Below are positions 1 to 64,000 of a stretch of DNA of 64,000 nucleotides, piece by piece. The notes under the pieces were generated by a model, which was not told where the DNA came from, made no database searches, and saw only the letters and a program-made list of their open reading frames with translations. This DNA comes from Opitutia bacterium (GTDB lineage: Bacteria > Verrucomicrobiota > Verrucomicrobiia > Opitutales > UBA953), in assembly GCA_947453335.1 (NCBI GenBank), contig CANGFP010000002.1, positions 62,001-126,000 of the forward strand, given 5' to 3'. A program made the position numbers and the translations under genes. How positions within the stretch are numbered: the stretch's first letter is position 1; each line of letters begins with the position of its first letter.

Positions 1-1296
1 CTTCACCTGCTCGATGACTTCGTTGAGCATGTCGCCGAGGTAGATCGAGATGATGGCGGGCGGGGCTTCGTTGGCGCCGAGGCGGTGGTCGTTGCCGGCC
101 GAGGCGACGGAGGCGCGGAGCAGGCCCTGGTGGAGGTCGACGGCGCGGATCACGGCCGAGCAGAAGGTCAGGAACTGGGCGTTCTCGTGGGGGCTATGGC
201 CGGGCTCGAGGAGATTGCCGACGCCGGCACCGCCGATGGACCAGTTGACGTGCTTGCCGGAGCCGTTGACGCCCGCGAAAGGCTTTTCGGCGAGGAGGCA
301 GACGAAGCCATGCTTGGCGGCGACGCGCTTGAGGAGCGTCATCGTGAGCATCTGGTGGTCGTGGGCGACGTTCGCGGATTCGTAGATCGGGGCCACTTCG
401 AACTGCGCCGGGGCGACTTCGTTGTGGCGGGTCTTGATCGGGATCCCGAGCTTGAAGCACTCGCGCTCGGTTTCCATCATGCACGCGAGGACGCGGTCAG
501 GGATGGTGCCGAAGTACTGGTCCTCGAACTCCTGGCCCTTGGCCGGCTTGGAGCCGAAGAGGGAGCGACCGCAGGTGTAGAGGTCGGGGCGGAGATGGAA
601 GAGGCGGGTATCGATCAGGAAGTACTCCTGCTCAGGGCCGCAGGAAGCGGAGATGAAGCCGTGCTTCTTGCCGAAGAGAGCGAGGACGCGGGAGGCGGCC
701 TTGTTGACGGCAGCCATCGAACGGAGCAGCGGGGTCTTCTTGTCGAGGGCCTCGCCCTTCCAGGACACGAAGGCGGTCGGGATGCAGAGCGTGGAGCCGT
801 TCTCGGTATCGAAGATGTAGGCCGGAGAGGTCACGTCCCAAGCGGTGTAACCACGGGCTTCGAAGGTGGAGCGGAGGCCGCCGTTCGGGAAGGAGGACGC
901 GTCAGGCTCGGCCTGGATCAGCGCCTTGCCGGAGAACTGGGCAAGGGTACCATTGCCGTTGGGCTCGAAGAAAGTGTCGTGCTTCTCGGCGGTGGTGCCG
1001 GTGAGCGGGTAGAACACGTGCGCGTAGTGGGTCGCACCGCGCTCGAGGGCCCAATCCTTGATGGCGGCGGCGACGACATCGGCGGCGGCGGCGTCCAGGG
1101 TGATGCCGCCTTCGATGCTGGCCTTGAGGGACTTGAACACGTCCTTCGGCAGGCGCTTCTCCATCTTATCGAGGGAGAAGACGTTCTGGCCGTAGATCAG
1201 GTCGATCTTCTCGTTGCGGAAGTCGAAGCTGCCCTGAAGGCGAGGCTGAGAAGCAATCGCCTCGATGGCGTTGCGGCGGGCTGGGTTGGTGCTCAT
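1..1296 (-). CDS. glnN: Glutamine synthetase type III, N-terminal 432 residues (cut by window edge)
   Basis: This enzyme makes glutamine from glutamate, ammonia and ATP in the cytoplasm. The frame starts at ATG 1294-1296 ([15 protein letters not shown]) and stays open to base 1, so the C-terminal part (about 300 residues in GSIII) lies outside the window. Type III hallmarks are visible: an early GSFDFRNEK segment and [16 protein letters not shown] near residue 140. GPEQEYFL near 218 and [15 protein letters not shown] near 287 supply metal and substrate ligands, and [12 protein letters not shown] near 342 is the ATP/glutamate loop. No Shine-Dalgarno is evident. A sigma-54-type promoter and three operator-like palindromes lie just upstream, which fits nitrogen control. 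The family call is firm. The link to the regulator at 53.4 kb is inference. Confidence 0.95.
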
Positions 1297-1338
1297 GGAT
1301 TGGGGGATTGGAAATCGTTTGGTGACATGTATTGAAAA

Positions 1339-1353
1339 GCACCGCCCGTGCCA
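1339..1353 (-). promoter_or_regulatory. Sigma-54 (-24/-12) promoter of glnN
   Basis: On the minus strand the sequence is TGGCACGGGCGGTGC. It matches the RpoN consensus TGGCAC-N5-TTGC at every key base (GG at -24, GC at -12, correct 10-nt gap) and is followed by TT. The predicted start lies near 1327, leaving a leader of about 30 nt before the glnN ATG. Sigma-54 control of glutamine synthetase is well known. Here it is predicted from sequence only. Confidence 0.8.
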
Positions 1354-1385
1354 CGGTTCAACAGGCAACCATTCACAAGGGGTAT

Positions 1386-1446
1386 TGTCTATTTTTAGAC
1401 ATAAATGCCTATTTTAAGGCATAAAAAGCCTGCCTATTTCCAGACA
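1386..1446. promoter_or_regulatory. Three 16-bp palindromic operator-like sites upstream of glnN
   Basis: Three related 16-mers lie in an AT-rich stretch: TGTCTATTTTTAGACA (1386-1401), TGCCTATTTTAAGGCA (1406-1421) and TGCCTATTTCCAGACA (1431-1446). They share the dyad TGYCTW-N4-TAGRCA, imperfect in the third. Their centres lie about 54, 74 and 99 bp upstream of the -12 GC, typical enhancer distances for a sigma-54 activator. The distal copy overlaps the stop codon of the preceding gene. The same motif recurs at 53335-53350 before the NtrC-type regulator. Binding by that regulator is inference. Confidence 0.7.
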
Positions 1447-2441
1447 TAGGTCAGCCGGGCGAAGTAGGTGGTGTCCCATTTGGACTGACTAGCTTGAGGA
1501 ATTGACCGGAAATCATTGGAAAGGCCGACCCGCAACGACAGCGGACCAGGTCCCCGCAGGAGGTTGAGGGTGGATTCGTGCCGGATGTAGTAATCTGCGG
1601 TGCGCTGGAACGAGGGAACGAAGGAGAGCGAAGAATCCAAGGAAGCCCAGCCGAGCTCACGGGTCAGGACCAAGCCTAGGTCCGCCGAAGGCGCCGAGAG
1701 ATTGGCTTGGCCTGGCGTCGCATAGCGTTCCGTGCGATGGGCCAGACCGACGCGGGCATCGAGCTTGCCGGCGCCATCGGTGAAGAGGCGCAGACCCAGT
1801 CCGATGGCGTTCACGGAGAAGAAATCCACGCGACGGGCGTTGTCGTAGCCGCTGTCGGTGCGCGCGTACCAGAAGACGATGTTCGTGGGGTTCGTCTCGT
1901 ACGAGAGATTCAGGTGCAGGTCGTCCGCCGAGGTCTGGTTGCCGGCGGTCGCGCGCACGACGCGGATGCTCGCGAGCACGGTGTCGGTCTCCTTCACGCC
2001 CTTGGCCTGGTAGCCCGCGCTGAAGCCGCTGCCTTGGGCGACCCCCGAATGGCCGGAGAGGTCGAAGTCCGCCTGCATCGTCCATTTGCGCTGCCCCCGC
2101 GAATCCAAGGGCCGCGCCTCGGGTTCCCGCCAAAGCTCGAACCGGCTGTTGAGATCGCAGGTCTCCGCGCCACCCGACGACGCCACGCGGCCCGCGCTCG
2201 CGGAGGCGATGCCGCGGTTGACGACGCCGCCGATGCTCACGGCCACGGGTGAATCCGTCCGGAAAGATTCCACCTTCTGCAAAGGGATGCGTTGGACCAG
2301 TCCGCCCAACGCCGGCAACGAGACCTGAAGGTAGCCGTCGGAAGCGCGTTCGATCTGGCCGCGCAGGAACGTCCCGTCTGTCAAGGTGACGGAATCCGCG
2401 AAGACCCCGAGGGGGGCGAGGAGTAGCAGGAGGCGTTTCAT
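1434..2441 (-). CDS. Secreted/outer-membrane beta-rich protein, DUF481-like
   Basis: This 335-residue protein starts at ATG 2439-2441, giving the signal peptide MKRLLLLLAPLGVFA; a further ATG 39 bases upstream has no signal. After the signal comes DSVTLTDGTFLRGQIERASDG, the short N-terminal module seen on many DUF481/porin-like proteins that names an item to be sensed or bound. The C-terminal two thirds alternate polar and hydrophobic residues (LHLNLSYET, ARVGLAHRTERY, FARLTYVWK) and end in a hydrophobic aromatic strand, as expected for an outer-membrane beta barrel. It is collinear with glnN but separated by the sigma-54 control region. Its function is unknown. The barrel call is inference from pattern. 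Confidence 0.7.
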   Translation of the reverse strand: MKRLLLLLAPLGVFADSVTLTDGTFLRGQIERASDGYLQVSLPALGGLVQRIPLQKVESFRTDSPVAVSIGGVVNRGIASASAGRVASSGGAETCDLNSRFELWREPEARPLDSRGQRKWTMQADFDLSGHSGVAQGSGFSAGYQAKGVKETDTVLASIRVVRATAGNQTSADDLHLNLSYETNPTNIVFWYARTDSGYDNARRVDFFSVNAIGLGLRLFTDGAGKLDARVGLAHRTERYATPGQANLSAPSADLGLVLTRELGWASLDSSLSFVPSFQRTADYYIRHESTLNLLRGPGPLSLRVGLSNDFRSIPQASQSKWDTTYFARLTYVWK

Positions 2442-2508
2442 CGACGAATCCAGACAAACAAACGGACGCAGGGTTGCCAACCTTCGTGTGCTCCGTTGTC
2501 ATCCGGAC

Positions 2509-3861
2509 ATGCAACTGGATGCCATCATCTTGGGCGCAGGGCCGGCCGGACTGGCCGTGGCCCACGCCATGGTGCGGCAAGGTGCCCGCGTGAAGGTCAT
2601 CGAGCCGGCGTCGCGCCCGGGCGGCGCCATCCGCACGCGACGCGAGGATGGCTGGCTGGTCGAGACAGGGCCGAACACGCTGCAGTTGGAAGGCGCAGCC
2701 GACCGGGAGCTGCTGGAGGGCTACGGGCTGGGCACGTCCATCCAAGAGGCCGACCAGGCCTCCGCCCAGCGGTTCATCCTCTCCAAAGGCAAGCTGCATG
2801 CGCTCACGAACCGCCCCTCCTCCCTCTTCCGCGCCGGCCTGCTGAGTTGGCGCGGCAAGCTGCGCTTCCTCTCCGAGGTCTTCCGCCCCCGCGGCGGCCA
2901 TGCGGAAGAAACGGTGCAGGCCTTCGTGGCGCGACGCTTCGGGACCGAAGCCGCCGACCTCCTAATGGACCCCGTCGTGTCCGGCGTGCACGCCGGCGAC
3001 CCAGGCCGCCTGTGCATGCGCAACAGCTTCCCCTCGATCCCGGCGCTGGAGGACAGCCATCGCTCGGTCATCCTCGGGCTGATGCGTCGGCCGCCGGCGA
3101 AACGGGCGATCGTCGGCTTCCCCGACGGGATGCAGCAGCTGGCCGATGCGATGGCGGGTCCGCTCCGCACGGAGGCCCTGCAGCTGGGCGCCATGGCCAC
3201 CCTCATCCGCCGGGATGCGCGGGGCTGGAACGTCGCTTGGCGCAACGCCCACGGACAGGACGAAGGCGCGCTCGCGAAGCACCTCATCGTCACCGCCCCG
3301 CATTGGCAGTGGCCGTCGCTGCCGTTCGACGAGGACCTGCGCAGGGTCTTCCGCGAATGGGAACGTACCGAAGCGCCGCCGGTGACGGTCGTCGCCCGCG
3401 GCTACGACCGCTCCGCCGTCGCGCATCCGCTCGACGGCTTCGGCTACCTCATCCCCGGCAACGAGAAGCGCCGCATCCTCGGCTGCCTCTTCCCTTCCTC
3501 GGTGCTGCCGGGACGGGCACCGGCGGGCAAGGTCCTGCTATGCTGCTTCGTCGGCGGCGCGCGGCAGCCCGCGCTCGCCCGCCAAAGCGACGCCGAACTC
3601 CGCGCCGCGGTCGACCAGGAGCTCGCGGAAACGCTGGGTGTCTCCGCACCCCCGGAGATGGAGTGGATCCAGCGCTGGGAGCGCGCGATCCCGCAGTACG
3701 GCGTCGACCAGACCCGCCGCGAGGCGGCGTTGGCGCGCGCGGAAGCCCAGAACCCCGGGCTGCATTTCCACGGAGCGTTTCGCGGCGGCATCTCGCTGAT
3801 GCACGTGATCCGCGCCGGGGACGCGCTGGGCAGGTCGCTGGCCGCCGGTGCTCCAGCCTAA
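2509..3861 (+). CDS. hemY: Protoporphyrinogen oxidase (HemY/HemG type, FAD-dependent)
   Basis: The enzyme oxidises protoporphyrinogen IX (or coproporphyrinogen III) with oxygen late in haem synthesis. The 450-residue protein begins MQLDAIILGAGPAGLAVAHA, with the dinucleotide-binding GxGxxG at residues 9-14 followed by the acidic end of strand 2 (VIEPAS) and RPGGAIRT. WLVETGPNTLQ near 50 and DPVVSGVHAGDPGRL near 160 are typical of the PPO family. The C-terminal FHGAFRGGISLMHVIRAG segment contacts FAD. Upstream in-frame codons lack the family N-terminus, so ATG 2509 is chosen. It converges on the MFS gene, and the two stop codons overlap in CTAA. It stands alone, without hemE or hemN nearby; ctaA and ctaB are 33 kb away. 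Confidence 0.88.
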   Translation: MQLDAIILGAGPAGLAVAHAMVRQGARVKVIEPASRPGGAIRTRREDGWLVETGPNTLQLEGAADRELLEGYGLGTSIQEADQASAQRFILSKGKLHALTNRPSSLFRAGLLSWRGKLRFLSEVFRPRGGHAEETVQAFVARRFGTEAADLLMDPVVSGVHAGDPGRLCMRNSFPSIPALEDSHRSVILGLMRRPPAKRAIVGFPDGMQQLADAMAGPLRTEALQLGAMATLIRRDARGWNVAWRNAHGQDEGALAKHLIVTAPHWQWPSLPFDEDLRRVFREWERTEAPPVTVVARGYDRSAVAHPLDGFGYLIPGNEKRRILGCLFPSSVLPGRAPAGKVLLCCFVGGARQPALARQSDAELRAAVDQELAETLGVSAPPEMEWIQRWERAIPQYGVDQTRREAALARAEAQNPGLHFHGAFRGGISLMHVIRAGDALGRSLAAGAPA

Positions 3862-5204
3862 GCCTGCGGTCGCGGATCCGGCAGGTTACGGACGATCAGG
3901 AAGGCCGGGAGCATCAAAGCGGCCGCGACGACGTAGACCCAGAAATGGGAACCGAAGTGGAAGTAGAGCAGCGCCGCGCTGATCGGACCGACCACGCGCG
4001 CAAGCGAGCCCGCGGACCGCAGGATGCCTAGGTTGCGGCCCTGCTCCGAGGCGTCCGAATACAGGGACACCAGCGCCGACACGCTCGGCAGGATGAGGCC
4101 GGTCGCGAAGGAGACCAGCCCCATGCCGACGAAGAACACCGGCTTGGCCCAGCCCGGCAGCACGCCGCCGGCGAGCGGGGTCGGGATCGCGGCGACCAAC
4201 AGGAAGGCCACGGCGGCGGTGAGGAAGCCGAAGAGCACGACCTTGCGCTGGCCTACGCGACCGACCACGCGGCGGGACAGCCCTTGGGCCAACACGAGGC
4301 TGGCGCCGTTGAACAGGAACAGGATGGCGTTGTCGCGCGGGCTATAGGCGAAGAGCGCCAACGTCAGGAACACGATGGTGTTCTCCATGCCCGTGAAGCC
4401 GATCTGGTAGATGAGGTTGGCGAAGGAAGTCCGACGGACCTCCGGCGAGCGCACCTTGGCGAGATCGAAGACCGACGGACGCGTCGCGTCCTTGGCGGCG
4501 CGCTTGGCGACCGGCAGGGTCTCCGGGAAGAAGGCCCACACGAGGAGGAAGTTGCCGCAAGCCATGAAGGCGGCGATGGCGGCGGACTTGGAGAAGAGGT
4601 TCAGCCCCAACGCGCTGGTGGCGATCTCCGCCGGGCCGCTGGTGTCGGGCGCGGTGAATCCACCGATGATGGGACCGCAAAGGAAGCCCATCCCGATCGC
4701 GATGCCCACCACGGCCATGCCCTTGGTGCGCTCCTTCTCGTCCGTCACGTCGGCGGCCGCCGCGCTGGCGACGGCGATGTTCCCCGCCATCATGCCGCAG
4801 ACCAGGCGCGTCAGGACGACGACCCAGAACTGCGCGGCGAAGATCCACAGCAGATACGAGAGGGCGCTGCCGGCCAAGGTGACCGTCAGGATGCGGCGGC
4901 GCCCGAAACGGTCGGAGAGGGACCCCCAGATAGGCGAGAAGACGAACTGCAGCAGGGAATACAACGTGCTCAGCAGGCCGCCGAAGAGGACGGTCTTCTT
5001 GAACACCGTGTCGCCGCCCATCAGCTCGGCCATGGAACTCAGCCAGCCGATCAGCGTGCCCGCCGGACCCTCCGCCTGGATGTAGTGCTCCAGCAGGTGG
5101 GGAAAGAGCGGGATGATGATGCTGAATCCGACGATGTCCATGAACACCGTCAGGAAGATGAGCCCGAGGATGCGGCGTTGCGGAAGCGGGGAACTGTCGG
5201 ACAT
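3858..5204 (-). CDS. MFS transporter, tetracycline-resistance-like (DHA1) family
   Basis: This 448-residue inner-membrane protein has about twelve hydrophobic segments, beginning RILGLIFLTVFMDIVGFSIIIP. The loop between helices 2 and 3 carries GSLSDRFGRRRIL, the MFS signature G-x-x-x-D-R-x-G-R-R, and FMDIVGFSI resembles TetA-type exporters. Start ATG 5202-5204 (MSDSSPLPQRR) is preferred; the longer frame adds an Arg-rich stretch with no membrane character. The substrate cannot be inferred. The insert AELMGGDTVFKKT between helices 1 and 2 is longer than in TetA. The gene is divergent from the DUF362 gene and convergent with hemY. Confidence 0.85.
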   Translation of the reverse strand: MSDSSPLPQRRILGLIFLTVFMDIVGFSIIIPLFPHLLEHYIQAEGPAGTLIGWLSSMAELMGGDTVFKKTVLFGGLLSTLYSLLQFVFSPIWGSLSDRFGRRRILTVTLAGSALSYLLWIFAAQFWVVVLTRLVCGMMAGNIAVASAAAADVTDEKERTKGMAVVGIAIGMGFLCGPIIGGFTAPDTSGPAEIATSALGLNLFSKSAAIAAFMACGNFLLVWAFFPETLPVAKRAAKDATRPSVFDLAKVRSPEVRRTSFANLIYQIGFTGMENTIVFLTLALFAYSPRDNAILFLFNGASLVLAQGLSRRVVGRVGQRKVVLFGFLTAAVAFLLVAAIPTPLAGGVLPGWAKPVFFVGMGLVSFATGLILPSVSALVSLYSDASEQGRNLGILRSAGSLARVVGPISAALLYFHFGSHFWVYVVAAALMLPAFLIVRNLPDPRPQA

Positions 5205-5286
5205 GCGGCCAAGATGGGAGCGGCGGCCCGAACCGCAAACAAAAGAGCGGCCTTGCGGCCCAAGGCGGAACGGCAAGGATATCCGC

Positions 5287-6294
5287 ATGCGCCCTTCCCT
5301 TTTCCTGCTGCTCTGCGCCGGCCTACTGGGCACGGAGCAAGCCACGGCGGCGACGGATCCGAAGCTGCTCCTGATCGAGCAGAAGCTGCGCGGCTTCGGT
5401 GACGCCGACTACGCCACGGCCGTGGACCGCGTCCTCGCGGCCTTCGAGGCCGACACCGGCGTCGGCCTCAAGCCGGGCCAACTGCGGAAATGCGGGCTCA
5501 AGGTCGCCTCGGAATCCGGCCAGGGGCTCGCGACCCCCAAGCCGCTGATCCGCGCCCTCGGCGCCGCGCTGATGCAGCGGGGTTTCGCCAAGGACGCCAT
5601 CGTGCTCTGCGACGTCCGCCAGCAAAGCCTGCAGCAGTGCGGCTTCCTGCCGGCGTTGTCCACGGACGCGCAGGCGTTCGAGGGCTATCCGGTCGTCGCC
5701 TACGAGCCCCTCGCCAAAGGTTGGGCCGACGACAAGAAGCTCCGTTACGAAAACCAAGTCATGCCCCGACCGGGCACGCCTACGCCGCCTTGGGGCGACG
5801 CGCGCGTCAGCGTGCTGCCGAAGACGCTCTTCGACGACGTCGACTTCTGGCTCAACCTGCCGGTCCTGAGCGACAGCAAGTCGCTCGGGGTCCACGGCGC
5901 CCTCGCCTCGGCCTCGCTCGGCAACATGGCCAACGCCGAGCGGTTCCTCGACAACCCGTACAACGCCTCCAAGGCCGCGGTCGAGGTCTGCGCCATCCCT
6001 GGTCTCGCCAAGAAGAACGTGCTGACGATCCTCTCCCTGGAGCGCTACCAGATCCTCGGCGGTCCGAGCTTCGACGCCAACTGGTGCGCCTCGGAGAAGA
6101 CGCTGCTCGCCAGCGCGAACCCCGTGATCCTCGATTACATCGGGCTGCAGAAGATCAACGCCGGACGCGTCGCCCGCGCCGTCGAGGTCATCCGTCCGGA
6201 GCCGCCGATCTTCTCGGCGGCCAACGCAGGCGAGATCCGCCTCGGCACCTGCCGGCCGTCCGAGATCAAGCTGGTCCGGCTCCCGGCGGAATAA
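5287..6294 (+). CDS. Secreted DUF362-like protein
   Basis: This 335-residue protein has an N-terminal signal peptide (MRPSLFLLLCAGLLGTEQATA), which sets the start at ATG 5287. The body carries the layout of DUF362 proteins: VGLKPGQLRKCGLKVASESG, an N-terminal VLCDVRQQSLQQCGF stretch, and a central LPVLSDSKSLGVHGALASASLGNM segment. The last resembles the conserved 'lKtH...gvtga.Kn.g' core of the family. No ferredoxin-type cysteine cluster is present, unlike many cytoplasmic members. The gene ends shortly before a hairpin shared with the convergent mdh. Its biochemical role is unknown. Confidence 0.72.
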   Translation: MRPSLFLLLCAGLLGTEQATAATDPKLLLIEQKLRGFGDADYATAVDRVLAAFEADTGVGLKPGQLRKCGLKVASESGQGLATPKPLIRALGAALMQRGFAKDAIVLCDVRQQSLQQCGFLPALSTDAQAFEGYPVVAYEPLAKGWADDKKLRYENQVMPRPGTPTPPWGDARVSVLPKTLFDDVDFWLNLPVLSDSKSLGVHGALASASLGNMANAERFLDNPYNASKAAVEVCAIPGLAKKNVLTILSLERYQILGGPSFDANWCASEKTLLASANPVILDYIGLQKINAGRVARAVEVIRPEPPIFSAANAGEIRLGTCRPSEIKLVRLPAE

Positions 6295-6306
6295 GGCGCC
6301 AACGAA

Positions 6307-6338
6307 AAGGGCGACCGAGGTTCGCCTCGATCGCCCTT
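6307..6338. terminator. Bidirectional hairpin between convergent DUF362 gene and mdh
   Basis: AAGGGCGACCGAGG (6307-6320), a TTCG loop and CCTCGATCGCCCTT (6325-6338) form a 14-bp stem with a single mismatch and a stable tetraloop. On the minus strand the stem is followed by TTCGTT; on the plus strand there is no U-tract. It lies exactly between two convergent stop codons, which supports a shared terminator. Confidence 0.7.
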
Positions 6339-6356
6339 CGCGCGGACCGCAACGGC

Positions 6357-7358
6357 TTAGAGCTGGAGGCCGAGGGCTTCAGAGGCCGTGGCGCGCTCTT
6401 CGAGCAGTTCCTTCTCCGTGATCGCGATCTTCTCCTTGGAGAAGGCGTCGAGCGGCAGGCCCTGGACGATCTCCCAGGAGCCGTCGGCCTTGGTGCGCAG
6501 CGGGTAGCCGAACATGATGCCAGGGGCGATGCCGTAGTCGCCCTTGGAGAGGACGGCCGCGGAATGCCAATCGCCGGCGGGGGTCGGGAAATGGAGGCTG
6601 CGGAGCGTATCGAGCGCGGCGTTCGCGGCGGAAGCGGCCGAGGAGGCGCCGCGGGCCTTGATGACGGCGGCGCCGCGCTTCTGGACGTCGGGGACGAAGG
6701 TGTCCTTCAGCCAGGCGGCGTCGGTGATGGCCTGCGTGGCCGGCTTGCCCGCGATCGTGGCGTTGGTGAAGTCGGGATACTGCGTCGAGGAGTGGTTGCC
6801 CCAGATGGCGACGTTCTTGACCACGGAGTTGTGCACGCCGGCCTTGGCGGCGAGCTGCGACTTGGCGCGGTTCTCGTCGAGGCGGGTCATGGCGAAGAAG
6901 TTCTCCGCCGGCAGGCTGACCGCGGAACGGAGCGCGATGAGGCAGTTCGTGTTGCAGGGATTGCCGACGACGAGGACCTTGACCGACTTCTTGGCGCTGC
7001 GGGCGATGGCCTGACCTTGGCCGATGAAGATCTTTCCGTTGATGCCGAGGAGGTCCTTCCGCTCCATGCCTTCCTTGCGGGGCACGGCGCCGATGAGCAG
7101 GCACCAATCGGCGTCCTTGAAGCCCACGTCGAGGTCGCCGGTGGCGACGACATCGGTCAGCAGGGGGAAGGCGCAGTCCTGCAGTTCCATCACGACGCCG
7201 GTCAGGGCGTTGAGGCCGGGCCCGACCTCGATGAGGTTCAGGGCGACGGGCTGGTCGGGGCCGAAGACGGCGCCCGAGGCGAGGCGGAAGATCGCGGCGT
7301 AACCGATGTTGCCGGCGGCGCCGGTGACGGCGACGCGGATAGGAGTCTTGGAAGCCAT
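6357..7358 (-). CDS. mdh: Malate dehydrogenase (NAD-dependent, type 2)
   Basis: The enzyme interconverts malate and oxaloacetate in the TCA cycle. The 333-residue length is typical of the cytosolic-type bacterial MDH. Visible are the Rossmann glycine motif [15 protein letters not shown] near residue 12, [11 protein letters not shown] near 130, the substrate-binding LDENRA near 160, and the catalytic His in [13 protein letters not shown] near 187. The gene is monocistronic in appearance, with a hairpin after the stop, and the exonuclease gene ends 49 bp upstream on the same strand. Confidence 0.95.
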
Positions 7359-7407
7359 GGTGAAGGCCTATCTAGGTGCGGACCACCCAAGGTGTGAAGC
7401 GGAAAAG

Positions 7408-8088
7408 TCAGAGTTCGAGCTCGCCTTGCGAAAGCTCGTCGGCCGCCGGGGCCGAGAGGCTATCCTTGGCCAACTGGGCTAAAGTCGCCGCGGAGCGGCC
7501 TTCGACCGCGCACAAAGCACGAAGGATCAAGGCCGAGGCCAAGGCATCGTAGAGGGCGCAGTGGTATTTGCGGCGTTGCGGCGGACAATGCTTGGCCGCC
7601 AAGGCGTCCAGGCGATTCCCCAGGCGGAAGACCGCCACCAAGGCATGGAGGCGATAGTCGCCCAAACTCGGTACCCAGGCCCGGGCCAGACGGCAGGTGT
7701 CGATCCATGGGCCCCATTCGGCGACCTCAACCCCCGGCTCGGCGAAGGCCGGCACCGAGGGCGGACGTAACCAGGTCCCCCGCAGCAGCCCTGACTCGAC
7801 GGTGGCGTTATGCGCGGCGAGCAAGCCGGTCCGACGGAGCGAGACCCAGTGGTCCCATTCGGACTCGAACCGCGGGAGGCCTTTTAGCTCCTTCTCCGAC
7901 AGGCCATGGCACTGCGTATCGATGGGCGGCACCGGCGTGCGCGCGGCATGCAGGCATGTCGAGGTGTTGATGATGTCGCCGCCCAATAACGTCGCCACGC
8001 CGTACTCGACGACCCCGGTACGCAGGCTGCCCTCGAAGTCCACGACGTGAATCGGGATCTGTTGCCACGGTAAGCTCGGCGTCGCCAC
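7408..8088 (-). CDS. DEDDh-type 3'-5' exonuclease (DnaQ-like)
   Basis: This 226-residue protein carries exonuclease motif I HVVDFEGS near residue 17 (D and E ligands). Motif II is AAHNATVESGLLRG near 95 (HN...E), and motif III is YHCALYDALASALIL near 180 (H-x4-D), which makes it a DEDDh enzyme. The start is GTG 8086-8088, two bases after the stop of the glycosidase gene, so the two are probably translationally coupled. The same frame stays open upstream through the glycosidase and could mislead a gene caller into a 518-residue fusion. The role (proofreading, RNA trimming or repair) is unknown; dnaX lies upstream in the same gene string. Confidence 0.82.
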   Translation of the reverse strand: MATPSLPWQQIPIHVVDFEGSLRTGVVEYGVATLLGGDIINTSTCLHAARTPVPPIDTQCHGLSEKELKGLPRFESEWDHWVSLRRTGLLAAHNATVESGLLRGTWLRPPSVPAFAEPGVEVAEWGPWIDTCRLARAWVPSLGDYRLHALVAVFRLGNRLDALAAKHCPPQRRKYHCALYDALASALILRALCAVEGRSAATLAQLAKDSLSAPAADELSQGELEL

Positions 8089-8090
8089 GG

Positions 8091-8915
8091 TCAGATCGTA
8101 CTGAAGTATTCGCCCAGCGGCGTCGGGTTGCCTGCGACGTCGAGCAAAGCGGAGGTCGAGAGCGCCGCGTAGCCCTGGTCGGCCGGGTACCAGGCATGCC
8201 GCTCGAGGCATTCCAAGGACTCGAGCTTGGGCATGACTTTGCGCATGAAGGCCAGCACCTGCTCGGGACGGAAACGGTTCTGCTCGGGCGTCTTGGCGCT
8301 CCAATCGCCGACACCGAACTCGGTAAGCCAGACGGGACGGTCGCCGTAGGCCTTCGAGGTCGCCTGGATCCTTTTGACAAGCCCATCGGCGTCGGGGCCG
8401 GCGTAGGAATGCATGCAGATGAAGTCGACGCGCAGCTTGCGCTCCTCGACGCCTTTCATGAAGGCCTTCATCCATTCGTTGTCTGGATGCACGCAGGCTG
8501 GGCTGCCGAGGCGCAGCCCGGTCTTCATCAGCGCAGGCCAGGCTGCAAGCGCCTTCTCGACGGAAAGGTTGGACTGGTCCTTGCCGTCCGGCTCGTTGAA
8601 GCCCAGCAGCTCGGCCTGTCCGGCCAACTTGGCTTTTTCGCCGAGCTTCGCGAGACCCGCCTCTTGCCCCCAATAACCCCAGACCATGGGCGTGAAGGCG
8701 ACTTCCGGAGGCAAGCCCTCCGGGCGCGTACCGCCCCAATTGTAGACCCAGGAGGGCTTGAGCGCCTGCAGCTTGCCGCGCCAAGCGGCGCTCTTCTGCA
8801 TCGGGAGCCCCAGGCCTTTCTTCCGCGAGACGCGTGCGACTGGTCCGGCCTGGGCGCCCAAGGCAAGCGCGACAGAGAAGGCGGAGGCGGCGGTGAGGAA
8901 ATCGCGGCGGCGCAT
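8091..8915 (-). CDS. Tat-exported glycoside hydrolase, GH128/Asl1-like
   Basis: The 274-residue product begins MRRRDFLTAASAFSVALALG, a twin-arginine-like signal. The TIM-barrel segments follow the Glyco_hydro_cc family: WVYNWGGTRPEGLP, FTPMVWGYWG, ELLGFNEPDGKDQSNL with a likely acid/base Glu in GFNEPD, DFICMHSYAG, and VWLTEFGVGDW with a likely nucleophile Glu. Members cleave beta-1,3-glucans. The start at ATG 8913-8915 is set by the signal. It lies 17 bp downstream of hrpB and just ahead of the exonuclease, an odd setting for a secreted glycosidase. Confidence 0.8.
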   Translation of the reverse strand: MRRRDFLTAASAFSVALALGAQAGPVARVSRKKGLGLPMQKSAAWRGKLQALKPSWVYNWGGTRPEGLPPEVAFTPMVWGYWGQEAGLAKLGEKAKLAGQAELLGFNEPDGKDQSNLSVEKALAAWPALMKTGLRLGSPACVHPDNEWMKAFMKGVEERKLRVDFICMHSYAGPDADGLVKRIQATSKAYGDRPVWLTEFGVGDWSAKTPEQNRFRPEQVLAFMRKVMPKLESLECLERHAWYPADQGYAALSTSALLDVAGNPTPLGEYFSTI

Positions 8916-8932
8916 GACGGGGTGCGAAGGGA

Positions 8933-11464
8933 CTATCGCCACTCGTGCTTCGGATAGCGACCACGAAGTTCCTTCTTCACCAACTCGTACGAACCCTTCC
9001 AGAAGGCGTCGAGGTCACGGGTCCGCTGCTGGGTCCGGCGCGCCGGAGATTGGATGCAGACGACCAAGGGCACCTTGCCTTGGCAGACGCGCAGCTTGCT
9101 GCCCGGGAAATCGTAGAGTTCCTGTACGGTGGCCTCGATCTCGGCCTCGCCGTCCTCGGTGTATTCGATCTTCGCGGGGTGCTTCTTTCGCGGCAGCACG
9201 ATCCGCTCCGGGCAATACGACTCGAGGGCCATCGCCTGCTCATGGGTCAACCACCCTCGCACGATCGGGAAGACGGGCTTGTCGCGGATGTCGCGATAGG
9301 CGGTGGCGCCTGCGCAGACTTCCTCGATGACGAGGCGCCGCCCGGCGTCGTCGAACGGAGGGATGCCGAGCTCCGGGCAATGCTTCGCGAGGAAGTTGAC
9401 GCGGCGGATCCAGGCGTCGACCTGGCCGTCCCAACGCTCGAGTTCCAGGCGGCCGGCGCTGACTTCGTCCGCCAGGATGCGGCTTCCCGCGTCGGAGGAG
9501 GCGTCGTCGCGCTCGACCGCGGTGAGGACCAGGTCGCGGAACCGGCGTTCGGTGCGCGTGAGCACCCGGCGCTGGGTCGCATCGTAGCGCACCGAGGCGA
9601 CTTCCGTGAAGTCTCCCGGGAAGAGCTCCTGCAGCCAGGCCTCCTCCACGGCGGTCGCGAGGGAGAGGTAGGTCGTCACCTCGTTGCGCGCCTGGATTTC
9701 ATCGACCTCCGCCGCCACGAGCAGTTTCGCGGAACGGATGGCGGATTCGCGGCGCAGCTCCCCGCGGCGGCCATGCACGAGCGCGCAACGCAGCGTTCCG
9801 GCGTCCAGGCGCACGGCGAGGCGGTCGGAGAAACCCAAGAGCAGGCAACGGCGGATGTCGTCGGGGTTGGCCGGGCGCTCCGATAGGCGGAGCCCCTGCC
9901 CTTGCGCGAGGCGCAGGAACTGACGGGCGGCCTGTTCCGCTTGGCGCGCGGCCTGGCCATGGACGCCGATCTGATCGCAGGCGTCCGGATCGAACTTCAG
10001 TTCGGCGGCCCGCTGCAGCAAGGCCAACCGGGTGAAGAAATCCGAACCCTCTTCGGCCTCGATCGCGTCGCGTTGCCGCTCCGCGCGTTCGTCGACCTTG
10101 CGCAACATGATGTCGCGACCCTGCGAAAGCCCGGCGATGGCGGCGACTTCCGCCACGCAATCGAGCTCGTGCGCGGCCATGAGCATACGCGCGTAGCGCG
10201 GATGGGCCGGGAAGACCGACATGCGCCGCCCGAGGCCGGTCAGGGCGCCGCGCGCATCGAGAGCCCCAAGGTCCGTCAGCACCGTGACCGCGCGCTGCAA
10301 GGACATCGTCTCGGGCTTCTCGTACCACGGGAACTGCGCCGGGTCGCCCCAACCGGACGACAGCAGGAGCAGGATCGTCTCCGCAAGGTCGACGCGCTTG
10401 ATCTCCGGCACCTCGCGCAAGGGACGCGCCTGCTGGTCCGTGTGCGACCAGAGGCGGACGCAGCGGCCGGGACCGGTGCGGCCCGCGCGGCCCGCGCGTT
10501 GCTCCGCCGAGGCCTGCGAGATCGCTTCGACCATCAACGTGTCGATGCCGCGCAGGGCGTCGAATCGGGCCACGCGCGCCAGACCGGCGTCGACGACCGC
10601 ACGGACGCCCGGAATGGTGAGGGACGTCTCGGCGACGTTCGTCGCGACGATGACCTTGCGGCGCGGGCCTGGCCGCACGGCCCGGTCCTGCTCCTCGGGC
10701 GGCAGCTCGCCGTAAAGCGGGAGAACATCGATGCCGCCGGCTTCACGCAGGTTGCGCACGGCCCCGATGGTGCGCATGATCTCGTAACCGCCGGGCATGA
10801 AGACGAGGACGTCGCCTTCAGGCTCTTCGCCGAGGATACGACCGACCTGCTCGGCCGCGAGATCCCACACCGGTCGTTGCGTGGTGCGCGGCACCGGCAC
10901 GTACTCGATGTCGACCGGATAGGCGCGGCCATCCGCGGCCAACGTCTCGGCGTTGCCCAACCAACGCGCGACGCCCTCGGTATCGAGGGTGGCCGACATC
11001 GCGACGATCAGGAGGTCAGGCCGGCCGGACTCCTGCAGTTGCCGGGCCAAGGCGAGGGCGACGTCGGAGTGGAGGTTGCGTTCGTGGAACTCGTCGAAGA
11101 CCACGGCGCCGACGCCCTTAAGCTGCGGATCGGAGGCCATCTGCCGCAGCAGCAGGGCTTCCGTCACGAACTTGATGCGCGTCTCCGAGGACTCTGCCCG
11201 TTCGAAGCGGATCTGGTAGCCGACCTCGCCGCCCAAGCGGCAACCGCGCTCCTGCGCGATGCGCGTGGCCAGGAGGCGGGCGGCGATGCGGCGCGGCTGG
11301 AGGACGACGATCTGGCCTTGGACCAGACCGAGGTCCAGCAGCATCTGCGGAATGCGGGTGGACTTGCCCGAGCCTGTCGGCGCGCGGAGGACGAGGCGGC
11401 GCGTACGCCCGCAGGCGGCCACAAGCGGCTCCTTCAGCGCGTCGATCGGCAAAGGCAGGCTCAT
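8933..11464 (-). CDS. hrpB: ATP-dependent DEAH-box helicase HrpB
   Basis: This 843-residue member of the bacterial HrpB branch of DEAH helicases carries all the expected motifs. They are Walker A APTGSGKSTRIPQ near residue 28, DEFHER (motif II, a variant of DEAH) near 124, SATLDTEG (motif III), NVAETSLTIPG (motif V) and QRAGRAGRTGPG (motif VI). The C-terminal HrpB domain includes FPGDFTEVASVRYDATQRRV and ends PKHEWR. RNA remodelling is assumed from the family; the cellular role is poorly known. Its ATG overlaps the stop of the phosphoesterase gene by four bases. Confidence 0.95.
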   Translation of the reverse strand: MSLPLPIDALKEPLVAACGRTRRLVLRAPTGSGKSTRIPQMLLDLGLVQGQIVVLQPRRIAARLLATRIAQERGCRLGGEVGYQIRFERAESSETRIKFVTEALLLRQMASDPQLKGVGAVVFDEFHERNLHSDVALALARQLQESGRPDLLIVAMSATLDTEGVARWLGNAETLAADGRAYPVDIEYVPVPRTTQRPVWDLAAEQVGRILGEEPEGDVLVFMPGGYEIMRTIGAVRNLREAGGIDVLPLYGELPPEEQDRAVRPGPRRKVIVATNVAETSLTIPGVRAVVDAGLARVARFDALRGIDTLMVEAISQASAEQRAGRAGRTGPGRCVRLWSHTDQQARPLREVPEIKRVDLAETILLLLSSGWGDPAQFPWYEKPETMSLQRAVTVLTDLGALDARGALTGLGRRMSVFPAHPRYARMLMAAHELDCVAEVAAIAGLSQGRDIMLRKVDERAERQRDAIEAEEGSDFFTRLALLQRAAELKFDPDACDQIGVHGQAARQAEQAARQFLRLAQGQGLRLSERPANPDDIRRCLLLGFSDRLAVRLDAGTLRCALVHGRRGELRRESAIRSAKLLVAAEVDEIQARNEVTTYLSLATAVEEAWLQELFPGDFTEVASVRYDATQRRVLTRTERRFRDLVLTAVERDDASSDAGSRILADEVSAGRLELERWDGQVDAWIRRVNFLAKHCPELGIPPFDDAGRRLVIEEVCAGATAYRDIRDKPVFPIVRGWLTHEQAMALESYCPERIVLPRKKHPAKIEYTEDGEAEIEATVQELYDFPGSKLRVCQGKVPLVVCIQSPARRTQQRTRDLDAFWKGSYELVKKELRGRYPKHEWR

Positions 11465-11925
11465 GCGACCTGGAGTTCGAGGATGCGCGCCTCGGGGCGA
11501 CCCTCGCGGACGCTCACGCGCGCGACCGTGACCGGGAGGTTGAAGCGGCGCGGTCCGGCGCTGCCGGGATTGACGTTCAGGACCTGGCCGACCCGTTCGA
11601 CCTTAGGCACGTGCGTATGGCCGGACACGACGACCGCGGCCCCCGTCGCGGCCACGTCGACAGGGAGGTGACCATGATGGACAAGGAAGCGGAGTCCGCC
11701 GAACTCGCCTTGGAATACCAGCGGCAGACCGGGATCGTCGTCGCAGTTGCCGCGCACGGCGTGGCAGGGGGCCACTTGCGCCAGGTCGTCCAGGACGCCG
11801 ACCCCGCAGACATCGCCGGCGTGCAGGATGACGTCGCAACCTGCGAGCGCGAGCAGGGCCTCCGGACGCATCTTCCCGTGCGTATCGGAAATCAGGCCGA
11901 CCTCGAAGACCTTCGCCACGTTCAC
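11461..11925 (-). CDS. YfcE/MJ0936-type metallophosphoesterase
   Basis: This 154-residue calcineurin-like phosphoesterase carries the metal-binding blocks LISDTHGKM near residue 12, HAGDVCG near 36, VRGNCDD near 58, HHGHLP near 83 and VSGHTHVPK near 100. The C-terminus NVNPGSAGPRRF is typical of the small YfcE/MJ0936 group, which hydrolyses phosphodiesters in vitro. The substrate in vivo is unknown. The start overlaps the dnaX stop (ATG 11923-11925) and the stop overlaps hrpB, so the three genes are tightly coupled. Confidence 0.88.
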   Translation of the reverse strand: MNVAKVFEVGLISDTHGKMRPEALLALAGCDVILHAGDVCGVGVLDDLAQVAPCHAVRGNCDDDPGLPLVFQGEFGGLRFLVHHGHLPVDVAATGAAVVVSGHTHVPKVERVGQVLNVNPGSAGPRRFNLPVTVARVSVREGRPEARILELQVA

Positions 11926-13484
11926 AGCGGCTTACGGAGCTTGCCGGCGGGGATGGGGCGGAGAGCGGTGAATTCCGCGCCCAAGGTGATGCGGAGCTTG
12001 TCCGCCAGGCCGGCGGGCAAGGAGGCCACCGCCTCGTCGAAGTCCTTGTCGCCGGGGAAGGACGTCTTGCCCGTCTCGGCGATCACCGTCACCGGCAAGG
12101 CCGGCAGGACGAAGTTGAACGACTCCGCCTCACGGTTCTCGGCGATGATGGCCTCCTCTTCGGCGCTGGCGACGTCCAGAGGCGGACCATCGGTTTCGAC
12201 CGAGACGGAGGCCACGGAAACGGAAGGGGGTGGCGCCGGCCGAGCAGCCAAGATGGGCGGAGCGACCGGAGCAGGCACGGACGCGGAAACGACGGGCCTC
12301 GGCGAGAGCGGTTCAGCCGCCGGTGCCGCCGGCGATGCGTCTATTTTTTTTTGGCCGGGCTCCCGAGGGAGACCGGCTGCGGCAGCGGCGACGTCTTTGA
12401 TCAGGCTGTCTATCGACCGCGACCGGCTTTGGTCGATGGCCTTGAGCAAGGTCACCTCGAAGTTCGCGCGCGGCGAAAGACCTTGGCGGATGCCCTGCTC
12501 CCCTGCCTGCAGGCATTCCAGGAGACGGACCAGCTGCTCGGTCGCCAGGCTGCCGCCCAGGTAGGCGCTCGTGCCCCCGGCCTTGACGGAATCCAGCACC
12601 GCCTGACGGACCCGCACCTGCAGGTCGGCCAGCACGCGGATGAGGTCACGGCCTTCGGCATGGAAGGTGTCGCACAACGCCAGGACGGTCTTGCCGTCGC
12701 CGGTGGCGATGGCCTTGCCGAGGTCCTGCACCTGCTGGGCCGAAGCCAGGCCGTAGATCGAGAGCACGTCGGCCTCGGTGATCTGCTTGCCCGAGAAGGA
12801 GATGACCTGGTCGAGGATCGACTGCGAATCGCGCATGCCGCCGTTGGCCAGGCGCGCGATGGCCGTCAGGGCCTGCTGGTCGGCGGTGACGCCGTCGGCC
12901 TTGACGATGCGCGTCAGCTGGGCCGCGATGACCTCCTCGGAGATCGGGTGGAACTCGAGGCGCTGGCAACGGGAAGTGATGGTCGGAAGGACCTTGTCGG
13001 CCTCGGTCGTGGCGAGGATGAACTTCACCCAAGGCGGCGGCTCCTCAAGCGTCTTGAGGAGCGCGTTGAAGGCGTCCTTCGTGAGCTGGTGGACTTCGTC
13101 GATGATGAAGACCTTGTAGGGGCAGGCCGTCGGCGCGAACTGGCACTCGTCGCGGATCCGCTTGGCGTCCTCGAGGCTACGGTTGGAGGCGGCGTCGATC
13201 TCCACGACGTCGAGGCAGCTCCCCTGCTCGATCGACAGGCAGACGGGGTCGTCGACGGAGAAATCGGCCTTCGGGCCGCCGGAACAGTTCAGGGCCTTGG
13301 CGAGGACGCGGGCCGTGGTCGTCTTGCCGGTGCCGCGCGGGCCGACGAACAGGTAGGCGTGCGCGAGACGCTTGCTCTCCAAGGCGTTCCGCAGCGTCCG
13401 CACGATGTGCTCCTGTCCGACGAGCTCGTCGAAGCGGCGGGGGCGCCAGCGGCGCGCGATGACCTGGAAAGCGGGATCAGCCAC
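11922..13484 (-). CDS. dnaX: DNA polymerase III subunit tau (and probably gamma)
   Basis: The clamp-loader ATPase of the replisome. The 520-residue tau product has Walker A GPRGTGKTTTARVLAKALNC at residues 49-67, Walker B FIIDEVHQL near 126, and the arginine-finger motif TSRCQRLEF near 170. Zinc-region cysteines are visible only at 67, 82 and 90. Domains I-III end near residue 370. A Pro/Ala-rich linker and a C-terminal domain (SFNFVLPALPVTV onward) follow. At codons 378-381 the reading CAA AAA AAA ATA contains nine A in a row with stops close in both other frames, so a gamma form is predicted (see separate entry). guaA ends 54 bp upstream. Confidence 0.96.
   Translation of the reverse strand: MADPAFQVIARRWRPRRFDELVGQEHIVRTLRNALESKRLAHAYLFVGPRGTGKTTTARVLAKALNCSGGPKADFSVDDPVCLSIEQGSCLDVVEIDAASNRSLEDAKRIRDECQFAPTACPYKVFIIDEVHQLTKDAFNALLKTLEEPPPWVKFILATTEADKVLPTITSRCQRLEFHPISEEVIAAQLTRIVKADGVTADQQALTAIARLANGGMRDSQSILDQVISFSGKQITEADVLSIYGLASAQQVQDLGKAIATGDGKTVLALCDTFHAEGRDLIRVLADLQVRVRQAVLDSVKAGGTSAYLGGSLATEQLVRLLECLQAGEQGIRQGLSPRANFEVTLLKAIDQSRSRSIDSLIKDVAAAAAGLPREPGQKKIDASPAAPAAEPLSPRPVVSASVPAPVAPPILAARPAPPPSVSVASVSVETDGPPLDVASAEEEAIIAENREAESFNFVLPALPVTVIAETGKTSFPGDKDFDEAVASLPAGLADKLRITLGAEFTALRPIPAGKLRKPL
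12313..12364 (-). other. dnaX frameshift/slippage signal (A9 run, downstream hairpin, upstream SD-like GGGAG)
   Basis: Nine consecutive T on the plus strand (12344-12352) give A9 in the dnaX mRNA. Upstream, GGGAG (12360-12364) ends 7 nt before the run. Downstream, CGCCGG (12329-12334), a 5-nt loop and CCGGCG (12318-12323) form a 6-bp GC stem 9 nt after the run. A shift to the -1 frame (or one added A) reads 10 further codons to TGA at 12313-12315, giving 390 residues. Loss of one A gives TAG immediately, giving 380 residues. A9 slippage making gamma is known in Thermus, and ribosomal -1 shifting at A AAA AAG in E. coli. Which mechanism acts here is not determinable from sequence. Confidence 0.75.
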
Positions 13485-13537
13485 GAGCCTGCAAGGAAAG
13501 GGTGCGTGGCGAAGGTGTCAACGGGGCAAACCTCGGC

Positions 13538-15094
13538 CTATTCCCATTCGATGGTCGCCGGCGGCTTGGACGAGACGTCGTAGACCACGCGGTTGATGCC
13601 CTTCACCTCGTTGATGATGCGGGTGGAGGCGCGCTGCAGCACGTCGTACGGCAGGCGGGCCCAATCGGCCGTCATGGCGTCGGAAGAGGTCACGGCGCGC
13701 AAGGCGCAGACGTTGTCGTAAGTACGGCCATCGCCCATGACGCCGACGCTGCGGACCGGCAGGAAGACCGCGAACGCCTGCCAGACCTTGGCGTACTGGC
13801 CGGAGGAGCGGAGCTCGCTGATGAAGATATCGTCGGCCTTGCGCAGGACCTCGAGACGTTCCTTGGTGATGTCGCCGCAGACGCGGACGGCCAGGCCAGG
13901 GCCCGGGAACGGGTGGCGCCAGACCATGTCATGGGGCAGACCGAGGGCTTCGCCGAGGGCGCGGACCTCGTCCTTGAAGAGCTCGCGGAGCGGCTCGAGC
14001 AGCTTCAGCTTCATGTGCTTCGGCAGACCGCCCACGTTGTGGTGGCTCTTGATGGTGGCGGCCGGGCCGCCGTTGGGCGACAGCGACTCGATGACGTCGG
14101 GGTAAAGCGTGCCCTGGGCGAGGAAGTCGACCTTGCCCTTCTTCTTGCGCTGCACCTCGGCGATGGAGCGCTCGAACACCTTCACGAACTCATGGCCGAT
14201 GATCTTGCGCTTGCGCTCGGGGTCGGTGACGCCCTTGAGCTTGCGGAGGAAGATGGCGGAGGCGTCGACGACGCGGAGGTCCACCTTGAACTTGCCGCGG
14301 AACATCTTCTCGACCTGGGCGCGCTCGTTGAGGCGCAGCAGGCCGTTGTCGACGAAGACGCACGTCAGCTGCTTGCCGATCGCGCGCTGGATGAGGGCGG
14401 CCGCGACGGAAGAATCGACCCCGCCGGACAGGCCGAGGATCACCTGGGACTTGCCGACCTTCTCGCGGATCTCGCGGACGGCGGTCTCGACGTAGTCGTC
14501 CATCTTCCAGGTCGGCTTGCAGCGGCAGATGCGGAAGAGGTAGTTGCGGATGATGTCGATGCCGCGTTCGGAATGGGCGACCTCCGGATGGAACTGGATG
14601 CCGTAGAAGCGGCGCTTCGGATCCTCGATGACGGCGCATTCCGAGTTCTCGGTGGAGGCGACGGCCTTGAAGCCACGAGGCAGGCGCGTGATCTTGTCGC
14701 CGTGCGAGTTCCAGATGCGCAGCGGGGACTTCAGGCCCTGCAGGAGCTGCGAGCCCTTGCCGAAGGAAAGGGTGCCGTGGCCATATTCGCGGTGCGAGCT
14801 GCTGGCGACGTTGCCGCCGAGCATCTGGCCCATCAGCTGGACGCCGTAGCAGATGCCCAACACGGGCAGGCCCATCTCGAACACGCCCGGGTGCGGGTGC
14901 GGCGAGCCCTTCGCCTTCACGCTGTCAGGACCGCCGGAAAGGATGACGCCGACGACGCCATCGGCGCGCAAGGTCTCGGGCGAGACGCCGAACGGGTAGA
15001 TGCGGGAGTGGACGTTGCACTCGCGGACGCGGCGCGCGATGACCTTGGTGAGCTGCGAACCGAAATCGAGGATTGCGATGGACTGGGTAGCCAT
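13538..15094 (-). CDS. guaA: GMP synthase (glutamine-hydrolysing)
   Basis: This enzyme aminates XMP to GMP using glutamine and ATP. The 518-residue protein begins [22 protein letters not shown] at ATG 15092-15094; the longer open frame upstream is Pro/Arg-rich and not conserved. The class I amidotransferase domain has its nucleophile Cys in [12 protein letters not shown] near residue 78 and a His-Glu pair in FHPEVAHSE near 172. The synthetase domain has the P-loop [17 protein letters not shown] near 220. The C-terminal dimerisation domain ends [18 protein letters not shown], as in all GuaA. It is followed by dnaX and preceded by a small zinc-ribbon gene. Confidence 0.97.
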
Positions 15095-15114
15095 GGGGGG
15101 AAAGTTAGGGGGAT

Positions 15115-15351
15115 TCAGAACTTGAGGCGAACATTGTTCCAGCCGCAGCGCGGGCAGGTGGCCTCCTCGCGGCGGCGGGGCCGGACGAAGGTCAGCGAGC
15201 AACGGGTGCAGTAGAACACCGAGTTCAGGCGGCGATGGTCGGACAGGAGGGCGTCCCGGCGGTCGTACCACGCCTGAAGGCCGAACAACCCCAGCACCAT
15301 CGCGGCGGCCACGAAAGCCAGGAAGACGCCGAGATCGACGGGCTGGAGCAT
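15115..15351 (-). CDS. Small membrane protein with C-terminal zinc ribbon
   Basis: The 78-residue product has one N-terminal transmembrane segment ([19 protein letters not shown], about residues 7-25). A short basic linker follows, then a CxxC...CPRC zinc ribbon (YCTRCSLTF near 48 and [11 protein letters not shown] near 64). It lies 20 bp before guaA and 86 bp after rplQ on the same strand, so it is probably read with them. I do not recognise a named family. The paired CxxC knuckles and the tidy spacing argue that it is real. Confidence 0.72.
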
Positions 15352-15436
15352 GGGGATGGCGGGAGGGGTTAAAAAGGCGAGACGCGCCGCCCGGTGAAGG
15401 CGAACGCGTCTCGGGTCGGCGCCTAAGCCAGGGAGG

Positions 15437-15898
15437 TTAGGCCTGGGCGGCCGCTTCCTTCTTGGCCTTGGGCTTGCGGGCGGCCTTGGCCTTGGGGGTC
15501 ATGGCCGGGGTCTTGTCGTCCTTGCCCACGAGCTCGATGAGCGCGGTCTCGGCGGCGTCGCCCTTGCGGTTGCCGAGCTTGTAGATGCGGGTGAAACCGC
15601 CGTTGCGGGCGAGGAACTGCTTCACGCGCTCGGTGAAGAGCAGGTGGGTGGCGTCCTCGTTGCGGATGCGCGAGAGCGCGAGGCGGTAGTAGTGGAGCTT
15701 GACGCTCTTGTCGGAGGACTGTTCGGCCTTCTTGGCGAGCGTGATCAGGCGCTCGGCGAACGGACGCAGGGCACGGGCGCGGGAGAGCGTGGTCGTGATG
15801 CGGGCGTTGGTGAAGAGCGCGGCCGCGAGGTTCGCGACGAGGGAGCGACGGTGGGCCGTCTTGACCCCCAGGACATGGTTATGGGTGCGGTGACGCAT
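15437..15898 (-). CDS. rplQ: 50S ribosomal protein L17
   Basis: The 153-residue protein begins MRHRTHNHVLGVKTAHRRSL, the typical start of L17 with the usual basic motif slightly altered (often RKLGR in others). The core TTTLSRARALRPFAERLITLAKK is conserved. The last 30 residues are a Lys/Ala-rich tail (MTPKAKAARKPKAKKEAAAQA) longer than in E. coli L17 (127 aa). It is the final r-protein gene of the alpha-operon block and follows rpoA by 15 bp, the usual order. Confidence 0.95.
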   Translation of the reverse strand: MRHRTHNHVLGVKTAHRRSLVANLAAALFTNARITTTLSRARALRPFAERLITLAKKAEQSSDKSVKLHYYRLALSRIRNEDATHLLFTERVKQFLARNGGFTRIYKLGNRKGDAAETALIELVGKDDKTPAMTPKAKAARKPKAKKEAAAQA

Positions 15899-15913
15899 GA
15901 GAGAGGATTCCGG

Positions 15914-16930
15914 TTAGGAGTTGACGCCCTTGTCGAGCAGGCGCTCGTCGATCTTCTGACCGAGCGAGAGGCCGAGCTGTTCGAGCTTCGCCTTGATTTC
16001 GTTGAGCGACTTCTTGCCGAAGTTGCGGTACTTGAGCATCTCCTGCTCGGTCTTCATCGCCAGTTCGCCGACGGTGTTGATGTTGGCGTTGTTGAGGCAG
16101 TTGGCGGCGCGGACCGACAGTTCGATCTCGTTGACCGACATGTTGAGGAGCTTGCGGAGACGGTTGACCTCCTCGGTCACCTCGGACTTGCCGGACTCGA
16201 ACTCGACCGGCTCGGCGGAGACGGTGTCGAAGACGGCGAGGTGGTGGCGGAGGATGGCGGACGCTTCCTTGAGGGCTTCGTCCGGGGTGATGCGGCCGTC
16301 CGTCGAGATCTCGAGGACGAGCTTGTCGTAGTCGGTCATCTGGCCGACGCGCGTGCTTTCGACGGCGTACTTGACCAGGGTGACGGGCGAGAAGAGGGAG
16401 TCGACAGGGATGGAGCCGATGGCCTGTTCGGCCTTCTTGTTCTCCTCGGCGGAAGCCCAGCTGCGGCCGACGCTCACCTCGACTTCGGCGAAGAAGCGGC
16501 GCTTGCGGTCGAGCGTGCAGATGACGGTGTCGGGATTGACGAGGGAGACCGCGGAACCCTTGGTCTCGAACTTGATGTCGGAAGCCTTGATGACGCCGGT
16601 CTTGTTGACGTCGATCGTGCCCTTGAACGCCTCGCGCTTGTTGGCTTCGGTGCGGATGCGGACCTTCTTCAGGTTGAGGACGATCTCGGTGACGTCTTCG
16701 ACGACGCCTTCGATGGGCTGGAACTCATGCTGCACGCCTTCGATGGTGACGGCCGAGATGGCGGCGCCTTCGATGGAGCTGAGGAGCACGCGGCGCAGCG
16801 AATTGCCGATCGTGTGGCCGAAGCCCGTCTCGAAAGGCTCGGCGGTGTAGCGGGCGAAGGTGCCGGAAGCCGAGGCTTCCTCCTTCTTGAGTCCCTTGGG
16901 GAGTTCGAATTTTCCGAGTCGCTTGGACAT
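15914..16930 (-). CDS. rpoA: RNA polymerase alpha subunit
   Basis: This 338-residue subunit scaffolds RNA polymerase assembly. The N-terminal domain shows FGHTIGNSLRRVLLSSIEG near residue 38 (the dimer/beta-contact helix) and a central NPDTVICTLD segment. The C-terminal DNA/activator-binding domain includes ELSVRAANCLNNANINTVGEL near 262, a helix-hairpin-helix, and FGKKSLNEIKAKLEQLGLSLG near 305. It sits between rpsD and rplQ in the standard alpha-operon order. Confidence 0.97.
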   Translation of the reverse strand: MSKRLGKFELPKGLKKEEASASGTFARYTAEPFETGFGHTIGNSLRRVLLSSIEGAAISAVTIEGVQHEFQPIEGVVEDVTEIVLNLKKVRIRTEANKREAFKGTIDVNKTGVIKASDIKFETKGSAVSLVNPDTVICTLDRKRRFFAEVEVSVGRSWASAEENKKAEQAIGSIPVDSLFSPVTLVKYAVESTRVGQMTDYDKLVLEISTDGRITPDEALKEASAILRHHLAVFDTVSAEPVEFESGKSEVTEEVNRLRKLLNMSVNEIELSVRAANCLNNANINTVGELAMKTEQEMLKYRNFGKKSLNEIKAKLEQLGLSLGQKIDERLLDKGVNS

Positions 16931-16959
16931 GGCGTGGGTTCCGTGAGGAGGGCTGAGGG

Positions 16960-17568
16960 TTAGCGGCTGTAGAACTCGACGATGATCTGGACGTTGATGT
17001 CGCGCGGAAGCTCTTCCTTGGCGGGCTCACGGACCATCTGGCCCTTGAGCTGGTCGGCGAGGGTGACGAGCCAAGCGGGGGCGGCGCGACCATGGCCTTC
17101 TTCGATGGCGCGGGTGGCGAGCTGCTTGGAGGAGGTGCGGTCGCGGATCTCGATCTCCTGACCGGGGGTCACGGAGAAGCTGGCGACGTCGACCTTGCGG
17201 CCGTCCACGCGGACGTGGCCGTGGGAGACGAGCTGGCGGGCGGCGGAGCGGGAGTTGGCGAAGCCGAGGCGGAAGACGACGTTATCGAGGCGGGTCTCCA
17301 GGATGCGGAGGAAGTTGTCGCCGGCGACGCCGCCCATGCGCTTGGCGCGCTCGAAGGAAAGGCGGAACTGCTTCTCGGTCATGCCGTACATCATGCGAAG
17401 CTTCTGCTTCTCGTTGAGGCCGACGCCGTATTCGGAGACCTTGCGGCGGGTCGTCTTGCCGTGGATACCCGGAGGGTACGGACGGCGTTCCTCACCCTTG
17501 GAGGTGGGGAAGATGTTCAGGCCAAAGCGGCGGTTGAGCTTCGTGGTGGGACCGGTGTAACGGGACAT
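16960..17568 (-). CDS. rpsD: 30S ribosomal protein S4
   Basis: The 202-residue S4 begins MSRYTGPTTKLNRRFGLNIF, of the zinc-free type (no N-terminal Cys cluster). The S4 RNA-binding domain is seen at LDNVVFRLGFANSRSAARQLVSHGHVRVDGRKVDVASF near residues 92-130. It nucleates 30S assembly and in several bacteria represses its own operon. Here it is followed by rpoA and preceded by rpsK with an 86-bp gap. Confidence 0.96.
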   Translation of the reverse strand: MSRYTGPTTKLNRRFGLNIFPTSKGEERRPYPPGIHGKTTRRKVSEYGVGLNEKQKLRMMYGMTEKQFRLSFERAKRMGGVAGDNFLRILETRLDNVVFRLGFANSRSAARQLVSHGHVRVDGRKVDVASFSVTPGQEIEIRDRTSSKQLATRAIEEGHGRAAPAWLVTLADQLKGQMVREPAKEELPRDINVQIIVEFYSR

Positions 17569-17654
17569 GTTTGTGTTTTGTTTTGTAGAGGTGGCGGAGG
17601 GAAGGACCCGCCCGGGTTGCCATAACCGGACGGTGATGCGGAAAGCGGGAAGGC

Positions 17655-18209
17655 TTAGACGCGGCGACGCTTGGGCGGGCGGCAGCCGTTGTGCGGGATC
17701 GGCGTGGTGTCGACGATCGAGGTGACGTTGAGGCCGAGGAGCTGGAGGGCGCGGATGGCGCTGTCGCGGCCCATGCCCGGACCCTTGACGCGGACGGAGA
17801 CGTCCTTGAGGCCGTGGGCCATGGCGAGCTTGGCGGCTTCCTGGCAGACGACCTGGGCGGCGTAGGCGGTGGACTTGCGGGAACCGCGGAACTGGTGGCG
17901 GCCGGCGCTGCCCCAGGAGATCACGTTGCCGTTGGCGTCGGTGATGGTGACCTTGGTGTTGTTGAAGGTGGCGAGCACGTGGCAGACGCCGACGGTGATG
18001 TTCTTCGAACCCTTGGCGCGGCGGACCTTGATCTCGCCGATCTCCTCGCCGAGGAGCTCCTTGGCGGTGATCTCCTTGCGCTCGGTCGGGACCTCAGGGG
18101 CGGCGGCCGCGGCGGCGGTGACGTCGGGGGCCGGGGCGGCGGCGGTGGCTTCAGGCGCGGCGGCCTTGGGCTTCTTGGCCTTGGGGGTCTTGGGGGCTTC
18201 TTCGCTCAT
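17655..18209 (-). CDS. rpsK: 30S ribosomal protein S11 with long Ala/Pro/Lys N-terminal extension
   Basis: The conserved S11 body starts near residue 66 ([20 protein letters not shown]) and ends [15 protein letters not shown], matching the universal C-terminus near the platform of the 30S. Ahead of it are about 60 extra residues: [20 protein letters not shown], runs of Ala, then [22 protein letters not shown]. coli S11 is 129 residues; this one is 184. No internal ATG offers a shorter start before the core, so the extension appears genuine. Confidence 0.95.
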
Positions 18210-18236
18210 CGGAAAAACGTTGTAGTGGTTAAATGA

Positions 18237-18617
18237 TTACTTGGTGGGAGCCGCGGCGACGCCGACGGTCTTGCGCTTGCCCTTGCGGGTACGGGCGTTG
18301 GTGCGCGTGCGCTGGCCGCGGACCGGGAGGCCACGGAAGTGGCGAAGGCCGCGGTAGCACTTGATGGCTTGGAGGCGCTTCAGGTTCTGGGCGATGTCGC
18401 GGCGGAGGTCGCCTTCGCACTTGTAGCCCATGCGCACGATGTACTCGACGATCTTGTTGAGCTGCTCTTCGGAGAGGGTCGACGCGCGCATCGTCGGATC
18501 GAAGCCCAGGGCTTCGCAGATCTCCGTGGCGCGGCGGGGGCCGATGCCATAGATGTAGCGGAGCGAGTACTCTACTTTCTTGTTGTTGGGAATGTCTACG
18601 CCGAGGAGTCGAGGCAT
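18237..18617 (-). CDS. rpsM: 30S ribosomal protein S13
   Basis: The 126-residue S13 starts at ATG 18615-18617 ([19 protein letters not shown]). The helix-hairpin-helix [18 protein letters not shown] follows, and the C-terminal tail [20 protein letters not shown] contacts P-site tRNA. The longer open frame upstream is not conserved. Only 79 bp separate it from map; infA and rpmJ, often found here, are absent from that gap. Confidence 0.96.
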
Positions 18618-18696
18618 GGTGTCCGTGCTGGTTGGAAGGTGGGAAAGAGGTCGGAACTTGAAGGTTCTTCGTGGATTTGGAAGCAAAAAATATTCT

Positions 18697-19458
18697 TTAT
18701 GGAAGGGTCAGGATTTCAGCCCCTTTTTCGGTCACCAAGACGGTGTGCTCGAAATGGGCGGAAACCTTGCCGTCGGCGGTCCGGGCGGTCCAGCCATCGG
18801 CAGCCATGACGATCTTGTGTGTGCCCAGATTGACCATCGGCTCAATGGCTAAAGCCATACCGGGCAGCAACTTAGGTCCAGTTCCTGCCTTGCCGAAATT
18901 GGGGATCTGAGGTTCCTCGTGCATCTTGCGTCCGACGCCATGGCCAACGAAGTCGCGCACGATGCCGTACCCATGGGGGGCCAGGGAGGCCTGGATGGCA
19001 GCGGAGATGTCCCCTACCCTGTTGCCGGGCTTCACGGCAGCGATGCCGGCGTGGAGGGCGTTTTCGGTCTCGCGACAAAGGGCTTGGGCCTCGGCCGAGG
19101 CCTGGCCGACCACGAGGGTCCGGGCGTTGTCGCCGATGTAGCCATCGCGACGGACGACCACATCCAAGGAAACCAGGTCGCCCTCGCGGACGATCCGGTC
19201 CGGGGCGCCGATGCCATGGACGACCTCGTCGTTGACCGAGATGCAGATGTGGCCCGGGTAGGTAAGCCGACCGACGACGTAGCCGAAGCAGGCGCTCTCG
19301 CATCCGTGGCGGACCATGAGACCGCGGGCGGCGGCGTCGAGCCCGGCCGTCGAGACGCCCGGGACGACCAAGGACGACAAGTCGTGCAGCACGCGGGCGG
19401 CGGCCGTGCACGCGGCACGCATGCGACCCACCTCCGCCTCCGACTTAAGATCGATCAT
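18697..19458 (-). CDS. map: Methionine aminopeptidase, type I
   Basis: This enzyme removes the initiator Met from nascent proteins. The 253-residue length is typical. Metal ligands are visible: two Asp in [20 protein letters not shown] near residue 100, His in [19 protein letters not shown] near 172, Glu in [11 protein letters not shown] near 207 and Glu in [11 protein letters not shown] near 238. It lies directly after secY, with adk missing from between them. Confidence 0.95.
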
Positions 19459-19470
19459 CCCCGGGAAAGC

Positions 19471-20997
<1,527 letters not shown>

Positions 20998-21020
20998 CGC
21001 GGAAGGCGTGGCCTGGATGA

Positions 21021-21482
21021 TTACTCAGCCTTGGCTTCCTTGACCGCGAGCTCGATGACCTTGCCGCCGGCGGCGACGATCTTCTTCTTGGCGGACTCGG
21101 AGAAACGGTGGGCCGAAACGGTGACGGCGCGGGTGATCTCGCCCGTGCCCAGCACCTTGAGGAGCGGGGCGTTGGAGCGGAGCACGCCCTGGGCCTTGAA
21201 CTCGGCGAGGCCGAGGCTCTTGCCTTCGAGCGCGTCGATGTCGCGCAGGTTGACCACGGCGTAGTCGACGCGGTTCACGTTCTTGAAGCCACGATGGGGC
21301 AGACGACGGTAGAGCGGCATCTGGCCGCCTTCGAAGCCGGGGCGATGGCCGCCGCCGGAGCGGGCCTTCATACCCTTGTGGCCACGACCGGAAGTCTTGC
21401 CGTGACCCGTGCCGCGGCCGCGGCCGAGGATCTTATGGCGATGCGTGGAGCCCTTGATGGCGGGCAGAGAATGGAGCTTCAT
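21021..21482 (-). CDS. rplO: 50S ribosomal protein L15
   Basis: The 153-residue L15 starts MKLHSLPAIKGSTHRHKILG. The glycine- and arginine-rich N-terminal tail GRGRGTGHGKTSGRGHKGMKAR threads into 23S rRNA, and GGHRPGFEGGQMPLYRRLPHRGF is conserved. It follows rpsE by 15 bp; rpmD (L30), normally between them, is absent. Confidence 0.96.
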   Translation of the reverse strand: MKLHSLPAIKGSTHRHKILGRGRGTGHGKTSGRGHKGMKARSGGGHRPGFEGGQMPLYRRLPHRGFKNVNRVDYAVVNLRDIDALEGKSLGLAEFKAQGVLRSNAPLLKVLGTGEITRAVTVSAHRFSESAKKKIVAAGGKVIELAVKEAKAE

Positions 21483-21497
21483 GTAGGGAGGTTCCGC

Positions 21498-22118
21498 TTA
21501 GGCGCGGAGGGACTTGATTTGTTCGAGGGTGCGGAGCTGGGCGAGACCGTCGAGGGTGGCCTTCACGATCGCCTGCGGGTTGTTCGAACCCATGGACTTC
21601 GAGAGGACATCCTTCAGGCCGACCACTTCGAGGACGGCGCGGACGCCGCCGCCGGCGATGAGGCCGGTACCGGGCGAAGCCGGGCGGAGCATCACGACGC
21701 CACCGTCGGCGCGGCCGACGACTTCATGCGGGATGGTGTTGTTGCGGAGGTTGACGCGGACGAGGGCGCGGTGGGCGCGGTCGGTGCCCTTGCGGATCGC
21801 ATCGGGAACTTCCTTGGCCTTGCCGTAACCCACGCCGACGCGGCCCTTGCCGTCACCGGCCACGACGAGCGCGGCGAAGTTGAAGCGGCGGCCGCCCTTG
21901 ACGACCTTCGAGCAGCGGTTGATGTGGACGACCTTGTCGTTGTACTCGGAAGCGGGAGCGTCGTTGCGGTTGTCGCGACGGGGACCGCGGGGACCACCAG
22001 GGCCGCCCGGACCGCGACGGTTGTTGGGGCCGCCAGGACCACGGCGTTCGCCGCCTTGGCCGTAACCGGCGTTGGCGGGGGCGGCAGGGGCCGCGGCATT
22101 CTTGGTTTCTTCGCTCAT
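21498..22118 (-). CDS. rpsE: 30S ribosomal protein S5 with Gly/Arg/Pro-rich N-terminal extension
   Basis: The S5 dsRBD-like core runs from [21 protein letters not shown] (near residue 52) through [22 protein letters not shown] and [21 protein letters not shown], with the two expected domains. The first about 50 residues ([20 protein letters not shown], then repeats of GPGG and RGP) are low-complexity and disordered-looking. They make the protein 206 residues, against 167 in E. coli. S5 helps decoding fidelity. Confidence 0.96.
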
Positions 22119-22127
22119 GGAATGTTA

Positions 22128-22490
22128 TTAGAAGAGGAGACCCGCGGCGCGGGCGGCGTCGGCGAAAGCCTTGACGGCGCCATGGTAGCGGCGGCCGGCG
22201 CGGTCGAAGACGACGGTGGTGAGGCCGGCGGCCTTGGCCTTCGCGCCGAAGGCGGCACCGAAGGCGGTGGCGCCCTTGACGGTCGGACGCAGCTTCTGGC
22301 CGCGCAGGTCCTTCGAGGTCGAGGCGGTGGCCACGAGGGTGACGCCGCGGTCGTCGTCGATCGCCTGGGCGTAGAGGTGGAGGTGCGTCAGCTTGAGGGC
22401 CAGACGGGGACGGGCGGCGGTGCCGCGCACCGTCTTGCGGATGCGCCAGCGGCGCTTGCGCGCGAGCAGGTTCTTCTTGGAAATGTTCAT
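22128..22490 (-). CDS. rplR: 50S ribosomal protein L18
   Basis: The 120-residue L18 binds 5S rRNA in the central protuberance. The basic N-terminus NLLARKRRWRIRKTVRGTAARPRLAL and the C-terminal FDRAGRRYHGAVKAFADAARAAGLLF are family signatures. It sits between rplF and rpsE in standard order. Confidence 0.95.
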   Translation of the reverse strand: MNISKKNLLARKRRWRIRKTVRGTAARPRLALKLTHLHLYAQAIDDDRGVTLVATASTSKDLRGQKLRPTVKGATAFGAAFGAKAKAAGLTTVVFDRAGRRYHGAVKAFADAARAAGLLF

Positions 22491-22510
22491 GAAGGTATGC
22501 GGGTTGCGGA

Positions 22511-23047
22511 TTAGGCGGTCTTCTTGCCTTCCTTGCGGCGGACGTATTCGCCTTCGACGCGAACACCCTTGCCCTTATAAGGCTCGACCGGCTTGTAGAG
22601 CTTGATGGAGGCGGCGACCTGGCCGACCATGTGGCGGTCCGGGCCGGAGATCACCAGCTTCGTGCCGTCGGTGACGACGACGGAGACGCCGGCGGGGACG
22701 GTGTAGCGGATCGGGTGGGAGTAACCGAGGGCGAGATCGAGGACGTTGCCCTTGAGGGCGGCCTTGAAACCGACGCCTTCGATCAGAAGGGTCTTGCTGT
22801 AGCCCTTCTCGACGCCTTCCACCATGTTGCGGATGATGGCGCGGGTGGTTCCGAAGAGAGGACCGGCGTCCTTCTTCTCGGAGAGGTCGGCGACCTGGAC
22901 GACGGACTTGTCGACGGTCACGCCGATCTGGGCGGGGAACGTGTGCGAAAGCTTACCCTTCGGGCCTTCGATGGAGATGGTCTTGCCGGAGACCGCGACC
23001 TTGACGGAGGCGGGGACGGGGACGGGCTGTTTGCCGATGCGGCTCAT
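22511..23047 (-). CDS. rplF: 50S ribosomal protein L6
   Basis: The 178-residue L6 starts MSRIGKQPVPVPASVKVAVSG. Two repeated alpha/beta folds are visible, with TRAIIRNMVEGVEKGYSKTL near residue 68 and the RNA-binding signature GPDRHMVGQVAASI near 143. The C-terminus is PYKGKGVRVEGEYVRRKEGKK. It is in standard spc order. Confidence 0.96.
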   Translation of the reverse strand: MSRIGKQPVPVPASVKVAVSGKTISIEGPKGKLSHTFPAQIGVTVDKSVVQVADLSEKKDAGPLFGTTRAIIRNMVEGVEKGYSKTLLIEGVGFKAALKGNVLDLALGYSHPIRYTVPAGVSVVVTDGTKLVISGPDRHMVGQVAASIKLYKPVEPYKGKGVRVEGEYVRRKEGKKTA

Positions 23048-23071
23048 GACTTTGTTTGTAGGGGGTGCGGG

Positions 23072-23470
23072 TTACCAGACCTTGGCGAGGAGTTCGCCGC
23101 CGACCTTCTGGCGACGGGCCTCGGCATCGGTCATGACGCCACGGGAAGTGGTGAGGATGGAGACGCCCATGCCGCCGATGACCTTGGGCACGGTGGTGTA
23201 GCCGGCGTAGACGCGGCGACCAGGGGTCGAGACGCGCTCGATGCTGGTGATGGCGGGGACGCCGGAGATGTACTTGAGCGTGAGCTCGAGCACGGGCTTG
23301 TCGTCGCGTTCGGCCTTACGGAAGCCGGCGAGGTAGCCGGACTCGGTGAGGATGCGGGCGACGCCTTCGCGGAGGCGGGACCACTGGATCACGACCGTGG
23401 CCTTCTCGGCCTTGGAAGCGTTGCGGATGGAGGTCAGGAAATCCCCGATGGTATCGTTGGAAGCGGACAT
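23072..23470 (-). CDS. rpsH: 30S ribosomal protein S8
   Basis: The 132-residue S8 begins MSASNDTIGDFLTSIRNASKAEK. The C-terminal GVSILTTSRGVMTDAEARRQKVGGELLAKVW carries the STSRG-like rRNA-binding motif, here TTSRG. S8 is the classical translational repressor of the spc operon in E. coli; whether it acts so here is unknown. Confidence 0.96.
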   Translation of the reverse strand: MSASNDTIGDFLTSIRNASKAEKATVVIQWSRLREGVARILTESGYLAGFRKAERDDKPVLELTLKYISGVPAITSIERVSTPGRRVYAGYTTVPKVIGGMGVSILTTSRGVMTDAEARRQKVGGELLAKVW

Positions 23471-23490
23471 AGGTGCGGTGCGGTCGGAGG

Positions 23491-23796
23491 TTACCAGGAA
23501 GCCTTGGTGACGCCAGGGATCTGGCCGCCGAGGGCGAGTTCGCGGAAGGTGATGCGGGAGAGGCCGAACTTGCGGATGAACGCACGGGGACGACCTGAGA
23601 TGGAGCAGCGGTTCTTATGGCGCACCTTGGAGGAGTTGCGCGGCAGCTCGGTCAGCTTGCGCTGGGCTGCGTAGAACTCTTCCTCGGTGGTCTTGGGGCT
23701 GAGCAGGATCGCCTTGAGCTCGGCGCGCTTGGCGGCGTGCTTGGCGACGAGGCGGTCGCGCTTGAGGGCGCGCTGGATGACGGACTTCTTGGCCAT
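23491..23796 (-). CDS. rpsN: 30S ribosomal protein S14 (long, zinc-free type)
   Basis: The 101-residue protein begins [20 protein letters not shown] and ends [11 protein letters not shown]. The conserved core [23 protein letters not shown] carries a single Cys, so this is the long C-minus form without a zinc site. It lies between rplE and rpsH. Confidence 0.96.
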
Positions 23797-23817
23797 GCTG
23801 GTGTGTTAAGCTGGGGG

Positions 23818-24402
23818 TTAGGCCTTCGCGGTGGCGGCGGCTTCGGTGGCGGCGGACGAGCGGCGGAAGGGCATGCCGAGCAGGCGGAGCAGCTCGCGAC
23901 CTTCGTCGTCGGTGGTGGCGGTCGTCACGATGACGACGTCCATGCCGATGTTCGCGCGCTGCGAGCCGTCGGCCTGGGTTTCCGGGAAGATGGTATGGTC
24001 GACGATGCCGAGCGAATAGTTGCCGCGGCCGTCGAGTCGGTTGCCGACGCCGCGGAAGTCGCGGATCATCGGGAGGGCCACCGCGGTGAGGCGGAGGAGG
24101 AATTCCCACATGCGGGCGCCACGGAGGGTGACCATGCAGCCGAGGGGCATGCCTTGGCGGACCTTGAAGCTGGCGACGCTCTTGGAAGCGTAGGTGATCA
24201 CTGGCTTCTGGCCCGAGAGCTTGGTGATCTCCTTGACCACTTCGGCGATGTGACCCTTGTCGGCCTCGGCCTTGAAGGCGGAGTTGAGGACGATCTTGGT
24301 CAGGTTCGGGACCTGGTGGATGTTCTTGTATCCGCGGCTCTTGCGGAGTTCAGGGACGACCTTCTCGAGGTAGACCTTCTTAAGGTAGGGCTTGGTGGAC
24401 AT
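23818..24402 (-). CDS. rplE: 50S ribosomal protein L5
   Basis: The 194-residue L5 contacts 5S rRNA and the P-site tRNA. Its signatures are VPNLTKIVLNSAFKAEADKG near residue 27, KSVASFKVRQGMPLGCMVTLRG near 75, and GMDVVIVTTATTDDEGRELLRLLGMPF near 155. The last 12 residues form an Ala-rich tail. It lies between rplX and rpsN. Confidence 0.96.
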   Translation of the reverse strand: MSTKPYLKKVYLEKVVPELRKSRGYKNIHQVPNLTKIVLNSAFKAEADKGHIAEVVKEITKLSGQKPVITYASKSVASFKVRQGMPLGCMVTLRGARMWEFLLRLTAVALPMIRDFRGVGNRLDGRGNYSLGIVDHTIFPETQADGSQRANIGMDVVIVTTATTDDEGRELLRLLGMPFRRSSAATEAAATAKA

Positions 24403-24434
24403 CTGCGTGTAAAGCTCGGGTGGTTTCGTCGGGG

Positions 24435-24707
24435 TTACTTGGCCGCCTTCTTGGCGGGCTTCTTCGCGCGGCGGGCGTCCCAGAGGGAGCCGAGCATCAC
24501 GTTGGAGCGATGGATCGGGGCTTCCTTCTCGGTGATGCCGCCGGTGCCTTCCTGCGTGCGCTTCAGGTGGCGCTTGACGAGGTTGAGGCCCTTGATGGTG
24601 ACGCGCTCGGCGGCGCGGTCATAGGCGAGGATCTCGCCGCGCTTGCCCTTGTCGGCACCGGCGATGACGACGACTTCGTCGCCCTTCTTGATATCAGTCT
24701 TGGACAT
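24435..24707 (-). CDS. rplX: 50S ribosomal protein L24
   Basis: The 90-residue L24 begins [27 protein letters not shown], the KOW motif. It continues [20 protein letters not shown] and ends in a Lys/Ala tail. It is an early assembly protein of the 50S. It follows rplN by 6 bp. Confidence 0.95.
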
Positions 24708-24713
24708 GGCGGA

Positions 24714-25079
24714 TTAGAGGACCTCGGGAGCGAGGGAGATGATCTTCATGAAGTTCTTGCCGCGGAGCTCGCGGGCGACGGGCCCGAAGATGCGGGTGCC
24801 CTTGGGGTTGCCGTTGTCGTCCAGGATGACGACGGCGTTCGAATCGAAGCGCAGGTAGCTGCCGTCGTTGCGGCGGACCGGGGCGACGGTGCGGACGATG
24901 ACGGCGCGGACGACGCTGCCCTTCTTGCACTGGGCGTCGGGCGTGGAGTCCTTGACGGAGCAAATGATGACGTCGCCGATGCCGGCGGTGTCGGTGATCT
25001 GGCCGAGGCGGCGGATCATCTGGACGCGACGGGCGCCGGTGTTGTCGGCGACGTCGAGTCGGGAAAGCATCTGAATCAT
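24714..25079 (-). CDS. rplN: 50S ribosomal protein L14
   Basis: The 121-residue L14 begins [20 protein letters not shown] and contains the family signature [56 protein letters not shown] closes the protein. It sits at the subunit interface. It is in standard order between rpsQ and rplX. Confidence 0.97.
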
Positions 25080-25100
25080 AGAGGTGCGGTAGGTTCGGGG

Positions 25101-25385
25101 TTAGCCGTCGATCGACTGGGCGGCGACCTTCGCGGCCTCGACGACGCGGACGACGCGCCAGCGCTTCAGCTTGGAGAGGGGGCGGGTCTCCATGATCTCG
25201 ACCTTATCGCCCACCTTGCATTCGTTCTTTTCGTCGTGGGCGTGCAGCACGGTGCGGCGCTTCACTTCCTTGCCGTAAACGGGGTGGAGGACGGTGTACT
25301 GGTAGTTGACCTTCACGGACTTGTCGCCGGAACGGGTGGCGACAAAACCGATGAGGGTCTTGCGGTTGGAGCGGGTCTCGGACAT
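25101..25385 (-). CDS. rpsQ: 30S ribosomal protein S17
   Basis: The 94-residue S17 shows RKTLIGFVATRSGDKSVKVNYQ and the OB-fold continuation HPVYGKEVKRRTVLHAHDEKNECKVGDKVEIMETRPLSKLKRWRVV. Its C-terminus is a little longer than in E. coli (84 aa). It is located between rpmC and rplN. Confidence 0.95.
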   Translation of the reverse strand: MSETRSNRKTLIGFVATRSGDKSVKVNYQYTVLHPVYGKEVKRRTVLHAHDEKNECKVGDKVEIMETRPLSKLKRWRVVRVVEAAKVAAQSIDG

Positions 25386-25403
25386 CGGAATAATGGTTAA
25401 GGG

Positions 25404-25628
25404 TTACTTGGCGGCGGTGGCCTTCGCCTTCAGCACCGTCAGGCAACGGGCGATGTCGGCGCGGAGGAAACGGAAACGGGCAGAGTTCTCGACAGCGCCG
25501 GTCGCCTTGCGGAGGCGGAGCTGGAGGAGTTCCTCGCGGGCTTCGCGCACGCGCTTCTGGAGCTCAGCGGCAGCCAGGGGACGCAGCGCGGAGGCGGCGG
25601 AAGGCTTGCCTTTTTGGTAGGTACGCAT
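25404..25628 (-). CDS. rpmC: 50S ribosomal protein L29
   Basis: The 74-residue L29 is a two-helix protein at the peptide exit. It contains AELQKRVREAREELLQLRLRKATGAVENSARFRFLRADIARCLTVL, with the conserved LRxxxAtGqleN-like core. It lies between rplP and rpsQ. The N-terminus MRTYQKGKPSAASALRPLA is slightly extended. Confidence 0.93.
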   Translation of the reverse strand: MRTYQKGKPSAASALRPLAAAELQKRVREAREELLQLRLRKATGAVENSARFRFLRADIARCLTVLKAKATAAK

Positions 25629-25669
25629 CGGGAAAAGAGGTCAGTTATGGGTGAGGAAGGCCTTAGGCA

Positions 25670-26098
25670 TCAATACTTTTCGAGTTCCTCGCGGGCGATG
25701 AAGCGGCAACGGACCTGGAGCTTGGTGTCGGCCAGGCGCATGGCCTCGCGGGCGACGGTGATCGGCACGCCGGCGACCTCGAAGAGCATGGTGCCCGGCT
25801 TGATGACGGCCACATAGTACTCGACGCTGCCCTTACCGGAGCCCATTCGGACTTCGGCCGGCTTCTTGGTCACGGGGGTGTGGGGGAAGACGCGCATCCA
25901 CATCTTGCCCTTGCGCTTCAGGGCGCGGGAGATGGCGATACGGGCGGCTTCGATCTGGTTGGCGGGGATGCGGGCACGGTCAAGGGACTGGATGCCGAAA
26001 TCGCCGAACGAGAGGGTGTTGCAGGTCGTGGCGTTACCGCGGATCTTGCCTTTGCGGTGTTTGCGCCACTTGGTGCGGGCGGGTTGAAGGTTGGCCAT
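25670..26098 (-). CDS. rplP: 50S ribosomal protein L16
   Basis: The 142-residue L16 begins MANLQPARTKWRKHRKGKIRGNAT. ITKKPAEVRMGSGKGSVEYYVAVIKPG-like residues carry the conserved RMGxGKG loop near residue 80. The start differs from the common MLxPKRtkyRK version. It lies between rpsC and rpmC. Confidence 0.96.
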   Translation of the reverse strand: MANLQPARTKWRKHRKGKIRGNATTCNTLSFGDFGIQSLDRARIPANQIEAARIAISRALKRKGKMWMRVFPHTPVTKKPAEVRMGSGKGSVEYYVAVIKPGTMLFEVAGVPITVAREAMRLADTKLQVRCRFIAREELEKY

Positions 26099-26135
26099 GG
26101 AAGCGGGTCGTTAGTTCGAGGGTTGCGCGGGCGGT

Positions 26136-26783
26136 TTAGAACTCGGAGTCCTTGGAGCAGATCCAGCACTTGATGCCGAGCTTGCCGTAGACGGTGCGGG
26201 CTTCGGCGAAACCATAGTCGATGTTCTCGCGAAGGGTGTGGAGGGGGACGCGACCGACGCGGGCGGATTCGACGCGGGCGATCTCGGCGCCGCCGAGGCG
26301 GCCGCCCAGGCGGAGACGGATGCCGTCGGCGCCGTTCTGCATGGTCGATTGGATGGCCTTCTTCATGGCGCGGCGGAAGGAGATGCGGCGTTCGAGCTGG
26401 AGCGCGACGTTCTCGGCGACGAGCTGCGCGACGAGGTCGGGGCGCTTCACTTCGTTGACCTCGAGGATGACGTCCTCGGGCTTGGCCTTGCCGGCGACGG
26501 CGGCGATCTCCTCGCGGAGCTTCTTGAGCTCATCGCCCTTGCGGCCGATGACGACGCCCGGACGGGCGGTCCAGATACGGACGCGGACCTTGGGGCCGGC
26601 GCGTTCGATGAAGATGCGGGGCACGGCGGCCTGGCGGAGCTTCTCCTTCAGGAATTCGCGGATGCGGTAGTCCTCGAGGATGTTGCGGGCGAAGGCGCCA
26701 TCGCGCTTGGTCGCGAACCAGCGAGATTCCCAGTTGCGGCGGACGGCTAGACGGAAGCCGATCGGATTTACTTTCTGTCCCAT
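26136..26783 (-). CDS. rpsC: 30S ribosomal protein S3
   Basis: The 215-residue S3 begins MGQKVNPIGFRLAVRRNWESRWF. The KH domain includes RTARPGVVIGRKGDELKKLREE-like residues near 64-85, with the GxxG loop as IGRKGDE. The C-domain signature is GADGIRLRLGGRLGGAEIARVE, then KLGIKCWIC. It has mRNA-helicase-linked function at the 30S entry channel. It follows rplV. Confidence 0.97.
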   Translation of the reverse strand: MGQKVNPIGFRLAVRRNWESRWFATKRDGAFARNILEDYRIREFLKEKLRQAAVPRIFIERAGPKVRVRIWTARPGVVIGRKGDELKKLREEIAAVAGKAKPEDVILEVNEVKRPDLVAQLVAENVALQLERRISFRRAMKKAIQSTMQNGADGIRLRLGGRLGGAEIARVESARVGRVPLHTLRENIDYGFAEARTVYGKLGIKCWICSKDSEF

Positions 26784-26801
26784 TGTATGGTTTGTAAGGG
26801 G

Positions 26802-27140
26802 TTACTTGGTGGCCGAGCCCAGCGCGATGCGGATGTGGCTCATGGACTTGTGGATCGGGTGGGCCGAGCCGCGCGCAGCGGGCATCGAGCGCTTGAGCAC
26901 CGGACCCTGGTTGACGGTCGCCGAGACGACGACGAGGTCGGCGCTGGAGAGCTGGTGGTTGTTCTCCGCGTTGGCGATCGCGCTGGCCAAGGTCTTGGAC
27001 AGGAGGCGCGCCGACTTGCGCGGGATGAAGCGGAGGAGCTGGACGGCTTCCTCGGCGGGGAGACCCTGGATCTGGCGGGCGACTTCGCGCACCTTCTGGG
27101 GCGACATGCGGGCGAAACGGGTGAGAGCGTGGACTTCCAT
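26802..27140 (-). CDS. rplV: 50S ribosomal protein L22
   Basis: The 112-residue L22 starts at ATG 27138-27140 (MEVHALTRFARMSPQKVREVARQIQG). The signature ASAIANAENNHQLSSADLVV is present, as is the exit-tunnel hairpin loop around RSMPAARGSAHPIHKSMSHIRI. The longer frame upstream is not conserved. It is separated from rpsS by the inserted secreted-protein gene. Confidence 0.95.
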   Translation of the reverse strand: MEVHALTRFARMSPQKVREVARQIQGLPAEEAVQLLRFIPRKSARLLSKTLASAIANAENNHQLSSADLVVVSATVNQGPVLKRSMPAARGSAHPIHKSMSHIRIALGSATK

Positions 27141-27165
27141 GACGGTTATAAAGGGATTGGGAGGA

Positions 27166-27504
27166 TTAGATGCGGGGATTGGCGCGGAGGAGGACGGTGT
27201 CGCCCGGCGAGATGCGGGCGCCGCCATCGAGCGAGAGGATCAGGGCCACGGCGCGATGCTCGGAGGCATCGGCCACGACGATCGAGCCGAAGGCCTGACC
27301 GGCGCGGGTCACCGTGCAGACGGCGCCCGGACGGAGACCTTCGCCGTAACCGCGGGCGAGGACCACGAGGTCCGCGCTGCGACCGACGACGACTTCGACG
27401 ACGTTGGCCTGACCAGTCGACTCGGCCGACCCCGACGTACGGCTGCCCGCGCAAACCGCGGCAGCGGAAGCGAGCAGGACCGACATGGGGAAGGCGAAGC
27501 GCAT
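27166..27504 (-). CDS. Small secreted protein inserted in the S10 operon between rpsS and rplV
   Basis: The 112-residue product starts MRFAFPMSVLLASAAAVCAG, a signal peptide with a Cys near residue 18 whose context (AAVC) only loosely resembles a lipobox. After a Ser/Gly linker, about 70 residues form a small beta-rich domain (ANVVEVVVGRSADLVVLARG, GLRPGAVCTVTRAGQAFGSI, GARISPGDTVLLRANPRI). The pattern resembles the C-terminal fold of FlgT-like proteins, which is inference. It begins 8 bp after rpsS and ends 25 bp before rplV on the same strand, so it must be co-transcribed with ribosomal genes. Base composition is like its neighbours. Confidence 0.8.
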   Translation of the reverse strand: MRFAFPMSVLLASAAAVCAGSRTSGSAESTGQANVVEVVVGRSADLVVLARGYGEGLRPGAVCTVTRAGQAFGSIVVADASEHRAVALILSLDGGARISPGDTVLLRANPRI

Positions 27505-27512
27505 GGACAGGA

Positions 27513-27791
<279 letters not shown>

Positions 27792-27813
27792 GTGCTTGGG
27801 TGACGTTTAAGGG

Positions 27814-28674
27814 TTAGACCTGCTTCACCTTGCGGCCGTTGCGGCGCAGGATAATCTGGTTGTTCGAAGCCTTCGCCTTGGTGCGCGTCGGGAAACCCTT
27901 CGCGAGCTGACCCCAGGGCGACTTGAGATGCTGGCGACCGCCACCACCCTTCTTCTTGCCGCCGCCACCGCCGTTGGGGTGGTCGACCGGGTTCATGGAC
28001 ATACCACGCTGGCGGGGACGGATGCCCTTCCAGCGGTTGCGGCCGGCCTTACCGAGGCTGGCGTTATGGTGATCGACGTTGCCGACGATGCCGACGGTGG
28101 CGCGGCAATCGGCGTTGATGTAACGCTGTTCGCCGGAAGGCATGCGCAGGATGGCGCGGTCGCCTTCGATACCGAGGAGTTGGGCGAAGCCGCCGGCCGA
28201 ACGGGCGACCTGGGCGCCCTTGCCGGGCTCGAGCTCGATGCAGTGGATGAAGGTCGCCGGAGCGATCAGGCGGAGAGGCAGCGAAAGACCAGGGGTCAGG
28301 CGCTCCTGGGCCTTGGTGGTGCTGACGACGACGTCGCCTACCTTCAGGCCATCGGGGGCGAGGATGTAGGTGTTCGTCTTGTCGGCGTACTCGAGCAGGG
28401 CGAGGTGCGCGGTGCGGTTCGGATCGTACTCGATGCGAAGCACGGTGGCCGGAGCGTCCAGGCGGTCGCGACGGAAGTCGATCACGCGGTAGAGCTTCTT
28501 GTGGCCTCCGCCTCGGCGGCGGGAAGTGATGCGACCGTAGCAGTTACGGCCCATGGCGCGGTGATTGCTCTCGGTGAGGGAGCGCTCAGGACGGCCAGGG
28601 TGCAGGCCCTCGGTCTTGACGCGAACGAGGAAGCGCGTGCCGGGGGTGATGGGACGATGGGTGACGATAGGCAT
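27814..28674 (-). CDS. rplB: 50S ribosomal protein L2
   Basis: The 286-residue L2 begins MPIVTHRPITPGTRFLVRVK. It contains GRNCYGRITSRRRGGGHKKLYRVIDF and NVDHHNASLGKAGRNRWKGIRPRQRGMSMNPVDHPNGGGGGKKKGGG, including the conserved His of the NPVDHPhGGG peptidyl-transferase-proximal loop. The His before GGG is replaced by Asn here. It is in standard S10 order. Confidence 0.97.
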   Translation of the reverse strand: MPIVTHRPITPGTRFLVRVKTEGLHPGRPERSLTESNHRAMGRNCYGRITSRRRGGGHKKLYRVIDFRRDRLDAPATVLRIEYDPNRTAHLALLEYADKTNTYILAPDGLKVGDVVVSTTKAQERLTPGLSLPLRLIAPATFIHCIELEPGKGAQVARSAGGFAQLLGIEGDRAILRMPSGEQRYINADCRATVGIVGNVDHHNASLGKAGRNRWKGIRPRQRGMSMNPVDHPNGGGGGKKKGGGGRQHLKSPWGQLAKGFPTRTKAKASNNQIILRRNGRKVKQV

Positions 28675-28694
28675 GGCTGTGTCTGCTCCGGAGA

Positions 28695-28982
28695 TTAGGC
28701 GAGGGAGATGACGTCGCCCTTCTTCAGGGTGACGATGGCCCGACGGGAGACGGACTCCTGGTAGACGGAGCCACCGCTGAGGCGGCTGCGGCGCATCTTA
28801 CCCTTGCGGATGACGATGTTGACCTTGAGGACGGAGACCTTGAAGGCGGCCTCGATGGCGGTCTTGACCTCGGCGCGGTCGCAACCGGGGAGGATCTCGA
28901 AGACGTACTTGTTGGCTTCAGCCAGGCCGGAGGCCTTTTCCGTGAGGATCGGGCGGCTGATGATTTCGGAAGCGGGCTTCAT
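28695..28982 (-). CDS. rplW: 50S ribosomal protein L23
   Basis: The 95-residue L23 begins MKPASEIISRPILTEKASGLAEANKYVFEI. This is the typical I-x-x-P-x-x-T-E-K start, followed by AEVKTAIEAAFKVSVLKVNIVIRKGK. It docks SRP and trigger factor at the exit tunnel. It lies between rplD and rplB. Confidence 0.96.
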   Translation of the reverse strand: MKPASEIISRPILTEKASGLAEANKYVFEILPGCDRAEVKTAIEAAFKVSVLKVNIVIRKGKMRRSRLSGGSVYQESVSRRAIVTLKKGDVISLA

Positions 28983-28991
28983 GTTGGGCTA

Positions 28992-29618
28992 TTAGTTCTT
29001 GGTGCGCTCGAGCACCTTGGTGAGACCGTCGACGGTGATCAGGACGCGAGGCGTCTTGACGAGGTCGAGGGCGTTGAGGTTGGAGGAGTTGGAGAAGAGG
29101 GCGCGGCCGATGTTGCGGCTGGCGCGGAGGACCGGCTCGCTCCAGGCGCTATCGATGACCAGGAGACGCTTGCCTTCAGGGCTGACGTTCTTGAGCACCT
29201 TGGCGAAGAGGGCGGTCTTGGGCTTGGCGACTTCGAAGCGTTCGATGACGGCGAGGCCGCCTTCGTTGGCGAGGTCGAAGAGGGCGCGCTGGAGGGCGAT
29301 CTTCTTGGCCTGCACGGTGATGGTCTTGGACCAGTCGCGCGGACGGGGACCGAAGACGATGCCACCCTTGTAGAGCTGGGGGGCGCGCTTGTCGCCGTGG
29401 CGGGAGCCGCCGGAACCCTTCTGCGGGAGCATCTTCTTACCGGAACCGGCGACTTCGCCGTAGTCCTTGGTCTTCGAGGTGCCCTGGCGCTTGTTGGCCT
29501 GGTAGGAGACGATGACCTGCTTCAGCAGGGCGACGCCCTTGTCGCCTTCGAAGGAAGGGATGTCGAATTCCTTCTCGGTGAAGGAGGAACCGTCGGTCTT
29601 ATAAACTTTGAGCTTCAT
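28992..29618 (-). CDS. rplD: 50S ribosomal protein L4
   Basis: The 208-residue L4 shows QVIVSYQANKRQGTSKTKDYGEVAGSGKKMLPQKGSGGSRHGDKRAPQLYKGGIVFGPRPRDW, with the exit-tunnel loop rich in Gly and Arg. KKIALQRALFDLANEG follows. In E. coli L4 represses the S10 operon through the leader. Here the long atypical spacer lies between rpsJ and rplC rather than before rpsJ. Confidence 0.96.
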   Translation of the reverse strand: MKLKVYKTDGSSFTEKEFDIPSFEGDKGVALLKQVIVSYQANKRQGTSKTKDYGEVAGSGKKMLPQKGSGGSRHGDKRAPQLYKGGIVFGPRPRDWSKTITVQAKKIALQRALFDLANEGGLAVIERFEVAKPKTALFAKVLKNVSPEGKRLLVIDSAWSEPVLRASRNIGRALFSNSSNLNALDLVKTPRVLITVDGLTKVLERTKN

Positions 29619-29640
29619 GGCTGCGTACGTGCGTTAGGGG

Positions 29641-30273
29641 TTACTTGGACTTCTTGGCAGGACGGACGAGCACGAGCTCGCCGTTGGCGCCGGGGAAGCT
29701 GCCCTTGATGAGGAGGAGGTTCTTCTCGGCGAGCACCTGCACGACGCGAAGGTTCTGGACGGTCCGCTGGACGGAGCCCATGTGGCCCGGCATGCGCTTG
29801 CCCTTGAAGACGTGGCCAGGGGTCTGGCGCATGCCGATCGAGCCGATTCGACGGTGCATCATGTGACCGTGGGAGTCGGGCTGACCATCCATGTTGTGGC
29901 GCTTCATGACGCCCTGGAAACCGCGGCCCTTGACGGTGCCGATGACGTCGACCATCTGGCCGACGGTGAACTTCTCGACGGTGAAGACGTCGCCGACCTT
30001 GACTTCAGGGGCGGCCGAGAGGCGGATTTCCTGGAGGTGGCTGACCGGGGCGATGCCGGCCTTCTTGAGGTGGCCGAGCTCGCCGCCGGAGAGGCGGCTC
30101 TCCTTCTGTTCGCCGAAACCGATCTGGACGGCGTTGTAACCGTCGGAGACGACGGTCTTGACCTGCGTCACGGGACACGGGCCGGCTTGGACGACCGTAA
30201 CAGGGACGAGGTTGTTCTCCCCGTCGTAAACCTGGGTCATTCCGATTTTCTTACCGAGTAGTTGGTGCTTCAT
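29641..30273 (-). CDS. rplC: 50S ribosomal protein L3
   Basis: The 210-residue L3 begins MKHQLLGKKIGMTQVYDGEN. It contains the signature FQGVMKRHNMDGQPDSHGHMMHRRIGSIGMRQTPGHVFKGKRMPGHMG near residues 115-160. It is an early-assembly protein near the peptidyl-transferase centre. It is preceded by a 139-bp spacer carrying a two-copy repeat, unusual in an operon with mostly 6-40 bp gaps. Confidence 0.96.
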   Translation of the reverse strand: MKHQLLGKKIGMTQVYDGENNLVPVTVVQAGPCPVTQVKTVVSDGYNAVQIGFGEQKESRLSGGELGHLKKAGIAPVSHLQEIRLSAAPEVKVGDVFTVEKFTVGQMVDVIGTVKGRGFQGVMKRHNMDGQPDSHGHMMHRRIGSIGMRQTPGHVFKGKRMPGHMGSVQRTVQNLRVVQVLAEKNLLLIKGSFPGANGELVLVRPAKKSK

Positions 30274-30412
30274 TTTCTAAGAGGCAGGTGATTCCTCGCG
30301 GAATCTTTGGTCAGTGATGACCTGCGTTAGGCTTGGGATGTCCTTGCGGAATCTTGGTCCTGTCGGAGGGTCGCTTCGCGCCTGCGTTGAGGGTTGAGGT
30401 GGAAGGTGGGGG
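30274..30412 (-). promoter_or_regulatory. Long structured spacer (candidate leader) between rpsJ and rplC
   Basis: This 139-nt gap has no credible ORF. In the transcript it contains two related modules: AACGCAGG, a hairpin, then GACCAAGATTCCGC or GACCAAAGATTCCGC, and an A-rich end. The hairpin of the proximal copy is GGTCA-TCAC-TGACC (30308-30321 on the plus strand). The distal copy has CGC-GAA-GCG and CCT-N5-AGG stems in the same place. It could be an r-protein autoregulatory leader or an internal promoter region. The function is inference. Confidence 0.5.
30294..30390. repeat. Two-copy imperfect direct repeat in the rpsJ-rplC spacer
   Basis: On the plus strand CCTCGCGGAATCTTTGGTC (30294-30312) is repeated as CCTTGCGGAATCTTGGTC (30342-30359). 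The trailing CCTGCGTTAG (30321-30330) is repeated as CCTGCGTTGA (30381-30390). The internal segments differ in length and sequence but both can fold. The two copies are 48 bp apart. Confidence 0.75.
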
Positions 30413-30724
30413 TTAGGCGATGATGTTGAAATTCACGCCCGAGGGCATGTTGAGCTTGCGCAGCTCGTCGACCGTCTGGGCGTTCGGCTCGATGATCTCG
30501 ATCAGGCGCTTGTGCGTGCGGATCTCGAACTGGTCCATCGACTTCTTGTCGACGTGCGGAGAACGGTTGACGGTGAGACGCTCGATGGCGGTCGGAAGGG
30601 GAACGGGACCCGAGACACGGGCGCCGGTGCGCTTGGCGGTGTCGACGATCTCGTTGGCGGAGTGGTCCACCATGCGGTAGTCGAAGCCCTTGAGCTTGAT
30701 GCGGATCTTGGTTTTGCTGGCCAT
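30413..30724 (-). CDS. rpsJ: 30S ribosomal protein S10 (NusE)
   Basis: The 103-residue S10 contains [40 protein letters not shown] and [23 protein letters not shown], the universal signatures. It also acts as NusE in antitermination. It follows fusA by 21 bp; tuf, usually found here, is absent. Confidence 0.97.
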
Positions 30725-30745
30725 CTTGGGAGGAAGTGTGGGGGG

Positions 30746-32911
30746 TTAGGTGCGGGCAGGGGCGCGCGAGGAAGTCTCGACGACCTGCTTAAGGATCTGC
30801 TCGGGGACGCGCTCGTAGTTGGCGGGTTCCATCGAGTAGGAGGCGCGGCCCTTGGAGAGGGAACGGACGTCGGTCGAGTAGCCGAACATTTCGGCAAGCG
30901 GGACGCGGGCGTCGATGTTGCAAAGGCCACCCTTGGTGTCCATGCCCTGGATCTGGCCGCGACGACGGTTCAAGTCGCCCATGATGTCGCCCTGGTATTC
31001 TTCCGGGGTGACGACTTCGACCTTCATGATGGGCTCCAGCAGCTGGGGCTTGGCGTCCTTCATGGCGTCCTTGAACGCGAAGATGCCGGCCATCTTGAAC
31101 GCCATTTCGTTGGAGTCCACTTCGTGGAAGGAACCGAAGACGATGCTGACCTTGTAGTCGATCACCGGGTAGCCGGCGATGGTGCCGTTCTTGGCGGCAT
31201 CCTTGATGCCTTCCATGGTGGGCTTGATGAATTCCTTTGGGATGACGCCACCGACGATCTCGTTGATGATCTCCTCGCTGGGGGCGCCAGGGAGGCGGGC
31301 CGAACCAGGGTTCGGCTCGAGCTTGATCTCGACGTGGCCGTACTGGCCCTTACCACCGGACTGGCGGATGAACTTGCCCACGCCTTCGGCCTTGGCCGTG
31401 ATGGTCTCGCGGTAGGAGATCTGAGGCTTGCCGGACTTGGCCTCGACCTTGAACTCGCGCTTCAGGCGGTCGACGATGATTTCGAGGTGGAGCTCACCCA
31501 TGCCCGAGATGAGGGTCTGGCCGGTCTCGGGGTTCGAGGTGACGCGGAAGGTCGGGTCTTCCTGGGCGAGGCGCTGCAGGCCGATGGAGAGACGTTCCTG
31601 GTCGCCCTTGGAGTTGGGCTCGATGGACATCGAGATCACCGGCTCGGCGAAGGTGGTCTTCTCGAGCACGAGGTCGTCTTCGGCGGTCAGGGTGTCGCCG
31701 GTGGCGATGTCCTTCGGGCCGATGATGGCGCAGATGTCGCCGGAGTAGGCGACGTCGATTTCCTCGCGATCCATCGCGCGGAGCAGCACGATGCGGGAGA
31801 CGCGTTCGTTCTTGCGGGTGCGGGGATTGTAGAGGGCTTCACCCTTCTTGAGCTGGCCGCGGTACACGCGGTAGAACACGAGCTGGCCGACGTGCGGGTC
31901 GGACCAAAGCTTGAAGCAGAGGCCGGTGACCTTGGCCTTGTCGTCCGGACCGATGGCGATTTCGGTGTCGCCGCTGTCGACGAACGCCTTCTGGGCGCGC
32001 ATGTCGACGGGGGACGGGAGGAAATCGACGACGCAGTCGAGGAGCATCTGGACACCCTTGTTCTTGAAAGCGGAACCAGGGATGACGCCGATGAAGTTGA
32101 GGGAGAGGGTGGCCTTGCGGATGCCGGTGCGCATCTCGTCGATGGTCACTTCCTGGCCGTCGAGGTACTTGGCGGCGAGGACGTCGTCGAAGTCGGCGAG
32201 ACCTTCGATGAGCTTGGTGCGCCACTCGGCGGCTTCCTTCTTCTGACCTTCGGGGATCTCGATCGTGTTGTACTTCATCCCCTTCGGGTCGGTCTCGTCG
32301 TAGAGGTAGGCGACGTTCTTGATCAGGTCGATCATGCCCTTGAAATCTTCGCCCTGGCCGATCGGGATGAAGAGGGGGTGGGCGTTGCCCTTAAGCTTGG
32401 TGCGGATGTCGTCGACGGCGCCGAAGTAGTCGGCACCGGTGCGGTCCATCTTGTTGACGAAGGCGACGCGGGGCACGCCGTACTTGTTCATCTGGCGCCA
32501 GACCGTCTCGGACTGAGGCTGCACGCCGGCGACGGCGCAGAAGACGGCGACGGCACCATCGAGGACGCGCAGGGAGCGCTCCACCTCGGCCGTGAAGTCC
32601 ACGTGACCGGGGGTGTCGATGATGTTGATGCGATGGTCGATGTTGGCGAAGTGGCCTTCCTTGGTCTTCCAGCCGGCGGAGATGGCGGCCGCGGTGATCG
32701 TGATGCCGCGCTCGCGCTCCTGCTCCATCCAGTCGGTGGTGGCGGTGCCGTCATGGACTTCGCCCATCTTGTGGACGACGCCCGTGTAGAAAAGGATGCG
32801 CTCCGTGGTCGTGGTCTTGCCGGCGTCGATGTGCGCGGCGATGCCGATGTTGCGCGTGTGCTCCAGGGGGAACGCGCGGGACGGAGAGTTGAGTTCGGAA
32901 AGTTTAGCCAT
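30746..32911 (-). CDS. fusA: Elongation factor G
   Basis: This GTPase drives translocation. The 721-residue protein starts at ATG 32909-32911 (MAKLSELNSPSRAFPLEHTR); an ATG 12 bp upstream is also possible. Motifs are G1 AHIDAGKTTTTERILFYTG near residue 28, G2 ERGITITAAA, G3 DTPGHVDFTAEVERSLRVLDG near 95, and G4 VNKMDRTGADYFG near 148. Domain IV carries SGGKGQYGHVEIKLEP, and the C-terminus includes YSTDVRSLSKGRASYSMEP. It lies between rpsG and rpsJ. Confidence 0.97.
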   Translation of the reverse strand: MAKLSELNSPSRAFPLEHTRNIGIAAHIDAGKTTTTERILFYTGVVHKMGEVHDGTATTDWMEQERERGITITAAAISAGWKTKEGHFANIDHRINIIDTPGHVDFTAEVERSLRVLDGAVAVFCAVAGVQPQSETVWRQMNKYGVPRVAFVNKMDRTGADYFGAVDDIRTKLKGNAHPLFIPIGQGEDFKGMIDLIKNVAYLYDETDPKGMKYNTIEIPEGQKKEAAEWRTKLIEGLADFDDVLAAKYLDGQEVTIDEMRTGIRKATLSLNFIGVIPGSAFKNKGVQMLLDCVVDFLPSPVDMRAQKAFVDSGDTEIAIGPDDKAKVTGLCFKLWSDPHVGQLVFYRVYRGQLKKGEALYNPRTRKNERVSRIVLLRAMDREEIDVAYSGDICAIIGPKDIATGDTLTAEDDLVLEKTTFAEPVISMSIEPNSKGDQERLSIGLQRLAQEDPTFRVTSNPETGQTLISGMGELHLEIIVDRLKREFKVEAKSGKPQISYRETITAKAEGVGKFIRQSGGKGQYGHVEIKLEPNPGSARLPGAPSEEIINEIVGGVIPKEFIKPTMEGIKDAAKNGTIAGYPVIDYKVSIVFGSFHEVDSNEMAFKMAGIFAFKDAMKDAKPQLLEPIMKVEVVTPEEYQGDIMGDLNRRRGQIQGMDTKGGLCNIDARVPLAEMFGYSTDVRSLSKGRASYSMEPANYERVPEQILKQVVETSSRAPART

Positions 32912-32952
32912 GGTCGGAACCAAGAATCAGACGGAAAGGAGGACGGGGCGGA

Positions 32953-33426
32953 TTACCAGCGGAGATGGGCAAAGGCACGGTTGGCCTGGGCCATCTTGTG
33001 CGTTTCTTCGCGCTTCTTCACGACGTTGCCCGTGTTGTTGTAGGCGTCGACGATCTCGGAGGCGAGGGCTTCGGCCATCGGAGCACCCTTGCGGCCCTGG
33101 GCGGCGAGGACGACCCAGCGGAGGGCGATGCTGTTCTGGCGCTCGTGGCTGACTTCGACCGGAACCTGGTAGGTGGCGCCACCGACGCGGCGGCTCTTCA
33201 CTTCAAGCTTCGGACGGCAGTTCTCGAGGGCGCCAAGGAGGAGCTCCACGGGATTGCCCTTCATGAGCTTCTCGGAGACCTTCTCGATCGCGCCGTAGAC
33301 GATGCCCTGGGCGATGGACTTCTTGCCGGACTTCATCACCATGTTGATGAGCTGGCTGACGAGGGGACTGCCATAACGGGCGTCAGGCTGGTGGACGCGC
33401 TTGGCTGCTTTACGACGACGAGACAT
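32953..33426 (-). CDS. rpsG: 30S ribosomal protein S7
   Basis: The 157-residue S7 begins MSRRRKAAKRVHQPDARYGSPLVSQLINMVMKSGKKSIA, the classic signature. It ends KMAQANRAFAHLRW, with VEVKSRRVGGATYQVPVEV in the middle. It is a primary assembly protein of the 30S head and the str-operon repressor in E. coli. It follows rpsL by 34 bp. Confidence 0.97.
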   Translation of the reverse strand: MSRRRKAAKRVHQPDARYGSPLVSQLINMVMKSGKKSIAQGIVYGAIEKVSEKLMKGNPVELLLGALENCRPKLEVKSRRVGGATYQVPVEVSHERQNSIALRWVVLAAQGRKGAPMAEALASEIVDAYNNTGNVVKKREETHKMAQANRAFAHLRW

Positions 33427-33460
33427 GAGGAGGTTGTGCTAAAAAGTTAGGGACGGGAAA

Positions 33461-33844
33461 TTAGGCCTTCTTTTCCTTCGGGCGCTTGACGCCGTACTTG
33501 GAGCGGGAGCGACGACGCTTCTCGACGCCGGAGCAGTCGAGGGGGCCGCGGACGATGTGGTAGCGCACGCCGGGAAGGTCCTTCACGCGACCGCCGCGGA
33601 CGAGGACGACCGAGTGCTCCTGGAGCTTGTGGCCTTCGTCGGGGATGTAGGTGATGACTTCCTGGCCGTTCGTCAGGCGCACCTTGGCGACCTTACGCTG
33701 GGCGGAATTCGGCTTCTTAGGCGTGCGGATCATGACCTGCACGCAGACGCCGCGGCGGAAGGGCGAGTTGTTCAAGGCCGGGGACTTGGACTTGGACTTG
33801 GGTTGGACGCGCGGGTTGCGGACGAGCTGGTTGATGGTAGGCAT
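33461..33844 (-). CDS. rpsL: 30S ribosomal protein S12
   Basis: The 127-residue S12 starts at ATG 33842-33844 ([20 protein letters not shown]). It contains [22 protein letters not shown] with Lys residues of the streptomycin site, and [17 protein letters not shown]. It is the first gene of the ribosomal supercluster. The 172-bp divergent gap upstream must hold its promoter. Confidence 0.97.
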
Positions 33845-33875
33845 GGACCTAAGGAAATAGGGAAAAGAGGGTTTG

Positions 33876-33903
33876 GGCATAGGGTTCGGGGCACCTCGTG
33901 CAA
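33876..33903 (-). promoter_or_regulatory. Possible housekeeping promoter of the rpsL supercluster
   Basis: On the minus strand TTGCAC (33898-33903), a 16-nt spacer and TATGCC (33876-33881) resemble -35/-10 elements in the divergent gap between rpsL and the gene at 34017. The -10 match is poor and other placements are possible. Confidence 0.3.
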
Positions 33904-34016
33904 GCGGAAAGTGCGTCCCTTTTAAGATTTCTTTACTTGGGCACCAACCGAGGCCACCCCCTCCCCGTTTTTGGGCGGGACAATTCGAGGGAGGTTTCCC
34001 ATGATGCGGTCCTCGT

Positions 34017-35822
34017 ATGCCCACCCCCCGCCCGCTCGCCGTACTCAGCCTTTGCGCCTTCTGCCTGCAGGGGTGGGCCCAGTCCCCTGCCCCGGCCCCC
34101 AAAGCCGGCCCCACCCCTCCCCCGGCCAAGGACAAGCCGGCGGCCCCCATCAACAGCAAGGAAGAGGTCGATGCCGAGTTCATCATCCTGGCGGGCCTTC
34201 CCATCACCAAGGAAAAGGACGCCATCCTGCGCTATACCCGGCAAACCTACGTAAAATCCGACCTTATCAAGGACGTCGTGCTGCGCCAATGGGTCCGTCT
34301 GGCGCTTTCCCGCATCGAAGATCAACCCGATAAGGCCGCCCTGATCCGGGAGGAACACCTCAATAAAGTAGGGGAATACTTCCTTGGCCAAGCCCAGGAG
34401 GCCCTGCAGGGGAATCGCGTCGATGAGGCCTTCAAACTGGCACAGATCACGGTCCGCATCAGCCCGAGCAACGCAAAAGGTAAGTTGTTCTTTGCCAACC
34501 TTTTACATAGCAATTTCAACCGAACTGACGACGCCATTCAGACCCTTCGGCACGGGCTGGAATTCCTGAACGCCGGCGACCCCCTCGGTCGCGACTACCT
34601 CGACCGTTACTTCCAGCTCCTGCAGCTCCGTGAACGCGACGCGGAAGTGATCGAGCAAAGCCTCACCCTCCTCAAGCAGGGCAAGGACCTCCCCGCACCC
34701 ACCCGCCAGACCATCGCGCTTTCCGCCGCGACGTCCCTCTACTGGGTCGGCCGGTATGCGGAGTCGGTTAATATCATCAATATCAACGGCTTGGACGCCA
34801 ACGTCGGCGGGCTGCTCCTGAAGGCCAAGGCCCTTTTCGACGGCGGCAAGACCCAGGAGGGCATCGTGCTGCTCGAATCCAAGACGTCGCAGTTCACCGG
34901 CGCCGCCAAGGACGCCATCTACGCCCAACAGGCCCGCTTCCACATCCTCATCGGCAAGCCCAAGGTCGCGCTGACGGTGACGAACGAGCGCATCGGCCTC
35001 GACGAGAAGGCGCCGTTCCCGCACATCCAGCGCCTGATGCTGCTCGATCGGCTCAGCCTGAAGGACGAGTACGAGAAGGAGCTCCAGCTGATCGCCGAGC
35101 GTTTCGCCGGCAACTCCGGCGCGATGATCGCGCTCGCGAACTTCGCCGCCGAACACGGCTACGACGGGCTCACCTCGACGCTCGCCGAGGCCTCCGCGAG
35201 CCGCGGCTTCGAGCGCTCCACCTTCGCCGCGCTCCACCTCGAGGCGTTGCTCAACGGCCAGCGCCCCGAACAGGTGATCGTGCAGTACCAGCAGGTCAAC
35301 GCCGCCGACCGCGGCTACTTCGCGGCGAACATGCCGATCGTGAACGCGCTGCTCGGCATCTCCTACCACGCCCGCGCGAAGAAGGACGAGGCCGCCGCCA
35401 AGGGCGACCACAACATCGGCGACCGCTACCTCAAGGAATTCCTCTCCGCCAAGAACCTCGGCCCCGAAGCCTACCGCTCCGTCGGCCGACACCTCAAGCG
35501 CATCCGCGCCTCCGAAGCGGCCGTCCGCGTGCTCGAGGCCGGCGTCCAAGCCTATCCGCGCTACTCGCAGCTGCGGGCCGACTACATCGGCGCGCGCATC
35601 CTCGCCGGCCAGACGGAGGCCTACGGCACGCGCAAGTCCGTCGCGGACGAGCTCGAGGAGCTGCTCAAGATGCGCCGACCCTCGCCGATCGTGTGGCACG
35701 AGGCGCTGGCCTGGCTCCGCAGCGAGGCCAAGCTGACCAAGGAGCAGGCGGAGCGCCTCGACCGCGCCATCGCCCCGCTCGCCCGGCCCGACCTCGACCA
35801 GGACGCGCTCAACGGCCGCTGA
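34017..35822 (+). CDS. Secreted TPR-like helical-repeat protein
   Basis: This 601-residue protein begins [23 protein letters not shown], a signal peptide, followed by a Pro/Ala linker to about residue 45. The rest is helical with TPR-like periodicity: [22 protein letters not shown] near 120, [21 protein letters not shown] near 270, and [22 protein letters not shown] near 508. No catalytic motif is visible. It is divergent from rpsL, and sufE follows by 6 bp, suggesting an operon. Its role is unknown; a periplasmic scaffold is a guess. Confidence 0.8.
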
Positions 35823-35828
35823 ACCACC

Positions 35829-36242
35829 ATGGGTCTCGCCGAACGCCGCGCGCAGCTGCTCGCCGAACTGGAGCCGTTCGGCGACCACCACGAACGCTTC
35901 CAGTACATCATCGACCGCGCGAAGACCGCGCCGGGCCTGGCGCCGGAACTGAAGCTCGAGGCCTTCCTCGTCGAGGGCTGCACGTCCAACCTCTGGCTCG
36001 TGCCGGCGCTCGAGCACGGCGTCTGCCGCTTCCGCTGCGACGCGGATTCGCTGATCACGAAAGGCATCGCCGCGCTCGTCTGCGAACTGTACGACGGCTC
36101 CACGCCGCAGGAGGTCGCCGCGACCGACGCCAACTTCCTCGCCGAAGTGGGGGTCACCCAGCACCTCTCGCCGAACCGACGCAACGGCCTGACCAACCTG
36201 GTCGCGAAGATCCGCGCCTTCGGCCAGGCCGCCGGCCGCTGA
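35829..36242 (+). CDS. sufE: SufE-like cysteine desulfurase sulfur acceptor
   Basis: The 137-residue SufE takes persulfide sulfur from SufS for Fe-S cluster assembly. The acceptor Cys lies in the conserved LVEGCTSNLWL near residue 51. The N-terminal MGLAERRAQLLAELEPFGDHHERFQYIID matches the family. The last helix HLSPNRRNGLTNLVAKIRAFG is typical. No other suf gene is in the window. The start is 6 bp after the preceding gene. Confidence 0.88.
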   Translation: MGLAERRAQLLAELEPFGDHHERFQYIIDRAKTAPGLAPELKLEAFLVEGCTSNLWLVPALEHGVCRFRCDADSLITKGIAALVCELYDGSTPQEVAATDANFLAEVGVTQHLSPNRRNGLTNLVAKIRAFGQAAGR

Positions 36243-36311
36243 GGACCGGGCCCGGCGCCGTTTTCGGCGAAACGGATTTGCACCCGCGGGGAGGGCGCGT
36301 CAGATGACGGC

Positions 36312-37262
36312 ATGCAAGCGCCGGACGCCTCTCCTTCCTCCGCCCCGTCGGCCGACCGGCCCGACGGCCTGCTGAAGTGGCTGTGCTTCGCGACCCTCGC
36401 CTGGGCGGTGCTCGTCCTGCAGGCGGGGGGCTTCACGACGAGCATCCACGCGGGCATGGCGTTCCTGGATTGGCCCCTGTCCAACGGGTCCGTCAACCCG
36501 CCGGGTTGGCTGACGGAGATCGACAAGTTCGCCGAGCACTCCCATCGCCTCGCCGCGACGGGCCTCGGGCTCCTCTGCCTCGCGCTCGCGTTCGGGCACC
36601 ATCGCCGGGAGCCGCGGCGGGCCGTGCGGATCGCGGCCTACGGACTCGTCGGCCTGGTCCTGCTCCAAGGGGGCCTCGGCGGGCTGCGGGTGCTGCTGGA
36701 CAAGCTGAACATCGGCGGCGAAGGCAACCTCAAGGCGGTGTCCTTCGCCATCGCCCATGCGGTCAACGCGCAGCTGACCATCGCCCTGCTCGCGGTGATC
36801 GCCGCCAGCCATACGCAGGCTTGGCGCGCCGCCCGCGGCGGCGCGGCCGGTGAACGCCGGACGGCGAAGCTGGCCGTCGCGGCGGTGTTCGCGGTCATCG
36901 TCTTCGGCGCGGTGATGCGCCAGAACCACTTCACGGCCTGGGTCACGGCCGCTGGAGCGGGCGAACTCTTCCTGCCGGCCGGCGACGGCCTGCCTTGGAC
37001 CATCAACCTCCTGCACCGTTCCGGCGCCCTGCTGGCGGGCCTGGCGATCCTCGCCTTCGCCGCGACGGGCGAACGCCGCGCCAGCCGTTGGCTGCCGCTG
37101 GCCATCCTGCTGGGCGCCCAGATCTCGCTGGGCGTGCTGAGCATCCGGCTGCCGCTCAACCCGCACGTCCGCACGGTCCATCTCGTCGTCGGCGCCGCCC
37201 TCTTCTCCACGCTGTGCGCCCAAGCGGCCCTCGCCCATCGCGCCGCGCGGACCGCGGCGTGA
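36312..37262 (+). CDS. ctaA: Haem A synthase (COX15/CtaA family)
   Basis: CtaA oxidises the C8 methyl of haem O to give haem A for aa3-type cytochrome oxidase, in the inner membrane. The 316-residue protein has about eight hydrophobic helices. Paired His ligands appear in the EHSHRLAATGLGLL segment near residue 77, IAHAVNAQLTIALLAVIAASH near 148, LLHRSGALLAGLAIL near 232 and VRTVHLVVGAALF near 291. KWLCFATLAWAVLVLQAGGFTTS matches the family start. The next gene is ctaB, as often in haem A clusters; oxidase structural genes are not in the window. Confidence 0.9.
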   Translation: MQAPDASPSSAPSADRPDGLLKWLCFATLAWAVLVLQAGGFTTSIHAGMAFLDWPLSNGSVNPPGWLTEIDKFAEHSHRLAATGLGLLCLALAFGHHRREPRRAVRIAAYGLVGLVLLQGGLGGLRVLLDKLNIGGEGNLKAVSFAIAHAVNAQLTIALLAVIAASHTQAWRAARGGAAGERRTAKLAVAAVFAVIVFGAVMRQNHFTAWVTAAGAGELFLPAGDGLPWTINLLHRSGALLAGLAILAFAATGERRASRWLPLAILLGAQISLGVLSIRLPLNPHVRTVHLVVGAALFSTLCAQAALAHRAARTAA

Positions 37263-37317
37263 CGCCTGGGCGTCGATTTGCCTTTAACCCCCGGAGGAAA
37301 ACCGCCACGACAACTGC

Positions 37318-38226
37318 ATGAACGCCCGCGCCGGATCCATCCCCGCCGCCCTCTGGGAGCTGACCAAGCCCCGGTTGTCGTTCCTGTCCGTGCTCACCGC
37401 CCTGGCCGGCTACTTCTGCAGCAACCCGCAGGCCCCGACCGACCCGAAGGCCCTGGTGTCGCTCGCCCTCGGCACCGCGCTCGCCGCGGGCGGCTGCGGC
37501 GCGCTCAACATGTGGTGGGAAAGCGAGGCGGACGCGAAGATGGAACGCACGCGCCATCGCCCGATCCCGGCGCAGCTGATCCAGCCCGCCGCGGTCCTGC
37601 TCTTCGGGCTGGCGCTGGCCGCCCTCGGCGTGGGGCTGGTCTGGTTCGGCGCCAACCCGCTCGCCGGGCTGCTCACGCTCGCCACGGTCGCGAGCTACCT
37701 GCTGCTCTACACGCCGCTCAAGTCGCTGACCTCCTGGTGCACGCTCGTCGGCTCGCTCCCGGGCGCCATCCCGCCCATCATCGGGACCGCGGCCAAGGTC
37801 GGCGCGATCGACGAGATGGGCTGGCTGCTGTTCGCCCTGCTCTTCTGCTGGCAGATCCCGCATTTCATGGCCCTGGCCGTGATGTGCCGCGAAGACTACG
37901 TCCGCGGCGGCTTCAAGGTGGCGACGGTGTCCGACCCCTCGGGCCGCACCGCGGCGCTGTGGTCGCTCGCCTTCATCATCCCGATGTTCTTCGTCGCCGG
38001 CAAGCTCGCCGGGACGTTCTTCGGCCTCGGCTACGCCGGACACCTCGGGGGCTTCAAAAGCCCGTTCCTCTGGGTGTCCTTCGTCGCCGGCGCTTGGTTC
38101 TTCAAGCTCAGCCTCGACTTCGCCTTGCCGCACCGGCGGGCCGAAGTCGCCAAGCCGTTCTTCCTTGGCTCCATCCTCTACCTGCCGCTCGTCCTGTTGA
38201 CTCTGACGCTCAACCGTCTTTTCTGA
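37318..38226 (+). CDS. ctaB: Protohaem IX farnesyltransferase (haem O synthase)
   Basis: This UbiA-family membrane enzyme adds a farnesyl group to haem B. The 302-residue protein starts MNARAGSIPAALWELTKPRLSFLSVLTALAG and has the prenyl-diphosphate-binding motif NMWWESEADAKMERTRHRP near residue 62 in the expected DxxxD position. The second motif PHFMALAVMCREDYVRGGFKV is near 180. It acts with CtaA. A GGAGG lies 24 bp upstream of the ATG. Confidence 0.95.
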   Translation: MNARAGSIPAALWELTKPRLSFLSVLTALAGYFCSNPQAPTDPKALVSLALGTALAAGGCGALNMWWESEADAKMERTRHRPIPAQLIQPAAVLLFGLALAALGVGLVWFGANPLAGLLTLATVASYLLLYTPLKSLTSWCTLVGSLPGAIPPIIGTAAKVGAIDEMGWLLFALLFCWQIPHFMALAVMCREDYVRGGFKVATVSDPSGRTAALWSLAFIIPMFFVAGKLAGTFFGLGYAGHLGGFKSPFLWVSFVAGAWFFKLSLDFALPHRRAEVAKPFFLGSILYLPLVLLTLTLNRLF

Positions 38227-38231
38227 AGGGG

Positions 38232-38813
38232 ATGGACCTGCGCGCGGCCAAAGCCCAGCTCCGCGCGGAGATGAAGGCGCGGCGCGGAGGCTTGGCGGAA
38301 GCGGAAACCGGCCCAGCGGCCAGCCAAGCCTGCGCTATCCTGCAGGCGACGCCCGAATGGCGGGAGGCGAAGGTCGTCTGCCTCCACGTCTCGTTCAAGC
38401 AGGAGCTCGGCACCGGCCCCCTCCTGCAGGTCGCCCTGGACGATGGCAAGGTCCTGGTGCTGCCCAGGACGCAGCCGGACGGTCGGCTTTCCCTGCACGA
38501 GGTGACGGACCTCACGACGCTGGTGGCTTCTCGACTGGGGATCCTCGAGCCCCTGCCAACCGCGCCAGCACGTCGTCCTTCGGACCTCGACCTCGTCCTC
38601 GTGCCCGGGCTGGCCTTCGACGGCGAAGGCAACCGCTTGGGCTACGGCGCCGGATTCTACGATCGGCTCCTCGCCCAGACGCGGCCAACCACGGCCACCA
38701 TCGGCTACGGCTATGGTTTCCAGCTCCAAGCCAAGGTGCCGACCGAACCGCACGACATCGCCCTGCAGGCCATCGCCACACCCCAGGGAATCGTACGCAG
38801 GAGAACCCACTAG
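38232..38813 (+). CDS. 5-formyltetrahydrofolate cyclo-ligase
   Basis: The 193-residue protein converts 5-formyl-THF to methenyl-THF with ATP. ATG 38232 follows the ctaB stop by 5 bp with a GAAGGGG ribosome site. The family motifs are KAQLRAEMKARRGGL near the N-terminus and the nucleotide/Mg site LVLVPGLAFDGEGNRLGYGAGFYDRLL near residue 118-145, with G-x-G-x-G-F-Y-D-R. The gene is FAU1/YgfA-type. Confidence 0.93.
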   Translation: MDLRAAKAQLRAEMKARRGGLAEAETGPAASQACAILQATPEWREAKVVCLHVSFKQELGTGPLLQVALDDGKVLVLPRTQPDGRLSLHEVTDLTTLVASRLGILEPLPTAPARRPSDLDLVLVPGLAFDGEGNRLGYGAGFYDRLLAQTRPTTATIGYGYGFQLQAKVPTEPHDIALQAIATPQGIVRRRTH

Positions 38814-38858
38814 GAAGTTTGCCTATTGGATGGTTTCGTGTCCGCTGGAGGGTCGCCG

Positions 38859-41800
38859 ATGTCCGCCCAACCTCCTGATGCCATCCGCCTCCGCGGAGTC
38901 CGCCAGAACAACCTGAAGGGGTTCGACGTCGATATCCCGATCGGCCGTCTGGTCGTGGTCACGGGCCTGAGCGGCGCCGGGAAGTCATCCCTCGTCTTCG
39001 ACACCCTGCACGCCGAGGGCCAACGCCGCTACGTCGAGACCTTCAGCCCCTACGTCCGCCAGTTCCTCGAGCTCCTGCCGGCCCCCGCGCTGGACTCCGC
39101 GGAGAACGTCCGCCCCTCGGTCGCGATCAAGCAAGGCAACGCGGTCCGCACGTCGCGCTCGACGGTCGGCACGATGACCGAGCTGTGCGACTGGTTCAAG
39201 GTGTGGTTCGCCCATCGGGCGGAGCTCCTCGACCCCGCCAGCGGGCTGCCCGTCGTCCCGCAAGGCCCCGCGGCCGCTTGGGAGGCCTGCCTGCGCGACC
39301 AGGCCGGCCGGTCGGTGGTCCTCGCCTTCGCGGTGCAGAAACCGGCGGGGCTCGCCTGGACGCACATCGCCGACGAGTTCGTGCGCGCGGGCTTCACGCG
39401 GGCTTTCGCCGACGGCCAACGCCTCAAGCTCGGCGAGGAACCCGTCGCCGAAACAGCCGAGGAGATCCTGATCGTGCAGGACCGCCTGACGGTCTCGCCG
39501 GCCGAGGCGGCGCGCTTCCACGAAGCCGCCTTGGCCGCGTTCCGCCTGGGCGGCGGACGCCTGCGCATCCTGACCGACGACGGCGCCGAGGTCGCGCGCT
39601 TCAGCGAAGTGCTCGAGTCCCCGGTGGACGGACGACGCTTCCGGCCGGCCACGCCCGCGCTGTTCTCGTTCAACTCGCCGATCGGGGCGTGCCCCGATTG
39701 CCGCGGCTTCGGGCGCGTCATCGGCCTCGACTGGAAGAAGATCGTCCCCGACCCCAAGCTGACGCTCGCCGAAGGCGCGGTCGCCCCGTTCCAAGGCAAC
39801 GTCTACGGCGAAAGCCAACGCGACCTCGCCAAAGCCTGCAGGAAAAAAGGCATCCCGATGGACGTGCCGTGGAACAAGCTCACGGCCGCCCACCGGCGCT
39901 TCCTCGAAGACGGCGACCCGACGTACGTCCCCGGCGAATGGGAATCGAAGTGGTACGGCATCCGCGGCTTCTTCCGCTGGCTCGAGTCCAGCACGTACAA
40001 GATGCACGTGCGCGTGTTCCTTTCGCGTTGGCGCGCCTACGAGGAATGCCCGAAGTGCCGCGGGCGGCGCTTCCGCGAGGAGTCCCTCTGGTGGCGCTGG
40101 CAAGGCCGCACGCTGCCGGAACTCTATGCGCTCCCCGTCACCGAGCTCCGGGCGCTGCTGCGGCCGCACGCGCCGAAGGACTCGCGCCATCCGGCGGACC
40201 ATGCCTTGGACGCGATGCTCGCCCGCCTCGGCTACCTCGAGGCCGTCGGCCTGGGCTACCTCGCGCTCGACCGCCTCTCCCGCACGCTCTCCGGCGGCGA
40301 GGTCCAGCGCGTCAACCTGACCTCCTGCCTGGGCGCCTGCCTAGCCGACACGGTCTTCGTCCTCGACGAACCCAGCGTCGGCATGCACGCGCGCGACCTC
40401 TCGCGCATGATCGGCATCCTCCGGAGCCTCGTCGAGCAAGGGAACACCGTCGTCGTGGTCGAACACGACGAAGCGGTCATGCGCGCGGCGGATTGGCTCA
40501 TCGAGATCGGCCCGCGGCCAGGCGCGGCGGGCGGCAACCTGGTCTACGCAGGGAAGCCGGCGGGCATCCTGAAGGCCAAGGATTCCGCGACCGGCGCTTG
40601 GCTCGGCGGCCGGAGCCAGCCGGCGACCCGCGCGCCCCGTCCGGTGACCGACACCACGCCTCGGCTCCGCATCGAAGGCGCCACGGTCAACAACCTCCGC
40701 GACTTCTCCTGCTCGCTGCCGCTCGGCCGCCTCGTCGGCCTCTGCGGCGTCTCGGGCTCGGGCAAGTCCACCCTCCTGCACCAGGTCATCGGACGCCGCG
40801 ACCCCGAGTCCGGCGACGAGTCGGCCCAAGGCGCCGGCAAGCTCAAGTTCGACCGCGAGCACGAGGAAGTCGCGCTCGTCGACCAATCGCCGGCCACGCG
40901 CACCCCGCGTTCGAACCCGGCCCTCTACGTGGGAGCCTGGGACGCCATCCGCAACCTGCTCGGCAACTCCGAGGAAGCCAAGGCGGCCGGCCTGACGCCG
41001 TCGCACTTCTCCTTCAACGCCGGCGAAGGCCGCTGCGAACGCTGCGGCGGCGCGGGCTGGGAGACCGTCGAGATGCAGTTCGTCTCCGACGTCGCGCTGC
41101 CCTGCCCCTCCTGCAACGGGAAACGCTTCCGCGACGAAGTGCTGGCCTTCCGGTTCGACGGCAAGACGGTCGGCGACCTGCTGGCGATGTCGGTCGCCGA
41201 AGTGCGCGCCTTCCTGGGCGGACGCACGCCCGCCAGCCAGCAATTGGCGGTCCTGGAGGAAGTCGGGCTCGGCTACCTGTCGTTGGGACAACCGTTGACC
41301 ACCCTCTCGGGCGGCGAGGCGCAGCGCCTGAAGCTCGTCCGCTACCTCGGACGGTTGGATGCGCGCAAACCCGGCGCGCTGCTGCTCCTGGACGAACCGA
41401 CCACCGGCCTGCACCGCGAGGACGTCGCCCGCCTGATCGGCCTGCTGCATCGTCTCGCGGACGCCGGCCATTCGCTCATCGTCGTCGAGCACCACCTCGA
41501 CGTCCTCAAGGCCTGCGACTGGATCCTGGAGATGGGCCCGGAAGCCGGCCCCGGGGGCGGCTTGCTCGTCGCGCAAGGCACGCCGGCGCAGGTCGCCCAG
41601 GCGGGGACGACGACCGGCGACTTCCTGGCGGCCGGCGACGCGGCGTTCGCCGCCCCGGAGACGCGCCAGGCGCGGCCGCGGCCGACGAGCATCTCCCTGC
41701 GCGGCGCCCGCGAGCACAACCTCCGCGACGTCTCGCTGGAGATCCCGCACGGTTCGCTGACGGTGATGACCGGGGTCTCGGGCTCGGGGAAGTCGTCGCT

Positions 41801-44378
41801 CGCCTTCGACATCCTCTTCTCCGAAGGCCAGCGTCGCTTCCTGGAGTGCGTCTCCGCCTACGCCCGCCAGTTCGTCGAACAATTGCCGAAGCCGGACATC
41901 GACGCCTTGACCGGTCTCCCGCCGACCGTGGCCATCGAGCAACGCGTCACGCGCGGTTCCTCCAAGTCCACCGTCGCGACGGTCACGGAGGTCGCCCAAT
42001 ACCTGCGCGTGCTCTTCGCGCGCGCCGGCGTGCTGCACAGCCCGGTGACCGGCGAGCCGCTGGAGGAGATGACCGAGGACGCCGTCGTGCGCCAGGTCGC
42101 CAAACGCCTGCAGGCCCTCAAGAAGGGCAAGCTGCTGCTGGCGTCTCCGCTCGTCCGTTCGCGCAAGGGCCATCACCGTCCGCTCGCCGAGTGGGCCGAG
42201 GGCAAAGGCCTGCGCCTCCTCCGCTGCGACGGCAAGCTGACGCCGGTCGCGGGCTTCGAAGGCCTGGACCGCTACCGCGAGCACGACGTCGACGCCGTCT
42301 TCGCGGTGCTGCGGGCCGACGGGACCATCGTCCACCCCGACGAGTCCACGGAAAGCGGCGAGAAGGCGCTCCGTTCATTGGTGCGCGCCACCTTGCTGGC
42401 GGGCAAGGGCGCCTGCCTGCTCGCGGACGAACGCGGCCAGCAGGTGGCCTTCCTCTCCACTTCCCGCAGCGACCCCGCCACCGGCGAGTCCTACCCGGAA
42501 GTCGACCCCAAGCACCTCTCCTGGAACTCGCCGCGCGGTTGGTGTCCGGACTGCCGCGGCCATGGCCTCGAAGTCACCACCTTCGCGGCCGATGAAGAAG
42601 AGACCCTGAACGAGAACGCGATGGCGGATCGCGTCGGCGAAGCGGTCTGCCCGACTTGCCAAGGCGAACGCCTTGGACCGATCGGCCGCTCGGTCCGCCT
42701 GCACGGCAAGGGCGGCAAGGCCCTTTCGCTCCCGAACCTCCTGCGCCTGCAACCGGACGAGGCGCTCCAATACCTGGGCGGCCTCGCCTTGGGCCCGCGC
42801 GAGAAGGCCGTCGTCGGCGCGCTCCTGCCGGAGATCGCCGCCCGCCTGAAGTTCCTCAGCTCCGTCGGCTTGGGCTACCTCGCCTTGGACCGCGGCGCCG
42901 ACACCCTCTCCGGCGGGGAAGCCCAACGCATCCGGCTCGCGGCCCAGCTGGGCTCGACGCTCTCAGGCGCGCTCTACGTGCTCGACGAGCCGAGCATCGG
43001 CCTGCACCCGCGGGACAACGACCGGCTCATCGAATCGCTCCGCGGGCTCCGCGACCGCGGCAACACCGTCCTCGTCGTCGAACACGACGAGGACACCATG
43101 CGCGCGGCGGACCGCATCGTCGACCTCGGACCGGGCGCCGGCGTGCACGGCGGCCGCATCATCGCCGAAGGTTCGGCCCAGGACCTCGAAGCCAACCCCG
43201 AGTCGGTCACCGGGCAGTCGCTGAAGACGGCCATCCCGCACCCGCTGCGCGGGACGCGGCGCGCCGTCGCGGGCAAGGAAGCCCCCCAGGACTGGATTCG
43301 CGTGAAGCAGGCTTCGCTCCGCAACCTCAAGCACTTCGACGTCGCCTTCCCGACCGGACGCCTCTCGGTCGTCTGCGGCGTCTCCGGCGCCGGCAAGAGC
43401 ACGCTGATGACGGACCTGGTGGCGCCCGCGGCCCAGCTGGCGATCTCCAGGAAGAAGGACGGCCTGCACGGCAAGGAAGCCACGGACGTCGTCGCCAACG
43501 GCGGCAAGCCGGCCTTCCACAGCCTCACCGGCCTGCAGTCGTTCCGGCAGCTCGTGATCGTCGACCAGGAGCCCATCGGCAAGACGCCGCGCTCCACGCC
43601 GGCGACGTACATCGGCGCGTGGGACCTGATCCGCGAGCGCCTCGCGGCGCTGCCCGAGGCCTCGATCCGCGGCCATGGGGCCGGCTTCTTCTCCTTCAAC
43701 ACCTCGGGCGGACGCTGCGAGGCGTGCTCCGGAGCCGGTCGCGTGAAGCTCGAGATGAGCTTCCTGCCCGACACCTACGTGCCTTGCGAGGAATGCCAAG
43801 GCACACGCTACGGGACGGTCGCGCGCGCGATCCGCTGGAACGGGAAATCCGCCGCCGACCTCCTGACGATGACGTTCGAGGAAGGCGCCGAGTTCTTCTC
43901 CTTCGACGCGAAGCTGCGCGACCTCTGCGGACTGATGACGAAGACGGGGCTCGGCTACCTCACGCTCGGCCAAAGCAGCCCGACGCTCTCCGGCGGCGAA
44001 GCCCAGCGCCTGAAGCTCGTGAGCGAACTCGCCAAGGGCCTGCCGACCTTCCGCGAACGCGCGCGCGGCCAGGTCCGCCCCAACCTCTACCTGCTCGAGG
44101 AACCGACCATCGGCCTGCACCAGTCCGACTGCCGTCGCCTCATCGAGCTCCTGCACGCGCTCGTGGACCAAGGCCACACCGTCATCGTGATCGAGCATCA
44201 CCCCGACGTCATCGCCGAGGCCGACTGGACCGTGGAGATCGGCCCAGAAGGCGGTCAGGCCGGCGGACAGCTCGTTCACCAAGGCGACCCCGAGTCGTTG
44301 GCGAAGAAGAAAGGCTCGCCGACGGCCCCGGCCTTGGCCGCGACCCTCAAGCGCGGGCGCACTCGCCCCTTGTCTTAG
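38859..44378 (+). CDS. uvrA: Double-length excinuclease ABC subunit A (four ABC modules)
   Basis: UvrA finds bulky DNA damage for nucleotide excision repair. This protein is 1839 residues, about twice the usual 940, and consists of two complete UvrA halves. Four Walker A loops are seen ([40 protein letters not shown]). Each module has a signature (TLSGGEVQR, then three TLSGGEAQR) and a zinc knuckle pair (CPDC/CPKC, CERC/CPSC, CPDC/CPTC, CEAC/CEEC). Walker B is LDEP in modules 1-3 but [10 protein letters not shown] in module 4. ATG 38859 is chosen because GGAGG lies 8 bp before it; an ATG 33 bp upstream has no such site. Chlamydial UvrA is likewise doubled (about 1786 aa, from memory). Confidence 0.95.
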
Positions 44379-44408
44379 GCCGCAGCCCAACCATCCTTGC
44401 CCTGCGCC

Positions 44409-46421
44409 ATGCAGGGCCACCCCACCCCACACCCCGGAGGTTCAGTCCTCGCCGTGATCGGCGCGGCCTTCTTGGCCTGCGCCTGTGCTTGGCCGACGAG
44501 CGCCACCGCCGCACCGGCGACGACGACCGACGGACCGACCATCGCACCCGCGGAGACGCCGTCGCTTCCGCCTTATGACTTCAGCGTCAAAGCGCGGCGC
44601 GACCCGGCGAACCTAGCGGCCTTGCGCGCCGACACGCACGCCCGGCTGCTCGACGGCAACTGGGAAAGCCATCTACGACGCCTGCAGGCCGGCCTTAAGG
44701 CGGCCGTGAACGCGACGAAGCCGGACGCCGAAGGCAAGGCCTTCGACGAACTTGCTCGCGATCCCCTCTTCGCCCTGGGCGCCGCCCAGGCGTCGCTCAT
44801 CGGGCGACTGAACTCCACCGATGGCTTTTCGACGCGCACGGCCCCGGAGACGCTGCGGCAACTGATGCAGACCGAAGGCTTCAGCGGCTTCCTGGAAGAC
44901 CTGCTCGGCAAACCTGCGTCGATGCAGGCCTTCCTCGCACAAGTCAAACCGGAGGACGACGCACCGGCGGCGCTGCAGTCCTGGTCGCTCGTCTGGAACG
45001 CCGAGCCGCTTCCGTTGCGCGGGAAATACCTGAACCTCCAGGTCGCCTTCGCGTTGGTGTTCGACCGCGGACTGACCGCGGCCGCCGAACCACCGGAGCC
45101 CATCGACCCCGCCAAGCGCTACGCCTTCTTCCGCGACGCCGCCGAAGCCAACCAGCTGAAGACGGACCTGACGCGGCTCCCCGTCGAAGCCTTGATCTGG
45201 GTCATCGGAACGGAAGACGCCGATACCGACCTACACTGGGCGCACCAAGAACCTCGCCTGCGCCATCTCCCCATCAGCGAGTGGGGAAAAACCTATGAGA
45301 TCGTCGAAAGCGGCGGCGCGCTGGCCAAGGAAATGGCACCGAAGAACCGCGGCTCAGGACCTAACACCGAGCCGCAGCTGACCCAGACGCAGAAAGATCG
45401 GCTGGCCGAGGTGGATGCAGGATCCCTGGAGGCGCTGTTCAAGTTCGGCGGCGACCCCGTCGTCTTCTCCGTGGGCGCCGCGCAAGCGTTTGGCATCCCG
45501 GCCGCCAAGCTCACCAGCCGCACCAGCCCTTCCCAACACCCCCCGACTTGGGTCGGCTTCCAGCGCGAGACCCGTCGCTGGGACCTAAGCCTCGGCCGAC
45601 CCGCCAGAGGCGCCGCCGGTGGCGTCGCCATCGACCCGCAGACGCTGCTGCCGGTCCGCGAGTTCGAACTGACCGCCTTGACCGACCGGAAACGCGAGAC
45701 CCCTGAAGGGGAACGATGCGTCCGGCTCCGGCTGCTGGCCCGCATCGCCGGACAAGTCGGCGAACCCGAACGCCAACTCGCCTGCCTCGCCGCCGCCTGC
45801 CGGACGCTGCCGCGCTGCCTCCCCGCCTGGCAGGAACGCCTCGCTGCGCTGGCAACCGTCGCCCCCGCGACCGCACCGTGGACGGAAGTCCTGCGTGAAC
45901 TCCGTCAGACGTTCGACGGCGAACCGGACATGCGCGACGTCGCCGACGAATACGAAGCGCGCTTCCTCCTGGTCCGGCTCCCGGTTTCCGAAGCCGTACG
46001 CACGATCCAAGGACATCTGCAGAAGCTGCGGCGCGAACACCCCGACCGACGAGACCTCGTCTTCGCCGGCATCAGCCGCGCCGGGCGGCTCCTGGCGCGC
46101 GACCGCGTGACCAACGCCACCGCCCTCTCCACCCTCTACCGCGGCGCGCTGGAAGACGCCGCCGGCGACATGAACGAGTTCCAAGGACTGCTCGCGGATT
46201 ACTATGCGATCGTCAAAGGCGACGAAAAGCTGGAACTCCGTTTCCTGGACGACGCCGAGCACGTGTTCCGTCGCAAGGTCGAGCTCCCGCCGCTCGAATT
46301 CCAGGAGATGACCGAAGCCCTGTACGTCTACTTCCGCAAATGCGGCCAAAGCCACCGCGGCTTTCGCCTTCGGAGCGAAGGCGAAAAGGCCAAACAAGCC
46401 GCCTTGAAGGAATCCAAATAA
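44409..46421 (+). CDS. Secreted transglutaminase-like paralogue with degenerate active site
   Basis: This 670-residue protein, from ATG 44409, has a signal-like segment (LAVIGAAFLACACAWPTSATA). TTG 44397 and GTG 44456 are alternative starts. It is clearly paralogous to the next gene: LLDGNWESHLRRLQAGLKAA against LYDGKWESHYDRLKYGLYPA, and RGKYLNLQVAFALVFDRGL against KGKYVNLQLATAFVFDQGF. In the transglutaminase-like core the neighbour's GGIC is GGDP here, and its GHAW is PTW, so the Cys and His are lost. Ordinary catalysis is unlikely. A partner or regulatory role beside the next gene is possible. Confidence 0.8.
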   Translation: MQGHPTPHPGGSVLAVIGAAFLACACAWPTSATAAPATTTDGPTIAPAETPSLPPYDFSVKARRDPANLAALRADTHARLLDGNWESHLRRLQAGLKAAVNATKPDAEGKAFDELARDPLFALGAAQASLIGRLNSTDGFSTRTAPETLRQLMQTEGFSGFLEDLLGKPASMQAFLAQVKPEDDAPAALQSWSLVWNAEPLPLRGKYLNLQVAFALVFDRGLTAAAEPPEPIDPAKRYAFFRDAAEANQLKTDLTRLPVEALIWVIGTEDADTDLHWAHQEPRLRHLPISEWGKTYEIVESGGALAKEMAPKNRGSGPNTEPQLTQTQKDRLAEVDAGSLEALFKFGGDPVVFSVGAAQAFGIPAAKLTSRTSPSQHPPTWVGFQRETRRWDLSLGRPARGAAGGVAIDPQTLLPVREFELTALTDRKRETPEGERCVRLRLLARIAGQVGEPERQLACLAAACRTLPRCLPAWQERLAALATVAPATAPWTEVLRELRQTFDGEPDMRDVADEYEARFLLVRLPVSEAVRTIQGHLQKLRREHPDRRDLVFAGISRAGRLLARDRVTNATALSTLYRGALEDAAGDMNEFQGLLADYYAIVKGDEKLELRFLDDAEHVFRRKVELPPLEFQEMTEALYVYFRKCGQSHRGFRLRSEGEKAKQAALKESK

Positions 46422-46471
46422 AGCACACGGGACGACCCTAGCCGCCGCCGCCATCGCCTGAAGGGCCTCAC

Positions 46472-46493
46472 AAGGCACTTTAAGGGGCCTTTT
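46472..46493 (+). terminator. Weak hairpin-plus-T candidate in the 46.4-46.6 kb gap
   Basis: AAGGC (46472-46476), a 10-nt loop and GCCTT (46487-46491) followed by TT could end the upstream transcript. The stem is short. The rest of the 164-bp gap shows no ORF or clear motif. Confidence 0.3.
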
Positions 46494-46585
46494 CAGCCGA
46501 TTACCGACATCTGTGCCGTCTGGGATAGGGCGAAAACGATGTTCGCCTTGAGCCCCCTTGGAATTGGCCCAACCTCCGGGACATC

Positions 46586-48916
46586 ATGGCCGTTCCTCCC
46601 GCCAAGCCCAAGCGCCGCGCGCCCGCGCCCCTTCCCGCCCAACGCAGCCACGCCGGCCTGTGGGTCATCGGGACGCTCTTCCCCATCCTCGTCGTCGGCG
46701 GCTGGTTCGCGTGGCAGGTCTACGAACGCAGCGTCAGCCTCGCCAAGCTCCCGCCGAAGGAACAACGCACCCTCATCGATGACCTCGCCGCGAACTTCCG
46801 CCAGCCCGAGCCGGCGGTGGTGAAGGAGGAATCCCCCGTCGCCGTCGTCCAGGAAAAGCCCGTCGTCGCCGCGGAACCAGAAACCGCGCCCGCCAAGCCC
46901 GTCGCCACGGCGCCCGCCAAGGTCGAGGAACCGCTGCCTCCGCTCGCGCTGCTGCCCTATCCGTTCACCGGCCCCGACCTCCGCGACCCGCAGAACCTCG
47001 CGACGTTGCTCAAGGACACCAAGGCCCGCCTCTACGACGGCAAGTGGGAAAGCCATTACGACCGCCTCAAGTACGGCCTCTACCCGGCCCTGACCGCGAC
47101 CTCGAAGAACGAGGGCGCCCGCCGCTTCGACCACCTCTGGGAAAGCGGCTACTTCGCGCTCGGCATGACGCAGGACGCCTTCATCCGCCGAGTGACCCCC
47201 GCCACGCTGCGCTCCTTCATCGCGAAGGAGGACGCCTTGCCCTTCCTGCTGGAGTTGCTGTCGACGCCCGAGCTGATGGAGAAGTTCCTCGCGAACATCA
47301 AGGAAGAGGACGACGCCGGCGCGGCCATCGCGCTGTGGGCCAAGCTCGCCGGCGACGATGCCAAGGAGCTCAAGGGCAAGTACGTCAACCTGCAGCTCGC
47401 GACGGCCTTCGTCTTCGACCAAGGCTTCGCGTTCCGCCGCCTCCGCGACCCCAAGGGGGAGACCTTCGTCGTCGACCCGCTGGAACGCTACCGCTTCTTC
47501 CGCGACAACGCCCAACGCCAGCGCCTCGAGACCGACATCAAGAAGCTCGAGCCGTATGAGCTCGTCTGGGTCGTCAGCGCCGAAGCCACGACCGAGGAGA
47601 TGGAATGGGCGCTCAAGGAAAAGGAGCTCCGCACCCTGAAGCTCACCGTCGGCGACCAGAAGAACGACTGGACCGAGGCTTACCCGATGATCCATTATCG
47701 CATGGACTTCGTGACCGGCGGCAAGCCCCCGAAGGCCCCGCCCGGCAAGAAGGCCTACAAGCCGCTCGACGAAAGCTTCGTTCGCGGGACCCTCGAGGAG
47801 ACCTTCGAGGTCGGCGGCATCTGCATGGACCAGTCCCACTTCGGGACGACCACCGCGCGCGCCTACGGCATCCCCGCCGCTTCCGTCACCGGCGACGGCA
47901 ACCGCGGCGGCCACGCCTGGTTCGCCCTCATGATGCCCACGCACCAGTGGAACATGGGCAACAGCTTCCACCCGTTCGGGGAGCCGCGCAACCTGCCCGG
48001 CACGGGCCGCTACGCCGACGGCTACGCCAACGGTCACACCCGCGACCCGCAGACCGGCAAGGGCGTGGGCGAGTTCGAGGTCCAGCTGACGGGCGACCCC
48101 GAGCGCCGCATGTCCGAGCACTACCCCAAGAGCCTGCGCCTGCGCCTCGCCGCCGCGGTCTTCAAGGACAACAAGGACCAGGAAGGCCGCCTCGAATGCC
48201 TCGAGTTCGCCACGCAGGTCGCCAAGATGTCGCTCGACGCCTGGCTCGAGCTCGGCGCGTGCCTCGAGGACATGGGCGCGAAGGCCTCCTTCGACCGCTG
48301 GCGCGAGTTCGTGAAGTCCATGCGCGCGGCCTACCACGTCTACGAGGAGGAGAAGCGCTGGCCCGACATGATCGCCATCGCCGACAACTTCGCCGAGAAG
48401 CACGTCTGGACCGACCCGAAGATGACCGCCGAACAGGTCTACATGGAGTGCAAGAACTCCTACAACCAGTTCATCGGCGAGAAGAAGCGCGCCCACGGCC
48501 AGACCTTCGACAAGACCCGCTACGACCTGATCGTCACCGCCGTCGAGCGCACCGCACGCCAGCTGGCCAAGGACAAGACGGCGAAGGGCCGGGAGAACCT
48601 GTTCTTCTTCATGCGCCACGGCCTCGAGGACAACATCGAGCACCTGCCCACCTTCCGCAGCCTGCTGGACAACTTCTACGACGCCGTGAAGGGCGACGCC
48701 GCGCATGAGCTCAGCTTCCTCCGCGAGATCCGCCGGCTCTACCAGAACAAGATGTCCAACACCGGCGGCGACGTCTTCCGCATGAAGGCGGTGCTCGGCC
48801 TGATCGAGACGATGGAGCCCTACTTCGACAAGTGCAGCCAGCCCGACATGAAGAAGGAGTTCGAGCGCGACAAGGCGAAGATCCTCAAGGAGCTCGAGAA
48901 GCTGAAGAAGCAATGA
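46586..48916 (+). CDS. Membrane-anchored transglutaminase-like protein
   Basis: This 776-residue protein has a basic N-terminus, one transmembrane helix (LWVIGTLFPILVVGGWFAW, about residues 25-43), a Pro/Ala/Val linker to about 118, and a large exported domain. A transglutaminase-like core is visible: GGICMDQSHFGTTTARAYGI with Cys413, then GNRGGHAWFAL with His443, then HQWNMGNSF. The usual third residue Asp aligns with Asn459. Members act on proteins or peptides as transferases or proteases; the substrate is unknown. The C-terminal 250 residues are helical. It follows its degenerate paralogue, and its stop overlaps the pdxJ start (ATGA). Confidence 0.8.
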   Translation: MAVPPAKPKRRAPAPLPAQRSHAGLWVIGTLFPILVVGGWFAWQVYERSVSLAKLPPKEQRTLIDDLAANFRQPEPAVVKEESPVAVVQEKPVVAAEPETAPAKPVATAPAKVEEPLPPLALLPYPFTGPDLRDPQNLATLLKDTKARLYDGKWESHYDRLKYGLYPALTATSKNEGARRFDHLWESGYFALGMTQDAFIRRVTPATLRSFIAKEDALPFLLELLSTPELMEKFLANIKEEDDAGAAIALWAKLAGDDAKELKGKYVNLQLATAFVFDQGFAFRRLRDPKGETFVVDPLERYRFFRDNAQRQRLETDIKKLEPYELVWVVSAEATTEEMEWALKEKELRTLKLTVGDQKNDWTEAYPMIHYRMDFVTGGKPPKAPPGKKAYKPLDESFVRGTLEETFEVGGICMDQSHFGTTTARAYGIPAASVTGDGNRGGHAWFALMMPTHQWNMGNSFHPFGEPRNLPGTGRYADGYANGHTRDPQTGKGVGEFEVQLTGDPERRMSEHYPKSLRLRLAAAVFKDNKDQEGRLECLEFATQVAKMSLDAWLELGACLEDMGAKASFDRWREFVKSMRAAYHVYEEEKRWPDMIAIADNFAEKHVWTDPKMTAEQVYMECKNSYNQFIGEKKRAHGQTFDKTRYDLIVTAVERTARQLAKDKTAKGRENLFFFMRHGLEDNIEHLPTFRSLLDNFYDAVKGDAAHELSFLREIRRLYQNKMSNTGGDVFRMKAVLGLIETMEPYFDKCSQPDMKKEFERDKAKILKELEKLKKQ

Positions 48917-49665
48917 ACGGACGCATCCTCCTCGGCGTGAACATCGACCACGCCGCCACGGTGCGCCAGGCCCGCTACCGCGGGATCCATGCGTCCCCGC
49001 ACGCCGAACCCAGCCCGCTCGCCTTCACCAGCGAGGCGCTCGCCGGCGGCGCCGACGGCATCACGGTCCACCTCCGCGAGGACCGCCGCCACATCCAGGA
49101 GGACGACGTCCTCGCGATCGCCCGCCTCCCCGGGGTCCGGCTCAACCTCGAGATGGCCTGCACGCCGTGGATGACCGACTTCGCCCGCCGGCTTCGGCCG
49201 GCCGCGGTCTGCCTCGTCCCGGAATCGCGCGAGGAGGTCACGACCGAAGGCGGCCTCGACGTCGCCGGCCAACGCGAACGCGTCGGCGCCACCGTCGCCG
49301 CGCTGAAGGCCGCCGGGATCGAGGTGTCGCTCTTCATCGGCGCCGAGGACGGCCAGATCGACGCGGCCCACGCCGTGGGCGCCCCGGTCGTCGAACTGCA
49401 CACCGGCGCCTTCGCCAACGCGTGGCTCAGCCCCGCGGCGGACGCCGAACTGGCGCGCCTGCGCGCGGGCTGCGAACGCGCCCACCGCCTCGGGCTCGTC
49501 GTCAACGCCGGCCACGGCATCAACTACGACAACATCCGCGCGATCCTGACGCTCCCGCACCTGCACGAGCTCAACATCGGGCACTCCATCGTCGCGCGCT
49601 CCCTGCTCACCGGCGCGCGCGCCGCGGTCGCGGAGATGAAGGCCCACCTGCGCGGCGCGGCATGA
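48913..49665 (+). CDS. pdxJ: Pyridoxine 5'-phosphate synthase
   Basis: PdxJ joins 1-deoxyxylulose 5-phosphate and 3-amino-2-oxopropyl phosphate to form pyridoxine phosphate. The 250-residue TIM barrel starts at ATG 48913, overlapping the previous stop by four bases. Signatures are LGVNIDHAATVRQARYRG near residue 7, ITVHLREDRRHIQEDDV near 48, VVELHTGAFANAW near 158, LVVNAGHGINYDNI near 195 and HELNIGHSIVARSL near 216. acpS follows with another ATGA overlap, the same pairing as pdxJ-acpS in E. coli. Confidence 0.96.
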   Translation: MNGRILLGVNIDHAATVRQARYRGIHASPHAEPSPLAFTSEALAGGADGITVHLREDRRHIQEDDVLAIARLPGVRLNLEMACTPWMTDFARRLRPAAVCLVPESREEVTTEGGLDVAGQRERVGATVAALKAAGIEVSLFIGAEDGQIDAAHAVGAPVVELHTGAFANAWLSPAADAELARLRAGCERAHRLGLVVNAGHGINYDNIRAILTLPHLHELNIGHSIVARSLLTGARAAVAEMKAHLRGAA

Positions 49666-50057
49666 AGCTCGAAGGCGGCAACGTGCTCGGCGTCGGCGTG
49701 GACCTCACGGAGGTCGCCCGCATCCGGTCCGCGCACGCCAAGCACGGCCAGGCGTTCCTCGACAAGGTCTTCACGCCGGCGGAGCAGGCGCTCTGCCTGG
49801 CCAAAGCCGACCCGTACCCGTCCCTCGCCGCGCGGTTCGCCGCCAAGGAGGCCGCCAGCAAGGCCTTCGGAACCGGGCTCGGCGCCGACCTGCTGCTGAC
49901 GAGCGTCGCCGTCCTGCACGGGGAGCTCGACGCGCCGCGCGTGGAGCTCGACGACAAGGGCCGCGCCTTGCTGGCCCGCCTCGGAGGCACGCGTCTCCTG
50001 GTCTCGCTCACGCATACCGACGACCTCGCGCAGGCCTTCGCCGTGCTCGTCCGCTGA
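49662..50057 (+). CDS. acpS: Holo-[acyl-carrier-protein] synthase
   Basis: AcpS transfers 4'-phosphopantetheine from CoA to ACP. The 131-residue protein has the Mg-binding GVGVDLTEVARIRSAHAKHG near residue 10 (Asp in VDLTE) and ARFAAKEAASKAFGTGLG near 57 (Glu in KEA). VSLTHTDDLAQAFAVL is at the end, where SHxxxxA is usual and THTDDLA is seen. ATG 49662 overlaps the pdxJ stop. Confidence 0.92.
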   Translation: MKLEGGNVLGVGVDLTEVARIRSAHAKHGQAFLDKVFTPAEQALCLAKADPYPSLAARFAAKEAASKAFGTGLGADLLLTSVAVLHGELDAPRVELDDKGRALLARLGGTRLLVSLTHTDDLAQAFAVLVR

Positions 50058-50058
50058 G

Positions 50059-51540
50059 ATGAAGCCGCGCCGCCTGCCCGTCCTGTCCTGCGCCGAGGCC
50101 GCGCGTCGCGAACGGCGTTTCTTCCGCGGCGACGAACGGCGCTCCCTCGCCCTGATGGCGAAGGCGGTCGCCGGCCTCGCGGCGGAGATCCGCCGCCACC
50201 TCGCCACGCCACCCCGCGCGATCCTCGTGCTCGCGGGCAAAGGCAACAACGGCGCCGACGCCGTATGGACCGCCGCGCTGCTGCGCACGCCGACGACCAA
50301 GGTCACGGTGCTCTTCGCCGAAGGCGTGCCCGCCAGCGGCCAACCGGCGATCGTCTGGAGCCGCCACGGGGCCGGCATGCGCGTCGCGACGCCGCGCGAC
50401 CTCGCCCGGCTGTCGCGCGGACGTTTCGACGTGGTCCTGGACGGGCTCCTCGGCCAAGGTTTCCGCGCCCCGCTGCGTGCACCGTATGCGCGCCTGATCG
50501 CCGGGTCGAAGGCGCTGCGCGGTTTGCGCGTCGCGGTCGACCTCCCCAGCGGACTCGGGGACGACGTCGCCGGGCCGGCGTTCCGCGCCGACCTTACGAT
50601 CTCCCTCGGCGCGCTGAAGCGCCCGTTGCTCGCGCCCGGGGCCGCGGCCTATCGCGGCCGCCTGCGCGTCGTCGACCTGGGCCTGCCTGGCCAGACCGGA
50701 CAGGAGGGTTGCGCGAGCGCCCGCACGCTGGATGCGCTGCGGCGCCTGCGCTCGGCCAACACCGAGAAACGCCAGCAAGGCAAGGTGCTGATCGTCGCCG
50801 GCTCCGACCCGATGCCAGGCGCGGCGCTGATGAACACCGCCGCCGCTCTCCAGGCCGGCGCCGGGCTCGTGACCACCTGCCTACCGCGGGCCGTGCAGGC
50901 TCGCGCCGCGGTCGCCCATCCGGAGGCGATGTGGCGACCGCTGGAGACCGACGCCGCAGGCACGCTGACGCAACAGCCGTCGGCGACGCTGCTCGCCAAC
51001 AAGGACGTGCTGCTCACCGGCTCGGGCATGGGACCGGAGGCGACGGCCTACCTCCGCGCGCTGCTCCGGGCTTTCCGCGGCGACGTCGTCCTCGACGCGG
51101 ATGCCCTCCGTCCGCAGGTCGTCCGAGCCGCGCGCCAAGGCCGCCGCACCTGCGTGCTGCTCCCGCATGCAGGCGAGTTCCTCCGCCTCAGCGGGCGTCC
51201 GCTGACGGTCGCGCACGGGAAAGCCTACGCCCGTCGGCACCGCTGCATCGTGGTGCTCAAGGACGCCGTGACCGCGGTGACCGACGGACGCGACGTCGTC
51301 CACATCCCGTTCGGCGGGCCCGTCCTCGCGCGCGGCGGCTCGGGCGACCTGCTCGCCGGCATCGTCGCGGCCGTGCTGGCGCGCCGGAAGAGCCTTGGTC
51401 TCTCACCTTTCGACGCCGTCGTGGTCGCGGCAACGTGGCATGCGCAAGCCGCGGATCGCCTCAGCGAGGAACGAGGGGAGGAAGCGGTGCGGACCACGGA
51501 GCTTCTACCTAGGTTGTCCCCGGTCTTGCGCGGCGGCTGA
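50059..51540 (+). CDS. nnrD: Bifunctional NAD(P)HX epimerase/dehydratase
   Basis: This enzyme repairs hydrated NAD(P)H. The N-terminal YjeF epimerase half (about residues 1-215) has the nucleotide loop LVLAGKGNNGADAVWTAALL and VVLDGLLGQGFRAPL. The C-terminal ribokinase-like dehydratase half has KRQQGKVLIVAGSDPMPGAA near 236, VLLTGSGMGPE near 315, VLLPHAGEFLRLSG near 370 and ARGGSGDLLAGIVAAVLAR near 425, the ATP-binding GxGD with Ser in place of Thr. At 493 residues it is typical of the fused form. The start is 1 bp after acpS ends. Confidence 0.92.
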   Translation: MKPRRLPVLSCAEAARRERRFFRGDERRSLALMAKAVAGLAAEIRRHLATPPRAILVLAGKGNNGADAVWTAALLRTPTTKVTVLFAEGVPASGQPAIVWSRHGAGMRVATPRDLARLSRGRFDVVLDGLLGQGFRAPLRAPYARLIAGSKALRGLRVAVDLPSGLGDDVAGPAFRADLTISLGALKRPLLAPGAAAYRGRLRVVDLGLPGQTGQEGCASARTLDALRRLRSANTEKRQQGKVLIVAGSDPMPGAALMNTAAALQAGAGLVTTCLPRAVQARAAVAHPEAMWRPLETDAAGTLTQQPSATLLANKDVLLTGSGMGPEATAYLRALLRAFRGDVVLDADALRPQVVRAARQGRRTCVLLPHAGEFLRLSGRPLTVAHGKAYARRHRCIVVLKDAVTAVTDGRDVVHIPFGGPVLARGGSGDLLAGIVAAVLARRKSLGLSPFDAVVVAATWHAQAADRLSEERGEEAVRTTELLPRLSPVLRGG

Positions 51541-51560
51541 ATCCACGGCTCCTCGGCGGC

Positions 51561-52646
51561 ATGCTCCCGCCGCCCTCGGACCCTCGCGACCTTCGCCTGC
51601 TGCTGAACGGCCTCACCGGCATCGGCCCGGTCTCGGCGCGACGTCTGCAGGAAGCCTTCGACGGAGACCTGCGGCGCGCGCTGCTGGCCGGCCCCAAGGA
51701 ACTCGCCGGCGTCAAGGGACTCACCGCGCCGATGGTCGCCAGCCTCCTGCGACGCGACTTCGACCACGTGGCCGAGCGGCGGCGGGCGGAGGCGCTCGGT
51801 TACCGGATCCTGCACGCCGACGACGAGACGTGGCCCCAGGCGCTGGCGCAGCTCTGGGATCCGCCGCTCGTGCTCTACCAGGACGGGAGCGCGCTGCCCG
51901 ACGCGCGCGCGGTGGCGATCGTCGGTTCGCGGCACTGCACCCCGTACGGGGCGGGCTTGGCCCGCGGCCTGGCGCGCGACCTCGCGAAGCTCGGCTGGTG
52001 GATCGTCAGCGGCCTGGCGCGCGGCATCGACTTGGCCGCGCATGAAGGGGCGCTCGAGGCGGATGGCCGCACCGCCGCGGTGCTCGGCCACGGCCTAGAC
52101 CTCACGTATCCGCCCGAAGCCCTCAAGCTGCGGCGGCGCATGACCGAACGGGGCTGCGTGCTCTCGGAGTTCCCGCTCGGACGACCCGCCGACCGCCAGT
52201 CCTTCCCCCAACGCAACCGCATCGTTGCAGGTCTTGTCCGGGCCGTGATCGTCGTGGAGACCGACGTCGACGGCGGCAGCATGATCACCGCCCGTTTCGC
52301 CGGCGACCAAGGCAAGGCGCTCTGCGCGCTGCCGGGCCGGGTCGACAGCCCCACCAGCCGCGGTTGCCACGCCCTCATCCGGGACGGCGCGACCTTGGTC
52401 TCGTCGGTCGACGACATCCTCGCGGAACTCGGCGAGGAACGCGGGCAGCTGACGCTGCCGTTGACGCAGGCCGACCCCGCGGCCGCGCGTTGGCTGAGGC
52501 ATTTCGGCGGCGGGACGGCGCACGACTCCGAATCGCTCGCCGCCGCCGCGCGCTGCACGCAGGCGGAGGCCGCGGTCGCGCTCACGATGCTGGAGATCCA
52601 GGGCCACCTGCTCCGCCGCACCGACGGCCGCCACGAACGCGGCTGA
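51561..52646 (+). CDS. dprA: DNA-processing protein A (Smf/DprA)
   Basis: DprA protects incoming ssDNA and loads RecA during transformation. The 361-residue protein has an N-terminal helix-hairpin-helix/SAM-like part (LRLLLNGLTGIGPVSARRLQEAFDGD). The Rossmann-like core carries AVAIVGSRHCTPYGAGLARGLARDL near residue 115, IVSGLARGIDLAAHEGAL near 143, FPQRNRIVAGLVRAVIVVE near 213 and GKALCALPGRVDSPTSRGCHALIRDGA near 250. A C-terminal winged-helix part is present. It ends exactly where the opposing SanA-like gene ends. Confidence 0.95.
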   Translation: MLPPPSDPRDLRLLLNGLTGIGPVSARRLQEAFDGDLRRALLAGPKELAGVKGLTAPMVASLLRRDFDHVAERRRAEALGYRILHADDETWPQALAQLWDPPLVLYQDGSALPDARAVAIVGSRHCTPYGAGLARGLARDLAKLGWWIVSGLARGIDLAAHEGALEADGRTAAVLGHGLDLTYPPEALKLRRRMTERGCVLSEFPLGRPADRQSFPQRNRIVAGLVRAVIVVETDVDGGSMITARFAGDQGKALCALPGRVDSPTSRGCHALIRDGATLVSSVDDILAELGEERGQLTLPLTQADPAAARWLRHFGGGTAHDSESLAAAARCTQAEAAVALTMLEIQGHLLRRTDGRHERG

Positions 52647-53279
52647 TCACCGGACCGGCTCGTCGCCCGTCTCCGCCGGCTGCGACGTGGACAACGCGCT
52701 GCCCGTGGCCCAATCCCACACCGCCTTGGGCTTCGCCAGCAGATCGCGAGCCGCGCCCCACCAAGGCCGCCACCCATCGCCGAAGCCCGCGACGTAGGCG
52801 CAGGCGGGGAGACCGCGGCGGTCCGCGATCCACAGCGCGCGGTCGCAGTGCCAACCTTGCGAGACGAAGACCACGGGCTCCCCCGGGAAGGCCGCCGCGA
52901 CGCGATGCACCGAATCGATCGTCCGCCAGCCGTACGGGTCGCGGACGATCGGGCACGTCACGCCCGCGGCGCGCAGGTCGCGGGCCATCGCATGCGTCTG
53001 CGGCTCGATGCCGGAGACCACGGCGAGCTTCACGCGACCCGCGAGGCACAGACTGGCTGCGGCCTCGATGCGCGGACGATAGGTGCCGGTCGGCTCCTGG
53101 GTCTGCCCGACGAATTCGTTGGTCCCCAGCAGCACGAGGACGGACCCCGCGGGGACCTGTTCGGAGCGCGTAAAACTACGCCCGAGACCGGCGGACCACA
53201 GCCAGACGTTGGAGACCACGGCGAAGGTCACCAAAAGGACTAAGGCACCCCACCCTACCTGCCTGGCTTTTTTGAGCAT
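52647..53279 (-). CDS. SanA/YdcF-type DUF218 membrane protein
   Basis: The 210-residue protein starts at ATG 53277-53279 (MLKKARQVGWGALVLLVTFAVVSNVWLW), with one N-terminal membrane helix. The longer open frame upstream would run through the regulatory region and lacks similarity. DUF218 features are GSVLVLLGTNEFVGQ, YRPRIEAAASLCLAGRVKLAVVSG near residue 72, DPYGWRTIDSVHRVAAAFPGEPVVFVSQGWHCDRALWIADRRGLPA near 116-160 and a Trp-rich C-terminus. SanA is linked to envelope barrier function in E. coli; the activity is unknown. It is divergent from the NtrC-type regulator. Confidence 0.82.
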   Translation of the reverse strand: MLKKARQVGWGALVLLVTFAVVSNVWLWSAGLGRSFTRSEQVPAGSVLVLLGTNEFVGQTQEPTGTYRPRIEAAASLCLAGRVKLAVVSGIEPQTHAMARDLRAAGVTCPIVRDPYGWRTIDSVHRVAAAFPGEPVVFVSQGWHCDRALWIADRRGLPACAYVAGFGDGWRPWWGAARDLLAKPKAVWDWATGSALSTSQPAETGDEPVR

Positions 53280-53334
53280 CCGGAAACCATAGAGCCGCGA
53301 AAATAGGCCGCAAAGGTCATTCAACACCCCCGAT

Positions 53335-53350
53335 TGCCCAAAAATAGGCA
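53335..53350. promoter_or_regulatory. 16-bp palindrome matching the glnN operator motif
   Basis: TGCCCAAAAATAGGCA is a near-perfect dyad (TGCC...GGCA) differing at few positions from the reverse complement of the glnN copy at 1406-1421. Its centre is 75 bp upstream of the -12 GC of the regulator promoter, against 74 bp for the middle glnN site. Half-sites TGCCTA (53360-53365) and AAAATAGGC (53300-53308) flank it. It may serve as the autoregulatory enhancer site. Confidence 0.65.
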
Positions 53351-53403
53351 CATGGTATTTGCCTAAAGACTCATATTTGGCAAAAAAGCCTTCATCCGCT
53401 CTC

Positions 53404-53418
53404 TGGCACGCTTTCTGC
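53404..53418 (+). promoter_or_regulatory. Sigma-54 (-24/-12) promoter of the NtrC-type regulator
   Basis: TGGCACGCTTTCTGC matches TGGCAC-N5-TTGC with one change (CTGC). GG and GC have the required spacing. The predicted transcription start falls at about 53430, one base before ATG 53431, which would make the mRNA essentially leaderless. Apart from the glnN element, I found no other comparable match in an intergenic position. Confidence 0.75.
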
Positions 53419-53430
53419 CTACTTTTATCC

Positions 53431-54936
<1,506 letters not shown>

Positions 54937-54957
54937 ACCAAATAAGGCTTCCGAACC

Positions 54958-54973
54958 GCCGCGGAGCGGCTTT
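54958..54973 (+). terminator. Short GC hairpin with T3 after the NtrC-type gene
   Basis: GCCGC (54958-54962), loop GGA and GCGGC (54966-54970) followed by TTT lie 22 bp after the regulator stop and 13 bp before the next ATG. The T-tract is short, so termination is uncertain. Confidence 0.4.
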
Positions 54974-54985
54974 GCTGGAGACGTC

Positions 54986-55636
54986 ATGCTACCCCATGCT
55001 TACCTCCGGACCGCGGCCGCGTCGGCCTGCGTCCTCCTCCTCGGCGCCGCGGCCTCGCTCGCGGCGGACGCCGTCTCGCTCTTCGACGGCAAGTCCCTCG
55101 CGGGCTGGAAGCCCTCGAAGAACTCCCCCGAAGGCGTCTACAAGGTCGTCGATGGCGTGCTGCAGATCCGCGGCGGCCAAGGCCACCTCTACTACGTCGG
55201 CGAAGACGGGAAGGCCTCCTTCAAGAACTTCGAGTTCACCGCCAAGGTGAAGACCTACAAGGGCGCCAACTCGGGCATCTACTTCCATACCGCCTACCAG
55301 GACGGCGGCTGGCCGGCCGCCGGCTACGAGTGCCAGGTCAACGCCACGCACGCCGACAAGAAGAAGACCGGCGGCCTCTACGCGGTGAAGGACGTCATGG
55401 ACGTCGCGCCCGCCCCGGACGACGAATGGTTCGACTACCGCATCCGCGTCGAAGGGAAGCGCATCCAGATCTGGATCAACGGCAAGCAGACCGTCGACTT
55501 CACCGAGCCCGCCGACTGGACCCCGCCGAAGGGCATGGCTGGCCGCAAGGTCGGCGCCGGCACGTTCGCGCTCCAGGCCCATGACCCGGGCTGCAAGGTC
55601 GACTACAAGGACATCAAGGTCCAGGTGCTGCCTTAA
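54986..55636 (+). CDS. Secreted DUF1080 (3-keto-disaccharide hydrolase-like) protein
   Basis: The 216-residue protein has a signal peptide (LRTAAASACVLLLGAAASLAA) and one concanavalin-like DUF1080 domain. This runs VSLFDGKSLAGWKPSKNS, WEFTAKV-like FKNFEFTAKVKTYKGANSGIYFHTAY near residue 85, YECQVNATHADKKKTGGLYAVKDV near 113, WFDYRIRVEGKRIQIWINGKQTVDF near 150, and a final GTFALQAHDPGCKVDYKDIKVQVLP. Some family members cleave 3-keto-glycosides. The family is strongly expanded in Verrucomicrobia and Planctomycetes. Confidence 0.93.
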   Translation: MLPHAYLRTAAASACVLLLGAAASLAADAVSLFDGKSLAGWKPSKNSPEGVYKVVDGVLQIRGGQGHLYYVGEDGKASFKNFEFTAKVKTYKGANSGIYFHTAYQDGGWPAAGYECQVNATHADKKKTGGLYAVKDVMDVAPAPDDEWFDYRIRVEGKRIQIWINGKQTVDFTEPADWTPPKGMAGRKVGAGTFALQAHDPGCKVDYKDIKVQVLP

Positions 55637-55644
55637 GGCGGTCC

Positions 55645-56526
55645 TCAGGCGCTGAGCACGACGTTCAGCGAAGCGACGAGGCGGGCCCGCAAGGGTTCCG
55701 CCTTTTTCGTGAGCCGACGCTGCTCGTGCTCGTACTCGCCGCGCCCCTCCGGCGTCTCGATGCGGATCGGAGCCAGGCCGACGGACGAGAAGTCGTAGGG
55801 GCTGGCGCGCATGTCGACCGACCGCGCGTCGCGGGCCAGCTCGAAGCAATCCGCGGCGAGCTCGGCGGGCACCCACGGGGCCGACTTCATCGCCCACTTG
55901 TAGAGGTCCATCGTGACGTGCACGCAACCAGGCTGCTCGTTGGCGAGGCGGCCGGCGAGGTCGGGGGCCTGCCGGTTCAGCGGCCGCGCGTCGGGCGTGA
56001 AGAAGCGGAAGGCGTCGTAATGGCTGCAGCGGATCGGCAACGCGCGCACGACCTCATCGGTGCCTTCCGGTCCGAGCCGCAACGGCCATCGCCGGTGCCG
56101 ACGTTCCGCGGCCTGCCGGTAGACCATCGCCCATTCGTGCAGGCCGAAGCAGCCGAGGAACGCGGGACGGCCCGCGACGGCGACGCACAGGTCGCGCGCG
56201 AAGGCCAGGCGGGCCCGTTCGGCCGCATCCGGCGCCACCAAACGCACCAGGCCGTCGGCGGACCTCCCGAAACGGGCGTCGGCCAGGAGCTCGTCGGCGT
56301 CGGCCAAGGCCACGCCGGCGCCGGGCGTCCAACGACGGAGCGCGCCCAGGCGGAAGGGATAATAGGTGAAGAGGAAATCCTCGACGGGTTCGGCTTCGCC
56401 GGCCGCCGCGCGCCGCCGGCGCGCCTCGACGAGCCCGTCGGCCCGCGCCTGATGCGCCGCGCGCCGCGGCCGCCAAGCTTCGGGACCGAGGACGACCTCG
56501 CCGGACTGGACCCCGGGATCGGTCAC
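55645..56526 (-). CDS. Conserved protein of a family sometimes labelled 3-methyladenine DNA glycosylase
   Basis: The 293-residue protein starts at GTG 56524-56526, overlapping the stop of the upstream gene as GTGA. Conserved blocks are PVEDFLFTYYPFRLGALRRWTPG near residue 50, FLGCFGLHEWAMVY near 130, LPIRCSHYDAFRFFTPDARPLN near 180, and PGCVHVTMDLYKWAMKSAPWVPAEL near 215. I recall similar proteins annotated as 3-methyladenine DNA glycosylase, but no HhH-GPD or AAG fold motif is visible, so that name should not be trusted. The blocks rich in His, Asp and aromatic residues suggest an enzyme. Confidence 0.72.
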   Translation of the reverse strand: MTDPGVQSGEVVLGPEAWRPRRAAHQARADGLVEARRRRAAAGEAEPVEDFLFTYYPFRLGALRRWTPGAGVALADADELLADARFGRSADGLVRLVAPDAAERARLAFARDLCVAVAGRPAFLGCFGLHEWAMVYRQAAERRHRRWPLRLGPEGTDEVVRALPIRCSHYDAFRFFTPDARPLNRQAPDLAGRLANEQPGCVHVTMDLYKWAMKSAPWVPAELAADCFELARDARSVDMRASPYDFSSVGLAPIRIETPEGRGEYEHEQRRLTKKAEPLRARLVASLNVVLSA

Positions 56527-57101
56527 TCGAAGCGACGGTGATGGGCCGCGACCTTCACGTACTTCTCGGCCCAACCGGGCAGCGACGCCTGCTCCGCCGC
56601 GGTCAGCGGACGGACCACCTTGGCGGGCGCGCCGAGCACCATCGAGCCAGGGGGGATGATGGTGCCCTTGGTGACCAACGCACCGGCGCCGACGATGGAA
56701 CGCGGGCCGACGACCGCGCCATCGAGGACGGTGGCATGCATGCCGATGAGGCACTCGTCGCCTATGGTGCAGGCGTGGATCATGGCGAGGTGGCCGACCG
56801 TCACGCGGTTGCCGATGACGGCGGGCAAGCGATCGGCGACATGGACCACCGCGCCGTCCTGGATGTTGGTACCTTCACCGATGCCGATCGGGGCGATGTC
56901 GCCGCGCAGCACGGCGCACGGCCAGACGCTGGCCTTGGCGCCGACCGTCACGTTGCCGATGACCACGGACCGCGGATGGACGAAGGCCGTCGGGTGGACC
57001 GTCGGCCCCTTGGAGAGGTTGCGGGTCAGCTCCTTGGAGAGTTCTTCGTCCCGATCGGGAATTTCATCGAAGGACTGGGGGGTCGGCTGAAAGGGATTCA
57101 C
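56523..57101 (-). CDS. Gamma-carbonic-anhydrase-like hexapeptide-repeat protein
   Basis: This 192-residue left-handed beta-helix protein contains VVIGNVTVGAKASVWPCAVLRGD, NIQDGAVVHVADRLPAVIGNRVTVGHLAMIHACTIGDECLIGMHATVLDGAVV and GSMVLGAPAKVVRPL. The three zinc His are those in VVHV, VGH and MIH. GTG 57099-57101 is the likely start, since no ATG precedes the conserved part closely; a few residues of uncertainty remain. Activity may be carbonic anhydrase or a CoA-linked role (PaaY/CaiE). The next gene downstream overlaps by four bases. Confidence 0.85.
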   Translation of the reverse strand: MNPFQPTPQSFDEIPDRDEELSKELTRNLSKGPTVHPTAFVHPRSVVIGNVTVGAKASVWPCAVLRGDIAPIGIGEGTNIQDGAVVHVADRLPAVIGNRVTVGHLAMIHACTIGDECLIGMHATVLDGAVVGPRSIVGAGALVTKGTIIPPGSMVLGAPAKVVRPLTAAEQASLPGWAEKYVKVAAHHRRFE

Positions 57102-57212
57102 GGGGTAGACTTTGGACTCAGGCGGGGGGCAGGAAAGCCCGAACCGACTAAAAACAGCAAAAAAGGCGGTTTTTGACCCTTCTTGGCCTGGGGCGGGTAG
57201 TTTTCCCGGTTT

Positions 57213-57233
57213 AATCGGCTGGAAGCCGAGATT
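57213..57233 (+). promoter_or_regulatory. Leader hairpin upstream of rplU
   Basis: TCGGCT (57215-57220), loop GGA and AGCCGA (57224-57229), extended by AAT/ATT across a bulged G, form a compact stem about 50 bp before rplU. It could be an r-protein leader structure. The rest of the 181-bp divergent gap is AT-richer near 57150-57180 and may hold the promoters. Confidence 0.35.
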
Positions 57234-57282
57234 CCCCTTGCCAACCCCCCTTCCCTCCGTTTGCTCCGACCTTCCGACAGCC

Positions 57283-57597
57283 ATGAAGGCCACATTTATC
57301 ACCTCCGGTCGCCAGTTCACCGTCAAGCAAGGCGACATCCTCATCGTTAACCAGTACCCTGGTAAGAGCGAAGGGGACACCCTCACCTTTGACCAAGTCC
57401 TCCTCGTGGGGGAAGGCGCCTCCGCCAAGATCGGCACGCCCACCGTCGCCGGCGCGAAGGTGACCGCCAAGATCCTGGAGAACAAGCGCGGCGAGAAGAT
57501 CGACATCTTCAAGCACCGCCGCCGCAAGGGCTACTACCGCCGCCGTGGCCACCGCCAGGAACTGGCCGTGATCAAGGTCGAATCCATCTCTGCCTAA
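57283..57597 (+). CDS. rplU: 50S ribosomal protein L21
   Basis: The 104-residue L21 starts at ATG 57283 ([20 protein letters not shown]). It shows [31 protein letters not shown] and the basic C-terminal block [31 protein letters not shown]. It is always paired with rpmA, which follows by 26 bp. Confidence 0.96.
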
Positions 57598-57623
57598 TCA
57601 ACCCGTTTTAATCAGACACCACC

Positions 57624-57890
57624 ATGGCAACTAAGAAAGGCGGCGGCACTTCCAGCAACGGCCGCGACTCCACCTCCAAGCGCCTCGGCGTGAAGCTCTA
57701 CAGCGGCGAATTCGCTTCCGCTGGTTCCATCCTCATCCGCCAGCGCGGCACGCAGATGCGCGCCGGCCGCAACGTGGGCATGGGCCGCGACCACACCCTC
57801 TTCGCCAAGGCCGACGGCCTCGTCAAGTGGGACAGCGAACACCGCAAGGTCGAGATCGTGCCGGTCGCCTCGTCGGCCTGCTCGCTCTAA
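57624..57890 (+). CDS. rpmA: 50S ribosomal protein L27
   Basis: The 88-residue L27 begins [30 protein letters not shown], with the N-terminal tail that reaches the peptidyl-transferase centre directly exposed (no Firmicutes-type leader to cleave). [33 protein letters not shown] is the family signature. A strong terminator follows. obg, often next, is absent. Confidence 0.97.
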
Positions 57891-57912
57891 GCCGAACGAA
57901 AGTTCGTCCCTC

Positions 57913-57938
57913 AAACCGGCCGCAAGGCCGGTTTTTTT
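57913..57938 (+). terminator. Rho-independent terminator after rplU-rpmA
   Basis: AAACCGGCC (57913-57921), a GCAA tetraloop and GGCCGGTTT (57926-57934) form a perfect 9-bp stem running into seven T (57932-57938). It lies 22 bp after the rpmA stop. Confidence 0.93.
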
Positions 57939-57946
57939 GTGCCTGG

Positions 57947-59320
57947 TCAACCGGCGGCGACGCCGGCGCGGGCGACGCGGCGGAACTTCCACGTCATCGC
58001 CACGGCCACCACCATCAGGCCCGTGGCCAACGAGATCCAGATGCCCGTGGCGCCCCAGCCGCAGAGGCCGACCGGCAGGCCGAGGATCCGGAAGCCGGCC
58101 GGGAACGCGAGCAGCAGCGACAGCGGCAGGCAGAAGAGCCAGTAGACCAGGAAGACGCTCCAGGACGCCCAGGAAGCGCAGTTCACGGAACGAAGCAGAT
58201 AGGCGGCCACGACCTGCAGGCCGTCGAAGGGCGCCCACAGCGCGGCGAAGATCAGCAACGTCGAGGCGACCGCGGCGATATCCGTCCCGGCCACGCCATA
58301 GGTCTGCATCAGCCAAGGTCGGCTCAGCACCATGACGAGGCCGTAGGCCGACATGATGAGGCCGCCCAGGATCAATGCGCCATGGCCGATGGCCTGCACG
58401 CGGCGCGGGTCCTTGGCGCCAAAGGCCTCGCCGACGCGGATGCCGGCGGCGATGCCGAGCCCCAAGGGCAGCATGAAGGCCGCCGAGGCCGTGCTGATGG
58501 CCACCTGATGCGCGGCTTGGGCCGTCGGAGAAAGCCAGCCGGCCATGATGGGCACGATGGCGAAGATGCCGACTTCGCTGAGGCTATGCAGGCCCGCGGG
58601 CCAACCGGTCCTCAGAAGACGACGCAGCACCGCGAGCTGCAGGCCATCGGCCCAACGCACCTCGCCGCGCCCTGGCGTGAACCAGAGGCCCACGAGCATC
58701 ACGCCGCGCGCGACCAAGGTGGCCCAACCGGCGCCGGCGAGGCCCATCGCGGGGAAACCCCAATGCCCGAACATCCACAGCCAGTTGAAGAAGATGTTGG
58801 CGAGGATGCCCGCGCTCAGCCAAGCCAGCGAGACCCAAGGCTGGTGCTGAGAATCGCGATGCCCACGCAGGGCATGGAACGCAAGGCCCGGGACCATCGC
58901 CCACGACATCAGGACGAAGAACTCGCGGGCTTCGGCGGTGACGGCAGGCGAGGAACCCAACAGCGGCAGGTAGCCGACCAAGGCATGGCTGACGGCCGCG
59001 GCCACGACGCTGATCACAAGCGCGAGGGCCATGCCATGGCGAAGGATCGCCGGGGCGGATTCCTCGACGCCGGCGCCGTTGTCCTGCGACTGGTAGACGG
59101 CGATGGCGCCGACGACGCCGATGCCGAACACGTAAGGGATGTAGTTGAGGTTCGACGCGAGCGCCGAGGCCGCCAACGCGGTCTCGCCCAGATGGCCCGC
59201 CATGGCGACATCGACGTAGAACATCAGGCCGTATCCCAGCATCCCCAGCATGATCGGGACGGCGAGCTTCAGCGTGGGTCCGATTTCGGAACGGATGGTC
59301 GGCGAGGTGTCCAAGGCCAA
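57947..59320 (-). CDS. MATE-family multidrug/cation efflux transporter
   Basis: This 457-residue inner-membrane protein of the MATE/NorM type has about twelve helices in two similar halves. It starts IRSEIGPTLKLAVPIMLGMLGYGLMFYVDVAMAGHLGETALAASALA, with the family's VDvamvGhlG segment. The second half is at RTGWPAGLHSLSEVGIFAIVPIMAGWLSPTAQAAHQVA. The substrate is unknown. It is convergent with rpmA and follows the ABC ATPase gene by 46 bp on the same strand. Confidence 0.93.
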   Translation of the reverse strand: MALDTSPTIRSEIGPTLKLAVPIMLGMLGYGLMFYVDVAMAGHLGETALAASALASNLNYIPYVFGIGVVGAIAVYQSQDNGAGVEESAPAILRHGMALALVISVVAAAVSHALVGYLPLLGSSPAVTAEAREFFVLMSWAMVPGLAFHALRGHRDSQHQPWVSLAWLSAGILANIFFNWLWMFGHWGFPAMGLAGAGWATLVARGVMLVGLWFTPGRGEVRWADGLQLAVLRRLLRTGWPAGLHSLSEVGIFAIVPIMAGWLSPTAQAAHQVAISTASAAFMLPLGLGIAAGIRVGEAFGAKDPRRVQAIGHGALILGGLIMSAYGLVMVLSRPWLMQTYGVAGTDIAAVASTLLIFAALWAPFDGLQVVAAYLLRSVNCASWASWSVFLVYWLFCLPLSLLLAFPAGFRILGLPVGLCGWGATGIWISLATGLMVVAVAMTWKFRRVARAGVAAG

Positions 59321-59366
59321 CCAGCAGGCAAGGCGGCGGCGCGCTTGGCGAGTAAATCCCGCCGGG

Positions 59367-60437
59367 CTACTCCATCAACCCGACCACATCCTCGGGTTCG
59401 GCCCAGGCGTGCAGGACGGCCTTGGAACCGACGCGTCGGCGAGGGTTGAGTTCGGCGACCTGCAGTACCGCTCCGGACGGAGTCGTGAAACGATGAAGGG
59501 CCAGGTCGCCTTGGAAGAGCGAATCGGTGACCTTGCCCGCGAACGCGTTCTCGTCGGGCGGCATCGCGTCGAGGTGCAGGCACTCGGGACGGATGCAGAC
59601 GACGATCCCGGCGCCGATGGCCGGCGGGCGGTCGGGCCGCGCGAGCGCGCCGCGGACCTCGCCCAACGCCGTCGTGGCGACGAACTCCCCAGCCCCGACC
59701 TGCGTGACCGTCCCTGGGAACAGGTTCGCCGACCCCAGGAAAGTCGCGGTCCAGCTGTCGACCGGCCGACGGTAGACGTCGATAGGCGCGCCGGATTGGA
59801 CGATCCGGCCGGCGCGCATCACGCCCAGCTGGTCGGACATCGCCAACGCGTCCTTCTGGTCGTGCAGCACGCAGAGGATGGTCAGGCCCTGCGCGCGGAC
59901 CAAGGCCCGCAGGCGGTCGCGCAGCTCGATGCGCGCGGCGGCGTCGAGGTTGCTCAGCGGCTCGTCGAGCAGCAGAAGCTTCGGCTTCGCGGCGAGCGCC
60001 CGCGCCAGCGCGACGCGCTGCTGCTGGCCACCCGACAGTTCCTGCGGACGCCGCGCCGCCCAGACCTCGGCTCCGACCGCGGCCAAGGCCTCGAGCGCCC
60101 GGGCCCGGACGACCTCGGGCGCGAGGCCAGACGTCTCCAGGCCGAAGGCCGCGTTGTCCAGCACGCTCAGGTGCGGGAAGAGCGCGTAGTTCTGGAAGAC
60201 CATGGCCGTCGCGCGGTCGCGCGGGTCGAGCGCCTTGAGGTCCCTGCCGCCCAGCAGGACGCGGCCGCCATCGGCTTCGGACTGCCCGGCCAAGACCTTG
60301 AGCAAGGTCGTCTTGCCGCTGCCGGAAGGCCCGACGAGGCAATGCAGCGTGCCCGCCTCGACCGACAGATCCAGACCACCCAGCACCTCGGCGGAACCGA
60401 GGCGGCGGCGCAGGCCCTGAACTTGGACGGAAAGCAC
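59367..60437 (-). CDS. ABC transporter ATPase with TOBE domain (PotA/FbpC-like), orphan
   Basis: The 356-residue cytoplasmic ATPase of a Mod/Pot/Fbp-type importer has Walker A VGPSGSGKTT near residue 36, the Q-loop VFQNYALFPHLSV near 80, signature ELSGGQQQRVALARALA near 133, Walker B LLLLDEPLSNLDA near 155 and the H-loop VLHDQ. A TOBE domain occupies about 275-345 (VVCIRPECLHLD). The start is GTG 60435-60437 behind AAGGAG; a nearby ATG is out of frame. No permease or binding protein is adjacent, so the substrate is not inferable. Confidence 0.9.
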   Translation of the reverse strand: MLSVQVQGLRRRLGSAEVLGGLDLSVEAGTLHCLVGPSGSGKTTLLKVLAGQSEADGGRVLLGGRDLKALDPRDRATAMVFQNYALFPHLSVLDNAAFGLETSGLAPEVVRARALEALAAVGAEVWAARRPQELSGGQQQRVALARALAAKPKLLLLDEPLSNLDAAARIELRDRLRALVRAQGLTILCVLHDQKDALAMSDQLGVMRAGRIVQSGAPIDVYRRPVDSWTATFLGSANLFPGTVTQVGAGEFVATTALGEVRGALARPDRPPAIGAGIVVCIRPECLHLDAMPPDENAFAGKVTDSLFQGDLALHRFTTPSGAVLQVAELNPRRRVGSKAVLHAWAEPEDVVGLME

Positions 60438-60527
60438 GCATCTCCTTAGTCGGAAGACGGGCGGCGGCGCAAGCGCCGCGATGGCTGGCCGACCTTGACT
60501 CCGCAGGGCCGCCCCCGACGCTATGGC

Positions 60528-62063
60528 ATGGCCCTGCCCTCCCCGACGCGCTCCTTCGCCATCGCCCTGGCGACGCTCGCAGCTGGCGTGGCCGCATCGG
60601 GCGCGGAGGCCGACAGCCTCGACCTCAGCCTGCGGCCCTCACCCCAGTCGCTGCGGTCCGACGAAGTGACGCTGCTCTGGGACCGCCCAGAATCAGCAGG
60701 CAAGGCGGCGCATATCGTCCTCCGCGACGGCCAGCCCGTCGGCGAGACGACCCATGGACACCAGACGGTCACCGGGCTAGCCCCCGACCATGATTACGGC
60801 TTCGCGCTCAAGGAAATCGCCACGGGGCGGACGACCGCGACGCTCAAGCTGCGCACCAAGCCGACCGAAACCGTCGTCTCGATCCTCGACCACGGCGCCG
60901 TCGGCGACGGCAAGACGCTGAACACGAAAGCCATCCAAGCCGCCATCGCGGCCTGCCCGCCCGGCGGCATCGTGCGCGTGCCCGCCGGCACATTCGTCAG
61001 CGGCGCGCTCTTCCTGAAAAGCGACATGACGTTCGAGGTCGCCGCGGGCGGCACGCTGAAGGGCTCGAAGGACGCCAAAGACTACCTGCCCTTCATCCTG
61101 AACCGTTTCGAGGGTTGGGAAATGGAGACCTACGCCAGCCTGCTGAACGCCGGCACGCTCGACCGCTCCGGCGCGGTCAAGGTCCGTCGCCTCGCGATCC
61201 GCGGACCAGGCCGCCTCTCCGGCGGAGGCGCCACGCTGGCCAAGGCGATGATCGACGCGCACGGCGTGCGCAGCCGCGGCCGGCTCATCTGCCTCATGAA
61301 CGCCGAAGACGTCGAGGTCGCCGGGCTGACCCTGGAGAATTCCCCCTGCTGGGGACTTCATTACATCTATTCGCGCAACGTCGCGTGCCACGGGCTCGAC
61401 ATCCACAGCAACGTCCGCAACGGCGACGGCATCGACCCGGACTCCTCGCGCGACTCCTGCATCTTCGGCTGCGCCTTCGACACCGGCGACGACTGCATCG
61501 CCGTGAAATCCGGGAAGAACCCGGAAGGCAACCGCGTCAACCTGCCCACCGAACGGCTGAGGATCTTCGACTGCCGGTTCACCCGCGGCCACGGCATCTC
61601 CATCGGCAGCGAGATGTCCGGCGGCGTGCGGGACGTGCGCGTCGAGGACTGCGTCGCCGGCAAGCTCCTCCACGGCTTCCAGGTCAAGGCGACCCGCGAA
61701 CGCGGCGGCTTCGTCGAGAACCTCGAGGTCCGGGACTGCGAACTGCAGAAGATCAGCATCCTCACCAAGCTCGGCTACAACAACGACGGCGAAGCCGCGC
61801 CCGAGCCGCCGGTCTTCCGGAACTTCCGTTTCCGGCGGATCGACCTCTCCAAGGCGACGGACGGCAAGCCGGCCATCCTCATCCAAGGCTACGCCGAGGA
61901 AGGCCATCGCACGCGGCAGCTGACCTTCGACGACATCAGCCTGCCCGCCCAGGCGGTCATCGAGGTCGACCAAGCGGAGGACGTGGGCTTCGCGAACCTC
62001 CGGACCGCCGACGGCGCCCAGCCGACGTTCAAGGAAACCCGCTCGGCCCGCGTGACCCGCTAA
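60528..62063 (+). CDS. Secreted glycoside hydrolase family 28 (polygalacturonase-like)
   Basis: The 511-residue protein has a signal peptide (RSFAIALATLAAGVAASGAEA). A fibronectin-III-like domain follows at about 28-110 (VTLLWDRPESAGKAAHIVLRDG), then a right-handed beta-helix. It starts ILDHGAVGDGKTLNTKAIQAAIAACPPGGIVRVPAG, the standard GH28 entry. Catalytic blocks are NGDGIDPDSSRD (NxD), TGDDCIAVKSG (DD) and RGHGISIGSEMSGG (GHG). The usual RIK is QVK. GH28 enzymes cleave pectin-type uronic acid or rhamnose linkages. ATG 60528 is used; TTG 60495 is an alternative. Confidence 0.92.
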   Translation: MALPSPTRSFAIALATLAAGVAASGAEADSLDLSLRPSPQSLRSDEVTLLWDRPESAGKAAHIVLRDGQPVGETTHGHQTVTGLAPDHDYGFALKEIATGRTTATLKLRTKPTETVVSILDHGAVGDGKTLNTKAIQAAIAACPPGGIVRVPAGTFVSGALFLKSDMTFEVAAGGTLKGSKDAKDYLPFILNRFEGWEMETYASLLNAGTLDRSGAVKVRRLAIRGPGRLSGGGATLAKAMIDAHGVRSRGRLICLMNAEDVEVAGLTLENSPCWGLHYIYSRNVACHGLDIHSNVRNGDGIDPDSSRDSCIFGCAFDTGDDCIAVKSGKNPEGNRVNLPTERLRIFDCRFTRGHGISIGSEMSGGVRDVRVEDCVAGKLLHGFQVKATRERGGFVENLEVRDCELQKISILTKLGYNNDGEAAPEPPVFRNFRFRRIDLSKATDGKPAILIQGYAEEGHRTRQLTFDDISLPAQAVIEVDQAEDVGFANLRTADGAQPTFKETRSARVTR

Positions 62064-62113
62064 ACCACCCCATCCGGCTGACCGGCGGTGTTTTGGGAAT
62101 AAAAGCCCCCTCG

Positions 62114-62139
62114 GGACGCTTGCGTCCGCCCCCTTTTTT
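62114..62139 (+). terminator. Hairpin and T6 between the GH28 gene and clpP
   Basis: GGACG (62114-62118), loop CTTG and CGTCC (62123-62127) are followed six bases later by TTTTTT (62134-62139). The distance between stem and T-run is larger than ideal. Confidence 0.4.
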
Positions 62140-62157
62140 GCCAAGTTGACCTCTCCC

Positions 62158-62766
62158 ATGGCTCACGACGACGAAGACGAGGACGAGAAGACCCCCGCCG
62201 CCCCCAAGGACGCCTCGCCCAGCGCGATGCTCATCCAGAAGAAGTTCCTGGAGCAGCGTAAGCTCTTCCTCTGGGGCGCCGTGGACGACGCCTCCGCCAA
62301 GGACATCGTCGAGAAGCTCCTCTACCTGGAGACCTCCGACCCGGGCAAGGACATCACCTTCTACATCAACACCCCGGGCGGTTCGATCACCGCGGGCATG
62401 GCCGTCTACGACACCATCCGCCTGATCAGCTCGCCGGTGACCGTCGTCGTCACCGGCATGGCCGCTTCGATGGGCTCGATCCTCCTCCAGGCCCCCAAGG
62501 GCAAGGGCAAGCGCCTCGTCTTCCCCCATGCCCGCGTGATGATCCACCAGCCCCTCATCATGGGACGCATCCAGGCTCCGGCCGTCGACATCCATATCCA
62601 AGCCCTGGAGATGGAACGCCTCCGCACCGAGCTGAACGAGATCCTCGCGAAGGCCTCGAAGCAGAAGCTCGAGAAGGTCGTCAAGGACACCGACCGCGAC
62701 TTCTACATGACCGCCGAGGAGGCCATCGAGTATGGCCTCGCCGACGAGATCGTGAAGAAGCTCTGA
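62158..62766 (+). CDS. clpP: ATP-dependent Clp protease proteolytic subunit (ClpP-like)
   Basis: The 202-residue serine protease has Ser in VTGMAASMGSILLQAP near residue 103, His in HARVMIHQPLIMGRIQ near 128 and Asp in VVKDTDRDFYMTAEEAIEYGLADEI near 178. TFYINTPGGSITAGMAVYDTIRLI is conserved. The N-terminus is unusually acidic (MAHDDEDEDEKTPAAP), unlike the axial-loop start of canonical ClpP. This may therefore be one of two or more ClpP paralogues, as is common in PVC bacteria. ATG 62158 is chosen over an upstream TTG. clpX is not adjacent. Confidence 0.92.
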   Translation: MAHDDEDEDEKTPAAPKDASPSAMLIQKKFLEQRKLFLWGAVDDASAKDIVEKLLYLETSDPGKDITFYINTPGGSITAGMAVYDTIRLISSPVTVVVTGMAASMGSILLQAPKGKGKRLVFPHARVMIHQPLIMGRIQAPAVDIHIQALEMERLRTELNEILAKASKQKLEKVVKDTDRDFYMTAEEAIEYGLADEIVKKL

Positions 62767-62776
62767 CCGCAGCACC

Positions 62777-63694
62777 ATGGGCATCGGCGACCGGGCCTAC
62801 ATGCGCGCCAGCACGCCGGAACGGCGCCAGCTGACAGCGACGGCTTGGACGCTCCTGGTGCTGCTGGCGTTCGGCATCCTCGGCCTGATCGACTGGAGCA
62901 CCCGCTTCAAGGGCTACAGCTTCCTCGAACCCCTTGAGCTCAGCAACGCCGCTCCCCAGGCGTGGCAATGGCTGACCTACGGCCTGGTGCATGGCGGGGT
63001 CTGGCACTTCTTCATGAACGCTTTCGGGCTGTGGTGGCTGGGCAGCCTCGTGGAGGCGTCCTACGGCCGCAGAGCCTACCTGCAGACGCTGCTTGCGGGC
63101 ACCCTCCTCGGCGCCGTCGTCTGGTGGCTCACCGGCGCCGGCGGCCCGCGCGACCACCAGCACCTGCTCGGCATCTCCGGCGGCGTCTACGCGTTGATGG
63201 TCGTCGCCCTGCTCGACCGCCTCGACGACCTCGTCACCCTGCTCATCCTGTTCTTCCCGGTGAACGTCAAGGCCCGCTGGCTCCTGATCTTCGCCACGGG
63301 TGTCGCGGCTTTGGGCTGGGTCTTCCTCGAACTCCCCGGAAGGCACGCCTGGACGTTCTGGAACCCCGCCTGGGCGATGAACACCGAGGAAGCCATCGCG
63401 CATTCGGCCCACCTCGGAGGCCTGGCCGCCGGCTGGGCGATGTGGCGCTGGCTGGGACGGACAATTCCGGCGGCCGGCGGCGCTTATGTGGTGGAGTCCC
63501 AGACGATGTCCGCGCCCGCCACCGAAGAATCCGACGCCGAAGCCCCGGAGCGCCCGACGCGCGGCGGCCTGAGCCCCGCCCAAGCCCGCGCCGAGATGGA
63601 CCGCCTGCTGGACAAGATCTCCGCCAAGGGTTTCGGCTCGCTCACCGAAGCCGAGAAACGTAGGCTCGAGGAACTCAGCGCCCGCCTCCGCTGA
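62777..63694 (+). CDS. Rhomboid-family intramembrane serine protease
   Basis: The 305-residue membrane protease contains QWLTYGLVHGGVWHFFMNAFGLWWLG (oxyanion His and Asn near residues 72-80), the nucleophile Ser in LGISGGVYAL near 134, and the catalytic His in AHSAHLGGLAAGWAMW near 215. After the six-helix core a soluble tail (RGGLSPAQARAEMDRLLDKISAKG, then LTEAEKRRLEELS) forms the short helical C-terminal domain seen on many bacterial rhomboids. It follows clpP by 10 bp, so the two proteases are probably co-expressed. Confidence 0.92.
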   Translation: MGIGDRAYMRASTPERRQLTATAWTLLVLLAFGILGLIDWSTRFKGYSFLEPLELSNAAPQAWQWLTYGLVHGGVWHFFMNAFGLWWLGSLVEASYGRRAYLQTLLAGTLLGAVVWWLTGAGGPRDHQHLLGISGGVYALMVVALLDRLDDLVTLLILFFPVNVKARWLLIFATGVAALGWVFLELPGRHAWTFWNPAWAMNTEEAIAHSAHLGGLAAGWAMWRWLGRTIPAAGGAYVVESQTMSAPATEESDAEAPERPTRGGLSPAQARAEMDRLLDKISAKGFGSLTEAEKRRLEELSARLR

Positions 63695-63704
63695 AACCCC
63701 ATTT

Positions 63705-64000
63705 ATGCGACTCCTCACCCCGTCCCTGCTGGTCCTCGCGTCGGCCCTCGGCTTCGCCCAGGCGCCGAACTACACGACCACGGAGCTCATGCAGAACGAG
63801 ACGCGCGCGACGGTCGCGCTCCTCGAGAAGCTGCACATCAGCAAGAAGGAGATGGCCTCGGTCGACACCGGCGACGTGCTCAAGACCTACTTCGAGAGCC
63901 TCGACCCGGGGAAGATGTACTTCACGCAGAAGGAGGTGGACGAGTTCACGGCCCGCTACGCCAAGAGCCTCGACCTGTATCTCCAGCGGGGCAACCTGAC
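63705..64000 (+). CDS. Prc/Tsp-type carboxy-terminal processing protease, N-terminal part (cut by window edge)
   Basis: The frame starts at ATG 63705 with a signal peptide (MRLLTPSLLVLASALGFAQA) and is open to the window end. The visible 98 residues are the N-terminal helical domain of Prc: TTTELMQNETRATVALLEKLH, then YFESLDPGKMYFTQKEVDEF and YAKSLDLYLQRGNL. The PDZ and catalytic Ser/Lys parts would follow outside the window. It is third in a clpP-rhomboid-protease string. The call rests on the N-terminal domain only. Confidence 0.8.
   Translation, partial: MRLLTPSLLVLASALGFAQAPNYTTTELMQNETRATVALLEKLHISKKEMASVDTGDVLKTYFESLDPGKMYFTQKEVDEFTARYAKSLDLYLQRGNL

Follow-up and report, generated by a model that had tools for sequence, protein, structure and literature searches.

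The window (the whole stretch of 64,000 nucleotides that was analysed) belongs to a genome assembly (G000) of 1.13 Mb that is 63% complete. On its forward strand, positions 53431-54936 encode a 501-amino-acid protein, here P1, which was identified from its translation and its Pfam and NCBIfam matches as an orphan NtrC-like response regulator. Pfam places a receiver at residues 9-118 (Response_reg), followed by an AAA+ sigma-54 activator domain with a GAFTGA motif at 148-314 (Sigma54_activat) and a Fis-type helix-turn-helix (HTH) at 454-489 (HTH_8). The receiver match is full-length and can be aligned with solved NtrC receivers. The GAF domain and nif targets that mark NifA were not found, P1 having a receiver instead of GAF according to Pfam. 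The best of all NCBIfam models for P1 is ntrC (TIGR01818), with a score of 477.8 bits against a cut-off of 558.6, which leaves P1 below the curated threshold for NtrC equivalogs. The neighbouring genes in the window encode DprA, a DUF218 protein (divergent and upstream, 52647-53279, reverse strand) and a 3-keto-disaccharide hydrolase family protein (downstream, 54986-55636, forward strand). None of them is a kinase, and no NtrB kinase gene adjoins P1, as a preceding inspection of the letters alone (the sequence-only reading) had noticed.

The promoter region of P1 contains a sigma-54 promoter, TGGCACGCTTTCTGC (TGGCAC-N5-CTGC), at 53404-53418 on the forward strand, exactly where it had been proposed. 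It has the -24 GG, the -12 GC and the fixed spacing of this promoter class, and rpoN is present in the genome. The promoter was kept in the same-genus orthologs examined, with TGGCA[CT] and the -12 TGC present in the sequenced ones. Upstream of it lies an operator dyad, TGCCCAAAAATAGGCA, at 53335-53350 (forward strand), with 73.5 bp between its centre and the T of the -12 TGC. The position of this dyad agreed with the earlier description, but the exact consensus TGYCTW-N4-TAGRCA did not hold, as the regulator copy deviates from it by one mismatch. A dyad at 72.5-74.5 bp was the best site in 33 of 35 orthologous P1 promoters.

The same arrangement is found at the other end of the window, upstream of glnN (1-1296, reverse strand, with its 3′ part outside the window), which encodes a type III glutamine synthetase (GSIII; Pfam GSIII_N and Gln-synt_C); no other glutamine synthetase signature was found in the 63% of this genome that is assembled. 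Its sigma-54 promoter, TGGCACGGGCGGTGC, at 1339-1353 on the reverse strand (read from 1353 to 1339), is conserved among relatives, and three dyads lie upstream of it on the same strand. The proximal operator, TGTCTAAAAATAGACA (1386-1401), and the middle operator, TGCCTTAAAATAGGCA (1406-1421), are centred 52.5 and 72.5 bp from the -12 T, respectively, and the corresponding offsets of -60 and -80 were conserved in 24 promoters. The spacings of 73.5 bp for P1 and 72.5 bp for the middle glnN site reproduce the close agreement reported previously as 75 and 74 bp. The distal dyad, TGTCTGGAAATAGGCA (1431-1446), is a doubtful operator. It overlaps the stop codon of a DUF481 gene (1434-2480, reverse strand) that immediately precedes glnN in the same orientation, reads ..TYVWK* in frame as the last codons of that gene, and is not retained in most relatives. 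This location at a coding end, together with the poor conservation, suggests that the distal dyad may be a coincidence. A third match to the sigma-54 hexamer in the window, at 28554, was dropped because no plausible start codon was found within 130 bp, leaving the P1 and glnN elements as the only two convincing ones, as had been stated.

Upstream regions of P1 and glnN from relatives showed TGGCA[CT]-N5-NTGC and the dyad at almost the same distance. P1 orthologs in same-genus genomes have about 82-93% identity (intact copies), and these genomes also carry glnN orthologs. A strict pattern required the -24 hexamer to be accompanied by a dyad at a distance of 28-58 bp. Of the 55 genomes of the genus, 51 contained it, with 93 matches in total, compared with 2 for the reversed pattern used as a control. 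When a matrix built from the relatives' sites was run across the whole own genome, 6 matches of at least 16 bits were obtained, whereas local shuffles averaged 0.8 and never exceeded 3. A chance origin of the promoter-dyad pair was excluded by these two comparisons. The top matches of the matrix in the own genome were glnN, P1, the upstream region of ilvB and the first amtB. The genome-wide motif search and footprinting that had been suggested as a check thus found the pair to be kept in the genus. The opposite outcome, a motif scattered over the genome without a link to sigma-54 promoters, was not seen, there being few strong dyads in the own genome that lack a sigma-54 element.

The dyad shared by P1 and glnN extends to further genes, so that the sequence-only reading was right about the sharing but too narrow in its regulon of two. 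In relatives, glnB, which encodes PII, has the promoter in 27 of 27 cases with upstream sequence and the dyad in 26 of 27 (one-mismatch pattern). The glnB sequence that was read includes the PII T-loop tyrosine region (..YRGSEYTVDFLP..). Because glnB was not found in the own, 63% complete genome, its status as a target rests on the relatives. All 11 anchored copies of amtB are preceded by both promoter and dyad. A scan of the own genome for sigma-54 elements added a second amtB and a cluster running from a porin gene through urtABC to urease genes, in which UrtA, UrtB and urease alpha are among the named products; the dyads of the porin, urtB and second amtB promoters are weak (4-10 bits). This cluster (G000 C1:19960-29119, L180) has two sigma-54 promoters, one of them internal before urtB, and the -12 element of the internal promoter also begins a dyad-like 16-mer. 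Apart from ilvB, the genes with the dyad are nitrogen uptake or assimilation genes or lie in a cluster with them. Judged from promoter and operator sequence, a glutamine synthetase, an ammonium transporter and PII are all under sigma-54 promoters, as in NtrC systems. The ilvB dyad, TGCCTAAAAACAGGCA (C3:4571; L220:4571-4586), is strong (21 bits) and lies upstream of this acetolactate synthase gene, with a thiD-like gene on its other side. No sigma-54 element was found at this dyad, which is possibly a repression site or a further target.

Beyond the genus, the strict pattern occurred at chance level, with 6 matches for the pattern and 6 for the control when 100 genomes from elsewhere in the order were scanned. 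The promoter and dyad were not found upstream of 16 order-level P1 orthologs inspected, and a GSIII match was absent in 19 of 20 order-level genomes checked for a close glnN. These three results indicate that the wiring is genus-specific, and the promoter-dyad pair is limited to one genus, with no other searched branch of the order having it. The idea that the operator arose deeper in the order was considered and rejected, as it was seen neither before order-level P1 orthologs nor before order-level amtB genes. Only in the sister genus G145 (L373) is amtB preceded by a weak dyad, TGCCCAAAGTTAGCCT, and a sigma-54 promoter, TGGCACAGCGGGTGC; this dyad is possibly an early form of the operator. 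The genus of the window offers a case of regulatory rewiring in which one ortholog family has an altered recognition helix and a new operator, together with a synthetase type that is rare among relatives.

The geometry of the sites was compared in 35 regulator, 24 glnN, 27 glnB and 15 amtB promoters. Relative to the -12 T, dyads start at -81 in the regulator, -80 and -60 in glnN, -59 in glnB, and -103 and -122 in amtB promoters. The dyad centres and the -12 element are about 52, 73 or 95 bp apart, in steps near two helical turns, and such near-whole-turn steps are the pattern expected of a looping activator that faces the polymerase.

In addition to the upstream operator, the P1 promoter contains a weaker operator-like 16-mer, TGCCTACTTTTATCCA (53416-53431, forward strand, 9.5 bits), which begins at the -12 TGC and spans the predicted transcription start. 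The distance from sigma-54 promoter elements to the transcription start is generally known, and the start of P1 is predicted at 53429-53431, 11-13 nt past the -12 TGC, which places it on or immediately ahead of the ATG (53431). In regulator and amtB genes (amtB: L308, L313, L318, L324, L326, L331 and L332), the ATG follows the -12 TGC by 12-17 nt. Given the usual sigma-54 start spacing, the transcripts of the regulator and the first amtB are predicted to be leaderless or nearly so. A dyad at offset 0 ranked second among 190 offsets in the regulator promoters (10.1 ± 1.6 bits, 35 promoters) and first in the amtB promoters (15.3 bits), and was much weaker in glnN (-11 bits) and glnB (-24 bits). 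This pattern suggests that the embedded dyad, a feature new here, serves as a self-limiting site for the regulator and the first amtB. It has a counterpart in the E. coli glnAp2 promoter, where low-affinity 'governor' sites limit glnA when NtrC-P is high (PMC3870243). In contrast to the governor sites, the candidate P1 limiting site overlaps the -12 element and thus lies on the promoter itself. The embedded 16-mers may instead reflect the promoter consensus combined with the constraints of a leaderless start codon, and not be operators at all, an explanation that bears on self-limitation only and to which we give a substantial chance, if not quite an even one. The left half of the 16-mer, TGCYT, is in part the -12 consensus, and both promoters with the 16-mer are (near-)leaderless. 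On the other hand, the right half keeps to the precise spacing of a dyad even though the sequences differ between the genes (CTACTTTTACTCA, TTAATAAAAAGCA), and the 16-mer is missing from glnB and glnN. The dyad in the -12 element lets self-limitation by a sigma-54 activator be tested directly.

Sigma-54 promoters require an enhancer-bound activator, and the own genome was found to encode two strong activators of this class; most genomes of the genus, near-complete ones included, likewise have two. The second one (G000 C1:51894-53291) has AtoC as its best NCBIfam family. In this protein the recognition helix, ISRRTLHRKL, hardly varies over the order, whereas the recognition helix of P1 differs in the genus and is mostly ITRATLRKRI elsewhere in the order. 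For the HTH 27-mer of P1, identity was 43.7% between genus and order and 63.9% inside the order; the corresponding values for the AtoC-like protein were 84.4% and 79.5%. Since the HTH of P1 has changed in the very genus that has the genus-specific operator, P1 is the likely binder of the dyad. Together with the footprinting, the nitrogen-related targets and the helical phasing, this co-change argues for the earlier proposal that a P1-type activator controls itself and glnN through the dyad, and we consider binding by P1, which would make its own gene a target, to be highly likely.

Under the leading alternative, the AtoC-like activator, acting with an AtoS-like kinase, would bind the dyad, and P1 would be a downstream target in this cascade instead of activating itself. 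Apart from P1, the AtoC-like protein is the one strong sigma-54 activator, and its plausible soluble kinase partner would settle the question of the input. This alternative appears improbable, however, as its recognition helix is nearly invariant across the order and yet the dyad is confined to one genus, and as the family that it matches best is AtoC and not NtrC. Moreover, a sigma-54 promoter without the dyad, TGGCACGCCTATTGC (C1:90054), has an inverted repeat of its own, CCGAAAAA..TTTTTCGG, that could be the AtoC-like site. This promoter (L183:10054), with the repeat upstream of it, precedes an AsmA-like gene followed by grpE. Binding of the dyad by an unrelated repressor or activator, with coincidental nearness to sigma-54 promoters, is very improbable: Fis-type sites do resemble other dimer sites, the C3:4571 dyad lacks a sigma-54 element and copies overlapping the -12 element seem repressive, but the near-integral helical spacing to the -12 element is held across four different genes, and strong dyads away from sigma-54 elements are few.

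The only soluble PAS histidine kinase found is AtoS-like (G000 C3:71502-72668, reverse strand), and its gene is followed by ispH in relatives (L245, L247). As a dedicated partner of P1 it was weakened as a candidate, because its orthologs directly adjoin the AtoC-like gene in other families (e.g. G055, G045, G040, G043, G054 and G037), and in the other families compared no P1 ortholog was found beside a soluble-kinase match. In the genus, the kinase gene lies apart from the AtoC-like gene (C3 versus C1 in G000), and the kinase could therefore serve either activator or both.

The promoter and site that P1 shares with glnN, amtB, glnB and, more weakly, urea uptake make it very probably the master switch of nitrogen starvation in this group of freshwater Verrucomicrobiota. 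We accordingly favour, with good though lesser confidence than in the binding itself, a reading of P1 as an orphan NtrC-like activator for nitrogen limitation that would govern itself and nitrogen-scavenging genes. Its receiver would be phosphorylated by a distant kinase, with nitrogen as the presumed signal. P1 dimers or higher oligomers would then bind 16-bp dyads of the form TGYYTA-N4-TARRCA about 52, 73 or 95 bp upstream of -24/-12 promoters, loop to sigma-54 RNA polymerase and open the promoter through ATP hydrolysis. The predicted targets throughout the genus are its own gene (positive autoregulation), glnN, glnB and amtB, joined in the own species probably by the second amtB and the porin-urea transporter-urease cluster. 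At a high P1 level, the dyad embedded in the -12 element would block the polymerase and cap the expression of P1 and the first amtB. A kinase-free or kinase-sharing variant of the NtrC scheme, which we regard as rather unlikely, would have the P1 level, and not a dedicated sensor, set the output: P1 would activate from the upstream dyads and, once abundant, shut off the P1 and amtB promoters through the -12 dyad. Alternatively, the AtoS-like kinase, whose gene has parted from its former partner in the genus, would serve both activators.

P1 resembles the NtrC (NR-I) of enteric and other proteobacteria (glnALG, glnK-amtB) in its receiver-AAA+-Fis architecture, the sigma-54 promoters and the upstream enhancers, and the predicted targets, namely a glutamine synthetase, an ammonium transporter, PII and the regulator itself, are those of an NtrC regulon. 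P1 differs in having no ntrB alongside and in scoring below the NtrC model cut-off, the synthetase is type III and not type I, and the P1 gene is under a sigma-54 promoter with a predicted (near-)leaderless start. The classical NtrC site is of the TGCACC type, unlike the putative 16-bp P1 operator. The dyad, which can be written TGY-N10-RCA, has the same 16-bp geometry as the NifA-type upstream sequence TGT-N10-ACA, whereas P1 differs from NifA in having a receiver instead of GAF and in its predicted targets, which are assimilation genes and not nitrogenase. P1 is in the same response-regulator class as the AtoS-AtoC and ZraS-ZraR pairs, and the other activator and the soluble kinase of these genomes match AtoC and AtoS best; P1 does not lie beside that kinase in the families compared.

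Sigma-54 regulons have been reconstructed by comparative genomics in Desulfovibrio (PMC4641369) and Clostridiales (PMC6615313) with the same logic, activator sites being inferred beside sigma-54 promoters. In the literature searched, we found no such reconstruction for Verrucomicrobiota and, for Verrucomicrobia, nothing useful about how nitrogen is controlled or about leaderless genes. The nitrogen regulon predicted here is NtrC-like, has an operator of its own, a synthetase of type III and a putative second operator embedded in the promoter, and has no kinase gene next to its regulator. The named relatives of P1 come from metagenome assemblies of freshwater Opitutae, and these bacteria, known chiefly from metagenomes, gain a putative nitrogen regulon whose operator is defined and whose candidate master regulator is named. 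One metagenome record titled Akkermansia muciniphila (L079) has an Opitutales-type P1 ortholog (57% identity), and its title seems doubtful.
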